Position numbers and translations under genes: made by a program. 33,118 nucleotides of DNA, taken from Anaerolineales bacterium. Its GTDB lineage: Bacteria; Chloroflexota; Anaerolineae; Anaerolineales; E44-bin32. The notes beneath the pieces were generated by a model. The model saw only the letters and a program-made list of their open reading frames with translations, was not told the DNA's origin and did not search any database. The stretch is taken from NCBI GenBank assembly GCA_037382465.1, contig JARRPX010000028.1, forward strand, positions 1 through 33,118, given 5' to 3'. Numbering within the stretch: position 1 is the first letter of the stretch; every line of letters starts with the position of its first letter. Positions 1-33,118 of this stretch are shown in pieces.

Positions 1-17
1 TCATTTTATTTCCCAGG

Positions 18-26
18 TGATATAAT
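18..26 (+). promoter_or_regulatory. extended -10 promoter of the unassigned RNA
   Basis: TGATATAAT is a perfect extended -10 element (TGnTATAAT). A -35 box would fall at about the window edge, so it cannot be judged. Predicted start is near 33, shortly before the GAAA-capped hairpin. Confidence 0.55.
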
Positions 27-32
27 TTAAGC

Positions 33-196
33 TGTTCCTCAGAAATGAGGGATAAAGGCTGCCCCGCCTGTGACAGTGAGCAACCGCTCTTCCCCTAACG
101 GAGGGTTGGTTGAGCGGCCGTAAAAGAGTGGGCCTATCCACGTCAGGCATCCTAACGACCTGGCTGAGGCTGACAACGGGGCGGCCTTTTTCTTTT
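33..196 (+). ncRNA. candidate structured small RNA with intrinsic terminator, family unknown
   Basis: No protein-coding signal is credible here, but the + strand can fold strongly. A GAAA tetraloop hairpin (CCTCA/TGAGG, 37-50) is followed by a ten-pair closing helix between 57-66 (GGCTGCCCCG) and 177-186 (CGGGGCGGCC). A tract TTTTTCTTTT (187-196) follows directly, so the closing helix also serves as an intrinsic terminator. Inside the helix are hairpins 84-89/112-117 (CCGCTC/GAGCGG, with inner CCCT/AGGG) and 142-147/159-164 (GTCAGG/CCTGGC), plus a short CTGT/ACAG. An extended -10 box lies just upstream. It converges on the SRP RNA gene and precedes no + strand gene, so a free-standing RNA is more likely than a riboswitch. 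The length and long-range closing helix recall 6S RNA, but I do not recognise a 6S consensus. Ends are inferred. Confidence 0.55.
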
Positions 197-225
197 CCCA
201 CACATACACGGAACTGAACCCAAGA

Positions 226-341
226 ATAAGCGTCCGGATCGGCACCCCGACGGCACCCAGAGTTTCCTTCGTACCGCTGCTTCCTCTCGGACCTGACGGG
301 GTTGGAAGGGCTCTGCCGCGTCGGACCCATCCGAACGCTCC
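226..341 (-). ncRNA. ffs: signal recognition particle 4.5S RNA (small bacterial SRP RNA)
   Basis: Read on the - strand, the apical domain carries the SRP signature: GTCAGG, a CC-GAGA-GG tetraloop stem and GGAAGCAGC, which form the Ffh-binding symmetric and asymmetric loops. Below it CCTTC pairs with GAAGG, CGGCA-GAG with CTC-TGCCG, TCCGACG with CGTCGGG, and the terminal GCGTTCGGAT with ATCCGGACGC, giving one long rod. This is the short (about 115 nt) eubacterial form without an Alu domain. The RNA binds Ffh and FtsY and targets membrane and secreted proteins to the translocon. The 5' end is set by a strong promoter at 347-375. The 3' end is inferred from the terminal helix and a short T-rich stretch after it. 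Confidence 0.95.
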
Positions 342-346
342 CTGTG

Positions 347-375
347 AGCATACCCTCCCAGGAAACGAGTGTCAA
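347..375 (-). promoter_or_regulatory. sigma70-type promoter of the SRP RNA
   Basis: On the - strand a consensus -35 TTGACA (370-375) is separated by exactly 17 bases from a -10 TATGCT (347-352). Initiation is predicted at about 341, matching the base of the SRP RNA terminal helix. Confidence 0.85.
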
Positions 376-418
376 CATCTACGCAGCTTCATCTCCGAAC
401 ACATGTGGTGGAATCAAT

Positions 419-440
419 CGACACCGCCGTGGCGGTGTCG
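419..440. repeat. perfect 10-bp inverted repeat downstream of tRNA-Ser
   Basis: CGACACCGCC (419-428) and GGCGGTGTCG (431-440) are perfect inverses with a 2-base centre. The element lies 6 bases beyond the tRNA 3' end. It could be a processing or termination hairpin for the tRNA transcript, or a protein-binding site, but no T-tract follows on the - strand. Confidence 0.6.
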
Positions 441-441
441 G

Positions 442-532
<91 letters not shown>

Positions 533-571
533 ATGCAAGAATATAGGGGCTTTCCTGTAAGTACGCCGGTG

Positions 572-580
572 ATTATAACA
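572..580 (-). promoter_or_regulatory. extended -10 promoter of tRNA-Ser
   Basis: TGTTATAAT on the - strand is a perfect extended -10 box. No convincing -35 is seen. The predicted start near 565 gives a short 5' leader to be removed by RNase P. Confidence 0.6.
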
Positions 581-588
581 TGAGGCCG

Positions 589-1722
589 TCAGCGGTTGGG
601 CAGGCGCAGGACCCACAGATTGCGATCTTCTGCAGAAAGATAAACCATACGCCGGCCGTCGGGAGAGATCTGCCAATCGTTGTTGGCAATCGAAATCGCG
701 GTCAATTGCGGATACGTGAGCTGGACCGCCTCCCCAGAGGCGGCATCGACCTGCCAGAGGGAAATGCCCGGGGCCTCCATTTCCAACGGGATCACCATGA
801 GCATGTCGTCATAGCGCCAGCGATATGCACCGAAGAGGTCGAGTTTGATCCCGGGCGAACCGTCCGAGGGTACGATCCACAAGCCGTTGGCTTCTGGTTC
901 GGAGGATAAAGCGACGTAGAAAGCGATGTAGCTCCCACCCGGCGATAAAAGTGCGCTGCGAGGACGTTCGGCCTCCATCACCAGGCTGGCAGCGCCCGTC
1001 TCGACGTCGACGCGCCAGATGCCCGACGGCATGGAGGGACCCAACCTACCGGTCACGTATATCCCCTCTTCGCCCTCCTCCCAGCCGATAAGGTAGCCGC
1101 CATTGACCGTGATCACCTCGTGCGCGTTCTCACCTTCGTAATCCGAGATCCATATCGTGCTCTGGCGCACATCCGGGTAACGAATACTGCGCGATCCCAC
1201 GGACCAGGCGACCGAACGTCCGCTTGGTGAGAATTCAACGATACGCCCCTGGCTGGGGATGACCCAGCGTGTATCATCTGCCCAGCGCTCGACGTACGTT
1301 CGTCCCGCCTCCGGGTAGGCCACGAGAGTCATCGATCGAGAATAGACACCCACGCGCTCATGAACGACGGTACGCTCACCACCGGCAATCGGAACGCCAT
1401 ACAAGCCGGCAGGATAATATTCCCCGGGTTTATCGAGAAAGAGCACCCACTGCGAATCCTGCGACCACATCGGAAGCGAGCAACATCCTCCTTCCGTCAG
1501 GCGCACCGGCTGGGGATTGGGCGGCGTCGGTTCTACGGGCAGGAAGGGCGTCGCCGTTCCCAAACTGGACACTTCCGTTCGGTTATCCACCAGCAAGACC
1601 GCTTTCGCCAACCCCTTCAGGGAACCCTGTGGAGGGATGGGTGCAGCTGACAAGGTATTCGAAGTTCCCGCACATGCGCCGGCCAGAATCGTAAAAAGCA
1701 GGAACCCGATCTGCAATTTCAT
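589..1722 (-). CDS. beta-propeller (WD40/PD40-like) lipoprotein
   Basis: The 377-residue protein starts with a lipoprotein-like signal (MKLQIG... ending LAGAC), followed by repeats resembling TolB/PD40 propeller blades. Blade signatures include SPSGRSVAW, SPGGSYIAF and, near the end, SPDGRRMVYLS followed by LWVLRLP. Such propellers bind protein or carbohydrate partners outside the cytoplasm, and no catalytic motif is visible. An in-frame ATG at 1755 would add 11 residues and overlap the upstream peptidase gene by 23 bases. I prefer 1722 because it gives a compact signal peptide and a 10-base intergenic gap, though neither start has a good ribosome binding site. It is the third gene of the GH1-M23-propeller operon. 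Family assignment is good and the precise role is unknown. Confidence 0.8.
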   Translation of the reverse strand: MKLQIGFLLFTILAGACAGTSNTLSAAPIPPQGSLKGLAKAVLLVDNRTEVSSLGTATPFLPVEPTPPNPQPVRLTEGGCCSLPMWSQDSQWVLFLDKPGEYYPAGLYGVPIAGGERTVVHERVGVYSRSMTLVAYPEAGRTYVERWADDTRWVIPSQGRIVEFSPSGRSVAWSVGSRSIRYPDVRQSTIWISDYEGENAHEVITVNGGYLIGWEEGEEGIYVTGRLGPSMPSGIWRVDVETGAASLVMEAERPRSALLSPGGSYIAFYVALSSEPEANGLWIVPSDGSPGIKLDLFGAYRWRYDDMLMVIPLEMEAPGISLWQVDAASGEAVQLTYPQLTAISIANNDWQISPDGRRMVYLSAEDRNLWVLRLPNR

Positions 1723-1732
1723 CGCCTTCAGC

Positions 1733-2485
1733 TTACCAATCCGGAGGCCATGCATTTTTATACTCGTTCAGCAGGGGATAGCCGAAACGAACGTCGGGTT
1801 GATCCAGCATGTCCTGCCATTGGCGAGGGTTATCCATGTCCATCTCGAAAATCAACGGCGTTCCGCCGACGAGAGCGAGCCGCTCCCAATCGGCGTCGAT
1901 CAGCGTGAGCGGATTGTAGGCACGTGTATGGCCTTCCGAGCGGATTTCTAAATGCAGATGCGGCCTCGATGCGCAGGTCAAATCCGGATCACCAACCTGG
2001 CCGACCACCTGTCCCTGCTTCACCTTTTCTCCGCGCTTTAGATGCGAGCGGACTAACAAATGGCCGTAGAAGGAAGCATAGCCGTTCCCGTGGTTGATCA
2101 TCAAATTATGCGGGGCTGCGCCATGCCAGCTGTCGACGCTGAAAACCGTGCCGTCGCCAATCGCCAGAATGGGCGTCCCACAGGGCGCAGCGATGTCCAA
2201 ACCAAAATGGAGCCCCTGGCCCGCCACGTACGTCGTATCCCGAAAACGATAGGAGAAGTCCGTATTGCCGTACGGTTGGATAAAGTACCAGCTATCCGGG
2301 CCCGGATCACCAGCAAAGGGCAGGATAAACGGCCGCTGCGCTGGATCGACGTTCGATCCGCCGGCGGCATCCGAGAAACCGAAAACACCGATGACTGCGA
2401 CCATGGCAAACAGCAGCGCCGGCCGCAGCAGCCACAGCGGCTTCCATCGTCGTCTCTTCCCGGACGCGTAACGGCTCTCATCCAT
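1733..2485 (-). CDS. membrane-anchored or secreted M23 (LytM-type) metallopeptidase
   Basis: The 250-residue protein has a basic N-terminus (KRRRWK), a hydrophobic segment at about 17-38 (uncleaved anchor or signal peptide), and an M23 domain at about 85-195. Zinc ligands expected for the family are present: H93 and D97 in HFGLD, and H178 in HLHLE, with H142 (YGHL) and H176 as the catalytic histidines. All key residues are intact, so an active peptidoglycan or peptide endopeptidase acting outside the membrane is expected. A C-terminal 55-residue tail has no recognised domain. Its ATG overlaps the upstream GH1 stop by 8 bases (ATGGATGA), suggesting translational coupling. Confidence 0.93.
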   Translation of the reverse strand: MDESRYASGKRRRWKPLWLLRPALLFAMVAVIGVFGFSDAAGGSNVDPAQRPFILPFAGDPGPDSWYFIQPYGNTDFSYRFRDTTYVAGQGLHFGLDIAAPCGTPILAIGDGTVFSVDSWHGAAPHNLMINHGNGYASFYGHLLVRSHLKRGEKVKQGQVVGQVGDPDLTCASRPHLHLEIRSEGHTRAYNPLTLIDADWERLALVGGTPLIFEMDMDNPRQWQDMLDQPDVRFGYPLLNEYKNAWPPDW

Positions 2486-3836
2486 CTTCGGTCAACTCGG
2501 CCGGTTCCCTTGGCGGAAATAGTAAATCCAGGACGTCAGGGGCGTAGCTCGCCACCGTTTCGGAAGACAATCCATTCAAGCTGCAGATTTCCGCGTAAAA
2601 ATCGGCACTCTTTCGTTTGCTGCGTTTTTGCGTCTCCACATCCATTCCCCAAAGTCCGAATTTCTGCGACCATCCACGCTCCCATTCGAAATTGTCGATC
2701 AGGGTCCAGTGAAAATATCCCCGGATGGGCCAGCTGTAATTTACCGCACGCCACAGTTCGTGGAGGTGCAGGGCGAGATAGCGCCGGCGAAAATCATCGC
2801 CTGAGTCCTCGGTGCCATTTTCAGTAATGTAAACCGGCGTATTATAGCGTAAGGCCCAACGTAAGGCATTCCAGAATCCCGCAGGTTCGTTGGCGATGAA
2901 ACCCTGTGGACTGAGATCGGCATCTTTGGCGTAAACGCCCGCCTCGAATACCTTTCCTGGCTTCAGCGGATTGAAAGAACACAGCTCCGTCGTATAGTAA
3001 TTCAAACCAAAAAAGTCCTGCTTCCGGGCGGCCTGCGGCAGCTGCAAGCGGAAAGACGAAAACTGCACCCGCCCAGTGTGAAAAACCCGCGGAAACAAGT
3101 CGTTGAACGCTCGATGTTTCATCCGGGCAGCCCAGCGATCCAGCGGGTTGCCGGGATTCATCGGTCGAAAACCGCGAAAGTGATGCGCCAGGCCAACACG
3201 GCTTTCCGGCGCTACGTTATGGATGGTTTCGTACGCAGCCACGTGTGCATTGACGAGGTTAGTGATCACCTCCGGAAGCCGGCGGAGACTATGATCTCCA
3301 GGCGGCCAGTCGCCTTGCAGATAACCGAAGTAAAGATAAGTGTTCGGCTCGTTTATCGTTACCCACAAATTGACCAGGTCCCCCAGCTGCTTGACAACCT
3401 TACGGGTATAGCGCCTGAAATGGTGCACGATTTCAGGGTTTCGCCACCCCCCCTTGTCTTGAATCCACTGCGGCGTGGAGAAGTGATGCAGTGTAACCAT
3501 GGGATCCAATCCACGCTCGAGCGCCCCCTGGATGATCTCGCGGTAATACGCTATTGCGTCATCGTTCCAAAGCGCCGGATTCGGTTCGATTCGGCTCCAT
3601 TCGAGGGAAAGTCGATGGGCATTCTGGCCCGTTTCCGCTGCGCGGTCGAAATCTTCCCGCCATCTGCCGGACCACCATTCGCAAGCTTTACCGGAGCGTT
3701 GGTTCTGAAGAATCCGACCACTCTCGTGCTCCCAGGCCCACCAATCACTGCCGTGGTTGTAACCTTCCACTTGATACGAAGACGTTGCGGTGCCCCACAA
3801 GAAACCGCGCGGAAAATGATAGATGGCTTTAATCAT
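2478..3836 (-). CDS. glycoside hydrolase family 1 (beta-glucosidase/beta-galactosidase-like)
   Basis: The 452-residue protein has the full GH1 barrel. It opens with the family start (FPRGFLWGTATSSYQVEG), has the acid/base glutamate at E163 in TINEPN, and the nucleophile at E339 in YITENGTED. HHFSTP and NYYT substrate-site segments are also present. It should hydrolyse beta-linked glucosides or galactosides with retention of configuration. There is no signal peptide, so it is probably cytoplasmic. The reading frame extends upstream to 3962, but that start lies upstream of a good promoter (3903-3931) and precedes non-GH1 sequence. The ATG at 3836 matches family N-termini and has AGAGG upstream. 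It is the first gene of an operon with an M23 peptidase and a propeller lipoprotein. Confidence 0.95.
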   Translation of the reverse strand: MIKAIYHFPRGFLWGTATSSYQVEGYNHGSDWWAWEHESGRILQNQRSGKACEWWSGRWREDFDRAAETGQNAHRLSLEWSRIEPNPALWNDDAIAYYREIIQGALERGLDPMVTLHHFSTPQWIQDKGGWRNPEIVHHFRRYTRKVVKQLGDLVNLWVTINEPNTYLYFGYLQGDWPPGDHSLRRLPEVITNLVNAHVAAYETIHNVAPESRVGLAHHFRGFRPMNPGNPLDRWAARMKHRAFNDLFPRVFHTGRVQFSSFRLQLPQAARKQDFFGLNYYTTELCSFNPLKPGKVFEAGVYAKDADLSPQGFIANEPAGFWNALRWALRYNTPVYITENGTEDSGDDFRRRYLALHLHELWRAVNYSWPIRGYFHWTLIDNFEWERGWSQKFGLWGMDVETQKRSKRKSADFYAEICSLNGLSSETVASYAPDVLDLLFPPREPAELTEDG

Positions 3837-3902
3837 GCATGCCTCTGGAACAAAAACCAAGTATGCATCATGGCATCCAACGCCCACTAGTCGACCCGGG
3901 CC

Positions 3903-3931
3903 ATTGTAGTCTCGACTCAAATTTCCGCCAA
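3903..3931 (-). promoter_or_regulatory. promoter of the GH1-M23-propeller operon
   Basis: On the - strand TTGGCG (3926-3931) is followed after 17 bases by TACAAT (3903-3908). Predicted start is near 3896, leaving a leader of about 60 bases before the ATG at 3836. It supports the shorter GH1 start. Confidence 0.7.
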
Positions 3932-4019
3932 GTCCGTCCGAAAGCAGCGACCGAGATGCCACGTACTTTGGGATTAATCTCCGGGATGGCGATTAAAATT
4001 CATGGATGCAAGAAAAACG

Positions 4020-4988
4020 TCATGGAATGACGCGAGCCTCAGCCATGACCTCGAAGTCATCAATCGTCCCATCGAGACTGAAGACGGTGCAATCGAATGG
4101 GATCGACTCCCCCAGCACGACCGAGGAGCCGGGATCCCAAATCCGAAAACCGATCACCGTCCCGTATTCATCGAGTGCAACCAAAAGCAGCCGCAGACCC
4201 ACCTCAATCTCACTTTCTCCGGCCGTGGTCTCCAGTTCACCAAGCACCCGCAGGCTCAAGCCGTCCGGGCTCGGTGTTTCGGAGAGAATGTGCACATCCA
4301 CCTGCCGGTAGCGAGATTCCGCATCGTTGACCGGGACGGCGCTGAGCATGGAGGCGACGGCAGTTTGCACGCCTTCAGGGGGAGAAGAGAAGAAACCCGC
4401 CAGAGGCATCCTGGCACCGGCTTGCAATCGATTTAGCGGCCCGTAGGCCGCGCGTTGATCCAACACCTGACCTGCCTCATCCTGGAGATAAACCACGCTG
4501 ACGACTCCTTCGACATCGTCCGGAGAATCATTGCTGATCTCCAGAAGACACCACAATCCATTCGGGTACGTCGGGAAGCAGCGCACGGGCGAAGTCGCCA
4601 GCGGTACGGGCGTGGGAGTCGGCAAAAGCACATCGACGGGCTGCCCACCCTCGTTGGGGATGATCAACTCTGTGCCCACACTCAAGAATTGCGGGTCGAT
4701 GCCTGGATTGGCCAGCAGGAGATCCTCCAGGTCTACGCCGTAGAGAATGGCGATGCCGATTAGCGTCTGATTTTCCTGAACGACATGAACGAGTGGCGTC
4801 GGAGTGGGCCCGAGCGGAATCTGTGAGGCGGCTTTTGTAGGCTTCACCTGAGGCGTCGGAGATCTGGTGGGGAAGTATGGCCGCAGGGTACTCGTAGCCA
4901 ACTGGAGATCTCCCTCCGCGACCACATTGCACGATGCAAGCAGCAGCATAAACACTAAAATGGCAACCCGAGAGCCCTTGGAATTCAC
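4020..4988 (-). CDS. LysM-domain lipoprotein with Thr/Pro stalk
   Basis: The 322-residue protein has a lipoprotein signal with lipobox LASC (C20), a Thr-Pro-rich stalk (about 35-65), and one LysM domain (about 68-112, from HVVQENQTL to LIIP) expected to bind peptidoglycan or chitin-like glycans. A beta-sandwich region of about 190 residues follows. Its segment SNDSPDDVEGVVSVVYLQDEAG (split here for reference) resembles FxLYD-type domains. It should sit on the outer face of the membrane. The gene is divergent from the TPR gene, and an extended -10 box ends about 10 bases before the ATG, so the mRNA may be almost leaderless. The partner or substrate is unknown. Confidence 0.85.
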   Translation of the reverse strand: MNSKGSRVAILVFMLLLASCNVVAEGDLQLATSTLRPYFPTRSPTPQVKPTKAASQIPLGPTPTPLVHVVQENQTLIGIAILYGVDLEDLLLANPGIDPQFLSVGTELIIPNEGGQPVDVLLPTPTPVPLATSPVRCFPTYPNGLWCLLEISNDSPDDVEGVVSVVYLQDEAGQVLDQRAAYGPLNRLQAGARMPLAGFFSSPPEGVQTAVASMLSAVPVNDAESRYRQVDVHILSETPSPDGLSLRVLGELETTAGESEIEVGLRLLLVALDEYGTVIGFRIWDPGSSVVLGESIPFDCTVFSLDGTIDDFEVMAEARVIP

Positions 4989-4997
4989 AATGCGGCG

Positions 4998-5006
4998 ATT
5001 ATACCA
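4998..5006 (-). promoter_or_regulatory. extended -10 promoter of the LysM lipoprotein gene
   Basis: TGGTATAAT on the - strand, without a clear -35. The -10 ends at 4998 and the ATG is at 4988, so transcription would begin within about 0-4 bases of the start codon. Confidence 0.6.
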
Positions 5007-5074
5007 ATGTGGGATAGCGTTGTGCGAAGAAAAACGCTATGCTAGACTTCCAGTTAAAGATCGAGGAACGTCAC

Positions 5075-7006
5075 GTGGCGGATTCAGCAAGCACGACGCT
5101 TACAGAAGCTATCGCAGCAGCACGAGCAGGGAACCGCTCGGAGGCTCGAGAATTACTCGCCCGTTTGCTGCGAGCAGACTCGTCGAACGTAGAGTACTGG
5201 GTTTGGATGAGCGCGGTTGTGGAATCGCCGCGCGAACGCAAGTACTGTCTCGAATCCGCCCTCCGTCTCGATCCAACCAACCGTTCGGCGCTGCGCGGCC
5301 TTACGATTCTCGGGGCCAGAAAACCGGACGATTCGGAGCTTTCCTCCGCAGCGCAAATGCCCCACAGGAAATTTAAATTTGGCCTGGAAGCAGTCGAGGA
5401 AGAAAAACCGGAGGAAGTAGCGAAACCAACACTCGAGATCACGCCAAAACCGAAACCGAAACCCACTGTGGATCTTCCCTGGAAAACCATAGGGATGGCC
5501 GTCTCAGGCGTAGTGCTCGTTGGGACAATCATTCTCTTCTTGCCTCAGATAAAATCCGCGGTACGATCGATATTTGGTACGCAGTACTTCGGCAGCGCTG
5601 CAGAACTTCCGCCACTCGAAGGTACAGCCACCAATACCTTCGAACCTGGAACCCCGACCGCAACTCCCCTTCCCGCGGCGACACGCGTCATGCGCACACC
5701 CATTCCAACCCAAATGGCGAGCACACCGTTGGCCATGCTGGTGGAAAACTCACCGACACCAACGCCCATGATCGGTGTAACCCCGCACCCTGAAGAAGCC
5801 TACGATGCGGGCATCAACGCCTTGCTCAAAGGAGATTACGAATCCGCCTTGAGCTACTTCGACCAAATTATCGATAGCGTTCCGAATCCATCGGCGGACG
5901 TATTTTACTTCCGCGGGGAAGCGCTGCGCCTTAGCGGCAGTTTCGGCTCGGCGCTACTCGCCTATGATAACGCCGTCAATAAGAACGCAGACTATACACC
6001 GGCTTACATCGGACGGGCACGGGCATTCCTGGCACGAGACGATGATGAGAACGCGCTGGCCGATTATGAGCGCGCCCTGCGTCGAGAGCCGCTGTTGGCG
6101 GAGATCCACATTGATTTAGGAAAATACTATTCTTCCCGAAAACTATGGTTGAAACTTGAAAGCACGATGCAGGAATCTCTCGAACTCGGTGTAGACACAC
6201 CCTGGATTTACATTTACCTGAGCGAAGCGCAATTAAACCTTGGGAATTACGTTGGGGCATTAGAGAGTGCACTGGAAGGGAGCGCAGACGATCCCTCCTT
6301 GCTGGAAGGCTACCTCGCCATTGGCCGCGCCTACATTTCCTGGGGCGTGAACAGCGTTGATGCTTCGTATTTCAATGCTGCCCTTTGGCCGCTGCAAACT
6401 TATACGAACTATAAGCCGGACGATCATCGGGGTTGGGCGGCCCTGGCGCGTGCAAGCGCCGGGTTGGGCAATCTGGATGAAGCATTGGAAGCTGCTAATC
6501 GGTCCATTCAAATTAACAATCGTCATGCGCCAGCCTATCTCGCACGCGCCATTATCAAAATGCAGCGCGGCGACTACCAGGCTGCATTGGATGATTTGCT
6601 CCTTGCCCGTCGATATGGCCAGGAGACCTATGATCTTCTTATCCACACTGCGGAAACCAACTTGTACCTTGGAAAATACGAGGATGCAATTAGATCAGCC
6701 AATGCGGCACAAACGGCTGCCAACGACGAACCCGTATTCGTCAACCAACAGATTAAAACAGCCGAGGTGTATGCCCTCCTGGGGAAGATTTACGAATCCA
6801 ATCCGGAAGCCATCGACGACGCAATCATGCGCTGGCGTTGGATCCTCGGCTTGGAGCATGTCCGTCCGGAGACCCTCGCCCTCGCAGAAACGCATCTCGC
6901 CGAGCTGCTCGGTGAGGGGCCGACTCGCACTCCTACGAAAATACCCACGGCAGCACCGTCCGACGAACCGACTGACGGCGAGCCTTCGCCGACACCTACG
7001 CCGTGA
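5075..7006 (+). CDS. membrane-anchored TPR-repeat protein with Pro/Thr linkers
   Basis: The protein has about 643 residues. An N-terminal helical repeat pair (ARAGNRSEARELLARLL ... YCLESALRLDPTNRSALRGL) is followed by a Lys/Pro linker, one transmembrane helix (about 145-165, in VSGVVLVGTIILFLPQ), a Thr/Pro-rich stalk, at least eight TPR-like repeats (for example ALSYFDQIIDSVP, ALADYERALRREP, ALEAANRSIQINN), and a Thr/Pro tail. The orientation suggested is N-in, with the large TPR array outside. I chose the GTG at 5075 because GAGG lies 8 bases upstream. An ATG at 5039 in frame lacks such a site. TPR arrays scaffold protein complexes; the partner is unknown. The histidine kinase follows 64 bases later in the same direction and may be cotranscribed. 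Confidence 0.85.
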   Translation: MADSASTTLTEAIAAARAGNRSEARELLARLLRADSSNVEYWVWMSAVVESPRERKYCLESALRLDPTNRSALRGLTILGARKPDDSELSSAAQMPHRKFKFGLEAVEEEKPEEVAKPTLEITPKPKPKPTVDLPWKTIGMAVSGVVLVGTIILFLPQIKSAVRSIFGTQYFGSAAELPPLEGTATNTFEPGTPTATPLPAATRVMRTPIPTQMASTPLAMLVENSPTPTPMIGVTPHPEEAYDAGINALLKGDYESALSYFDQIIDSVPNPSADVFYFRGEALRLSGSFGSALLAYDNAVNKNADYTPAYIGRARAFLARDDDENALADYERALRREPLLAEIHIDLGKYYSSRKLWLKLESTMQESLELGVDTPWIYIYLSEAQLNLGNYVGALESALEGSADDPSLLEGYLAIGRAYISWGVNSVDASYFNAALWPLQTYTNYKPDDHRGWAALARASAGLGNLDEALEAANRSIQINNRHAPAYLARAIIKMQRGDYQAALDDLLLARRYGQETYDLLIHTAETNLYLGKYEDAIRSANAAQTAANDEPVFVNQQIKTAEVYALLGKIYESNPEAIDDAIMRWRWILGLEHVRPETLALAETHLAELLGEGPTRTPTKIPTAAPSDEPTDGEPSPTPTP

Positions 7007-7070
7007 CCGTTCATCCGATTGATGAGTTCGCCATGTCACGCCTCCTCATTTTCTCCGGCATATTAGGGCG

Positions 7071-10000
7071 ATGGAAAACAACGCCAAGATGAGAACGTGG
7101 CGGCGCCACATCTGGTGGATCCTGGCTGTAGCCAGCCTGGTCACCCTTGCCTTGTGGCTGCGTCCTTCGGGCGGATTCGTCCCGCAGTGGGATGCGATAT
7201 TAATTGGCGCAGCTTTTTCAGCCTTCCTTGCGAATTTTCCTATCCCTGTCGGTCGGGTGCGGATCAATTTTACCCACGCCATCGGCCTGACCTTGGGAGT
7301 CGCACTCGGACCCGGCGCAGCCGGATTGGCGATCTTGATTGGATTGGCGATCGGGGAATCAGTTCGTTTCGTTCGTGAGTTCTTTCAGTTGAACAAATCG
7401 TTCGATTTCTGGCGAGGTTTCAAGTCCTGGACGCTCAGCCTCAGCCGGCAACTGTTAAGCATCTCCGGCGGATTAACCGTATTCCTGCTGCTGGGAGGCA
7501 GCCCGCTCGTTGTAACCCATCAATCACCATCGATTATCGCCAGCGTCGGATTGGGGGTAGCATTTACGACACTGTTCATCTCCCTGCATTGGCTCGATCA
7601 CCTTCTCTCTGATTCTCCAAAAGCCTTGATCCACGAATTCCCCATCCCGTTCCTCGTGGCGTTAATTCCCGTACCTTTCGGCGTCATCAACGCCGCAGCA
7701 TACATCATGCTCGGTTTCCAGACATTGATCATCTACGGTGCCATCGTTTCGTTGTTTTCACTCGTCGTCAGCCGGTTGGTCGTTGCCGACCGCGATATCA
7801 AGCGCAGGATACAAGAGATTTCGACCATCAGCAGAATCAGCCAGGCCATGCGCTCCAGCCTCGACCTGGAAGACCTGCTGACGACGATCTACACACAGGT
7901 ATCCCAACTGTTACAAGTGAATAATTTCTACGTCGCGCTCCACGATACCGTCGAAAACCTGATCACCTATCCACTGGCAATTCGAAACGGTGAAAAACAG
8001 GTATGGCACGACCGGAATTTCATGGACCGCCTCACCGACCGGGTCATTCTCCAGGGTACGCCGATCCTCATCACCCATGATGCATCCCAAGCCTTACGCT
8101 CAATGGGACTCCCAGAAATTGAAAACGCGCCCGAAGCATGGCTCGGTGTACCCCTCGTGAGTCCAGAACGAACGATCGGCTGTCTGGCTGTGTTTCACAC
8201 CGATGCACAAAAATCATTCGAAAACCACGACCTCGACATTTTAACGACTCTGAGCGGTCAAGCTGCCGTTGCCATCGAGAATGCCCTGCTCTACGAGCAG
8301 ACGCGGAATCGAGCTCAGGCGCTGGCTTCATTAAACGAGATCACCGCCTCGATGAGCTCCACGCTCGATCCCGAACGCGCCCTCGAACTGGTCAGCCAAT
8401 CGATCATTCGCGTCAGCGGAGGTGAGAAGTCCGCCATCTTCCTCTTCGAGAAAGATCTGGGAGAGTTATTTCTGGCACACGGGCTCAATCTCACTGACGG
8501 CTTTATGAAAGCGTGGATGACCATCCCTATGGAAGAAGAAGAGCGCATTCAAGCCTTCATCCACGAGCGTCCGATCCTGGTTGCAGACGTTGACGAATCG
8601 GAACTTTCGGAGCCGATAAAAACGCAATTGAAAGAAGAGGGGATTCGAGCCTTCGCAGATTTCCCCTTGATTACGCCGTCCGGCACGATCGGACAGCTCT
8701 CGGTGTATTTCGCAGAGACGGAAAGTCTTCAGGAAGATCAGATCGATTTATTAAAGACTTTCGCCGCCCAGGCGGCTTTAGCCGTGGCCAACGCTCGTGC
8801 ACATGCAGCGACGGATCTCGCCCTGCGCAAACAAGTCGACCAATTGGCCACACTGGAAACGATCGGCCTCGAGATGAACGCCACCCTCGACACCAAAGAA
8901 CTTTTCGAAGCCATCTTGAAGCATGCGCTCCGCATTACCAACGCATCCCAGGGGAATCTTTCCATCTTCGATCCCGAGCAGCGCGCGCTGCGGATCGTTG
9001 CCCAGCGCTCCTACCCGGATGCACCGCGCAACGAAGAATCCATCTTCGACATCAACGATGGCGCACCGGGTGTCGCCTACCGGACAGGAAAAATCTGCAA
9101 CGTCGCAGACGCGTCTTCTGATCCGAATTACAGCAATTGGATAGACGATCGTACGCACAGCTTGCTCAGCGTACCGATAACTCGTCAGGACAGCGTTCTT
9201 GGCGTAATCACGGTAGAGAATACGAAACCTTCCGCGTTCAATCAAGAGCATGAAAAATTCCTCGGTCAACTCGCCGCGCAAGCCGCCGTCGCCATCACCA
9301 ACGCAAGACTTTATCAACAACTGGAAACGAGATTTCACGAGCAATCATTGCTCTTCACCGCAAGCACGCACATCGCCTCCACGCTTGACAGCGATGCAAT
9401 TGCACTCGCCATCGCGGAGAGCGTCAGCATCGCCTTGGAGAGTGATGGCGCAAAAGTCTCGCGGTGGGACCCCGACCAGGGCACGCTCTCGCTCCAGGCC
9501 GGCATCTGGAACGGGACACCCGAGAAGTCCGCTTCGGTCACCATTCAGGCAGGTGATGTCGAAGCCATCGAGACCGCCATGCGGGAATCTACAACTGTTC
9601 AGTGGACGCTGAAGGACGCGCCGAGTCCGGCAGCAAAAGTGTATCTATCTGCTTTTCATGGAGCAGCAAGTATCTTGATCGTTCCCATCATCGCCGGGGA
9701 TCAGACTCTGGGCACGATCGAAGTCTTCTCTGCCAAGGAACGTCTGTACGTCGAAAATACGATCCGCACCGCGCAGACGATCGCCAGTCAGGCCGCGATC
9801 GCCCTCGAGAATGCGGAATTATTCCGCCGCATCCGCGAGAGTCACAATCGCCTCTTGGCAATCCTGAACTCCACGAGAGAATCGATGTTGATGATCGACC
9901 CGCAAGGACGAATCATCCTCGCCAATACCCAATTCGCAGCACAGGCAGGTCTACCCATCGAGCAGTTGATTGGAAAAAACCTGACCGGCGCAGAATTCGA

Positions 10001-10904
10001 CATGACCAAAACGCTCGGATTCAGCCGCGAGGAGCTGCAAGATTTCATCTCTCGGCTGCAGCACGGCGATGCCGACCGGGAAAAAGCCACCGTTTTCGAA
10101 GGCGTAAAATCTCCGCGGCGCACTTTTCAACGATCGATCACACCCGTCCGGGACGCAATCGGTCTTCTGATCGGCTCGCTGCTCGTCTTCAGAGACGTCA
10201 CCGAAGAGCAGGAATTGGAAGAAGCGCGCAAGCAATTGACGGAGATGATCGTCCATGATTTGCGCGGCCCCCTGACGGCGATCCTCGGCAGCCTTAAACT
10301 GCTCGAAGAAACCATTCCGGCGAAATCTCCTTCTCCCGTCGCCAGCCAGGCGATCACCGTCTCCCACCGCAGCGTTCAGCAAATGCTCGATCTGGTCAAT
10401 TCCCTCTTGGACATCGCCAAACTCGAATCCGATGAAATCGATCTCTCCGTTGAAAGTATCTCGATCAAGCAGTTGTGTGAAGAGATGGTGGAAACCTACG
10501 TTCACGAAGCCAACGACGCGGGAATCATCCTCGACTGTACTTGCGCCAAGCGGCTGTCGAAAATATCCGTCGACAAGGAAAAAATACGACGCGTGATCGG
10601 TAACCTGCTCGATAATGCGCTGCGCTTCACGCCAGCAGGCGGTCGTGTCGATTTGACCACACAGAAATCGGATGGGGGAATCCTCATTCAAGTGATCGAC
10701 ACCGGACCCGGCGTGCCCAGAGAATTTCGGGAACGCATTTTCGAACGATTCGGTCAGGTGCCGGGGTTAGACGGCAAGCGCCGCGGGACCGGTTTGGGAC
10801 TCGCTTTTGCACGTCTGGCCGTCGACGCGCATGGGGGCAGGATATGGGTGGATGAGAATCCGGATGGCGGAAGCATCTTCTACGTCTTCCTGCCATATTG
10901 CTGA
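7071..10904 (+). CDS. multi-GAF membrane sensor histidine kinase
   Basis: The 1277-residue protein has an N-terminal membrane domain of about seven to eight helices (residues 10-240), then four successive GAF domains, each preceded by the usual connecting helix (for example AAVAIENALLYEQTRN and AAVAITNARLYQQLE), a PAS domain (about 930-1050, starting LLAILNSTRESMLMID), HisKA with phosphoacceptor H1062 in VHDLRGPLTAI, and HATPase_c with N box (NLLDNALRF), G1 (DTGPGVP) and G2 (GTGLGLAFA). All kinase motifs are intact. It should autophosphorylate in response to several small-molecule or redox inputs. No response regulator is adjacent, so its partner lies elsewhere. AGGG precedes the ATG. It is convergent with recJ with only 15 bases between stop codons and no terminator, so the transcripts probably overlap. 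Confidence 0.95.
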   Translation: MENNAKMRTWRRHIWWILAVASLVTLALWLRPSGGFVPQWDAILIGAAFSAFLANFPIPVGRVRINFTHAIGLTLGVALGPGAAGLAILIGLAIGESVRFVREFFQLNKSFDFWRGFKSWTLSLSRQLLSISGGLTVFLLLGGSPLVVTHQSPSIIASVGLGVAFTTLFISLHWLDHLLSDSPKALIHEFPIPFLVALIPVPFGVINAAAYIMLGFQTLIIYGAIVSLFSLVVSRLVVADRDIKRRIQEISTISRISQAMRSSLDLEDLLTTIYTQVSQLLQVNNFYVALHDTVENLITYPLAIRNGEKQVWHDRNFMDRLTDRVILQGTPILITHDASQALRSMGLPEIENAPEAWLGVPLVSPERTIGCLAVFHTDAQKSFENHDLDILTTLSGQAAVAIENALLYEQTRNRAQALASLNEITASMSSTLDPERALELVSQSIIRVSGGEKSAIFLFEKDLGELFLAHGLNLTDGFMKAWMTIPMEEEERIQAFIHERPILVADVDESELSEPIKTQLKEEGIRAFADFPLITPSGTIGQLSVYFAETESLQEDQIDLLKTFAAQAALAVANARAHAATDLALRKQVDQLATLETIGLEMNATLDTKELFEAILKHALRITNASQGNLSIFDPEQRALRIVAQRSYPDAPRNEESIFDINDGAPGVAYRTGKICNVADASSDPNYSNWIDDRTHSLLSVPITRQDSVLGVITVENTKPSAFNQEHEKFLGQLAAQAAVAITNARLYQQLETRFHEQSLLFTASTHIASTLDSDAIALAIAESVSIALESDGAKVSRWDPDQGTLSLQAGIWNGTPEKSASVTIQAGDVEAIETAMRESTTVQWTLKDAPSPAAKVYLSAFHGAASILIVPIIAGDQTLGTIEVFSAKERLYVENTIRTAQTIASQAAIALENAELFRRIRESHNRLLAILNSTRESMLMIDPQGRIILANTQFAAQAGLPIEQLIGKNLTGAEFDMTKTLGFSREELQDFISRLQHGDADREKATVFEGVKSPRRTFQRSITPVRDAIGLLIGSLLVFRDVTEEQELEEARKQLTEMIVHDLRGPLTAILGSLKLLEETIPAKSPSPVASQAITVSHRSVQQMLDLVNSLLDIAKLESDEIDLSVESISIKQLCEEMVETYVHEANDAGIILDCTCAKRLSKISVDKEKIRRVIGNLLDNALRFTPAGGRVDLTTQKSDGGILIQVIDTGPGVPREFRERIFERFGQVPGLDGKRRGTGLGLAFARLAVDAHGGRIWVDENPDGGSIFYVFLPYC

Positions 10905-10919
10905 ACCCTGCAAGATGTA

Positions 10920-13223
10920 TTAATTATCGAACAATCGCTCCGGAGCACAGGTTTTATAGAACCTGCGGAAAGCCGCTGTCTCTTCAAGCAGTGCCTGCAG
11001 TTCGGCGAATAACCTTCCTGCAATGTCCTGATTGCCTTCACCTGAACCCCGGATCACGGTCAATTCATCCAATTCGGATTCGCCGATATCCAGATCGCCG
11101 CGGGCGATCAACCAGGCGATTCCCTTATGGACGGTAAATTCTCGCTGCGCCGTCGCGGCGGCCAATTTCCAGATGTCGATCCTGCCCCCCTTTTTTCGCA
11201 GCGCGAATTTAACCATCCCTGTCAGCGTTTTTATAAACGTTTCGAGGTCGTCATCCGTGCGGCCGGAAAACAAATAAACCACCCGAGGTGATACAGCTTG
11301 CACGGTTTGATGCAGTTCTTCCAGACCCGCAGGCGGCGTCCAAATGGCCAATTTCTCTGCCGGAGATAATTCATAGCGCGAGCGTTCTTCCGGGGCCTGG
11401 TTCGAATTTCCCTCACACCAAATCTGCACGCCGGCGCGCTGCAGTTCCTTGATCCTCTCAAGCGGCCTCACCTCCCGGCGAAAGTCGACGTACTCGAGAC
11501 GGCGCGGCCTCCTTTCGAAAGCCGGTTCTTCCACCTCGAGTCTACGGGCGTCGACCCAGGTAAGCTGCACCTCCCTTTGTCCGCGATACTCCGTCTCACG
11601 CAGATGGTAGGCCATGTCAAAAGCGCCCTGGGGGATGTCTTCCGCCGCTCCGCCCCACCAGATGACTCGCCGGGTTTCACCCTGGCTATCACCCACAACG
11701 AGCGAAAGATGTTCCCTCGCTCGACCGATCTGCTTCTTTTCCAGAATGCGAATTTCCTTCGACGCCAAGACGAGCTGCGGATTCCCGGGACCAAACGGCG
11801 CGAGACGCTCCAGGTCGCCTGCGAATTCCAGAGTGAGTTCCTTCAATTCTGCGTAAGCGTCGACAACGACCTGCGGCCGGGTATCGATTTCGCGCATGTA
11901 TTCCGCAACGGTCTCACCCAACTGCTGGCGAAATGCGCCGATGCGGTCCGCCTCGATCGCCAGTCCGGCCGCCATCGGATGTCCCCCGAAACTCTCCAGC
12001 ATCGACTTGTGGCTGGCAATCGCCGCAGAGATGTCTACCCCTTCGATCGAACGAGCGGAACCACGGGCAGACCCATCGTCCTGGATGGACAGAACCAACG
12101 CCGGCCGATGGTAGTGTTCCACGAGACTGCTGGCCACGATGCCGACCACGCCCGTCGGCCAATATTCGTGCGCCACGACCAGCGCCGCGTGATCGAGCAG
12201 CGACGGATCGGCTTCGATTTGCGCCATGGCGGCCTGGGTGACTTGATCGCAGAGCAGACGGCGGCGCGCGTTCAGTCCCTCCAACTCCGTGGCGTAGATC
12301 TTCGCCTTTTTCTCGTCCGTCGTGGTCAAAAAATCGACGATGCTGTTCGCATCCGAGAGACGGCCGAGTGCGTTAAGACGCGGGGCAAGTATGAATCCGA
12401 TCTGCTCCTCGGTGACGTTCTCAGGTGGGACGCCGGCAACTTCCATGAGTGCGCGTAGACTCAAACGCGGTGCATTGCGTATACGATCGAGACCGCGCTG
12501 CAGCAGGTAGCGCACGTCTCCGTACAACAAAGCCAGATCCGCCACGATGCCCAGTGCAACCAGATCGAGCGTGCCCTGTATCCGCTCCGAACCGGGATCC
12601 AGCGCTTCGATCAGTTTGTATGCCACGCCGACACCGGGCAGGTTGCGTAAGGGATGGTCTTCCGCGAGCATCTTGGGATTGACGATCGCCGCGGCATCCG
12701 GTAACTTTTCCGGCAAATCATGGTGGTCCGTGACAATCACATCCACGCCGCAGGAATTTGCATAATCTACGGCTGCCTGCGCCGAGATCCCGGTGTCACA
12801 GGTGAGCAGCAGGGAGATTCCCTGTTCGATGACGTACTCCAGGGAAGGAACGTGAACGCCGTGGGATTCGTTTTGCCGAACAGGGATGTAGTGGGAGACC
12901 TCGGCGCCCATATCACGCAAAGCTTCGACGAGCACGGTGGTCGCCGTCTGGCCGTCGACGTCAAAATCCCCCCAAACACAGATCGCCTCCCCTGCGTCGA
13001 TTGCCGCTCGCACCCGCAGAACCGCGTCGCTCAGATTCGGGATTTCATCTGCGGCCGCCGGCCGGTAAAAAGCAGAGTCGAGAAAAGCGCGCGCCGCTTC
13101 GACGCTATGGATGCCGCGTCGCTGTAAGGTGGCCGAAACCAGGGGATGCCCGCCGATCGCAGCCTGCAGCGGCTCATCGACGTCGTACTTTTCAGGTTCG
13201 ATCCATTCGGCGTCCCGGGACAT
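10920..13223 (-). CDS. recJ: single-stranded-DNA-specific 5'-3' exonuclease RecJ
   Basis: The 767-residue protein contains the DHH phosphoesterase core: motif I as DFDVDGQTATT (about 86-96), CDTG (142-145), motif III as TDHHD (165-169), and a DHHA1 domain with GGHPMAAGLAIE, followed by an OB-like region. The family degrades ssDNA 5' to 3' using Mn/Mg in recombination and mismatch or base-excision repair. It is longer than E. coli RecJ (577 residues). The last 200 or so residues form an extension rich in charged helices, perhaps a winged-helix or partner-binding domain. It is the last gene of the four-gene repair operon, and its ATG overlaps the nuclease stop (TGATG). Motif I has V-D-G-Q where E. 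coli RecJ has A-D-G-A, a conservative variation. Confidence 0.95.
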   Translation of the reverse strand: MSRDAEWIEPEKYDVDEPLQAAIGGHPLVSATLQRRGIHSVEAARAFLDSAFYRPAAADEIPNLSDAVLRVRAAIDAGEAICVWGDFDVDGQTATTVLVEALRDMGAEVSHYIPVRQNESHGVHVPSLEYVIEQGISLLLTCDTGISAQAAVDYANSCGVDVIVTDHHDLPEKLPDAAAIVNPKMLAEDHPLRNLPGVGVAYKLIEALDPGSERIQGTLDLVALGIVADLALLYGDVRYLLQRGLDRIRNAPRLSLRALMEVAGVPPENVTEEQIGFILAPRLNALGRLSDANSIVDFLTTTDEKKAKIYATELEGLNARRRLLCDQVTQAAMAQIEADPSLLDHAALVVAHEYWPTGVVGIVASSLVEHYHRPALVLSIQDDGSARGSARSIEGVDISAAIASHKSMLESFGGHPMAAGLAIEADRIGAFRQQLGETVAEYMREIDTRPQVVVDAYAELKELTLEFAGDLERLAPFGPGNPQLVLASKEIRILEKKQIGRAREHLSLVVGDSQGETRRVIWWGGAAEDIPQGAFDMAYHLRETEYRGQREVQLTWVDARRLEVEEPAFERRPRRLEYVDFRREVRPLERIKELQRAGVQIWCEGNSNQAPEERSRYELSPAEKLAIWTPPAGLEELHQTVQAVSPRVVYLFSGRTDDDLETFIKTLTGMVKFALRKKGGRIDIWKLAAATAQREFTVHKGIAWLIARGDLDIGESELDELTVIRGSGEGNQDIAGRLFAELQALLEETAAFRRFYKTCAPERLFDN

Positions 13224-14044
13224 CAGAATTCGATTTCCGCGATCTGATCGAAGTCGAAGTCCATCTCAACCTCCACCTCTGCGTCTTCGTTCCAGGCCTG
13301 GTAATCACCTGCACTCGTGCCGCGCCGGCACAGGGAGCGATATGGGCAATACGTGCAATGAACGGCCTCGGTCGTACGCTCGAAGTCTTCCTCCCCGAGC
13401 CGTTCAATCTCTTCCACCAGCGCAGTCAGCGTTTGCTCATCGGACCGGCATTGGGCTTCCGAATAGCCGAAACGATGAGGCTCCTGTGGAAAATCCGAAA
13501 ACCAGTAAATCATCTCGATCTGTTCGGGGAGAATCCGCTCGCCGAACCCCACATCCTGCGCCGTTTGCGTAAGTAGAAACGGATACACCTTGGACTGCAG
13601 ACGGTCGGCAAGGGATTGCGGAGCGGGATGGCGCCGGCTTGTCTTCCAATCCACAATCACCGCCCTTTCGCCGGGGTTGATGGCGAGCAGATCGAATTTC
13701 GCCTCGATCCGCTGTCCGGCCAGCGGCGTACTGACCAGAACTTCCGCCCAGCGCAGATCGGGTAAATCCGCGACGGGATAGTGCAGATAATTTTCCCACC
13801 ACCTGGCCAGATCACCGCTCGCTTGCGCTCGTAGAATCCCTTCGGGTATACCCAGAATATGCTGCTGGATCATGCGATGGAACGAATTCCCCAGCCGCAG
13901 AAATCGTTCGCGTTCCGCTTCAGACTCGGTCACGGCTGCCGGCCAGGCAAGATGTTGAACATAGCGCAACTGAAATCTGCGGCGGCAGTCTACGTAATCC
14001 TGCAGGCTGGATTGGCTGTATACAAAATCATCCGGCAGCTTCAT
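13223..14044 (-). CDS. stand-alone RecB/AddB-type Fe-S PD-(D/E)XK nuclease
   Basis: The 273-residue protein is a compact RecB-family nuclease domain. H56 (GNSFHRM), D118 (KFDLL), D132-x-K134 (VDWKTS) and the QxxxY motif (Q150/Y154) give a complete active site. C20 together with C230, C233 and C239 (CTYCPYRSLC) form the four-cysteine iron-sulfur staple known from AddB and Cas4. In AddAB this domain is fused to the C-terminus of AddB; here it is a separate gene. It overlaps the helicase gene upstream by 17 bases and recJ downstream by 1 base, so it is very probably part of the same complex. Cas4 was considered, but there is no CRISPR context and the helicase neighbours favour a repair role. Confidence 0.93.
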   Translation of the reverse strand: MKLPDDFVYSQSSLQDYVDCRRRFQLRYVQHLAWPAAVTESEAERERFLRLGNSFHRMIQQHILGIPEGILRAQASGDLARWWENYLHYPVADLPDLRWAEVLVSTPLAGQRIEAKFDLLAINPGERAVIVDWKTSRRHPAPQSLADRLQSKVYPFLLTQTAQDVGFGERILPEQIEMIYWFSDFPQEPHRFGYSEAQCRSDEQTLTALVEEIERLGEEDFERTTEAVHCTYCPYRSLCRRGTSAGDYQAWNEDAEVEVEMDFDFDQIAEIEF

Positions 14045-16268
14045 CGTGTTCCGACTCCCAGTAGGATTGCAGCGCGATGAAAGGCGCCGCTTGCTGCTGA
14101 TCTCCTCGCCGTCCGGTATTCCAGGTCATCACCAGTTCTTTCTTTGCCCGTGTGATGCCGACATAAAGCAATCGCAGCCGTTCGGATACATAATCGAGGC
14201 GCGCAACGCTGGTTGCGGCGCCTTCCGCGTACTCGAAACCGGCTTCCATTTCCACGAGGGCCGAAAGCTGTGCCAACGCTTCCGCGTCCAGGTTAAGCGA
14301 ATCCCGCACGAACCATTTCTCCGCAATGTACTGATCGTGCGCCAAACCGGAGGGAAAATCGTAGTTGTTCACCGAAGCTAAATAAACCCGATCCCATTCC
14401 AGGCCTTTCGCTTTGTGCACCGTCGCCACAACGACCTTGCCCCTGTGCTTATCCGGATCGAAGCCCAGATCTTCCGCACTGAATCCGATGAACCTTCTCT
14501 CGTTCTTGGCAATCACACTGAGTTCATTGCTGAGTGCACCGAGATCCCAATCCAGATTAACCTCCTGCGCTCGACGCAGGATGGACGCGAGCTTGTACGC
14601 CAGAGCCAAATCTTCGGCCTCGCGGAAGAGGTCCTGGGATAAAGTGAGAATCAACTGATCGATGGGCAGCAGCGCTGCCCTGTGCCAGCGTTGGTCGACT
14701 ACCCGAAAGGCGTCCAGGACATCGACCACCTCCGGCGCCTCGGACGCTTTTTGTCCCTCCAGCCAATCCATCTCCGTGCGAGGCCAGAGAAACGCTTCCG
14801 TATCGCCACATTTCCGCAGCAATTGCGCTCCACGCTGCATGACTTCGCTGCGTTTCGGATCCTGACGCGCCTCGCGATCCCATACTTGATACGCTTTGGC
14901 GAGATCCCGGGCGGAGATCGGATCGTGCAGATGCTTGAGGACAAGCGTCAGTGCGCCGGCGGTCTCCCGGGTCGAGCGAGAACTTCTCAGAATCTCGATG
15001 TAAGGAATACCACGTTCCTTCAACTCGCCCACGATCTGAAAACCGCGATTGTTCGTCGGCACGAGGACGGCAACCGTCTGATCTGCGTTATCTGGCAGCC
15101 AATCCGAGAGTGATTTCCCGATCGCCGTGACTTCCTCCGCAGGTGTGTACGCCAGGTCGACGAGTCGGATCCCGTCCGGTCGATCCGCCGGATTGGGCTG
15201 TGGATCGCCAGTCGGCGTCGGCTCGATGTACGGTAAGGTGAGCGCCCCGCGTACTTCATCCCGCGGATGTTCGTACATCGTCCAATCGATAAGATAGTTG
15301 GCCAACGAAAGAATACTGAGCGTGGAACGGCCTGAATTGGGAAGCTCACGCGCCTGAACATCCGCCTCGGCCAGGAAATCACGCAGGTACTGCGGGCTGG
15401 CCGTCGTGAACGTCTCGAATATAGCTTGATTCGGGTCGCCCACCCGCACCCAGTTGCCCTCAGGACCGACCAGTTTTCGCAGGATCTGCTCCTGCAGGCG
15501 GCTGCTGTCCTGCGCTTCGTCTTCGAGTACGTACGGCCAGCGTTCGCGCAGACGCTCCAGATAACCCGAATCCGCCCGCAGCGCTCGCAGCGCCATGACG
15601 ATCAAATCATCGAAATCGACGCCACCGCGGTAGTGAAGTGCCTGCTGATAGTCTGCAAAAATATCACTGCCCATCTTCAGAAGCGGATAGGGCAGCTTCA
15701 GGCGTTTCAACTTCACCTGAAGTTGAGCAGGAGATATCTGTATATCCTTTGCCGTGCGAATGAAGTTGGTCGCCAGCCCGATGACCAGGTCCGGCCACCT
15801 GTACCTGCGAACGTTTTCGATTCGATTCGCATCGACATCCGGATGTAGGAAATCATCCAGCAATTCCGCATGACCCTGCAGCCACACCTCGCAAGCCCCG
15901 CGGATGATCTGATCGCGGGCGCGATCGTCCACGATTTGAAACGTCTCCGAAAGACCGGCGAGTTCGGGTCGTTCGCGCACGATGTCGTGAGCGAGCCCGT
16001 GCAGCGTACGAATGCGGTAGCCGATCCTCGGCATCAGACCTCGGTCCATCATGAAAGCGGCCACGCGATGCGCAAAGTGATCGACCGCGGAATTGACGAG
16101 TGTCACCACGAGGACCTCTTGCTCCCCGCGAACCGCGCCGGTCGAAATCAATTCCGCAGCCAGGCATGAAAGCGTATGCGTCTTGCCGCTGCCGGGCACG
16201 GCAGACACACCCATGCGTCCCTGGCGATACTGCAGCACTTCCACCTGCTTCGGTCGCGGTTTAAACAT
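14028..16268 (-). CDS. UvrD/Rep-family (AddA/PcrA-like) DNA helicase
   Basis: The protein has 746 residues with all superfamily 1A motifs: Q motif region (PRPKQVEVLQY), Walker A (PGSGKT, K29), Walker B (LEDEAQDSS), motif III (VGDPNQAIFETF), motif V (VATVHKAKGLEWDRV) and motif VI (LYVGITRAKKEL). It lacks a C-terminal PD-(D/E)XK nuclease domain, so it corresponds to the motor part of AddA or to a UvrD-like helicase. The frame is open to 16364, but the ATG at 16268 overlaps the upstream stop by 8 bases (ATGTTTAA) and gives the standard N-terminus. The role expected is ATP-driven unwinding of duplex DNA, working with the ATPase upstream and the nuclease downstream. Confidence 0.95.
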   Translation of the reverse strand: MFKPRPKQVEVLQYRQGRMGVSAVPGSGKTHTLSCLAAELISTGAVRGEQEVLVVTLVNSAVDHFAHRVAAFMMDRGLMPRIGYRIRTLHGLAHDIVRERPELAGLSETFQIVDDRARDQIIRGACEVWLQGHAELLDDFLHPDVDANRIENVRRYRWPDLVIGLATNFIRTAKDIQISPAQLQVKLKRLKLPYPLLKMGSDIFADYQQALHYRGGVDFDDLIVMALRALRADSGYLERLRERWPYVLEDEAQDSSRLQEQILRKLVGPEGNWVRVGDPNQAIFETFTTASPQYLRDFLAEADVQARELPNSGRSTLSILSLANYLIDWTMYEHPRDEVRGALTLPYIEPTPTGDPQPNPADRPDGIRLVDLAYTPAEEVTAIGKSLSDWLPDNADQTVAVLVPTNNRGFQIVGELKERGIPYIEILRSSRSTRETAGALTLVLKHLHDPISARDLAKAYQVWDREARQDPKRSEVMQRGAQLLRKCGDTEAFLWPRTEMDWLEGQKASEAPEVVDVLDAFRVVDQRWHRAALLPIDQLILTLSQDLFREAEDLALAYKLASILRRAQEVNLDWDLGALSNELSVIAKNERRFIGFSAEDLGFDPDKHRGKVVVATVHKAKGLEWDRVYLASVNNYDFPSGLAHDQYIAEKWFVRDSLNLDAEALAQLSALVEMEAGFEYAEGAATSVARLDYVSERLRLLYVGITRAKKELVMTWNTGRRGDQQQAAPFIALQSYWESEHDEAAG

Positions 16269-18381
16269 GCTCGATTCTCCCGCTTCCGGAATTGGCAAGG
16301 AAGACAGCTTGCAGCGCACGCAGCAACGGGCCGCGTTGATCCAAACCATCTTCTCCCAGGTCACTCAGGCCGAGATAGATGCCTTTGCGACAGCGGTGAA
16401 CGAGACCCTGCGTCAGTACGTTGAGGGTGTCCTGCCGGGCGGCATATTCTTCATCGTCGCTCCATAAATTGCCCCGGATCCAATTGCGGCTGAGAACGTA
16501 CGGATGGGTGAGCGGCTGGTACAGGCGCTCCCACCAAGCCGGACTGCCGATTTCGAGCCAGATTTGATAATCCACGGCCCGATTCGACATGAGGAATGTG
16601 TATGCCGGCGCCAGCAGCACGGCATCTTGTGGCTGCTGCTCCCAGTCTCGAAGGTAATGCGATGCCAGGACGCCGTCCCGAACCATGGCGAGATACAATT
16701 CGCCCGTCGATCGCGGTTGCGAGAACGATTCATGCTCGAGCACCCAGCGGAACTTCTGAACGGATTCGATCAGGTTGTTTGCTACCCCACCAGCACCGTA
16801 ATCACCCCAGAAGTGATATCCCGGTTGCGAGAGCAGTTCACCGAAAATACGCCGGAAGAAATGATCGAGCTCGAGTGTGAGGCCTGATTTGTAAGCCTCC
16901 AGCCAGGTTCGCATCCCTTCGTACTGCTGGCCAAACTTGAACGTGATCCTGCGCTGCATCTCGCCCTGTACCTGCTCGAAGGGTTCGAAGGTCGGAACAC
17001 CGTCCTTCGAACGGTAAAGCACCTTGGTGAGCAAATTAGCGCGGATCAGATCGATGTCTTCGATCACGATCAGTAATGCACGCGTGACCTCGAATGCCGT
17101 AGGGATTATCTTCCATTGCGGGTGGGCAAGCGCAGCCAGCGTAAGCAGACACTGCGCAGCAGGTTCGTCCCTTAATGCACGCGAAGGGCGATGCGAGCGG
17201 GCGGGAATTTTCTTGTGGGTGAGATTTTCCGTGAGCGAAAAACGCAGCGCGTCCCCCATGAACGGCGCCAATACGACGATCTGATCCGGTTGCACGCTGG
17301 GATCACCAAGCAGCTTTGATATCACATCCGCTGCCCACTCCAGCATCTGGGGATGGTACCGCTGGTATTCGATGTGCACGTTTCCAAAGGATGGACCCTC
17401 GAGTTCGGACGAACGACCGAGCAGTTGTCGTTCTAGATGGGATGCGAAAACCTTCATGTCCTGCGACACTTCAAGGGAGTCGCTGAAGGTTGCTTGTTCG
17501 TCTGTGAGTTCTCTAAACCGGTGCGCACTCCGGGGGTCTGCGCCCAGGAAACGCCGGTAACCTCCTGCATCGTCGTAGATCATGAGCGCCGACTTGAAAT
17601 TCGGAAGCCACGCCTGGAGAATATCGTGGCACACGGGCACGTCCTCTTCGAGATTGTCGGCTATGAGATGTCGATAGCGTTCTTGAACGTACTTTTGAAA
17701 CACAGGATGCGGCCAAAGATGCTCGTTGAAGACCTGTATCTGTAAGGAATAATCCAGCAAATTTCGCTCGAGGCACGCGGCGCGGAATCGAGTGGCACAA
17801 GCCTGGGCCTGGTCGTAGATGACGGCTTGCTGCGCTTCTCCGACCCAGGCCTCACGCAGCCTGTTTCCAATTTCAGCGAGATCAAATCCTACGACGGCGG
17901 ATTTATTCATGTTGTCGATGATCTGACTGAGGATACGATTGCGCGGAATCGAGACGCTCTCGAAATACCGCTCGCCGTCGATGAGCGGGCCAATGGCGTG
18001 CGTCATGTAATACTGGGTGGTTTCCAGGGTCAGGAACAACGGGGGTTGATGTGGGTTGAGGAATCCGGCTTCTTCGGCGATCAACGGCCAAAACAGGTCG
18101 ACCATCCGTCGTGCGAAACCCCCGAGGGTAACGATCGTGACTTCGCCCCCTGCCCTACGTTCCGGGCGGGAAACAAGGCTGCGATAAGGCTCCGCCAGCG
18201 TACGCTGGGGGACGAGGACGAAGATCGAATCCGCGCGAATCCCGGTTTCCAGGAGATGAGAAACCCGTGCGACGCCGCTCGTGGTTTTCCCCGTTCCGGA
18301 AATGCCTTCCAGGAACACCGAACCGGATGCCGGTCTTTCGACGATACGTTGCTGATTGGCGGATAATGATTCAGGCAGCAT
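16261..18381 (-). CDS. AddB-like superfamily 1 helicase/ATPase without nuclease domain
   Basis: The 706-residue protein starts with a Q-motif-like LSANQQRIV and an intact Walker A (EGISGTGKTTSG, K32). The Walker B position reads LIADNLEED instead of the usual DExQD. The C-terminal half keeps helicase-like motifs (TFLMSNRAVDYQIWLEIG, and a motif VI-like HRCRKGIYLGLSDLGEDG). The overall architecture matches AddB/RecC-type helicase-like subunits, but the C-terminal Fe-S nuclease of AddB is absent and found two genes downstream instead. It is the first gene of the repair operon. ATP binding looks likely; true helicase activity is uncertain because of the unusual motif II. Broad assignment good, exact family tentative. 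Confidence 0.82.
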   Translation of the reverse strand: MLPESLSANQQRIVERPASGSVFLEGISGTGKTTSGVARVSHLLETGIRADSIFVLVPQRTLAEPYRSLVSRPERRAGGEVTIVTLGGFARRMVDLFWPLIAEEAGFLNPHQPPLFLTLETTQYYMTHAIGPLIDGERYFESVSIPRNRILSQIIDNMNKSAVVGFDLAEIGNRLREAWVGEAQQAVIYDQAQACATRFRAACLERNLLDYSLQIQVFNEHLWPHPVFQKYVQERYRHLIADNLEEDVPVCHDILQAWLPNFKSALMIYDDAGGYRRFLGADPRSAHRFRELTDEQATFSDSLEVSQDMKVFASHLERQLLGRSSELEGPSFGNVHIEYQRYHPQMLEWAADVISKLLGDPSVQPDQIVVLAPFMGDALRFSLTENLTHKKIPARSHRPSRALRDEPAAQCLLTLAALAHPQWKIIPTAFEVTRALLIVIEDIDLIRANLLTKVLYRSKDGVPTFEPFEQVQGEMQRRITFKFGQQYEGMRTWLEAYKSGLTLELDHFFRRIFGELLSQPGYHFWGDYGAGGVANNLIESVQKFRWVLEHESFSQPRSTGELYLAMVRDGVLASHYLRDWEQQPQDAVLLAPAYTFLMSNRAVDYQIWLEIGSPAWWERLYQPLTHPYVLSRNWIRGNLWSDDEEYAARQDTLNVLTQGLVHRCRKGIYLGLSDLGEDGLDQRGPLLRALQAVFLANSGSGRIEHV

Positions 18382-18515
18382 GTGTGTCCACGTGAACGAT
18401 CGATTCCATCCCCGATTTCAATTGTCATCTATCATACTCCATAGCAGGTGATATTGGATAATTGAAGCGATTTCTTCGCAGCAGGTTGGAGTTGAGATAA
18501 GCGCCGATGAGTCAC

Positions 18516-18544
18516 TAGACAGAACCCGGCAGCTACGATAAAAT
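18516..18544 (+). promoter_or_regulatory. promoter of rpsT
   Basis: TAGACA (18516-18521) and TAAAAT (18539-18544) are separated by 17 bases. Predicted start near 18551 leaves a leader of about 30 bases with an AGGAGG site at 18572-18577 before the TTG start. Confidence 0.6.
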
Positions 18545-18582
18545 TGTTTTTCGTAGTTCGAACAGCATTGCAGGAGGCAGCA

Positions 18583-18846
18583 TTGGCCAACACTCGTTCG
18601 GCGAAGAAAAGAATTCGCCAAAACGTCAAGCGTCGCATGCAGAATAAGTATTACCGCACGCATGCACGCACACAAGTCAAAACCGCACGCCAGCTTATTG
18701 AAGGCGGCGAGCGAGATACAGCCGTTGAAGCCGTTCAACAGGCCGTCAGTGCACTGGATCAAGCGGCAAGTAAAGGTGTGATTCACAGGAACAACGCAGC
18801 GCGCCGCAAGAGCCGGCTGCTGAAACGCCTGGCTGAAATGGAGTGA
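18583..18846 (+). CDS. rpsT: 30S ribosomal protein S20
   Basis: The 87-residue protein is of normal S20 length. After the initiator it reads ANTRSAKKRIRQNVKRR, the typical highly basic helix that binds 16S rRNA, and continues to HRNNAARRKSRLLKRL, the conserved C-terminal helix. The start is TTG at 18583, chosen because AGGAGG lies 5 bases upstream and because S20 begins with (M)AN. An in-frame ATG at 18544 would add 13 non-homologous residues. The rare TTG start recalls E. coli rpsT, which also uses a non-AUG codon and is autoregulated through it; that regulation here is inference. It stands alone between the repair operon (divergent) and argS. Confidence 0.97.
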   Translation: MANTRSAKKRIRQNVKRRMQNKYYRTHARTQVKTARQLIEGGERDTAVEAVQQAVSALDQAASKGVIHRNNAARRKSRLLKRLAEME

Positions 18847-18888
18847 TTTCAGCTGCTCCAACGCCACAGATGAATCGTTCCAATACGA

Positions 18889-18912
18889 ACGACGCACCAG
18901 CAGGTGCGTCGT
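18889..18912 (+). terminator. 10-bp hairpin between rpsT and argS
   Basis: ACGACGCACC and GGTGCGTCGT form a perfect stem with AGCA loop, 43 bases after the rpsT stop. No T-tract follows (ATTCGCG), so it is an mRNA 3'-end-stabilising or factor-assisted termination hairpin rather than a classical intrinsic terminator. Confidence 0.55.
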
Positions 18913-18932
18913 ATTCGCGTAATCCGTCTGTA

Positions 18933-18941
18933 TGCTATAAT
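18933..18941 (+). promoter_or_regulatory. extended -10 promoter of argS
   Basis: TGCTATAAT is a perfect extended -10. The -35 position (TTCGCG at 17 bases) is poor. The start is predicted at about 18948, with AGGA (18953-18956) 8 bases before the ATG. Confidence 0.65.
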
Positions 18942-18964
18942 CACAAACCCCTAGGAAAACGTTG

Positions 18965-20767
18965 ATGTTTAACATCGAATTGGATCAGGTCGCAGAAAAC
19001 ATTCGAGAGACGTGTTCGCGGCTCGGGCTACCGGTCAGCGGACGAATCCAATGGCAGCCGATTCCCTTCAAAGGCCAATGGGGATTTGGTACGAACGCAT
19101 GCTTTCAGCTCGCAGCCGAAGAAGCGCGCAGCGGCAAGAAGGTCAACGTCCCGGAACGCGCCCGCGAAATTGCCGCGAGGCTTACTGAAGAGATCGAAAA
19201 ACAAGAAGACTTTTCCCGTATCGAGGCGGAAAATGGTTATCTGAATCTGTACATCGATCCTTCGGTGTACGCCAAGCGGGTCACCGATACGATAATCCAA
19301 ATGGACGAAGACTTCGGCCGCGGTCCAGCCAAAAACGAACGCGTCATGGTAGAGTACGCACAACCGAATACACACCATTCCTTTCATATCGGCCATGCGA
19401 GGAACACAGTTCTCGGGGAGTCACTGGCGCGCTTGTTGGAATTTGCCGGATTCGATACTATTCGCGCCTCCTACCCGGGGGACATTGGGCTGGGCGTGAT
19501 TACCTGCATGTGGGCTTACGATAAATTCTACCGGGACCAGGAACCGGCGGGCGTCCACCAACGCGGACAATGGCTGGCGAAGATCTACGCCGAGGCCAAT
19601 CAACTTCTCACGCCGAAGGAAAACGAAACGCCGGAAGAAGAAGAACGCAGAGATGCGTACGATGCGGAACGGCGGCAAATGTACCTGCGTTGGGATGCCG
19701 GAGATCCAGAAATACGCGATTTGTGGCGAACAACCCGCCAATGGAGCCTCGATGAGCTCGACGACATCCTGCGGCTGCTCGACGTCGATATTGACGTTTA
19801 CTTTTTCGAAAGCCAGGTCGATGAGCCGGCGAAAGAAATCGCCGAGGAATTGATCGCCCTGGGCATCGCCGAGGACGAACGTCCGGAAGGTCCCGTCATC
19901 GTCAAGATCGATGAAAAACTTGGCCTGAAGAAAGAAAAATACCGTACGGCAGTCATCCTGCGCAGCGATGGGACGACCCTGTATTTGACCAAGGACCTGG
20001 CACTCGCCCGCGAAAAATTCGAGAAATACAAAGTCGATCGCTCGATCTACGTCGTCGACGTTCGCCAGAGTCTTCACTTCCAGCAGGCGTTTCAAATCCT
20101 GAAACTGTGGGGCTATAAACAAGCGGAAAAATGCTATCACCTGGCCTACGGTTTCGTGACCCTGCCGGAAGGTGCGATGTCGGCCCGCCGGGGTAATATG
20201 ATCCTTTTCATGGACGTCGTTGAAGAAGCGAAACGGCGTGTGCTGGAGATCATCGCGGAAAAGAACCCCGATCTGCCCAAGGAAAAACGAGCCGAGGTGG
20301 CCCGGCAGATTGGTTTGGGCGCCCTGACCTACAGCATGCTCTCGGTCGATAACAACAAAGACACGGTGTTCGAGTGGGATGACGCGCTGAGTTTCGACGG
20401 TCAATCCGCGCCGTATATTCAGAACGCCCACGTGCGGGCGAACAGCATTCTGCGGAAAATCGATCAACTGCCCGAACATGCGTCGTTCGACTACGAACTT
20501 GCGCCGAACGAGGTCGATTTAATTGAGACGATCTCGCAGTTTCCAACGGTCGTGCAGAAAGCCGCAGAAGACTACAAACCTTTGCTCATGGCGACCTATG
20601 CCTTCGAATTGGCAAAATCATTCCATACCTTCTATCACAACGTGCGTGTCCTGCAAGCCGATAGCGAGGAGCAGGCTAATTCCCGTTTACGGATCACGGC
20701 CGCTGCTCGACGAACGATAGCCAACGCACTCGCCTTGCTGGATATCGAAGCGCCGCAGATAATGTAG
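18965..20767 (+). CDS. argS: arginyl-tRNA synthetase
   Basis: The 600-residue class I synthetase has an N-terminal Add-1 domain (about 1-100), the HIGH signature at 141-144 (HIGHARN), the ArgRS-specific QPNTHHSFHIGH context, the KMSKS-equivalent as MSARRGN at about 404-410, and a C-terminal anticodon-binding domain (DALSFDGQSAPYIQNAHVR ... AFELAKSFHTFYHNVRVL). ArgRS enzymes commonly have a degenerate KMSKS loop, as here. It charges tRNA-Arg with arginine using ATP and needs tRNA for activation. The ATG at 18965 is preferred to the TTG immediately before it because of the AGGA spacing. The gene has its own promoter and is followed 68 bases later by the GTPase gene. Confidence 0.98.
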   Translation: MFNIELDQVAENIRETCSRLGLPVSGRIQWQPIPFKGQWGFGTNACFQLAAEEARSGKKVNVPERAREIAARLTEEIEKQEDFSRIEAENGYLNLYIDPSVYAKRVTDTIIQMDEDFGRGPAKNERVMVEYAQPNTHHSFHIGHARNTVLGESLARLLEFAGFDTIRASYPGDIGLGVITCMWAYDKFYRDQEPAGVHQRGQWLAKIYAEANQLLTPKENETPEEEERRDAYDAERRQMYLRWDAGDPEIRDLWRTTRQWSLDELDDILRLLDVDIDVYFFESQVDEPAKEIAEELIALGIAEDERPEGPVIVKIDEKLGLKKEKYRTAVILRSDGTTLYLTKDLALAREKFEKYKVDRSIYVVDVRQSLHFQQAFQILKLWGYKQAEKCYHLAYGFVTLPEGAMSARRGNMILFMDVVEEAKRRVLEIIAEKNPDLPKEKRAEVARQIGLGALTYSMLSVDNNKDTVFEWDDALSFDGQSAPYIQNAHVRANSILRKIDQLPEHASFDYELAPNEVDLIETISQFPTVVQKAAEDYKPLLMATYAFELAKSFHTFYHNVRVLQADSEEQANSRLRITAAARRTIANALALLDIEAPQIM

Positions 20768-20835
20768 TTCGTCGGCATCGACCGTTGGCTTGCTGTTTTT
20801 TGATACCATTAATCAAAAAGGAAAACGGTCAAAAT

Positions 20836-22158
20836 ATGGCACAAGAAAACGTAATCATCATGGGAGCCGCGGGTCGTGATTTCCATAATTTCAACACCTA
20901 CTTTAGAGACAATCCGGATTACCGTGTAGTCGCTTTTACGGCGGCGCAAATTCCGAACATCGAAGGACGCAGATATCCCCCATCCCTCGCCGGCGAAGCG
21001 TATCCGGAAGGTATATCCATCAACCCCGAAGCACAACTTGTCGATTTGATCGTCGAACACCACGTAAGCCAGGTGATCTTCGCCTACAGCGACGTGACGC
21101 ATGAATATGTGATGCAAAAAGCCTCATTGGTGTTGGCGACGGGAGCCGATTTCCGCTTGATGGGACCCTACAACACGCAGATCCGTTCTGATAAACCGGT
21201 GGTCTCGGTGTGTGCCGTGCGTACGGGCTGCGGGAAAAGCCAGACAAGCCGGCGCGTACACGACATTCTCCAGAATCTCGGCTACCGCGTCGCCGTCATC
21301 CGGCATCCCATGCCCTACGGCGATCTGGCCAAACAAGCCGTACAGCGTTTCGCAAATTACGACGATTTACAGAAAGCGAACTGCACCATCGAGGAACGCG
21401 AAGAATACGAACCGCATCTTCGGCAGGGCTCGATCGTCTATGCGGGGATCGACTACGAAACCATCCTGCGCCAGGCCGAGAAGGAGGCCGACATCATCCT
21501 CTGGGACGGCGGCAATAACGATCTGCCCTTCTATGTCAGCAATTATCACATCGTCCTCGTCGATCCACTGCGTCCCGGACACGAACGCACTTATTACCCC
21601 GGCGAAGCAAACGTCATCGCTGCGGACGCGATCGTGATCAACAAGATGGACTCCGCGAGCGAAGCTGACGTTCAAATCGTGAAGACGAACATCAATGAGT
21701 TGAATCCCGGTGCCGTCGTGGTGGAGGCGAACTCCCCGATTTCCGTGGACGATCCGGATGCCATTCGCGGCCGCCGGGTGCTGGTCGTCGAAGACGGGCC
21801 GACACTGACCCACGGTGGAATGTCCTTCGGGGCAGGCTGGACGGCCGCCAAGCGGTTTGGCGCCGGAGAGATCGTTGATCCACGCCCCTTCGCCGTAGGC
21901 AGCATTCTGGAGACGTACACGAAATATCCCAACGTTGGCAAAATCATACCCGCCATGGGATACAGTACGGATCAAATCCACGAACTGGAAGAGACGATCA
22001 ATCGAGCCGATGCTGATCTCGTGCTGATCGGAACCCCGATCGATCTCGGACGCTTGCTGAAAATCAACAAACCCAGCCAGCGCGTTCGCTACGAGCTCGA
22101 AGTCATCAGTCGACCCACGCTTGCGGAACTTCTCGAACGGAAATTTGGCAAAAAGTGA
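20836..22158 (+). CDS. COG2403-type GTPase, cyclic 2,3-diphosphoglycerate synthetase family
   Basis: The 440-residue protein has a Rossmann-like N-terminal half (VIIMGAAGRDFHNFN, then AFTAAQIPNIEGRRYPP and VIFAYSDVTHEYVM) and a P-loop half with AVRTGCGKSQTSRR (K134), RHPMPYGDL and LWDGGNNDLPF. These are hallmarks of the family named after the archaeal enzyme that makes cyclic 2,3-diphosphoglycerate, a thermoprotective solute in methanogens. Whether bacterial members do this reaction is not established; NTP binding is clear. The start at 20836 fits the family N-terminus (the open frame reaches 20785). A possible extended -10 TGATACCAT lies at 20801-20809. The methyltransferase begins 10 bases after the stop, so the two are probably cotranscribed. 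Confidence 0.85.
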   Translation: MAQENVIIMGAAGRDFHNFNTYFRDNPDYRVVAFTAAQIPNIEGRRYPPSLAGEAYPEGISINPEAQLVDLIVEHHVSQVIFAYSDVTHEYVMQKASLVLATGADFRLMGPYNTQIRSDKPVVSVCAVRTGCGKSQTSRRVHDILQNLGYRVAVIRHPMPYGDLAKQAVQRFANYDDLQKANCTIEEREEYEPHLRQGSIVYAGIDYETILRQAEKEADIILWDGGNNDLPFYVSNYHIVLVDPLRPGHERTYYPGEANVIAADAIVINKMDSASEADVQIVKTNINELNPGAVVVEANSPISVDDPDAIRGRRVLVVEDGPTLTHGGMSFGAGWTAAKRFGAGEIVDPRPFAVGSILETYTKYPNVGKIIPAMGYSTDQIHELEETINRADADLVLIGTPIDLGRLLKINKPSQRVRYELEVISRPTLAELLERKFGKK

Positions 22159-22168
22159 ACCTGCAGCG

Positions 22169-23479
22169 ATGAGCAAAAAGGATAAACGTAAACCGTTTGC
22201 CCGTCTGAAATGGGAGCAGCGTCGAGAACGCAGCAAGGCGGCAAAACTCAGCTTAACCTCCATCGTGAATCGGAGCCCTGAAGACGAACCTCAAGGAAGC
22301 ATCTTTCAAGGTGAAAATCTCGCCGTCATGCATGCCCTGCTGCCGGAATGGCGAGGGCGCCTCGATCTGATTTACGCCGATCCACCTTTCCTGACCGGAA
22401 ACGCATACGCAGCCCGAATCGGACGAGGAGAGGATTCGCGAAAACCCGATACCTGGCAGAAAGTCGAGGGCTACGAAGATTCCTGGCCAAACGGCGCGGC
22501 TTACCTGGACATGCTCTTCAACCGTCTGCAGTGCATGTACGATCTGTTGGCCCCGACTGGGACGTTCTATCTGCATCTCGATTGGCACGCTTCCGCTTAC
22601 GCCCGCGTCATGCTGGATGAAATCTTCGGTCCCGACCGGCTGCTCAACGAGATCGTTTGGGTCTACCACGGTCCGTCACCCATTCGCTCCGCTTTCAAAC
22701 GCAAACACGACACGATCCTGGCATACACGAAATCCAAGGAATATACATTCAACGCCGATGCGGTCCGGATACCGTATGCTGCCTCGACGGTGAAAACATT
22801 TCAGAGTTCCGATAAAGCCGGGTTCGGAAAGAAGCCGGATCTGGCCCGGGGAAAGGTGCCCGAAGATTGGTGGTACTTCCCCGTGGTTGCTCGCCTGCAC
22901 AGCGAACGAACGGGCTATCCCACACAAAAGCCGGAAGCGTTGATGGAACGGATCATTCTCGCTTCAAGCAACGAGGGGGATTGGGTGGGAGATTTCTTCT
23001 GCGGCGCAGGTACGACACCCGTAGTCGCCTACCGGCTGGGACGCCGCTGGATCGCGTGCGACAGTGAGCCGCTCGCCACCTTGAACACCTACCGCAGGAT
23101 GCTGCTGGAAGAAACGCCCGTGCCGTTCGACGTGTGGCAGACCCAGGAAGCGGCAGACAAACCCCAACTCGAACTGGAAACGTCCGTCCAGCCAACCGAA
23201 GAAAACGTCGAAATCGAACTGACCAGCCTGTCGCCAGTGCCAGACGAATTCGATTCATTCCCCGAAAACGTCGTTTTGTGGGAGGTCGATTGGGCTTTCG
23301 ACGGGGAGCTGTTCAGAAGCACATCGCAGCAGGCCCGTCCCTGGCGCAAGGACGGCATCGACCTACATCTTTCACACACCTATCCAGAAGCGGGGACGTA
23401 CAGAATCGCGGTCCGAGCCTTCGATCCGGCGGGAAAAAGCGGCTTCGTCTCTCGAAAAATAACCGTCCCCAAAGATTGA
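22169..23479 (+). CDS. orphan beta-class DNA methyltransferase with C-terminal Ig/PKD-like domain
   Basis: The 436-residue protein is an adenine-N6 or cytosine-N4 DNA methyltransferase of the permuted beta type. The catalytic DPPF (D71) precedes motif X (TGYPTQKPEALMERII, about 248-263) and the SAM-binding motif I (GDFFCGAGTT, about 274-283), with the target-recognition region between. Motif IV is DPPF where DPPY is commoner; DPPF is also used. Residues 330-436 form an acidic linker and a predicted beta-sandwich ending HTYPEAGTYRIAVRAFDPAG, like an Ig/PKD fold, which may contact DNA or a partner. No restriction endonuclease gene adjoins it, so it may act in regulation or protect against a distant enzyme. 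The start at 22169 is chosen over an open frame from 22121 that would overlap the GTPase. Confidence 0.88.
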   Translation: MSKKDKRKPFARLKWEQRRERSKAAKLSLTSIVNRSPEDEPQGSIFQGENLAVMHALLPEWRGRLDLIYADPPFLTGNAYAARIGRGEDSRKPDTWQKVEGYEDSWPNGAAYLDMLFNRLQCMYDLLAPTGTFYLHLDWHASAYARVMLDEIFGPDRLLNEIVWVYHGPSPIRSAFKRKHDTILAYTKSKEYTFNADAVRIPYAASTVKTFQSSDKAGFGKKPDLARGKVPEDWWYFPVVARLHSERTGYPTQKPEALMERIILASSNEGDWVGDFFCGAGTTPVVAYRLGRRWIACDSEPLATLNTYRRMLLEETPVPFDVWQTQEAADKPQLELETSVQPTEENVEIELTSLSPVPDEFDSFPENVVLWEVDWAFDGELFRSTSQQARPWRKDGIDLHLSHTYPEAGTYRIAVRAFDPAGKSGFVSRKITVPKD

Positions 23480-23533
23480 ACCGGCCAGACACAGGCACAC
23501 ACTCGACTCTCCAGAATCGAGATCGGTCGAATC

Positions 23534-23561
23534 CAAAAAAATACAGCGGGGGAGCCCGCTG
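23534..23561 (-). terminator. intrinsic terminator of the response-regulator gene
   Basis: On the - strand CAGCGGG (23555-23561) and CCCGCTG (23544-23550) form a perfect 7-bp stem around a 4-base loop, followed by TATTTTTTT (23535-23543). It lies 27 bases past the stop. Confidence 0.88.
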
Positions 23562-23587
23562 CACGACAGACCGCGATTCAACGCTGC

Positions 23588-24250
23588 TTACGGAATATCG
23601 AAGCGATATCCCATCCCGCGTATGGTTTTAAGAAAGCGAGGTTTTTTAGGATCAGGCTCGATGGCGTGGCGCAGCCAACTCATATGGACGTCCAGCGTGC
23701 GCGTGTCCCCGGTATAATCCGTGTGCCACACCTGCCGGATGAGCCGTTTGCGAGTCATCAAGCGCCCGGGATTCTGCATGAACACTTCCAATAGCTGCGC
23801 CTGCTTCGGCGTCAGACGGGTTTGCCTGTCCATACAGTGCACTTTGCACTGCGCCAGATTCAGTTTCACCGGTCCGACTTCCAGACTGTAGCGTTCGTCT
23901 CCGGGCAGCAGCCGGGCGATGCGGTTGAGCAATTTACGCGGGGTGAACGGGTGAACCAGCGTGAGACTGGCTCCGCTGCCCGGATCTGGCCGAGTGCCGT
24001 CTGGTGAAATCAAAATAATCGGCACGTTTCCCAGGACTGCGCGGGCTCGCCGGGTCAGACGGGTTCCGGCCATCCGCATGGACGCCGCATCCAACACCAA
24101 CATGTCCAGACTTTCTTCATCGGCGGCATCCAGGGCATCCTTGACTTTATGGAATACAAAAACGACATAGCCCTTCTTCTCGAGTGCAGGTGCGAACGAA
24201 GGCGCGTTCGCGCGGCTGCTTTCGATTAGAAATATTTGAGTCGTTGACAT
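23588..24250 (-). CDS. OmpR/PhoB-family response regulator with degenerate receiver
   Basis: The 220-residue protein has a receiver-like domain (1-115) and a winged-helix DNA-binding domain (about 125-218, ending LKTIRGMGYRFD, the usual OmpR wing). The phosphoacceptor D54 (LVLDAAS) is retained, but the acidic pocket reads E10-S11 in place of D-D and the conserved lysine before PF is histidine (VHPFTP, H100). The switch Thr/Ser is S82. Phosphorylation by the usual route may therefore be weak or absent, as in atypical receivers that respond to ligands or act constitutively. No histidine kinase is adjacent. It has its own promoter, a two-hairpin leader and a terminator, so it is monocistronic. 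Confidence 0.9.
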   Translation of the reverse strand: MSTTQIFLIESSRANAPSFAPALEKKGYVVFVFHKVKDALDAADEESLDMLVLDAASMRMAGTRLTRRARAVLGNVPIILISPDGTRPDPGSGASLTLVHPFTPRKLLNRIARLLPGDERYSLEVGPVKLNLAQCKVHCMDRQTRLTPKQAQLLEVFMQNPGRLMTRKRLIRQVWHTDYTGDTRTLDVHMSWLRHAIEPDPKKPRFLKTIRGMGYRFDIP

Positions 24251-24252
24251 AA

Positions 24253-24293
24253 AAAGGAGACCCTTTGGCGCCGAATTCAGGCAACCCCCTGAA
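24253..24293 (-). promoter_or_regulatory. two small hairpins in the 5' leader of the response regulator
   Basis: TTCAGG/CCTGAA (24276-24293) and AAAGG/CCTTT (24253-24266) are successive stem-loops on the - strand leader. The second contains the only plausible Shine-Dalgarno (AAAGGG) and is followed by a run of five T just before the ATG, so it could mask the start site. Confidence 0.35.
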
Positions 24294-24309
24294 ACTTTGC
24301 CCGGTCGTC

Positions 24310-24337
24310 ATTATACACAGTTTTAAGGAAGCCGCAA
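24310..24337 (-). promoter_or_regulatory. promoter of the response regulator
   Basis: TTGCGG (24332-24337) and TATAAT (24310-24315) on the - strand are 16 bases apart. The predicted start near 24303 leaves a leader of about 53 bases. Confidence 0.7.
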
Positions 24338-24364
24338 ATAAGACTTAAGTTCTGCTTCCTTTAA
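24323..24364. repeat. inverted repeat across the response-regulator -35 region
   Basis: TTAAGGAAGC (24323-24332) is repeated in inverse as GCTTCC-T-TTAA (24354-24364, one extra T). It overlaps the spacer and -35 of the promoter, and the centre holds ACTTAAGT. It could be an operator, perhaps autoregulatory. Confidence 0.4.
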
Positions 24365-24471
24365 GGTTCGTTCTGATCCCTTCCATCATTCAGACACTTG
24401 AACCACGTAGAATTTAAATTCGAATCCAAAAACGGGAGAGTTTGGGATCCATCCCATCCGATCTGCGAGGG

Positions 24472-24477
24472 TATAAT
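24472..24477 (+). promoter_or_regulatory. -10 box of the PfkB/M20 operon
   Basis: A perfect TATAAT whose likely start point (about 24484) is 3-5 bases before the ATG at 24488. No -35 is seen. Confidence 0.4.
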
Positions 24478-24487
24478 CATAAACGAG

Positions 24488-25498
24488 ATGACCTTGAAGC
24501 AAGCGGATTTCGTTTTTTTGGGGAGACTGCAGCAAGATTACCTGATCACCCACGACGGCCAATCTCACGAGGGCATTCTCGGAGGAAATACCGTCTACGC
24601 CGCGATCGGTGCAAAGCTGTGGAGCGATTCGATCGGCATCGTCAGCCGCGTTGGCTCCAACTTTCCGGACTCCTTAATTGCCGATCTATACGACGCCGGT
24701 ATAAACACCGACGGCGTTACGGTTCTCCCCGAACCCCATGAATCCCGTGCGTTCTATGCCTATGCCTCTCTCGAAGAAAGGATCGATACGGTTCCTTCGT
24801 CCCATTATCTGCGAATCAACCAACCCCTTCCGAAGGAACTGGTTGGATATCAAGTGGAGACGCATCCGTGCGAAAGCTCTACCTTCGACCCACTCTCGAT
24901 CCGGCCCGGCGACCTTGGTCCGTCGATCGCCGGCGCCAAAGGAGCTCACCTCTCGCCAATGCAGTATCTTTCCCACGTATCTGTGCCTTATCGCCTACAT
25001 GAGATGGACGTACGTGTGATAAATCTCGATCCCTCCGACAGCTACATGAAACCCGATTTCAAGGATAAATTACCAGCAATCATCACGGGTCTGGATTCTT
25101 TCATGCCAAGCGAGGAGCAGGCTGAGTCTTTCTTTCGCCCCCTCGAGCCGGACGTGTGGGAGATGAGCGAAGCGTTTGGCGACATGGGCTGTCAGTTCGT
25201 TATAATTAAATGCGGCGCCCGAGGTCAAACATTGTGGGAACGAATCAGCGGGCGAAAGTGGCGCATCCCCGCCTATCCCGCCCGCGTCTACGACGTCACG
25301 GGCGCCGGCGATTCGTTTTGCGGTGGATTCCTGATCGGTCTGATCCGAACGGAAGATCCCGTTGAAGCTGCCCTCTACGGAAGTGTTTCGGCGTCCATTG
25401 TCATCGAAGGGACTGGAGCACTCTTCGCTTTGGATTCCCTCCCCGGACTGCTCGAAGCACGTATGGACGTTCTACGCCCCCTGGTAAAACGGGTCTGA
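24488..25498 (+). CDS. PfkB-family carbohydrate/nucleoside kinase
   Basis: The 336-residue protein is a ribokinase-fold kinase. The N-terminal part has LGGNTVYAAIGAKLW (substrate-side GG motif) and the C-terminal part has the PfkB signature DVTGAGDSFCGGFLIG (about 269-284) with the catalytic Asp. It should phosphorylate a sugar or sugar-like alcohol with ATP; the substrate cannot be read from the sequence. An in-frame ATG at 24398 would add 30 residues unlike the family. I prefer 24488, which has no real Shine-Dalgarno but lies 10 bases after TATAAT (24472-24477), suggesting a nearly leaderless mRNA. The M20 peptidase starts 3 bases after the stop, indicating an operon. Confidence 0.9.
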   Translation: MTLKQADFVFLGRLQQDYLITHDGQSHEGILGGNTVYAAIGAKLWSDSIGIVSRVGSNFPDSLIADLYDAGINTDGVTVLPEPHESRAFYAYASLEERIDTVPSSHYLRINQPLPKELVGYQVETHPCESSTFDPLSIRPGDLGPSIAGAKGAHLSPMQYLSHVSVPYRLHEMDVRVINLDPSDSYMKPDFKDKLPAIITGLDSFMPSEEQAESFFRPLEPDVWEMSEAFGDMGCQFVIIKCGARGQTLWERISGRKWRIPAYPARVYDVTGAGDSFCGGFLIGLIRTEDPVEAALYGSVSASIVIEGTGALFALDSLPGLLEARMDVLRPLVKRV

Positions 25499-25501
25499 AA
25501 C

Positions 25502-26590
25502 ATGGACTTCGATCGCCTCATCCAAAGAACCATCGCCATTCAGTCCATACCCGCCCCGACGTTCCATGAAAGCGCTCGCAGAGCATACATGCAAAGTGAA
25601 TTTGAAAAAGCCGGTTTGCACGATATCGAGGTCGACTCGGCCGGCAATCTGCTCGGACGTGCTCCTGGTGAAGGCAAATCCCCCTTGATCGTCAGTGCAC
25701 ACCTGGACAGCGTCTTTCCCGAAGACACGCCGTTGAAGATACGGCATCTGGGCGACCGCATTATCGGCCCCGGAATCGGCGATAACGCCATCTCGTTGGC
25801 TACCCTCGTGGAGTTGGCCATCGATCTGTCAGCCACTCGACCGGCGGCTGACGTCTGGCTGGCTGCGAACGTCGGTGAAGAAGGTTTGGGGAACCTCATC
25901 GGCATGCGGGAGATCGTGAAACGCTTTGGCGATCGAGTCAAAGCGTACATCGTCCTCGAAGGTATGGCTCTAGGACAGGTATATAACGCAGGTTTGCCGG
26001 TCAGGCGCTACCGTGTGACCGTCACGTCGCAAGGCGGACACGCCTGGATCCACGCCGGCAGAACGTCTGCGATACACGTATTGTTGAACCTCGGTTCCCG
26101 ATTGCTCCAGCTTCCTCTGCCCCGGCAGGTCCGCAGTACGCTGAACATCGGAAGGATTGAGGGAGGTATCAGCGTTAACTCCATCGCACCGCACGCCCAC
26201 ATGGACATTGACTTGCGCTCCGAGGCTGAAGCCACACTCAACGACCTCGAGCGTGAAGTGATCGAATGTATCGAAGGATATGATGCGGGAGATGCGCGAA
26301 TCGAAATCGAGCAAATCGGATCCCGCCCTGGCGGCAGCCTCGCCGGCGGTCACCCGCTCCTGTCCATCGCCATCGAGGCCATCCGCAGCGTCGGCGAAAC
26401 GAACATCGAGATCAGCACCGGATCGACCGACGCCAACATTCCCCTGAGCCTGGGCTTTCCCGCCATATGTATTGGACTTACGCGCGGAGGCGGTGCACAC
26501 ACCATGCAGGAATTTATCGAGCTGGAACCGGTCGAACGCGGCTATCAGGCTTTGATGACGCTCATCCAGAAAGCGCTCGATCTCGATTGA
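25502..26590 (+). CDS. M20-family zinc peptidase/deacylase
   Basis: The 362-residue protein has the M20 metal site: H67 and D69 (SAHLDS), bridging D94 (GIGDN), catalytic E126-E127 (VGEEG), E153 (VLEGM) and a late H in GAHTMQE. A dimerisation domain lies between about 165 and 275 (VTSQGGHAW ... NIGRIEGGISVNSIAPHAHMDIDLR). It is probably cytoplasmic and cleaves di- or tripeptides or N-acyl amino acids; the substrate is not determined. It is translated right after the PfkB kinase (3-base gap), so the pair may act on one conjugate, for example a glycosylated or sugar-amine compound, which is inference. Confidence 0.93.
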   Translation: MDFDRLIQRTIAIQSIPAPTFHESARRAYMQSEFEKAGLHDIEVDSAGNLLGRAPGEGKSPLIVSAHLDSVFPEDTPLKIRHLGDRIIGPGIGDNAISLATLVELAIDLSATRPAADVWLAANVGEEGLGNLIGMREIVKRFGDRVKAYIVLEGMALGQVYNAGLPVRRYRVTVTSQGGHAWIHAGRTSAIHVLLNLGSRLLQLPLPRQVRSTLNIGRIEGGISVNSIAPHAHMDIDLRSEAEATLNDLEREVIECIEGYDAGDARIEIEQIGSRPGGSLAGGHPLLSIAIEAIRSVGETNIEISTGSTDANIPLSLGFPAICIGLTRGGGAHTMQEFIELEPVERGYQALMTLIQKALDLD

Positions 26591-26614
26591 TCCTATACCG
26601 CTTACGGTAACGGC

Positions 26615-27358
26615 TTACGGCGATTGTGTAGAACTGGGTGCCAGCGTCGGCGTCAAAGTGGCTGTAGGCGTTGCTGAGGAAGTTGCAGTTCGCGTCAAGG
26701 TCGGCGTGGCTGTCGGCGGGTCGCCAATCACGGTGAAACGCGTAGACACAACCCACCGCTCTCCAACGAACATCTGGATTTCATATTCACCCGGCAGCCA
26801 ATACGCCGGCTCACACTCGGTGTAGCCAAACCCGCCGGTTCCACCGTCCCACTGCGTCGCCTCCAGGCAAACCTCTTCATCGCCGTAATACCAAATCGCC
26901 GTCCAACGCACGCCGTCGGCGAGGTTGTTGTAGGTGTAAGGAGGGGTCACCGTCTCGCGATAGAGCAGGATGATCTGCTGCGGTAAAAAAGGCGTCGCCG
27001 TATCCGTAGCCGTCGGCGTGATCGTCGGCGTGGTTGAAATCGTCGGTGTCGCTGAAATCGTGGGCGACAACGTGATGGTCGGTGTGAGGGTAGTCGTCGC
27101 CGTCGGAGTCAGGGAGGGAGTCGGCGGGACAATGATATGTGCCACCCGTGTCCCGAAGAGCAGCAGTAGCAAAGCGAACACGCCCGAAAGTAAGCCGAAG
27201 CCAACCGAACGCCAGCCTTTTCCCGACAGTTCTCGGCGCAGCAGAAAATAAGGCAGTCGCCGCGCAGAAGAAATTCTCTGCCAGCCTGTCAGCAGCAGGA
27301 TAACACCGGCGAGAAGCAGAAGCTGTCCGATCAAGCGCAGTGATTCTTCAATCGACAC
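26615..27358 (-). CDS. hypothetical membrane protein with Thr/Pro-rich stalk and external domain
   Basis: The protein has about 247 residues. Two N-terminal hydrophobic helices (LIGQLLLLAGVILLLTGW and FGLLSGVFALLLLLFGT) are followed by a 45-residue Thr-Pro-Ser-Ile stalk of near-repeats (PTISTTPTITPT-type). A domain of about 95 residues (residues about 125-220) with a Trp- and Cys-containing core (GGFGYTECEPAYWLPGEYEIQMFVG) and a Thr/Pro tail follow. It would expose the domain outside the membrane. I chose the GTG at 27358 because GGGGAAG lies 8-9 bases upstream; a TTG at 27406 is also in frame. The folded domain resembles small beta-sandwich ligand-binding modules, but I do not recognise a family. 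The gene is convergent with the M20 gene (24-base gap). Confidence 0.75.
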   Translation of the reverse strand: MSIEESLRLIGQLLLLAGVILLLTGWQRISSARRLPYFLLRRELSGKGWRSVGFGLLSGVFALLLLLFGTRVAHIIVPPTPSLTPTATTTLTPTITLSPTISATPTISTTPTITPTATDTATPFLPQQIILLYRETVTPPYTYNNLADGVRWTAIWYYGDEEVCLEATQWDGGTGGFGYTECEPAYWLPGEYEIQMFVGERWVVSTRFTVIGDPPTATPTLTRTATSSATPTATLTPTLAPSSTQSP

Positions 27359-27561
27359 CGATTTTTGCTTCCCCTTCAGACACTCTATCCGCCCAATTCC
27401 ACGCAACGGCCGTTCGATTCACCCATCAAATATAACGGATAAATCATGCACATCCTCGCTTGATTGTACACGTATCGCAGCAAAAAAGACCGCCGGAAAT
27501 ACCAACATTGATTCCATCCGGGACACGTTGGAGCATGCGAACAAGTCATGGAGCGTAGCGC
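27359..27561. other. gene-free 203-base interval
   Basis: No convincing gene is seen. On the - strand, GGTCTTTTTTG (about 27480-27490) follows a weak CCGGA/TCCGG inverted repeat, a possible weak terminator for the STAS/CheY unit. The leader of the membrane-protein gene takes up the rest. Confidence 0.4.
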
Positions 27562-27930
27562 TCACCTATCGAGCACACTGCGGATCGTGTCGACGAGCTG
27601 CCGTTGGCTGAAAGGTTTATTCAGTGTGGCGCTTGCACCGAGTTGACGGGCTTTGTCCAAGTCGGCTTGAAAACCTACCGCCGTGATGATGATGGCAGGA
27701 ATGTCACAGATCTTCGGATCGGCCTGTTTGCTTGCCAGCAAATCGAGACCACTTTGATCCGGCATCATCAAGTCGAGCGTGATCACGTCCGGGCTGGACG
27801 TACGCATGATCTCCAATCCATCTTTTGTGGACGCAGCCTGGATGACGTCGAATCCGCTTCCCTCGAGTACGAAACCGATCATCCGCCGAATGTATTCCTC
27901 GTCGTCGATGACGAGAATACAGTTTCTCAT
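27562..27930 (-). CDS. CheY-like single-domain response regulator
   Basis: The 122-residue protein is a complete receiver with no output domain. It has the acidic pair D9-D10, phosphoacceptor D53 (TLDLMMP), T83 and K105 (NKPFS), so it should be phosphorylatable. GAGAGG lies 6 bases before the ATG. It ends the - strand unit beginning with the PP2C phosphatase and STAS protein. Stand-alone receivers in such loci usually modulate a partner through protein contact, so it may feed a phosphorelay signal into the phosphatase/STAS switch. Confidence 0.95.
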   Translation of the reverse strand: MRNCILVIDDEEYIRRMIGFVLEGSGFDVIQAASTKDGLEIMRTSSPDVITLDLMMPDQSGLDLLASKQADPKICDIPAIIITAVGFQADLDKARQLGASATLNKPFSQRQLVDTIRSVLDR

Positions 27931-27940
27931 GACTTACCTC

Positions 27941-28291
27941 TCAAGAATCCTGCAGTTCCCCTTCGTCGAGTGCCTGGTCGAGTGTGGGGAAAATAGAAAA
28001 CACACGATCCAGCAGTGTGAGTCTTAATGCCGTCCGGGCTTGTGGTTGAGGTTGGCTGATGTGCAACGTTCCCCCGCGTTCACGTACCGTCTTCAAGCCC
28101 GAAACGAGTGCCGAAAGGCCCGAACTGTCGATGAAATCGACATGTTGAAGATCGACGATGATCGTCAAACCGTCCGAATCGACAAGTTCGCGCAGCTTCT
28201 CCTTTAAATTCGGCGCCGTCTGCACGTCGATTCTGCCTTGAGGGACGACGACAATCTTCTTATCCTGTGGACGTTCGATATCAATTTTCAT
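27941..28291 (-). CDS. STAS-domain anti-sigma factor antagonist
   Basis: The 116-residue protein is a single STAS domain, with IVVVPQGRIDVQTAP at the start and the phosphorylatable site in DFIDSSGLSAL (S56/S57). It should bind an RsbW-like kinase when dephosphorylated. The start at 28291 (MKIDIERP) has GGAG upstream, and the ATG overlaps the phosphatase stop by 11 bases, so translation is coupled. In the classical switch, PP2C dephosphorylates this antagonist and the RsbW-type kinase domain phosphorylates it; both activities are encoded in the adjacent gene. Confidence 0.95.
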   Translation of the reverse strand: MKIDIERPQDKKIVVVPQGRIDVQTAPNLKEKLRELVDSDGLTIIVDLQHVDFIDSSGLSALVSGLKTVRERGGTLHISQPQPQARTALRLTLLDRVFSIFPTLDQALDEGELQDS

Positions 28292-29867
28292 TCTTGTCCA
28301 CTCCATGAATATTTTTGATCAACTGCCAATGATTTCGCGTTCCACCTATACGATGATACTCACAAGTATCGAGCAGCCCTTCGGCCAGCATTAGCCCATA
28401 ACCGCGTTCCGGTGGTTCCGTACCGTCGAACATCCTCACCTGTAAAGGTTCCGGGATCGGCACGCCATGATCGTAAAGATCGGCGACAAGGCGGTTTTCC
28501 TCGACGACCACGCAGCCTTGAATTCTCCCCGAACCTTCCCCGAATGCATGGTGAATCTGATTCGAGAGAATCTCGGACGTAGCCAGGGCGAAATCGTCCA
28601 GCATTTGACCATCCAGGCATGGGTGCCCTTCAATCTGCCTATCCTTCAACCCACGAATCAGATCGACGACGCTACGCACGGCAATAAAATCCGAATCGAT
28701 CACGAATGGAAGTGCCGTGCGATTTGCATCGTCCTCATGTATACATCGAAACATGAGCAGCGCAACATCATCCCGCGCAGGCAAACCTTGGCGATGGACC
28801 TCCAATCCCGAAATAAGCGCACGGATCTGATCCTCTGCGCGTGCAGGATGTGTGGCGTAAATTATATCGGATAGCCCCTGCAGGCCAAGTACCTTTCCCT
28901 GCGGGTCCTCGGCTTCCGTCACACCATCCGAGTAAACCAGAACCAGATCGCCCGGATGAAGGGGAACGGTTCTGTTTCCATAAGGATACTTGGGATCGAT
29001 GCCCAGCGGGATACCCGTACCGGGCAAGAACTCGACCTCGGCATTCTCGTATCGCCAGAGAAGCGCATCGACATGTCCCGCCGAAGCGTACTCGAACGAC
29101 CTTTCTTGCTGCAGGCAGCGCAGCACGATCGCCGTCACAAAAGTGTCCGCTCGCTCCAGATCCTGGTAGATATAGCGCCCGATTATCTTCATCAAATCTG
29201 CCGGCTTTTCGCAAAACGGAGCATGACCCCGAAACGTGCCGTGTACGATGGAAGTCAAGATCGCAGCCGGCATGCCTTTCCCGGCGACGTCTGCAAGGAT
29301 CATGATCGGATCGCCGTCCTGGTTTCTGGAAGACGCATAAATATCACCGCCGACGTGTCTCGCCGGCTGCAGGTATACGGCGATATCGACGCCGGGAATT
29401 TCAGGCAATTCATCCGGCAGCAAACTCGCCTGAATCCGCGCAGCGACTTTCAATTCGCGTTCGATTCGCTGTCGTTCCTCCCGGATCATCCTCGAACGCA
29501 TGGATTCGATAATCGAACAAACACGGTCCGCAGCCGATGCAAGAAGCTGGATGTCGTTGGCCGTAAAGCGGTCGGGCAGCGCGTCGATAAAACCCATCAT
29601 GCCTTTCGTCTGCCCATCGAGAGTCAAGCGGGCCACCAACAAATCACCGCAATCAACAAGTTCCGAATTGGCAAGCACGAGAGAATCATGCAATTCTCGC
29701 TTACTCACGGGACCCGCAGAATCTTCGGTCAATGTCAGCAGAAGATCCACATCCGGAAGATCCTGCCCGGAAGCGGTGAGCGTGTGCAACTCGCTATCTT
29801 CGCGCAGGACGATGAAGACGTCCTCGACGAAGATGACTTTCTTCAGCAGGGCGATAATCGCTTCCAT
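28281..29867 (-). CDS. GAF-PP2C (SpoIIE) phosphatase fused to RsbW-like HATPase, 5' end frameshifted
   Basis: The 528-residue frame encodes a GAF-like region (about 1-110), a linking coiled coil (RMIREERQRIERELKVAARI), a PP2C/SpoIIE phosphatase (about 150-345, with GGDIYA, LADVAGKGMPAA, YSDGVTEAED and RDDVALL metal-binding motifs), and an RsbW-like HATPase (about 380-525, with EILSNQIHHAF, DHGVPIPEP and PERGYGLML). One polypeptide would thus carry both phosphatase and kinase for the STAS partner. The frame begins at ATG 29867 (or TTG 29870) without a ribosome binding site, and protein-like sequence upstream continues in frame to about 29951. A good leaderless start with promoter exists in the neighbouring frame at 30054, so the true N-terminus is probably longer and disrupted by a one-base shift. 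Confidence 0.88.
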   Translation of the reverse strand: MEAIIALLKKVIFVEDVFIVLREDSELHTLTASGQDLPDVDLLLTLTEDSAGPVSKRELHDSLVLANSELVDCGDLLVARLTLDGQTKGMMGFIDALPDRFTANDIQLLASAADRVCSIIESMRSRMIREERQRIERELKVAARIQASLLPDELPEIPGVDIAVYLQPARHVGGDIYASSRNQDGDPIMILADVAGKGMPAAILTSIVHGTFRGHAPFCEKPADLMKIIGRYIYQDLERADTFVTAIVLRCLQQERSFEYASAGHVDALLWRYENAEVEFLPGTGIPLGIDPKYPYGNRTVPLHPGDLVLVYSDGVTEAEDPQGKVLGLQGLSDIIYATHPARAEDQIRALISGLEVHRQGLPARDDVALLMFRCIHEDDANRTALPFVIDSDFIAVRSVVDLIRGLKDRQIEGHPCLDGQMLDDFALATSEILSNQIHHAFGEGSGRIQGCVVVEENRLVADLYDHGVPIPEPLQVRMFDGTEPPERGYGLMLAEGLLDTCEYHRIGGTRNHWQLIKNIHGVDKNEN

Positions 29868-29919
29868 CAAATCGAGCAGATCGGTAGCCCGGCTGACGAT
29901 GTGCGTGAATTCGTCGCAC

Positions 29920-30054
29920 TTTTCCCGGCAATTCCGTTGGCTTGTCGAATCCTAAAACCTGGCGGTCGTCCTTGAAGCAAGCAAAGCCGCCATCCGTCAA
30001 GCCGTACCAGGTTCTCTGGATCTCAGCCAGGATGTCAGACAGCTTTCCATCCAT
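29920..30054 (-). other. probable N-terminal coding segment of the PP2C gene in another frame
   Basis: From ATG 30054 the frame encodes MDGKLSDILAEIQRTWYGL and continues to ELPGK, 45 residues that look natural. After the GGGAAAA run at 29920-29926 this frame becomes arginine/histidine-rich (RRIHAHRQPGYRSARFDG), whereas the +1 frame reads CDEFTHIVSRATDLLDLMEA and runs into the phosphatase. A +1 shift (or deletion of one base in the run) near this point would join them into one protein of about 589 residues. Confidence 0.5.
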
Positions 30055-30061
30055 GGGGTAT

Positions 30062-30090
30062 ACTGTATCTCACTCAATGACTTGAAGCAA
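30062..30090 (-). promoter_or_regulatory. promoter of the PP2C/STAS/CheY unit
   Basis: TTGCTT (30085-30090) and TACAGT (30062-30067) on the - strand have 17-base spacing. The start would fall at about 30055, at the ATG of the N-terminal segment, implying a leaderless transcript. Confidence 0.45.
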
Positions 30091-30113
30091 CTTTTCAGCG
30101 ATGATTGCATCTA

Positions 30114-30713
30114 ATGGATAAAGAGAACCCACCCAGCATTGAAGCACTGCAAGCAGGCGACCGTGAGGCGTACGCACGAATGGTTGAATTGTACTCACCC
30201 AAGATATATCGCCTCTCCCTGCGCATGGTCGACGATCCGCTCGAAGCGGAGGACATATTGCAGGAGACTTTCTTGAACGCTTTTCGAGCCATTCAAAAAT
30301 TCGAAGGACGTTCGAGTCTCGGCACCTGGCTTTATCGAATCGCCACCAACCAGTCGCTGATGCATCTTCGCAAACGGAACCCTACTCTCGTTTCGGTCGA
30401 TGAACCGATCCCAGGGCTGGACGATCCGGACCAAAAGCGCGAGCTCGTCGATTGGTGCTGTCTCCCCGAAGAAGAGTTCATGACCACAGAAACGCAGGTG
30501 AAGTTGAAGGAAGCGATCCAGGGTCTATCACCTGCGTTGAAGACGGTTTTCATCCTGCGCGATCTGCACCATCTGACGACCCGGGAGACTGCACAGATTC
30601 TCGATATTTCCGAATCCGCCGTAAAAACCCGCCTGCTGCGCGCCAGACTCCAACTGCGCGATGCACTTTCGTCTTATTTTTCGGAACGCGTGAAAGAGAC
30701 GGACAATGGTTGA
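30114..30713 (+). CDS. ECF sigma factor (RpoE-like)
   Basis: The 199-residue protein has sigma70 region 2 (about 20-85, with IYRLSLRMVDDPLEAEDILQ and TWLYRIATNQ) and region 4 (about 130-185, LKTVFILRDLHHLTTRETAQ with the helix-turn-helix EIAQIL-like ETAQILDISESAVKTRL). A poorly conserved linker contains C115-C116, and no extra domain is present. It directs RNA polymerase to specific promoters. The ATG at 30114 has no clear Shine-Dalgarno; a TTG at 30105 is in frame. The stop overlaps the zinc-binding anti-sigma gene by 8 bases. It is divergent from the partner-switching genes with only about 60 bases between start codons. Confidence 0.95.
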   Translation: MDKENPPSIEALQAGDREAYARMVELYSPKIYRLSLRMVDDPLEAEDILQETFLNAFRAIQKFEGRSSLGTWLYRIATNQSLMHLRKRNPTLVSVDEPIPGLDDPDQKRELVDWCCLPEEEFMTTETQVKLKEAIQGLSPALKTVFILRDLHHLTTRETAQILDISESAVKTRLLRARLQLRDALSSYFSERVKETDNG

Positions 30714-30948
30714 ACACGAATCTTGCCAGGAACTTCTACAGGGATTATCGGCATACATCGACAACGAAGCCAGCGAAAAGATCTGCCGTGAGATCGAACG
30801 CCATCTCGAAGAGTGCGACAACTGCCGGATCATGCTGGACACGATGCGAAAAACCATCTCGTTGTATCAAGCCGCTGACGGGGCGGATCAGATACCCGGC
30901 GATATCGAAGAACGACTTCTGAATACCTTGCACATTGACGACGCATGA
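30706..30948 (+). CDS. small soluble zf-HC2 anti-sigma factor
   Basis: The 80-residue protein is a minimal ZAS-type anti-sigma domain with the zinc motif H33-x3-C37-x2-C40 (HLEECDNC) and a further C7. It lacks a transmembrane helix or sensor domain, so it is probably cytoplasmic, like small redox-responsive anti-sigma factors such as RsrA. It should bind the cotranscribed ECF factor and release it when zinc is lost or thiols are oxidised; this sensing mode is inference. The start overlaps the sigma stop by 8 bases (ATGGTTGA). Confidence 0.92.
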   Translation: MVEHESCQELLQGLSAYIDNEASEKICREIERHLEECDNCRIMLDTMRKTISLYQAADGADQIPGDIEERLLNTLHIDDA

Positions 30949-30961
30949 CTTGATACCGGTG

Positions 30962-31153
30962 ATGAAGCGGACAAAACAGATTTCTATGGCGAAGAAGGCC
31001 GGACGTAAGAAGCGTAAGAAACGAACGGGAAGCCAAGAGCCCCGCCCTGGCACCCGGTGCCCGATTTGCGGCGAAGGCACGCTGGCGTACGACTCGTGTT
31101 TGCGCTTATGTTGTACCCACTGCCGGGCCAGCTACGCAGGAGCCTTTACCTGA
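30962..31153 (+). CDS. small Lys/Arg-rich zinc-ribbon protein
   Basis: The roughly 63-residue protein has a strongly basic N-terminal part (MAKKAGRKKRKKRTGSQ within it) and a zinc ribbon with CPIC (about 38-41) and CTHC (about 53-56), ending RASYAGAFT. It is 14 bases downstream of the anti-sigma gene, so it is likely cotranscribed. The basic tail suggests nucleic-acid or ribosome contact, but no family is recognised. The start is uncertain: ATG at 30962 (GGTG upstream) or ATG at 30986; neither has a strong ribosome binding site. Confidence 0.65.
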   Translation: MKRTKQISMAKKAGRKKRKKRTGSQEPRPGTRCPICGEGTLAYDSCLRLCCTHCRASYAGAFT

Positions 31154-31258
31154 TGACGCTCGTCCCTCCCGTAGGGAAGGTCGCACTCCACCTACATCGG
31201 CGGCAAACAAAACGATAGGATCCGATCTGCCGCTCGACTCCAAAACAGGAGAATCACG

Positions 31259-31681
31259 ATGAACGTAAAAGTAACCTGGAGCAACGGATTGACGTTCACC
31301 GGAACTGCGCAAAGTGGTTTTTCCGTGCCCTTGGGCGGGGATCCATCTGTGGGAGGGAACGACGATGGTTTTCGACCCCTGGAGCTCTTCGCCATCGGTC
31401 TCGCCGGATGCACGGCCATGGACGTCATCTCCATTCTGCAAAAGAAACGCCAGAAAGTCGCTCAGTTTGAAGTCCGCATCCACGCCGAACGCGCCGAGGA
31501 ACACCCGCGTACCTTCACGGACGTTCACATCGAATACCTCGTCACGGGGGAAAACATCGAGAAAGCCGCCGTCGAACGAGCCATCGAACTATCCGAAACG
31601 AAGTACTGTCCCGCGCAGGCGATGTTGAAAGAAAGCGTGCCCATCTCTTCCTCGTATCAGATCATCGAAAGCATCGAATGA
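31259..31681 (+). CDS. OsmC/Ohr-family peroxide-defence protein
   Basis: The 140-residue protein is of normal OsmC length. The family catalytic cysteines are C51 (LAGCTAMDV) and C117 (KYCPAQAML), with E42 (PLELF) in the expected pocket. It should reduce organic hydroperoxides with a dithiol reductant. ACAGGAG lies 7 bases upstream of the ATG. The gene follows the ECF sigma cluster by about 105 bases, which is compatible with an oxidative-stress role for that locus, but no direct promoter link is visible. Confidence 0.95.
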   Translation: MNVKVTWSNGLTFTGTAQSGFSVPLGGDPSVGGNDDGFRPLELFAIGLAGCTAMDVISILQKKRQKVAQFEVRIHAERAEEHPRTFTDVHIEYLVTGENIEKAAVERAIELSETKYCPAQAMLKESVPISSSYQIIESIE

Positions 31682-31689
31682 CCGTTCGA

Positions 31690-31731
31690 CTCCACTGTCA
31701 CTCGCGAATCCAAAACCGATTACCAGTGGAG
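31690..31731. repeat. 8-bp inverted repeat downstream of OsmC
   Basis: CTCCACTG (31690-31697) and CAGTGGAG (31724-31731) are perfect inverses separated by 26 bases, followed by GCCGTTTCTG. It may be a weak terminator of the OsmC transcript or an operator. Confidence 0.35.
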
Positions 31732-31815
31732 CCGTTTCTGCGATAGACTCATACGTCGAGGGATTCGAAATTCGATGGACAAGTTATCATCCCATCTCAC
31801 CTTGGAGAGGCCAAT

Positions 31816-32145
31816 ATGTTGCTGCACAACCTGAACGACATGGATTCACGCGAGCGGGTGCCCGGATTTCATTCCCGAATGATTCATTCGGACCACATGA
31901 CGTTCTCGGTCTGGGACGTTGAAGCCGAGGCGGCCCTTCCGGAACACTCGCATCCTCACGAACAAATCTCGACCGTCCTGGAAGGCACGTTCGAGTTGAC
32001 CGTTGGGGGAGACACAAAATCGCTTCAGCCAGGCATGGTTGTCGTAATACCTTCGGACGTCCCCCACTCCGGCAAAGCCCTGACGCCCTGCAAGATGCTC
32101 GACGTGTTCCACCCGGTGCGAGAGGACTTTCGATCCTCCGAGTAG
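31816..32145 (+). CDS. cupin-domain protein
   Basis: The 109-residue protein is a single conserved-barrel cupin. Motif 1 is EHSHPHEQISTVLEGTFEL (metal ligands H44, H46, E49) and motif 2 is PGMVVVIPSDVPHSG (ligand H84). A metal-binding fold is clear, but the substrate is not. It may be an isomerase, dioxygenase or sensor. GGAGAGG lies about 7 bases before the ATG. It stands alone between OsmC and the convergent gnd gene. Confidence 0.93.
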   Translation: MLLHNLNDMDSRERVPGFHSRMIHSDHMTFSVWDVEAEAALPEHSHPHEQISTVLEGTFELTVGGDTKSLQPGMVVVIPSDVPHSGKALTPCKMLDVFHPVREDFRSSE

Positions 32146-32200
32146 TGTCTGGCCAAATCAAGCGGGTTCGTAAACGCAGTCGACTTGCCCGATTCTCCCA

Positions 32201-33118
<918 letters not shown>

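Follow-up and report, generated by a model that had tools for sequence, protein, structure and literature searches.

A conserved four-gene unit of the Anaerolineae comprising two UvrD-type helicases, one degenerate and one intact, together with RecJ and a separate Fe-S nuclease

Most bacteria begin the recombinational repair of broken DNA either with RecBCD, AddAB or AdnAB, in which the nuclease is fused to the motors, or with a separate RecJ and helicases. In the window analysed here, i.e., the whole stretch of 33,118 nucleotides that constitutes contig 28 in a genome of 3.73 Mb (126 contigs, 95% complete) with relatives among the Anaerolineae (Chloroflexota), four minus-strand open reading frames (18381-10920) code in the order 1-2-3-4 for a degenerate helicase (N), a helicase (H), a nuclease (X) and RecJ (J), and the question arises whether they form one repair module and how such a module compares with the known machines. 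The four overlapping genes of the original prediction are all present as reading frames where it had placed them on the minus strand. As a raw reading frame gene 2 extends from 16364 to 14028 (778 aa); since its homologues begin at Met33 of this frame, its start is likely base 16268 instead of 16364, and with this correction the overlaps amount to 8 nt (N/H), 17 nt (H/X) and 1 nt (X/J). Convergent with recJ lies a plus-strand gene (7071-10904) for a protein of 1277 aa that was read by eye as a membrane multi-GAF/PAS histidine kinase.

Gene 1 (16261-18381, minus strand like all features described below) codes for a protein of 706 aa with a UvrD fold in degenerate form and no nuclease domain. 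Its Walker A motif (residues 26-34; 18280-18306) is retained, K32 being conserved in 73 and G31 in all 74 homologues, and so is the arginine of motif VI. Motif II reads DNLEED (residues 242-247; 17641-17658), and its alignment to DEFQD of UvrD places an asparagine at the position of the catalytic glutamate. This altered Walker B motif, which had been recognised from the outset, is a feature of the family and not a sequencing error, because within D242-N243-x-E245-E246 the asparagine recurs in 73/74 and both glutamates in 74/74 homologues. In addition, the position of the motif-III glutamine is occupied by glycine in every one of the 74 homologues, and in the region of motif V the usual residues are not retained. 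Given this combination of an unaltered Walker A motif and motif-VI arginine with changes in the Walker B glutamate, motif III and motif V, N is likely to be a dead helicase that would bind ATP without hydrolysing it.

With respect to its affinities, N matches the Pfam UvrD-helicase family weakly (27.5 bits, E = 3e-6) and ADDB_N with 12 bits, i.e., under the cut-off. An AlphaFold2 model built from the 74 homologues (pLDDT 92, pTM 0.90) has the full SF1A/UvrD-type fold. Fold comparisons with VIA gave the top Z scores, about 30, to UvrD/PcrA chains, yet at an rmsd of about 10; 619 residues could be superposed on the helicase part of AdnB with an rmsd of 4.7 Å (VIA, Foldseek), and 612 residues on AddB 2-698 with an rmsd of 6.5 Å (VIA Z about 22). 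By profile alignment, N is nearest to UvrD and to UvrD-nuclease (AdnB-like) fusions, and hhalign found no real alignment to the AddB proteins of four genomes, which, together with the low ADDB_N score, rules out N as a member of the AddB family by sequence. The 'AddB-like' subunit without nuclease of the original prediction therefore stands as regards its fold and the missing nuclease, but not as regards its sequence, and AdnB superposes equally well; the term suits the probable role and the fold of N, not its nearest descent. A solitary distant relative of gene 1 (19% identity, 91% coverage) resides on a plasmid of Ilyobacter polytropus (L128:7983-9956).

Gene 2 (14028-16268) codes for a UvrD-type SF1A helicase in which every motif examined is intact and conserved (47/47). 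In Pfam it comprises the UvrD N- and C-terminal domains only, so that the nuclease of AddA is missing as predicted, and its scores against AddA profiles are far under the cut-offs. Gene 3 (13223-14044; 273 aa) codes for a PD-(D/E)XK nuclease (PDDEXK_1, PF12705; 101.9 bits, cut-off 22) that stands alone, in agreement with the original description. The complete active site and the four cysteines characterise it as a PF12705 Fe-S nuclease, with C20, C230, C233, C239, H56, E101, D118, K134 and Q150 being invariant in 37/37 sequences. Its nearest relatives by profile alignment are the nuclease domains of UvrD-nuclease (AdnB-like) fusions, followed by AddB nucleases, and not AddA. An assignment to Cas4 (TIGR00372) was rejected, as 23.6 bits were scored against a curated cut-off of 65.

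Past its last Fe-S cysteine, X continues with a variable acidic linker and ends in the conserved motif [DE]QIAEI[EAS][FY]-COOH, which reads QIAEIEF-COOH in the window (13226-13249). Amongst the 37 sequences, E(-4) is conserved in 33, I(-3) in 32 and F/Y(-1) in 31. No conserved C-terminal end was found in N, H or J, which were searched as well, and tail-like ends are rare elsewhere (8 of 4792 other open reading frames). The C-terminus of E. coli SSB is DFDDDIPF, and by its sequence the tail of X resembles this C-terminal tip; the presence of an SSB-tail-like peptide on X is a new observation. At one locus (L091:16155-18122) a protein that by eye looks like a HerA-type ATPase is encoded between genes 1 and 2 and has an SSB-tail-like C-terminus of its own, DEIPF.

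Gene 4 (10920-13223; 767 aa) codes for a RecJ with full catalytic motifs, as evident from its Pfam domains (DHH/DHHA1/RecJ_OB), a TIGR00644 score of 496 bits (cut-off 396.9) and catalytic residues conserved in 22/22 sequences. Its core matches the structure of S. aureus RecJ with a VIA Z of 40 in an alignment reaching to residue ~564. The C-terminal ~200 residues (~564-767; 10923-11534) are well modelled and consist of an alpha/beta part and a winged-helix-like part. This extension, to which attention had been drawn, is thus present but not unusual, since the RecJ proteins of S. aureus and D. radiodurans have comparable lengths of 757 and 705 aa, respectively. It has no match among PDB sequences, and PF10141 matches it weakly in 2/22 sequences. 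The idea of a new domain was rejected; the extension probably derives by divergence from the C-terminal domain that RecJ ordinarily has, which in D. radiodurans binds SSB-Ct via the last Phe of that tail (PMC4846377). A second RecJ of the same genome (G000:C2:73057-74652, L027; a frame of 575 aa) is without the long C-terminal domain. Judged by their motifs, H, X and J all look active.

The gene order, when surveyed, proved to be conserved as 1-2-3-4 on one strand at more than 25 Anaerolineae loci, many of which have overlaps of 0-24 nt or gaps of a few bases, and as it is kept across dozens of loci the module is not a product of chance. A sample of 301 genomes from the phylum gave strong matches to N and to H in exactly the same 31, all belonging to one class. 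X is found in 29 of these 31 genomes, two being without it, and the C-terminal domain of J in 25, neither having a strong match in the other sampled genomes; these co-occurrence counts are uncorrected for phylogeny, nearly all cases falling into one class. Since six of the 31 genomes are without a detectable J domain, J could either be expendable or have diverged beyond detection. In 61 close relatives, N, H and X were found 19, 19 and 18 times, respectively. Fusions between any of the four genes were not seen in the loci examined, and inserted genes were ruled out as extra subunits, being diverse and mostly single occurrences. Some genomes retain the genes in dispersed form; in G036, the genome of which is a single contig, they are distributed between 2.72 and 3.60 Mb (about 0.87 Mb), with all of them retained. 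Beyond the phylum, all four genes occur in the same order on the plasmid pSR56 of Salinibacter ruber M8 (NC_014028.1, 56.5 kb; L127:10001-17884), where genes 1 to 3 are 40-44% identical with key residues and tail intact, and where gene 1 is annotated as a hypothetical protein. Decay or assembly error is seen in two genomes: in G013 (L023, C13) gene 1 is a fragment of 90 residues only, and in G014 (L021, C20) genes 1 and 2 are frame-broken.

The tail of X and the C-terminal domain of J vary together. In the 29 genomes with X, both are present in 24 and both absent in five, with no discordant case when variant ends are counted; of the 24 tail-positive genomes, two have variant ends (DVEY, LIDW), and in eight the tail was scored because the profile match extended as far as the last column. 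The association has a Fisher p of 8e-6, or of 5e-5 with LIDW excluded, both uncorrected for shared ancestry. The five genomes without J domain in which X ends without the motif are G154, G345, G338, G201 and G232. Because G154 differs in this respect from its genus-mate G122, and G338 from its family-mate G095, the pattern suggests that tail and domain were repeatedly lost together, even if the J domain of tail-less genomes may have been overlooked through divergence or an assembly gap. The tail might also bind another SSB-Ct receptor, e.g., RecO or RecQ. A host SSB tail was sought in the loci examined, and no SSB was found there.

The sequences themselves show the genes and their motifs, how these are conserved and co-occur, that the unit exists in a second phylum, and that the tail covaries with the RecJ domain; from this we infer, with somewhat more confidence than doubt, that the four genes form one module which processes DNA ends for recombination, i.e., a split analogue of AdnAB/AddAB joined by RecJ. 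In the complex so envisaged, H would act as a 3'-5' motor, X would cleave the unwound strand, and J would degrade the 5'-ended strand and leave a 3' tail. The SSB-tail-like peptide of X would dock in the C-terminal domain of J, at the place where D. radiodurans RecJ holds SSB-Ct, and by this docking the two nucleases would travel together. The opposite-polarity resection originally proposed would then have a possible physical basis in the conserved tail of X. If true, a split yet linked unit of this kind would connect the repair pathways having fused nucleases with those having a separate RecJ and would help to explain how the Anaerolineae repair broken DNA, and the SSB-like tail provides a cheap and sharp handle on the physical link between X and J.

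That N and H co-occur perfectly and X nearly so, with the J domain in 25/31 genomes, would also agree with a core made up of only H, N and X, i.e., a split enzyme of the AdnAB/AddAB kind next to which RecJ would be an operon neighbour working separately through SSB. In line with this, J is often the unlinked gene, and H followed by X corresponds to the domain order of the AdnB-like fusions, whose nuclease is the nearest relative of X. However, the tail tracks the J domain (24 present, 5 absent, 0 discordant) and pSR56 holds all four genes together, so that we consider RecJ rather unlikely to be a mere neighbour.

No earlier description of the module was found in the literature (open-licence PubMed Central papers), and its likeness to known systems is partial in each case. 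The mycobacterial AdnAB pairs two UvrD-fold subunits; N has the UvrD fold and H is a UvrD helicase, and the two may be associated in a similar manner; the helicase part of AdnB is amongst the best superpositions of N, and X is closest to the nuclease domains of AdnB-like UvrD-nuclease fusions. However, AdnA and AdnB both hold their nucleases in cis, whereas N and H are without any, one nuclease has a gene of its own and RecJ is linked. With Bacillus AddAB and with RecBCD the module shares a dead SF1 helicase partnering an active one, the helicase-like domain of AddB being such a dead partner (PMC4824097), as well as an Fe-S nuclease of the RecB family. In contrast to these, the nuclease is not fused, and N, in which Walker A is intact and the arginine of motif VI is present, has no hhalign match to AddB. 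The combination of dead SF1 fold and Fe-S nuclease in one chain typical of AddB is absent, as N stops before the nuclease, which is encoded separately, and H has no C-terminal RecB-type nuclease following its UvrD helicase as AddA has. As the nucleases are not in cis as they are in AddAB and AdnAB, the module was filed as a member of neither.

In its action the module would appear to be nearest to the UvrD-RecJ route of D. radiodurans, in which a 3'-5' UvrD and RecJ have been proposed to resect ends, giving 3' tails for RecFOR (PMC2806897), and in which the C-terminal domain of RecJ binds an acidic, Phe-ended tail. There, however, the tail is on SSB and no gene unit has been described, whereas here the genes form a unit, the tail is on the nuclease and a dead helicase is added. 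The resemblance of the X tail to SSB-Ct, together with the action of E. coli RecJ at gaps (PMC1193525), could also point to stalled forks or single-strand gaps instead of double-strand ends as the site of action, with the tail displacing SSB from RecJ or recruiting X to other SSB-Ct receptors; as the counterparts of N and X are components of enzymes that process ends, we regard this as distinctly improbable.

Processing of DNA ends by the four-gene module does not imply that it takes the place of AddAB. In the genome under study, neither AddAB nor RecBCD was found, and its UvrD-type proteins number three only. In relatives, however, a separate AddAB does exist, canonical AddAB being seen in G036 and G045, and of the 45 genomes in which the unit occurs, at least 10 also hold a long AddA-type helicase (about 1000 aa or more). 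What the original prediction had named as contrary evidence is thus encountered among relatives, though not in this genome. The replacement of AddAB that had been supposed is therefore not supported in its strict form, and the module is not simply the only end-processing enzyme of the cell. Presence of the unit and of AddA-type helicases is statistically independent (Fisher p 0.6 and 1.0), which also rules out replacement by mutual exclusion, and related members of the class exist that have neither.

With regard to the history of the unit, the trees of the genes agree in broad outline and put Salinibacter and a contig of Fraserbacteria (L056, possibly misbinned) among the Anaerolineae, albeit on long branches with weak support. 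A bolder reading, which we put forward as tentative, would see in the four proteins one resection machine assembled from separate genes (a dead and a live helicase, RecJ and the Fe-S nuclease). RecJ would be held by the nuclease through its imitation of an SSB tail, both strands would be cut within one particle by nucleases of different families, and the whole would have passed between phyla in the form of a cassette.

The plasmid location of the Salinibacter unit beside XRE and SocA-like genes, the match of H to GajB profiles and the occurrence of UvrD-Cas4-like fusions in defence loci (PMC5704561) might indicate an anti-phage or anti-plasmid system of helicase and nucleases comparable to Gabija or to such fusions, but this is highly improbable in view of the near-core distribution in one class (31/38 sampled genomes), the broadly congruent gene trees, the housekeeping neighbour argS within the window, the lack of phage or viral-contig relatives among the matches, by which a phage origin is also ruled out, and the generic SF1 nature of the GajB matches. 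Among the matches listed for the four proteins, the GajB helicase of Gabija is included and GajA is not. Unfused operons of UvrD and a Cas4-like nuclease in Clostridiales, for which a DNA repair context has been suggested (PMC5704561), resemble the module in having UvrD beside a separate pfam12705 nuclease but have been described with neither a dead helicase partner nor RecJ. Finally, upstream of gene 1 in genome G232 (L126:10635-11411), a long stretch within a reading frame consists of GGTAVGGTAVGG and SVGISVQVGSGV repeats.
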